12,087 nucleotides of DNA. Source: an uncultured Peptococcaceae bacterium (GTDB lineage: Bacteria > Bacillota > Peptococcia > Peptococcales > Peptococcaceae). The translations under genes and the position numbers were made by a program. Below are positions 1 to 12,087 of this stretch, one piece after another. Numbering within the stretch: position 1 is the first letter of the stretch; every line of letters starts with the position of its first letter. The DNA is taken from contig CAMFFG010000012.1 of the NCBI GenBank assembly GCA_945949655.1, positions 1-12,087 of the forward strand, read 5' to 3'. The notes beneath the pieces are model-generated. The model was not told the origin of the DNA. It did not search any database and worked only from the letters and a program-made list of their open reading frames with translations.

Positions 1-863
1 TATAAGATAGGCAAATTGACAACCATAATTTTAAGAATTATGAAATTGTTTTCTCGCATCTGCACAATATAGACTGTTTAGGACATGCTTTCTGGGAATG
101 GGCAAAAAATCGGAAACGGCATCCGGATCTGGATGAAAAACAGTATCAAGGCTTTATCACAAGTATTTATGAAGATACAGATAAGTATATTGGTTCTTTC
201 TTACCACTTTTGGATGAAGGATGGACAATTATTGTAACATCTGACCATGGTTTGTTGGTAAATGAAGAAGAACATTTCCCGTTGATGGGAGACCCATTTG
301 GTATCAATGCAGTCGTTATGGATGAATTGGGGTATACTGTTCTGAAACGTGATGAAAACGGAAATCCCTTGCATGAAATTGATTGGAGTAAAACGACAGC
401 AGTTGCTTCTAGAGGGAATCATATCTGGATCAACCTGAAGGGCAGAAATAAATATGGAATCGTTGATCCGGCTAATAAATACGAGTTAGAAGATAAGATT
501 ATCAGCGATTTATATAATTACCGCAATGAGGATGGGAAACGAATTATTTCTGTGGCAATGCGCAACAAAGAAGCAGCATTGCTTGGCATGAGCGGAGAAG
601 AATGTGGTGACATTATTTACTGGAACAGTGAAGGCATGAACCGTATTCATGGTGACTCCATGTCCACTTATACTGGGTATTTTGATACAACTGTATCGCC
701 AATTTTTATTGCTGCTGGCGCTGGCCTAAAAGAAAGCTTTGTGACGGATCGCGTTATTCGTCAGGTAGATGTGGCTCCGACAATTGCAGTTTTAGGTGGT
801 GTACGGATGCCAAAACAATGTGAAGGCGCACCAGTCTATCAGATTTTCAATGAAGAATTTTAA
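1..863 (+). CDS. Type I phosphodiesterase / alkaline phosphatase superfamily protein, 3' part only, possibly broken
   Basis: This is the C-terminal part of a metal-dependent phosphodiesterase/phosphatase-like protein, closely related to the complete protein encoded at 2475-4487. The frame is open from 6 to the TAA at 861-863 (285 codons). Conserved features are SHLHNID followed by GH (Asp at 72-74, His at 84-86), the SDHG metal motif (Asp at 243-245, His at 246-248) and the C-terminal RQVDVAPT block. Two things are odd. The codon at 3-5 is an in-frame TAA, where the paralogue has Ala. A one-base loss in 'aag-gat' near position 6 would explain it equally well, because frame 1 (tat aag) would then run into this frame. 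Also, Phe (681-683) stands where the paralogue has His611, a likely metal ligand. It may be a decaying copy, or the stop may be an edge or sequencing artefact. The family call is firm; the substrate is unknown. Confidence 0.8.
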
Positions 864-892
864 GAAACAGAAAGCTATATGAATAAGGAATA

Positions 893-931
893 TTTCAACA
901 GCATGGATGTTTTTCATCCATGCTGTTGAAA
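893..931. repeat. Perfect 17-bp inverted repeat (intergenic hairpin)
   Basis: The arms TTTCAACAGCATGGATG (893-909) and CATCCATGCTGTTGAAA (915-931) are perfectly complementary around a five-T loop (910-914). It sits between the phosphodiesterase stop codon and the ribosome binding site of the transporter gene at 966. No T-tract follows on either strand, so it is not a standard intrinsic terminator. A role in mRNA 3'-end protection, processing, or partial read-through control between the two genes is inference. Confidence 0.75.
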
Positions 932-965
932 AGATAAACTCAAACATCAAAAGGAGGGCCTTATT

Positions 966-2396
966 ATGGGGAAAAGAGAATATATACATTTAGGTATTAT
1001 GTTAATTATCATGGCTGTTTTTTGGGTATTGCAACCGATTGAACCTTTAACAGAAGTTGGTATGAAAGTTCTTGGTGTATTTCTGGCTGGGTGTTGGGGC
1101 TGGAGTACCTGTGGTGTTTTATGGCCATCCATTTTATGTATTTGTGCATTGCCATTGACCGGGGTCGCTACAATCAATGAATTACTAGCTGCTGGTACTG
1201 GTAACTTTATGTTTTTATTTATCATGTTCATTCTGGTGTTTAATCAGCTGTTGGACGATAGCGGTGTTAATGTGGCAATTGCAAACTTTTTTATCTCCAG
1301 AAAAATTGTAAAGGGAAGACCGTATGTATTAATCTTCTTCTTATTATTTGCGGGTTACCTGATTGGTACTGTATGCAATTTGTTTTTAACAATGTTCTTA
1401 ATGTGGGGTATTATTTACGGGATTGCAAATTCTTGTGGTTATGAGAAAAAAGATAAATTACCAAGTATTCTGATAGTTGCTATGTTGTTTGTTTTATTGA
1501 TGGGATATATGGCAATGCCATTCCATGGCATGACAGTACAGTTGTTGGCAGCTTGGGCAAATATGGCGCAGGTAGAAATTCCTTTTGCCAGTTGGTTAGC
1601 TTTTTCACTTCCTATGGGGCTTGGTTCCATTGTTTTATGCTGCTTGGTGATTCGATTTGTTATTCGTCCAGATGTATCTAAATTGGTAGCATACGATCCA
1701 GATTCTGTTGATAAAGAAACTATTAGATTTACAAAGGGAAAAACTATTGTTTTAGCTATGTTGATCTTCTTTGTACTTACCTTATTAATAGGTAATTCCC
1801 TTCCAACAACAAATCCAGTTGGTTATCTAGTAAAAACATTGGGGAATTCAGGTATGATTTCGCTGGTTATCTTGGCATTGATGTTTATTCGGGTAGATGG
1901 GAAACCTTTATTCAACTTTAAAGAAACAGCAGCGAAAGGGTTAAGTTTTGATGTATTGATTTGTACAGCTTACATGTTAATGCTAAGCAGTTATATGTCT
2001 GGTCAGGCAACAGGGATTAATGTATTCTTTATGAAACTGCTAACGCCATTTTTGGGTGGACTGTCACCAGTTATGTTCTGTCTGGTTTGCGGTATTGTGG
2101 TTGCAGTGCTAACAAACTTCTTGGCCAACATTGCAGTGGCTTACATGTTCCTGCCAATCGCGTTATCCTTTGCTCCAGTGATTGGATTTAATCCAACTAT
2201 TATGGCTATGATTATTATTTATGCCGCTCATTTATCTATTGCTACACCGGCTGCAAGTATTTATTCAGCCTTGATGTTTGCTAATACAGAGTGGTTAGAA
2301 ACGAAAACAGCTGTAAGATATGCATTAACAATCGTTGTGTTTGCGATTATAATAATGGTTCCTTGTGCAACTATGCTGGCATTTGCCATCAACTAA
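966..2396 (+). CDS. DASS/SLC13-like anion (dicarboxylate-type) transporter
   Basis: A 476-residue integral membrane protein made almost entirely of hydrophobic segments (about 11-12 helices by eye), with one charged cytoplasmic-type stretch near residues 235-260 (PDVSKL...DKETIRFTKGK). Length and layout match the divalent anion:sodium symporter (DASS/SLC13) group. Candidate counterparts of its paired SNT-type substrate and ion sites are Cys137-Asn138 followed by LFLT, and Thr383-Asn384-Phe-Leu-Ala-Asn388, each in a re-entrant-like position. The ATG at 966 follows AAAGGAGGG (near 950-958) at good spacing. It lies between two related phosphodiesterase genes on the same strand, so it probably imports the organic anion those enzymes act on, or exports or exchanges their product. 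Family placement is from pattern and hydropathy only; another ion-transporter-superfamily branch is possible. Confidence 0.75.
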   Translation: MGKREYIHLGIMLIIMAVFWVLQPIEPLTEVGMKVLGVFLAGCWGWSTCGVLWPSILCICALPLTGVATINELLAAGTGNFMFLFIMFILVFNQLLDDSGVNVAIANFFISRKIVKGRPYVLIFFLLFAGYLIGTVCNLFLTMFLMWGIIYGIANSCGYEKKDKLPSILIVAMLFVLLMGYMAMPFHGMTVQLLAAWANMAQVEIPFASWLAFSLPMGLGSIVLCCLVIRFVIRPDVSKLVAYDPDSVDKETIRFTKGKTIVLAMLIFFVLTLLIGNSLPTTNPVGYLVKTLGNSGMISLVILALMFIRVDGKPLFNFKETAAKGLSFDVLICTAYMLMLSSYMSGQATGINVFFMKLLTPFLGGLSPVMFCLVCGIVVAVLTNFLANIAVAYMFLPIALSFAPVIGFNPTIMAMIIIYAAHLSIATPAASIYSALMFANTEWLETKTAVRYALTIVVFAIIIMVPCATMLAFAIN

Positions 2397-2474
2397 TCTA
2401 TAAATAGGTTTCATAAGTTATCTCAAAAGTTACTTAAAACATAAATTAAATTGCAAAATCAGGAGGTCGTCACT

Positions 2475-4487
2475 ATGAAACGAGAAGCTTTATCTAGCAA
2501 GATCATGATTTTAGGAGTGGATGGCATGGATCCTCGTCTAACGGTTAAATATATGACGGAGGGAAAAATGCCAAATGTAAAAAAATTGATGGAACAGGGT
2601 TCCTGTAGAGAGGATTTAGTTTTGTTAGGGGCAAATCCCACTGTTACGCCTCCGATGTGGACAACCCTTGCCACTGGTGCTTATCCGATGACACATGGAA
2701 TCACAGGATTTTTCCGTCATTCGCCAAATGATTTGGATGTAGTACAGTATAATCTGGATTCGAGATTATGCCAAGCAGAACAGCTGTGGAATGTTTTTGC
2801 AGAGGCTGGTAAAAAAACGTTGGTATGGCACTGGCCGGGTTCTTCTTGGCCACCAACCTCAGAAAGTGAAAATCTTTATGTGGTGGATGGCACTAATCCG
2901 GGCAGCGTAAATATGGGAACAGCGCAGGTAGAAAGTGAATTTTTAGTAGGTGCCAGTGAAGCGGCAAGCGATATTCGTTATTTAAATCAGGTTGTTGGCG
3001 ATGTCAGCGCACCTTGTGTTATTACTGGATTAGAAGCAGATAGTGGTGCTGATCAGTTGGATTTGGGTGCTGCTTTCCGCTCTCCAGATATGAATATTAT
3101 TCTCTTAAAACCAGAAGATGGAGAAGGCGCAAGAGAACAGCCTGTAGATATTGTACAGTCTCCGATTAAGCCTGCAACCGGTTGGGCTGAAGCTCCAGAA
3201 GGTGCAAAAGAATTTATTATGTTGATGAGTGGTGGGTTATTACGAAGACCTTGTCAGATTTGGTGCAATGCAGAAGGTATTTATGATAGTGTTGCAGTAT
3301 TCCGTTCCAAAAAGGAAAAAGAACCACTTGTTGTATTGAAAGAAGGAAAAATTTATACCAATATTATTGACAAGGCAATTCGCGGTGATGAACAGATTGA
3401 CGTAACTCGTAATATGCGGTTGTTACGGTTGACTGAAGACGGAAGTGAACTGAAAATGTGGGTGTCGCCAGCAAACAATATTCATGATGACAGTGTTTTT
3501 CATCCAAAACGGATTTATCATGAAATTGCTGAAAATGTAGGTTATCCGGTACCAACTACACAGATTGGAGAACACTATTATGATTTGTTTAAAGAATGTA
3601 CCATCGATAACTGGTATGAAACTGCCGATTGGCAATCTGATAGTATTAAATATTTGATTGAAAATGAAGAAATCGAAATTATTTTCTCTCATTTCCACAA
3701 TGTCGATTTAGAGATGCATAAAATTGTACATTTCATGGAAGGTACAACGAAAGCACCTGCAAAATTTTATCAGGATATGGTCGAACAAGTATATCGTCAG
3801 ACAGACTATTATGTTGGAAAATTCTTAGATCTTTTAGAAGATAACTGGACAATTATGCTTGTTTCTGACCATGCACAGGTATGTTCTAAAAACGACCCAT
3901 ATTATTTAGGTGACCTCATGGGTGTAAATGTACGTGTTATGGAAGATTTGGGTTTTACAGTGCTGAAAAAAGATAAAGAAGGCAAGGAATTACGTGAAAT
4001 TGATTGGGAAAAAACAAAAGCAATTGCAATTCGCGAAAATGATATTTATATCAATGTAAAAGGTCGTGATAAACACGGTATTGTTGCTCCAGAAGATAAA
4101 TATGAAGTGGAAGAAGAAGTAATGACTGCTTTGTATGGGTATAAACATCCAGAAACAGGTCGTCGTTGCGTAGCTTTGGCATTACGCAATAAAGATGCTG
4201 CAGTATTAGGTTTGGGCGGTCCAGAATGTGGTGATATCATTTATTTCACTGCGGAAGGTTATAACTGGGATCATGCTGATGGATTATCTACTACTTGGGG
4301 GTTGCATGATACCTCTTTATCTCCTATTTTTATTGGTGCTGGTCCAGGATTTAAAAAAGGATTCCGCACGAAAATGATGTTGCGTCAGGTGGATGTTGCA
4401 CCAACGATGGCGGTGATTGGCGGTGTTAGGATGCCGCGCGAATGTGAAGGTGCACCAATGTATTCAATTTTAACAGAAGAATTTTAA
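2475..4487 (+). CDS. Type I phosphodiesterase / nucleotide pyrophosphatase-like hydrolase (alkaline phosphatase superfamily)
   Basis: A complete 670-residue metal-dependent hydrolase. The N-terminus carries the ILGVDGMD metal motif (Asp16) and then TVTPPMWTTLATG...HGI, with Thr58 as the likely nucleophile and His74 in the conserved HGI. Further metal ligands fit Asp411 and His415 (FSHFHNVDLEMH), Asp465-His466 (VSDHA) and His611 (WGLHDT). There is no sulfatase-type CxPxR motif, so a phospho- or phosphonoester bond is likelier than a sulfate ester. No signal peptide is visible, so it should act in the cytoplasm, after uptake by the neighbouring transporter. I chose ATG 2475 because AGGAGG (2461-2466) sits 8 bases upstream; an in-frame TTG at 2451 lacks such a site. 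The C-terminal half is clearly paralogous to the partial gene at 1-863. At 670 residues it is longer than a minimal NPP domain; residues about 160-380 look like an inserted or cap region. Substrate unknown. Confidence 0.85.
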   Translation: MKREALSSKIMILGVDGMDPRLTVKYMTEGKMPNVKKLMEQGSCREDLVLLGANPTVTPPMWTTLATGAYPMTHGITGFFRHSPNDLDVVQYNLDSRLCQAEQLWNVFAEAGKKTLVWHWPGSSWPPTSESENLYVVDGTNPGSVNMGTAQVESEFLVGASEAASDIRYLNQVVGDVSAPCVITGLEADSGADQLDLGAAFRSPDMNIILLKPEDGEGAREQPVDIVQSPIKPATGWAEAPEGAKEFIMLMSGGLLRRPCQIWCNAEGIYDSVAVFRSKKEKEPLVVLKEGKIYTNIIDKAIRGDEQIDVTRNMRLLRLTEDGSELKMWVSPANNIHDDSVFHPKRIYHEIAENVGYPVPTTQIGEHYYDLFKECTIDNWYETADWQSDSIKYLIENEEIEIIFSHFHNVDLEMHKIVHFMEGTTKAPAKFYQDMVEQVYRQTDYYVGKFLDLLEDNWTIMLVSDHAQVCSKNDPYYLGDLMGVNVRVMEDLGFTVLKKDKEGKELREIDWEKTKAIAIRENDIYINVKGRDKHGIVAPEDKYEVEEEVMTALYGYKHPETGRRCVALALRNKDAAVLGLGGPECGDIIYFTAEGYNWDHADGLSTTWGLHDTSLSPIFIGAGPGFKKGFRTKMMLRQVDVAPTMAVIGGVRMPRECEGAPMYSILTEEF

Positions 4488-4578
4488 TATGAGATTAGAA
4501 AGTCTAAGTATAAATTTACAAACGAATAGACAGTTATGAAGTTATTAGTTTTATAGAAAAATATATACGGAACCTCAC

Positions 4579-4613
4579 ACAAGGCAGGTAAACAGTCCGG
4601 TTACCTGTCTTGT
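4579..4613 (+). terminator. Hairpin, likely terminator of the phosphodiesterase/transporter cluster
   Basis: ACAAGGCAGGTAA (4579-4591) pairs with TTACCTGTCTTGT (4601-4613) over 13 bp with one G-U pair and a 9-base loop. Only a weak, interrupted T-rich stretch (atcattta) follows, so termination efficiency is uncertain. The remaining gap from 4488 to 4650 is AT-rich and shows nothing else convincing. Confidence 0.55.
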
Positions 4614-4650
4614 ATCATTTATATAAAAACGGATGTAAGGAGGAATTTTT

Positions 4651-5097
4651 ATGGAGCTTTATTATGACAGTGAAGGTCGGATGGGAATACTGAAACAGCG
4701 GGCCCGCCGTTGTGTCTGCAAGTATTGCGGAGGTCGTTTAAGCTTAAAGCGGATCAGCTTTAGCGAGATCGAGGATGCCCGTGTTGAAATCTTTTGCAAA
4801 TCCTGTGACCGCATTGAGTATGGTGTGGAACCGGAAATCTATCAGAGTGCGCTGTATTTTGTGGAAGAGATGGGGTTCAATTATTATCCGGATCTGAATC
4901 AGAGTGAAAAAACAAAGCGGATGAATGTGGCCAAGGTATGTGACATTATGGCTTGGGAAAATAAAAATCTGGGTATCCTGAATCGGGACGGTTTTACGGT
5001 GCCTTTGGCGGCAAATAAAAATATGATCGGTGAATGTGTGATCCTGGATGAAACCGATCTGGAGGATATGGAAGATATTTCGGTGGGTACGCTGTAA
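4651..5097 (+). CDS. Small zinc-ribbon protein of unknown function
   Basis: A 148-residue soluble protein. The N-terminal third has two paired cysteine motifs, CKYCGG (Cys23, Cys26) and CKSC (Cys49, Cys52), typical of a structural zinc ribbon. The rest is mixed and charged, ending in an acidic tail (ETDLEDMEDI). I do not recognise the family. ATG 4651 is set by AAGGAGG at 4637-4643 with a 7-base spacer. It is the first gene of a tight operon: the next gene, an ABC ATPase, starts 30 bases after its stop. A zinc ribbon may mean nucleic-acid or protein binding, but no function can be assigned. Confidence 0.8.
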   Translation: MELYYDSEGRMGILKQRARRCVCKYCGGRLSLKRISFSEIEDARVEIFCKSCDRIEYGVEPEIYQSALYFVEEMGFNYYPDLNQSEKTKRMNVAKVCDIMAWENKNLGILNRDGFTVPLAANKNMIGECVILDETDLEDMEDISVGTL

Positions 5098-5127
5098 GAA
5101 AGCCAGCCAGCAGGAGGTGAACAGAAA

Positions 5128-5943
5128 ATGGAACAGAAAACAGTCATTGAGATGAAACAGCTGAACTGTAAAATAGGGAAGCAGTATCTTCTGAAAGAGA
5201 TCAACTGGACCATCGCCGATGGGGAACACTGGATCCTGTTTGGTCTGAACGGATCCGGAAAAACAACGCTGATGAGTATTCTGGCTGGTTATCAGCAGCA
5301 GACGTCAGGAGAGCTCAAAGTGTTTGGAGAAGCCTACAGCGCGGAAAATCTGATCCGAAACCGGCGCAAAATCGGCTTAGTCAGCTCGTCTTATTTTGAT
5401 CGGTGCTATCGGGATGAAAGCGTGCTGGAAATTGTGTTATCCGGCGTACTGGGTACGTTAGGGTTGGATTTTGACCTGACCGATGCAGATGTGAAACGGG
5501 CAAAACAATTGTTGGGCAGACTGGGCCTTGCGGAAAAAATCAATCAGAGTTATGGCACCATGAGCAAAGGGGAACGGGAATGTGTTCTCATTGCCAGAGC
5601 CTTACTGGCGGAACCGGAAATTCTGATTCTGGATGAGCCCTGCTCCGGTCTGGATGTGCTGGCAAGGGATAACATGCTGCATACTGCGGAGCAGTTGGCT
5701 GAAAGCAGGGAGACGACCATGATTTATGTCACCCATTACATGGAAGAGATTCTGCCCTGCTTTGAACATGCCGTGCTTTTACGGCAGGGCCGGATCTATC
5801 AGAAGGGCTGGAGCCAGACGGTGTTTACCGAAGCTGTGATGTGTGACTTTCTGCAGTCGGCCGTACAGGTGCATCGGGATGAAAAGGGGCGGATCACGCT
5901 GTCGATGGCGGAGAGAAAAAGCTTTGAACTGGAAGCGAGGTGA
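5128..5943 (+). CDS. ABC transporter ATP-binding protein, YlmA/ModF-like (COG1119 type)
   Basis: A 271-residue single ABC ATPase domain. Walker A is GLNGSGKTT (39-47), the signature is MSKGE (145-149, a variant of LSGGQ), Walker B plus D-loop is ILILDEPCSGLD (165-176), and the switch His is His203 in YVTH. The GEHW motif before Walker A, VSSS where the Q-loop Gln is expected (85-88) and DEPCxGLD resemble Bacillus YlmA and the ModF group; the missing Q-loop Gln is part of that likeness. No permease or binding-protein gene is adjacent, which is common for YlmA-type ATPases, and their substrate is not settled. ATG 5128 follows AGGAGGTGA (5112-5120). The next gene starts 6 bases after the stop, implying translational coupling. 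Confidence 0.88.
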   Translation: MEQKTVIEMKQLNCKIGKQYLLKEINWTIADGEHWILFGLNGSGKTTLMSILAGYQQQTSGELKVFGEAYSAENLIRNRRKIGLVSSSYFDRCYRDESVLEIVLSGVLGTLGLDFDLTDADVKRAKQLLGRLGLAEKINQSYGTMSKGERECVLIARALLAEPEILILDEPCSGLDVLARDNMLHTAEQLAESRETTMIYVTHYMEEILPCFEHAVLLRQGRIYQKGWSQTVFTEAVMCDFLQSAVQVHRDEKGRITLSMAERKSFELEAR

Positions 5944-5949
5944 AGGAGT

Positions 5950-6897
5950 ATGACAGCGCGTATGGATGCTCTGAACATGCTGTACCGCGATTTTAAGGTA
6001 GCCAGTGATGTATCGGAGATGCTGGAATTACGGCGGTTTGATGTGGAATATACGGTTTATGGCAGTCTGTTTCGGGAGGACGGCAGGCAGAAATACATCA
6101 TCAGCACCAAAGAGGATAAAATTATTGCTTACAACAATCAGAGAGAACATTTTAAAAATAGCCCGCTGCCTGTCCAGACCCATACTTTGCGTACGACTGT
6201 ACCGGCAGGCAGTGAGGAGGATTTTTTACAGCTGGTGAAAAAGCAGCTGGCCATAAAAATCAGGGACAGTTATGATCCGGATTTTCTTTCAGCTTTTTAT
6301 GCACTGGAAGAAACCGAACCGGATGATGCCGGCGAGCCTATCCTCACCCAACTGCAGGAGTGCTTGTGTGGTCTGTACCGCAGAGAAAATCTGGTGTTAT
6401 TTGAAGGCCTGATGGATCGTGCTTACAGGGCCAAGCATTTAACGGAAACGACCGTAAAAGGGTATGAAAGCTGGCTGAATGAAGAAATTCGGCAGCTGGA
6501 GGATGAGCCCGTGGTGATGGAGCAGTTTGAAAAAGACTTTTTTGGCATTCTCTACACAGACGGAGCAGTCACAAAACGATACTGCAATGCAGAGCGCAGC
6601 AAAGTGTATCAGAAAAAAGCCGAACTGGAAAAACGACACATGCTGGTCACACCTGTATTGCAAAAACATTACTGGCACAGTTACGAGGAAACGGTAAAAG
6701 ATGTGCGACAAAAATTCGAGAACGATTTATTATGTACATATGATGAAACTTATCTTTCTTATCTGTACAAGATTGATGCATTGACAGCTAGGGTATCAGA
6801 AAAAGCTTTTAAAATATGGGAAATGGAGAATAGCGAAAAAAATGCTATGATGGCAGAAGCAATTGCATTATATCGATTTTTGTGGGGGATAAAATAG
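5950..6897 (+). CDS. Hypothetical protein, mosaic gene with replaced 3' end
   Basis: A 315-residue soluble, charged, probably mostly helical protein that I do not recognise. It has no signal peptide and no clear catalytic motif. Start 5950 is supported by GAGGTGA (5937-5943), which overlaps the ATPase stop codon, so translation is probably coupled to that gene and the products may work together. From about 6715 (residue 256 onward) codon choice turns sharply AT-rich, while the upstream part matches the operon. A second, GC-rich version of its last 29 codons lies at 8405-8494, beyond the foreign exporter gene. Both versions end in MAEAI-xx-YR-xx-WGIK. I infer that the N-terminal four-fifths is native and the last 60 or so residues came from a donor homologue. 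The reading frame is intact, so the hybrid may still function. Confidence 0.75.
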   Translation: MTARMDALNMLYRDFKVASDVSEMLELRRFDVEYTVYGSLFREDGRQKYIISTKEDKIIAYNNQREHFKNSPLPVQTHTLRTTVPAGSEEDFLQLVKKQLAIKIRDSYDPDFLSAFYALEETEPDDAGEPILTQLQECLCGLYRRENLVLFEGLMDRAYRAKHLTETTVKGYESWLNEEIRQLEDEPVVMEQFEKDFFGILYTDGAVTKRYCNAERSKVYQKKAELEKRHMLVTPVLQKHYWHSYEETVKDVRQKFENDLLCTYDETYLSYLYKIDALTARVSEKAFKIWEMENSEKNAMMAEAIALYRFLWGIK

Positions 6898-8404
6898 TCA
6901 TATCAAATAGAAAGAAATGGGGACAAAAAGCGATGCAGAATAATCAACAAATTTCAAATTCTGAACAATTAATGATATTAGCATTGTGGGTTGGATGCTT
7001 TTTAAGTGTATTAAATATTACTAATATTAATGTAGCACTTCCTACATTGATTCAAGAATTCCAAACTGATATGACCACTATACAATGGATTATTGTTGTA
7101 TATATGCTGGCAAATGGATTAGTAATGCCGACTGTGGGCTATTTTGTCGATCGTTTCAGTGGGAAAAGAGTGTATATTTTTTCCATGGTTTTATTTACTG
7201 TGGCAAGTTTATTGTGCGCATTAGCAAATAACTTATCTGTGATGACAGGAGCGAGACTGATGCAAGGTGTTGCAGGAGGCCTAATAATGCCGGTAAGTAC
7301 TGCGCTTATCTATCAGTTTATTCCTCGAGAAAGACAACTGATGACATCGGCAGTAAATAGTATGATCAGTATTTTGGGGGTTGCGGTAGGACCTTCGGTA
7401 TCTGGGATTCTAATTAGTTTTTTTTCATGGCAAGGGATTTTTATTGCGAATATTCCAATTAGTTTTCTTGTAATCGTACTTGCTTGTAAATTCATTCCGT
7501 ACCATATTTCGAATAACGGGGAAAAATTAGATTTGCTAGGACTATTTTTTGCTTCGATAGGAACAATCAGTTTGCTATTAGGCTTTAATCAAGGTGGAGG
7601 ATTCGGCTGGAAATCTCCTATCACCGTTTGCTTGATTGCAGTTGGGGTTTTATCCATGTGTATGTTTATATACCATGAAATGCATACGCATTTTCCAATG
7701 CTTAATTTTCAAGTTTTTTGTTATAAAGGGTTTGCATTAGGAGTTTTGATCTGTACTATACTAAATTTGGTAGTACAATTGGACCGATTTATGTGGCAAT
7801 TTTTTTGCAGGATATACTGGATTACACACCTTTGCAGGCAGGTCTAGCGGTAATTTTACCATCACTGGCCATGGCAGTGATGTCTGCAATTTCTGCAAAA
7901 GGAGCCTTGAAATTTGGGTATCGTCAAATAATGCTGTTGGGATTTGGTATTCTGATGATTGGCACATGGACTTTGAGCCAATTTACATTAACTACAACAT
8001 TATTATGGTTTACTATTTGTCTGTGTGTTCGATATATTGGATTGGGTTCTGTAACAACAATCTTGAACAATTATTCGATGAGTTCTCTTCCAAAACGGTT
8101 GGCTTCTCATGGTTCTGCTATGTACAATTGGATTCGTCAGTTGATTGGAACTATTTCAGTTAGTGTATTTAGTATAATTTATAGTGCACAAACAGTATCC
8201 TTGACGGAAGTGAATTTATCGGCAGGGATTATAAATTCAGTGAAATTAGGTGAACTGCAAGCTATCAATAATATTAATTTTTATACCATATTTATTTATC
8301 TTGTAGCATTTGTAATTACAATGCTATTAAATGCACATTATATGGAACAAGGAATAAAAGAAGAGGTATAAGAATAAGTGTTGATGTAATGCCATATAGC
8401 ATAG
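6715..8404. other. AT-rich acquired segment (recombination import) with exporter gene
   Basis: An AT-rich block lies between the intermediate-GC operon on its left and GC-rich sequence on its right. It contains the 3' end of a donor version of the 5950 gene, a broken DHA2 exporter gene, and a short non-coding tail (8372-8404). The left edge is placed by eye where codon usage changes (about 6705-6725). The right edge is placed where a GC-rich duplicate of the gene end begins (8405). I saw no integrase, transposase or terminal repeats, so homologous exchange is likelier than transposition. Confidence 0.6.
6933..8371 (+). pseudogene. MFS multidrug exporter, DHA2 (EmrB/QacA-like) family, frameshifted
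   Basis: A 14-helix-type drug:proton antiporter gene split into two frames. The first part (6933 to about 7770, drifting to a stop at 7847) has NVALPTL (33-39), MFS motif A G-YFV-DRFSGKR (69-79), the motif-B-like GARLMQGVAGG (Arg108) and motif C GVAVGPSVSG (149-158), followed by the FFSWQGIFIANIP stretch typical of DHA2 exporters. The second part (from about 7770 to 8371) continues in another frame as STIGPIYVAIFLQDIL and on to the C-terminus. Adding one G to 'aatttggtagt' (7765-7773) restores one frame of about 479 residues, the normal DHA2 length. Start ATG 6933 follows GGGGA (6919-6923); an earlier in-frame GTG at 6882 overlaps the preceding gene and lacks a site. The break may be a true mutation or a sequencing error in a G run. 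The gene is AT-rich, unlike both neighbours. Confidence 0.8.
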
Positions 8405-8494
8405 AAAAGAGAATGGAGCAGCAAAAACAGAGAGAAAAATAAGGCAATGGCGGAGGCCATCGAGACCTATCGGCTTTACTGGGGCATAAAATAA
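8405..8494 (+). pseudogene. Orphaned native 3' end of the hypothetical gene at 5950
   Basis: Read in frame from 8405, 29 codons end REKNKAMAEAIETYRLYWGIK-stop (TAA 8492-8494). This aligns without gaps to SEKNAMMAEAIALYRFLWGIK at the end of the 5950 gene, including a conserved Trp 9 residues before the Asn of EKN. An in-frame TAG (8402-8404) precedes it and there is no start, so it is not expressed as a gene. Codons are GC-rich (gcg, gag, gcc, atc, cgg) where the upstream copy uses gca, gaa, gca, att, cga, so this is the older resident version. Confidence 0.75.
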
Positions 8495-8527
8495 CGCAAA
8501 GGATGCGAACGAAACGGCAAAAAACAT

Positions 8528-8556
8528 GTGGCATTTTGCACAGTTTGTACTATAAT
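8528..8556 (+). promoter_or_regulatory. Promoter of the first MATE gene
   Basis: A perfect -10 TATAAT (8551-8556) lies 17 bases after a weak -35 GTGGCA (8528-8533). Transcription would start near 8563, giving a short leader before AAGGAG (8574-8579). It lies just after the recombination scar, so the MATE gene is transcribed separately from the operon upstream. Confidence 0.6.
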
Positions 8557-8588
8557 AGAGGGTATCTGTGAAAAAGGAGATGGGTGCT

Positions 8589-9926
8589 GTGCGAGACCTG
8601 ACACAGGGCAACATTACCTCTATTCTGCTGCGTTTTGCCATTCCCATAGTGTTTTCCCGGGTCTTTCAGCTGTTTTACAGTCTGGCCGATACCCGCATTA
8701 TAGGTGGGGCATTGGGCGATAGCTCACTGGCCGCCATCAGTGCGTCCAGCACGTTCTATCAGCTGTTACTGACCTTTATTACGGGGCTTACCAGCGGCTT
8801 TGCCATTGTCATAGCCCGCTATTTGGGCGCGCACAATGAACAGCCTTTTCGCCGGGCGGTGGCTGGCACATTTCGACTGGGTGCTTTTATCGGGCTGGCA
8901 CTGACGGTGCTGAGTCTGCTCAGTCTGCCCGTCATGCTGCGCATCTTAAATATTGAGGCGGCCCTATTGCCGGAAAGCCGTATCTATATTCAGATCGTGC
9001 TGTGCGGTCTGATCTTATCGGCACTGTATAATCTCTGCGCCGGTGTGCTTTACGGCGTGGGAGATTCCATGACGCCGCTGATTTTTCTGATCATCAGTAC
9101 AGTGGGCAATGTGGCGCTGGATCTGCTGTTTGTGGTGGTTCTGCCCTTTGGCGTGGCCGGGGCGGCCTGGGGTACGGTCATTGCCCAGGGAGTGGCGGCC
9201 ATCGGGTGTTTGACCTATTTGCTGCATCACTATCCGGCGCTGCGCCTGCACAAGGCTGATTTTGTGCGGGATGCTGCCATCACCGCGGAGCTGTTGAAAA
9301 CGGGCTGTTCCTGCGGGCTGATGCAGTCCATGATCAGCCTGGGTTCTTTAACACTGCAGATCACCATCAATGGGCTGGGCGAGACCTACATTGTGGCGCA
9401 GACCGCAGCGCGCCGTATTTCGGAGATTCTGATGATGCCATTTCTGGCCCTGGCCAGCGCGGTGGGCACCTTTACCAGCCAGAATCTGGGCTCCGGCAAG
9501 CTGCAGCGGGTGCGGGCCGGGTACCGGCAGTCCATCTTACTGTTATGGGCATGGTGCGCCATTGTACTTGTGATCTCCTACACTGCCTCACCGTGGCTGA
9601 TACAGCTCATCACCGCGACACAGTCGCAGCGGACCATTGCTGCTGCCACCTGGTATCTGCGCATTGATACTTTATTCTATTTTACTCTGCCGCTGATCAT
9701 CGTCAGCCGGCAGACACTGCAGAGCCTGGGCGATCAGGTGGTACCGGTCATCTCCAGCGGGATCGAGTGTGTGGGTAAAATTATCATCGCGTTCACACTG
9801 GCCCGCAAGCTGGGCTATTTGGGCATTATTCTGGCAGAACCCATCGTGTGGTTTGTGATGGTGATTCCGCTGCTGATCAGCCTGAAACAGCGGATGCCCG
9901 GACCTGATGCTGGAGAGCAGACGTAA
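8589..9926 (+). CDS. MATE family multidrug/cation efflux transporter
   Basis: A 445-residue membrane protein with about 12 hydrophobic segments in two halves, the usual MATE length. The N-terminus (DLTQGNITSILLRFAIP, then LFYSLADTRIIGGALG) and the repeat-like GVGDSMTPL...GNVALDLLFVV region are typical of Bacillota MATE proteins. The second half has the equivalent LQSLGDQVVPV block. It should export cationic drugs or metabolites driven by a Na+ or H+ gradient. I chose GTG 8589 because AAGGAG (8574-8579) is spaced 9 bases from it; ATG 8580 directly abuts that site and GTG 8568 lies upstream of it. It has its own promoter and converges on menA across a shared terminator. Substrate is unknown. 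Confidence 0.88.
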   Translation: MRDLTQGNITSILLRFAIPIVFSRVFQLFYSLADTRIIGGALGDSSLAAISASSTFYQLLLTFITGLTSGFAIVIARYLGAHNEQPFRRAVAGTFRLGAFIGLALTVLSLLSLPVMLRILNIEAALLPESRIYIQIVLCGLILSALYNLCAGVLYGVGDSMTPLIFLIISTVGNVALDLLFVVVLPFGVAGAAWGTVIAQGVAAIGCLTYLLHHYPALRLHKADFVRDAAITAELLKTGCSCGLMQSMISLGSLTLQITINGLGETYIVAQTAARRISEILMMPFLALASAVGTFTSQNLGSGKLQRVRAGYRQSILLLWAWCAIVLVISYTASPWLIQLITATQSQRTIAAATWYLRIDTLFYFTLPLIIVSRQTLQSLGDQVVPVISSGIECVGKIIIAFTLARKLGYLGIILAEPIVWFVMVIPLLISLKQRMPGPDAGEQT

Positions 9927-9966
9927 GGACCGCAGGCAAAATAAAAGCAATAGCAGAAGTAAAATA

Positions 9967-10014
9967 AAAAGAGACGATACGCCTGATCGGAAACACAGGT
10001 ATATCGTCTCTTTT
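9967..10014. terminator. Bidirectional intrinsic terminator between MATE gene and menA
   Basis: AAAAGAGACGATA (9967-9979) pairs perfectly with TATCGTCTCTTTT (10002-10014). Inside, after a 2x2 internal loop, CCTG pairs with CAGG. The A-tract on the left and T-tract on the right give a U-run on both strands, so it can end both the + strand MATE transcript and the - strand menA transcript. Confidence 0.85.
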
Positions 10015-10045
10015 GTTGTCTGTTTTATGATCGGCGCGCCAATGC

Positions 10046-10951
10046 TCACAGTGTGAAAAAGGTCTCCAGCAAAAGTCCCAGTGCCAGGGCCAAACCAAAT
10101 TGCGTATTGGTTTTGGGAATCAGCACCATGGCCGCCATCATCTGCTGCGGGGTCTGACCTTCTGGACGAAATTTTTCCACTGCTTTGCGGGCTGTTGGAA
10201 TGCTGAGGAAGGTAGCCAGAAGCCAGATACTATGGCCGCCGAACAGGATCAGCCCGACGATCCAGACATAGCAGAAAGCAAACATGACAGCCAGAAACTG
10301 TACCGAGCGCTTATGACCCAGCAGAATGACCAATGTGTGCCGTCCGTTGGCGGCATCGCCCACCCTGTCCCGAATGTTGTTGCCGGTGAGGATCAGGCCG
10401 ATCAGTACCATAACCGGAATGGAGATGGCCACGGTGTGCCAGGTCAGATAGCCGGTCTGGATGAAAAAGGCGATACAGATCACGCCAGTGCCCAGAAAAC
10501 CGCCGGCGAACAGCTCCCCAAAAGGCGAAGCGGAAATGGGGAAAGGCCCGCCGGTGTACAGATAGCCGATGAGCATGCAGAAAGCACCGATGAGCAGAAG
10601 CCACCAGCTGCTGCAGGCACAGATATAAATGCCGAGCAGTCCGGCCAGACCATACAAGCCCAGCGCCAGGCCCATCACAAATTGGGGGGAAGCACCGTCG
10701 TGTACGATGGTGCCGCCAATGCCGACCGAATCTTTGGTGTCTAAACCCCGCACATAGTCATAATATTCATTAAACAGGTTGGTCGCAATCTGAATGGCAC
10801 AGCTGGCCACCAGCATAGCTGCAAACAGACTGACATGCAGGGTACCAATGCAGGCGAAGGCCCAGATGCTGCCCACCAGCACCGGAACCAGCGAAGCCGT
10901 TAAGGTGTGGGGCCGTACCAGCCGCCACCAGAAATCAAAATCTCGTTTCAT
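10046..10951 (-). CDS. menA: 1,4-dihydroxy-2-naphthoate polyprenyltransferase (MenA, UbiA family)
   Basis: A 301-residue membrane protein of the UbiA prenyltransferase superfamily. It joins a polyprenyl chain to 1,4-dihydroxy-2-naphthoate in menaquinone synthesis. Both Asp-rich Mg-diphosphate motifs are present: Asn61-x3-Asp65 with GLDTKD (69-74), and Asn192-x2-Asp195-x3-Asp199 followed by GRHT (203-206). The N-terminal WWRLVRPHTLTASLVPVLVG fits MenA rather than the heme (CyoE) or ubiquinone (UbiA) branches. About 8-9 hydrophobic segments are seen. ATG at 10949-10951 (complement) is preceded by AAAGGA. No other men genes are in the window, so it is a detached pathway gene, implying a respiratory or menaquinone-using organism. 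It is transcribed divergently from the MarR-type gene. Confidence 0.85.
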   Translation of the reverse strand: MKRDFDFWWRLVRPHTLTASLVPVLVGSIWAFACIGTLHVSLFAAMLVASCAIQIATNLFNEYYDYVRGLDTKDSVGIGGTIVHDGASPQFVMGLALGLYGLAGLLGIYICACSSWWLLLIGAFCMLIGYLYTGGPFPISASPFGELFAGGFLGTGVICIAFFIQTGYLTWHTVAISIPVMVLIGLILTGNNIRDRVGDAANGRHTLVILLGHKRSVQFLAVMFAFCYVWIVGLILFGGHSIWLLATFLSIPTARKAVEKFRPEGQTPQQMMAAMVLIPKTNTQFGLALALGLLLETFFTL

Positions 10952-11029
10952 AGAAGCATTGTCCTTTCCAGATTCTTTGATAGAAATAGAATCTTGTATG
11001 TATTCTTGCTATTTCCGTATAATGAAAAT

Positions 11030-11058
11030 AGTATAATGCAAATCCGTTTTCCGTGCAA
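11030..11058 (-). promoter_or_regulatory. Promoter of menA
   Basis: On the complement, -35 TTGCAC (11058-11053) and -10 TATACT (11035-11030) are separated by exactly 17 bases. This leaves an untranslated leader of about 70 bases before the menA start codon. Confidence 0.65.
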
Positions 11059-11098
11059 CTTTTTCTCGTTTTTTGCAGTATAATTCAAAAGTATGCTA

Positions 11099-11127
11099 TT
11101 GACAAAACAGGTCCAATCATTTATACT
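11099..11127 (+). promoter_or_regulatory. Promoter of the MarR-family regulator gene
   Basis: A consensus -35 TTGACA (11099-11104), a 17-base spacer and -10 TATACT (11122-11127) put transcription start near 11134, about 33 bases before the ATG at 11167. Confidence 0.75.
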
Positions 11128-11131
11128 GACA

Positions 11132-11145
11132 GACAGAATATTGTC
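11132..11145. promoter_or_regulatory. Possible MarR operator
   Basis: GACAGAATATTGTC is an imperfect palindrome (arms GACA/TGTC) at the predicted transcription start. A second weak dyad (ATTG...CAAT, 11098-11117) covers the -35 and spacer. Autoregulated MarR proteins bind such sites, but nothing here proves it. Confidence 0.25.
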
Positions 11146-11166
11146 GGAGACGAGGAGGGATTTATC

Positions 11167-11592
11167 ATGATGGAGATGGATTCCTGCGGTGCGCTGATCA
11201 AACAGATCCATGACACTTTGGAGAAAAACGCCAACAATTCCATGCGGGCACAGGATATGACCATGGCCCAGTTTGGTGTGCTGCTGATGCTGAACCAGAC
11301 AGAGAACAGGGAACTGTCGCTGAAAGAGCTGGAGCAGAGACTGCATGTGGCTCAGTCCACTGCGGCAGGGCTGGTGTCAAGGCTGGAGCAGAAGGGCATG
11401 GTGGAAGGCTTTGTGGACCCTGCTGATCGGCGCAGCAAGCGGGTGCGCATGGCAGAGGCCGGTATTGCCTGCTGTGAGGAAGCGGATCAGAACATGAAGC
11501 TGGCCGAAGAAAAACTGTTGTCGGGGCTCACAGAGACCGAGCGGGTCATTTTTCACAGCCTGCTGCAGAAGGTACAGAAAACGATGCAATAA
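11167..11592 (+). CDS. MarR family transcriptional regulator (MepR-like context)
   Basis: A 141-residue winged-helix regulator. An N-terminal dimerisation helix is followed by the helix-turn-helix (LSLKELEQRLHVAQSTAAGLVSRL, about 50-73, given here only by position and ends: Leu50 to Leu73) and a wing with the family's DPADRRSKRVR-type loop (Asp84, Asp87, Arg88, Arg89). ATG 11167 is chosen because AGGAGG (11153-11158) lies 8 bases upstream; the frame is open back to 11053, but the predicted transcript starts at about 11134. The next gene encodes a MepA-like MATE exporter, the same pairing as mepR-mepA in Staphylococcus, so it probably represses itself and that exporter until a toxic ligand binds. 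It could also act on divergent menA. Confidence 0.85.
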   Translation: MMEMDSCGALIKQIHDTLEKNANNSMRAQDMTMAQFGVLLMLNQTENRELSLKELEQRLHVAQSTAAGLVSRLEQKGMVEGFVDPADRRSKRVRMAEAGIACCEEADQNMKLAEEKLLSGLTETERVIFHSLLQKVQKTMQ

Positions 11593-11615
11593 AGTCCGTG
11601 CATGCGGACTTTTTT
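11592..11615 (+). terminator. Intrinsic terminator after the MarR gene
   Basis: AAGTCCG (11592-11598) pairs with CGGACTT (11605-11611) around a 6-base loop, followed by a run of six T (11610-11615). It begins inside the regulator's stop codon. It would cut or reduce read-through into the MATE gene 44 bases downstream. Confidence 0.8.
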
Positions 11616-11658
11616 CTAATCAGAATCAACAGCATGCTTTTAATTTACAGGAAAGAGG

Positions 11659-12087
11659 ATGAGATACTTGAAGAAAGAACATACACAAAAAAACAATCAG
11701 ACAGCTGGCGGTCTGGAGGCATTCCGAACCATGCCTGTGGCGCAGGCTGTGCTGCAGAATGCGCTGCCTGCTATGGCCGCCATGCTGATGGTGCTGATCT
11801 ATAATCTGGCCGATACCTTTTTTATCGGGCAGACCCACAACGATATTTTAGTAGCCGCTGTGTCGCTGGCCACACCGATCTTCTTGATCTTTATGTCCGT
11901 AGAGAATGTATTCGGCATTGGCGGTACTTCGGTGATCTTCCGGGCCATCGGGGAGGGCAATCTGCAGTATGCCCGCAAAGTCTGTGCCTTTTGTACATGG
12001 GGTTGCGTCCTCGCAGGTGTGGTACTGTCGGCTGTGTTTCTGCTCTTTATGGATCAGATTCTGACCTTGGCCGGGGCCAGTGCCGAT
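11659..12087 (+). CDS. MATE family efflux transporter, MepA-like, N-terminal part (cut by window end)
   Basis: The frame is open for 143 codons to the end of the window. After a polar N-terminal tail (KKEHTQKNNQTAGG) come the MepA-like segments TMPVAQAVLQNALPAM, MVLIYNLADTFFIGQ, AAVSLATPIFLIFMSVENVFGIGG and a basic loop, then further membrane helices. It differs clearly from the MATE protein at 8589-9926, so it is not a recent duplicate. ATG 11659 follows AGGA (11649-11652); TTG 11668 is an alternative spaced 9 bases from AAAGAGG (11652-11658). It is the likely target of the upstream MarR regulator, although a terminator separates them. Confidence 0.85.
   Translation, partial: MRYLKKEHTQKNNQTAGGLEAFRTMPVAQAVLQNALPAMAAMLMVLIYNLADTFFIGQTHNDILVAAVSLATPIFLIFMSVENVFGIGGTSVIFRAIGEGNLQYARKVCAFCTWGCVLAGVVLSAVFLLFMDQILTLAGASAD

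Follow-up and report, generated by a model that had tools for sequence, protein, structure and literature searches.

The window analyzed here (the whole 12,087-nucleotide stretch of contig CAMFFG010000012.1 from an uncultured Peptococcaceae bacterium) likely carries the scar of a single horizontal replacement, with one in-register join inside a gene encoding a 315-aa protein (termed U315; positions 5950-6897, plus strand) and one illegitimate join at 8372-8413. The evidence consists of a second copy of the U315 gene end, a composition break inside the gene, the assignment of both gene ends by codon usage, and the preserved length of 315 aa. The process would be homology-facilitated illegitimate recombination, which in Rhs genes is called C-terminal displacement. 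A recombination model for this locus had been put forward in a preliminary description; it is partly supported by the present analysis and is the best available, and the underlying observation was confirmed with small corrections. Ribosomal protein L1 of this genome has 93-95% identity to proteins attributed to 'Peptococcaceae bacterium' MAGs, according to four named entries among the 120 listed.

A second copy of the U315 gene end

At positions 8414-8494 on the plus strand, the 26 C-terminal codons of U315 and its stop occur a second time. The translation of 8414-8491 is WSSKNREKNKAMAEAIETYRLYWGIK, followed by TAA, and the intact end of U315 at 6817-6894 reads WEMENSEKNAMMAEAIALYRFLWGIK, followed by TAG. 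The two peptides are identical at 16 of 26 residues without a gap, and their stops are in register; translation of 8354-8500 yields an open stretch that closes with WGIK and a stop. The preliminary description had the duplicated end spanning 29 codons from 8405; the duplication itself stands, but its extent is reduced to 26 codons from 8414. An in-frame TAG at 8402-8404 bounds the left-over end on the left, and the gene body is absent. When the C-terminal 60 aa of U315 were compared with the six-frame translation of the window, with U315 itself masked, the repeated end obtained a Smith-Waterman score of 87, which none of 1000 shuffles matched (top shuffle, 61), so that a formal alignment of the two gene ends is significant at the protein level. 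The DNA-level signal is far weaker, with a local score of 22 that was reached by 2 of 2000 mononucleotide shuffles.

At the nucleotide level, the two ends share 48 of 78 positions, and their codons comprise 8 identical, 8 synonymous, and 10 non-synonymous pairs. The ends are thus too diverged for a recent local duplication, as had been argued before. GC-ending codons account for 17/26 in the left-over end and 9/26 in the intact end, a borderline difference in a small sample (Fisher p = 0.051) that agrees with the GC-rich codons previously ascribed to the left-over copy. The left-over end matches the adjacent U315 at 16 of 26 residues but the nearest database orthologues (50-52% identity) at only 10-11 of 26, and it is therefore taken as the end of a near orthologue of U315 itself. 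It shares the dipeptide YW with the database proteins P0003-P0005, whereas the intact U315 end has LW. Since all 26 codons and the stop are still open, the left-over end has probably undergone little decay, and the bulk of its differences from the new end would predate the event. A 9-base word is common to positions 6660 and 8421, which do not correspond to each other.

Composition break and codon usage

The third-position GC content (GC3) of U315 falls from 0.516 to 0.246 at a changepoint best placed at 6724 (9 of 2000 permutations were as strong), with a range of 6646-6736 within 2 log-likelihood units; the recombination point formerly proposed at about 6715 is in keeping with this mapping. 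The GC3 difference of -0.27 in U315 contrasts with 27 homologues that show a mean of +0.004 (sd 0.066, minimum -0.135), and none of the 27 breaks as strongly (log-likelihood ratio of 7.16 in U315 versus at most 4.15). Breaks at least as strong as that of U315 were found in 8 of 118 ORFs of at least 300 codons drawn from 20 stretches of this genome, these ORFs being mechanical calls that may include spurious ones; the break alone would therefore not carry the case. The AT-rich block reported to run through the downstream exporter gene was recovered, with 34.6% GC in 6724-8404 compared to a mean of 47.2% (sd 4.4) over 318 windows of 1.65 kb sampled in 24 stretches of this genome, which is uneven in GC; 0.6% of these windows were at or below 35%.

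Codon usage separates the two gene ends in the direction expected from the preliminary description, with the new end resembling the exporter gene and the left-over end resembling genes of the recipient. The swapped end (6724-6897, plus strand, with its boundary uncertain within 6646-6736), which is AT-rich and presumably donor-derived, was best explained by the exporter gene in a sample of only 57 codons (log-likelihood per codon of -0.904), followed by the AT-rich upstream genes (-0.951), the 5' part of U315 itself (-1.114), the small-protein and ABC transporter genes (-1.229), and the MATE/MenA/MarR genes (-1.379). For the left-over end, an even smaller sample of 26 codons, the values were -1.104 for MATE/MenA/MarR, -1.116 for the U315 5' part, -1.123 for the small-protein and ABC genes, -1.333 for the swapped end, -1.542 for the exporter, and -1.591 for the AT-rich upstream genes. 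The 5' part of U315 was itself best fitted by the small-protein and ABC genes.

On the recipient side, the upstream neighbor of U315 encodes an ABC transporter ATP-binding protein (5128-5943, plus strand; PF00005, E = 1.2e-27; GC3 of 0.59). The first recipient gene past the scar encodes a MATE family transporter (8568-9926, plus strand; PF01554; GC3 of 0.68). Its only close orthologue (85%) is found in genome G005, where no U315 gene was present within the 19 kb fetched around it. We infer the order of U315 followed by MATE before the event from the window alone; relatives do not back this order. A second composition break lies farther upstream, as the transporter and phosphodiesterase genes at 210-4487 have a GC3 of 0.29-0.35 versus 0.51-0.59 in 4651-6714, a segment that comprises the small protein, the ABC protein, and the U315 5' part. 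Because the CitMHS and phosphodiesterase genes in the left part of the window are also AT-rich, the locus or operon may be a mosaic with more than one break or exchange.

The passenger exporter gene

The inserted gene encodes a putative efflux protein of the major facilitator superfamily (MFS), DHA2/EmrB-like by profile, and is split into two overlapping reading frames at 6882-7847 and 7793-8371. The first piece (6933-7847, plus strand; PF07690, 134.9 bits) is listed as an ORF from a GTG at 6882, and the homologous protein P0007 starts at the ATG at 6933; the second piece (7793-8371, plus strand) lies in the other frame and scores 47.3 bits with PF07690. Both pieces exceed the Pfam MFS_1 cut-off. 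With the EmrB subfamily profile, the pieces, scored apart and unjoined, obtained 217.5 and 70.3 bits, each below the curated cut-off of 230.2. P0007, encoded on another contig, matches the exporter exactly over 164 N-terminal residues but is cut short at a different position. The former statement that the event brought in a drug exporter is thus too strong, given a gene split in two frames and another copy cut short elsewhere; the gene may be undergoing decay in the population, or else the split and the truncation are assembly errors.

The best protein database match of the first exporter piece was P0006 (61% identity over 87% of the query), which is the nearest non-fragment relative among those listed. 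In searches of genomes from the order (21) and the class (46), the best match of this piece beyond the window had 49% identity. Promoter-like and terminator-like sites in 6600-8700 occurred at chance level (8 versus 8.6 and 2 versus 1.2 expected, respectively).

Proposed event and alternatives

In the recipient, U315 would have been followed by the MATE gene, and the donor would have been AT-rich DNA, presumably a linear piece, that ran from the 3' part of a diverged orthologue of U315 into the MFS gene. The donor piece may have paired with the recipient U315 and joined it in register near 6724, and its far end would have been attached by an illegitimate join shortly before the old 3' end of the recipient gene, in the interval from the exporter stop to the left-over end (8372-8413, as placed by the stop and alignment positions). 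The outcome would be a full-length hybrid U315, with its last fifth of foreign origin, and an inserted exporter gene, with about 1.65-1.69 kb gained; the recipient would have lost about 80-170 bp of the old gene, from the left join to 6817 (the counterpart of 8414), and the old end would remain 1.5 kb downstream as the 26-codon left-over. The hybrid U315 has 315 aa, equal to P0003 and P0004, and this unchanged length points to a left join directed by homology. Ordinary homologous recombination at this site would have been inefficient, since the two ends share only 48 of 78 nucleotides and the join lies in a poorly conserved segment (residues 201-258, with 29-40% identity to P0003-P0005). The donor may have been closer to the recipient at the left join, or the left join may also have formed via a short match.

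Several other histories were weighed against a single horizontal replacement. Tandem paralogues, the second of which was reduced to its last 26 codons when the exporter was inserted into or next to it, are unlikely; the presence of multiple U315 copies in the family (up to eight matches per genome) and the nearness of the left-over end to the upstream gene speak for such erosion, but it leaves the composition break inside the first gene and the codon usage common to its end and the exporter unexplained, and a second end was found in none of the 37 scanned loci within 743-6000 bases downstream. Integration at a gene end usually restores that end on one side and leaves the old end on the other, which is also the picture seen here. 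A mobile element that brings along a copy of the 3' end of its target gene, or a circle integrated in the Campbell manner, would produce such an arrangement, and circular intermediates have been proposed for Rhs genes (PMC2935791). We nevertheless hold this origin to be improbable: the ORFs of at least 80 aa in 6898-8404 are the exporter pieces and one overlapping minus-strand ORF, no recombinase was found in the insert (Pfam searches of the exporter pieces returned MFS families only), and the two ends share 48 of 78 nucleotides rather than a long identical core. The geometry of a simple circle also misfits, because it predicts a right copy starting no later than the crossover, whereas the left join (at or before 6736) lies upstream of 6817, the counterpart of the start of the right copy, so that an extra deletion would be needed.

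There is slightly less in favor of the view that no exchange took place at 6724, the U315 end having become AT-rich otherwise and the exporter and left-over end having arrived via an unrelated rearrangement. The long ORFs with equally strong breaks and the uneven GC content of the genome are compatible with it; the complete lack of such a break among the 27 homologues, together with a swapped end in the codon usage of the exporter and a left-over end in that of the recipient, makes it hard to credit. Least probable is an artefact in which reads of two strains were wrongly joined. The genome is a fragmented bin of 1.55 Mb in 285 contigs that is 68% complete, the right join is present in one contig only, and the exporter occupies two frames, all of which would suit an artefact. 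False joins at diverged sequence are not usual for assemblers, however; in addition, this gene with an end of the same type (P0002) and the 164 residues identical to the exporter (P0007) are each encoded on another contig.

Neither a donor nor an empty allele was found in the sets searched. The genome contigs gave 42 and 12 pattern matches, none of which was confirmed, in a set from which records very near the window are possibly absent; the viral contigs gave three pattern matches for the U315 protein, none confirmed, and none for the exact 30-base left-over pattern; and the plasmids gave no match. In the 13 family genomes, the insert DNA matched the window itself and three short stretches (67-72% identity) of exporter-coding DNA.

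Relation to known displacement systems

The U315 scar is best regarded as a clear case of an already known type of recombination scar and not as a new system: the old 3' end lies downstream of the new one, the foreign composition starts inside the gene and continues through the insert, and the left join is in register. Homology-facilitated illegitimate recombination has reportedly been described in laboratory work on Acinetobacter, Pseudomonas, and Streptococcus. In the laboratory cases, the anchor is generally near-identical to its target, in contrast to the visible U315 ends with 48 of 78 nucleotides in common. One such study documents small linear DNA with one homologous and one illegitimate join (PMC3240628), the same combination as in the U315 scar.

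Rhs loci, as described by Jackson et al. (2009; PMC2935791), have a GC-rich body, a low-GC new 3' end, a GC trough that continues downstream, and displaced old ends, and the U315 locus resembles them in each of these traits. As described there, however, Rhs tips are dissimilar within a locus, whereas both U315 ends are versions of the same end; displaced Rhs fragments keep part of the core, while the U315 left-over lacks the gene body; the U315 locus shows a single displacement, unlike Rhs; and the simple geometry of the circular intermediates proposed for Rhs misfits the U315 locus. Effector displacement in the type VI secretion system (T6SS) of Vibrio cholerae is likewise similar, with a proposed homologous anchor and an illegitimate join that leave the old 3' part behind the new module, but there the exchanged modules are effector-immunity pairs, and the old immunity genes are retained (PMC5361080). 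At the U315 locus, a split MFS exporter forms the passenger, and there is no sign of selection keeping the left-over.

The U315 case is thus distinct in that the old and new ends are homologous, the gene is not known as a toxin gene, and a single event is involved. It offers a readable snapshot of how a neighboring gene can enter a genome together with the end of a gene common to donor and recipient, leaving the host gene at full length, although an exporter gene acquired in this way need not work. The precedents considered here are toxin-related loci, and the operon with the U315 scar is an ordinary one from uncultured Firmicutes. As a long shot, U315-type gene ends, last in a multi-copy operon, might serve as landing pads at which end displacement carries passenger genes from one related genome to another, beyond toxin systems.

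The U315 family and its operon

The U315 protein, probably a hybrid gene product, belongs to an uncharacterized paralogous family with homologues in all 13 genomes examined from the Peptococcaceae and up to eight matches per genome, and the C-termini of these homologues differ greatly from that of U315. No Pfam, NCBIfam, or PADLOC match was obtained, and the best hit of a PDB sequence search had an E-value of 0.054. The closest proteins in the protein database have 100, 99, 52, 51, and 50% identity; the 99% identical P0002, seen as protein only, has the same kind of end and is encoded on a different contig, of 2239 bases.

A duplicated end as a general habit of the family was rejected, as the window alone stood out (z = 15.6) when 37 of 40 family loci were scanned over 743-6000 bases downstream each, with 60 shuffles per locus, and no second U315 end was found in these 37 other loci. 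Loci L123 and L134, where no U315 was found, and L115, with 206 bases downstream, were left out. The next scores belonged to L147 (3.8), L116 (2.6), and L137 (2.1); the L147 match of 23 ungapped residues, 1449 bases downstream, does not look like a U315 end and may correspond to a biotin-ligase motif. The idea that the exporter is a usual neighbor of U315 was likewise discarded, since none of 38 U315 loci had a same-strand MFS match in the fetched stretch. L127 has two opposite-strand MFS matches at 74 and 1679 bases, L131 has a same-strand MATE match (21%) at 2250 bases, and L112 has a MarR match (24%).

The operon at 966-6897 of the window comprises genes for a phosphodiesterase (PF01663), a CitMHS-like transporter (PF03600), a small CxxC protein of 148 aa, the ABC ATPase, and U315. 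The small CxxC protein has no NCBIfam or PADLOC match. A narrow search of the literature for the operon returned one genome paper, which was unrelated. At least four of the five genes recur together at several places per genome in the family (L080-L085, L089). Another locus of the same genome (L087, G000:C114, 37-1630) carries an AT-rich ABC/U315 pair, with a U315 GC content of 0.36 and the ABC gene present as two ORFs, and the ORFs downstream of this pair are GC-rich (0.56-0.58).
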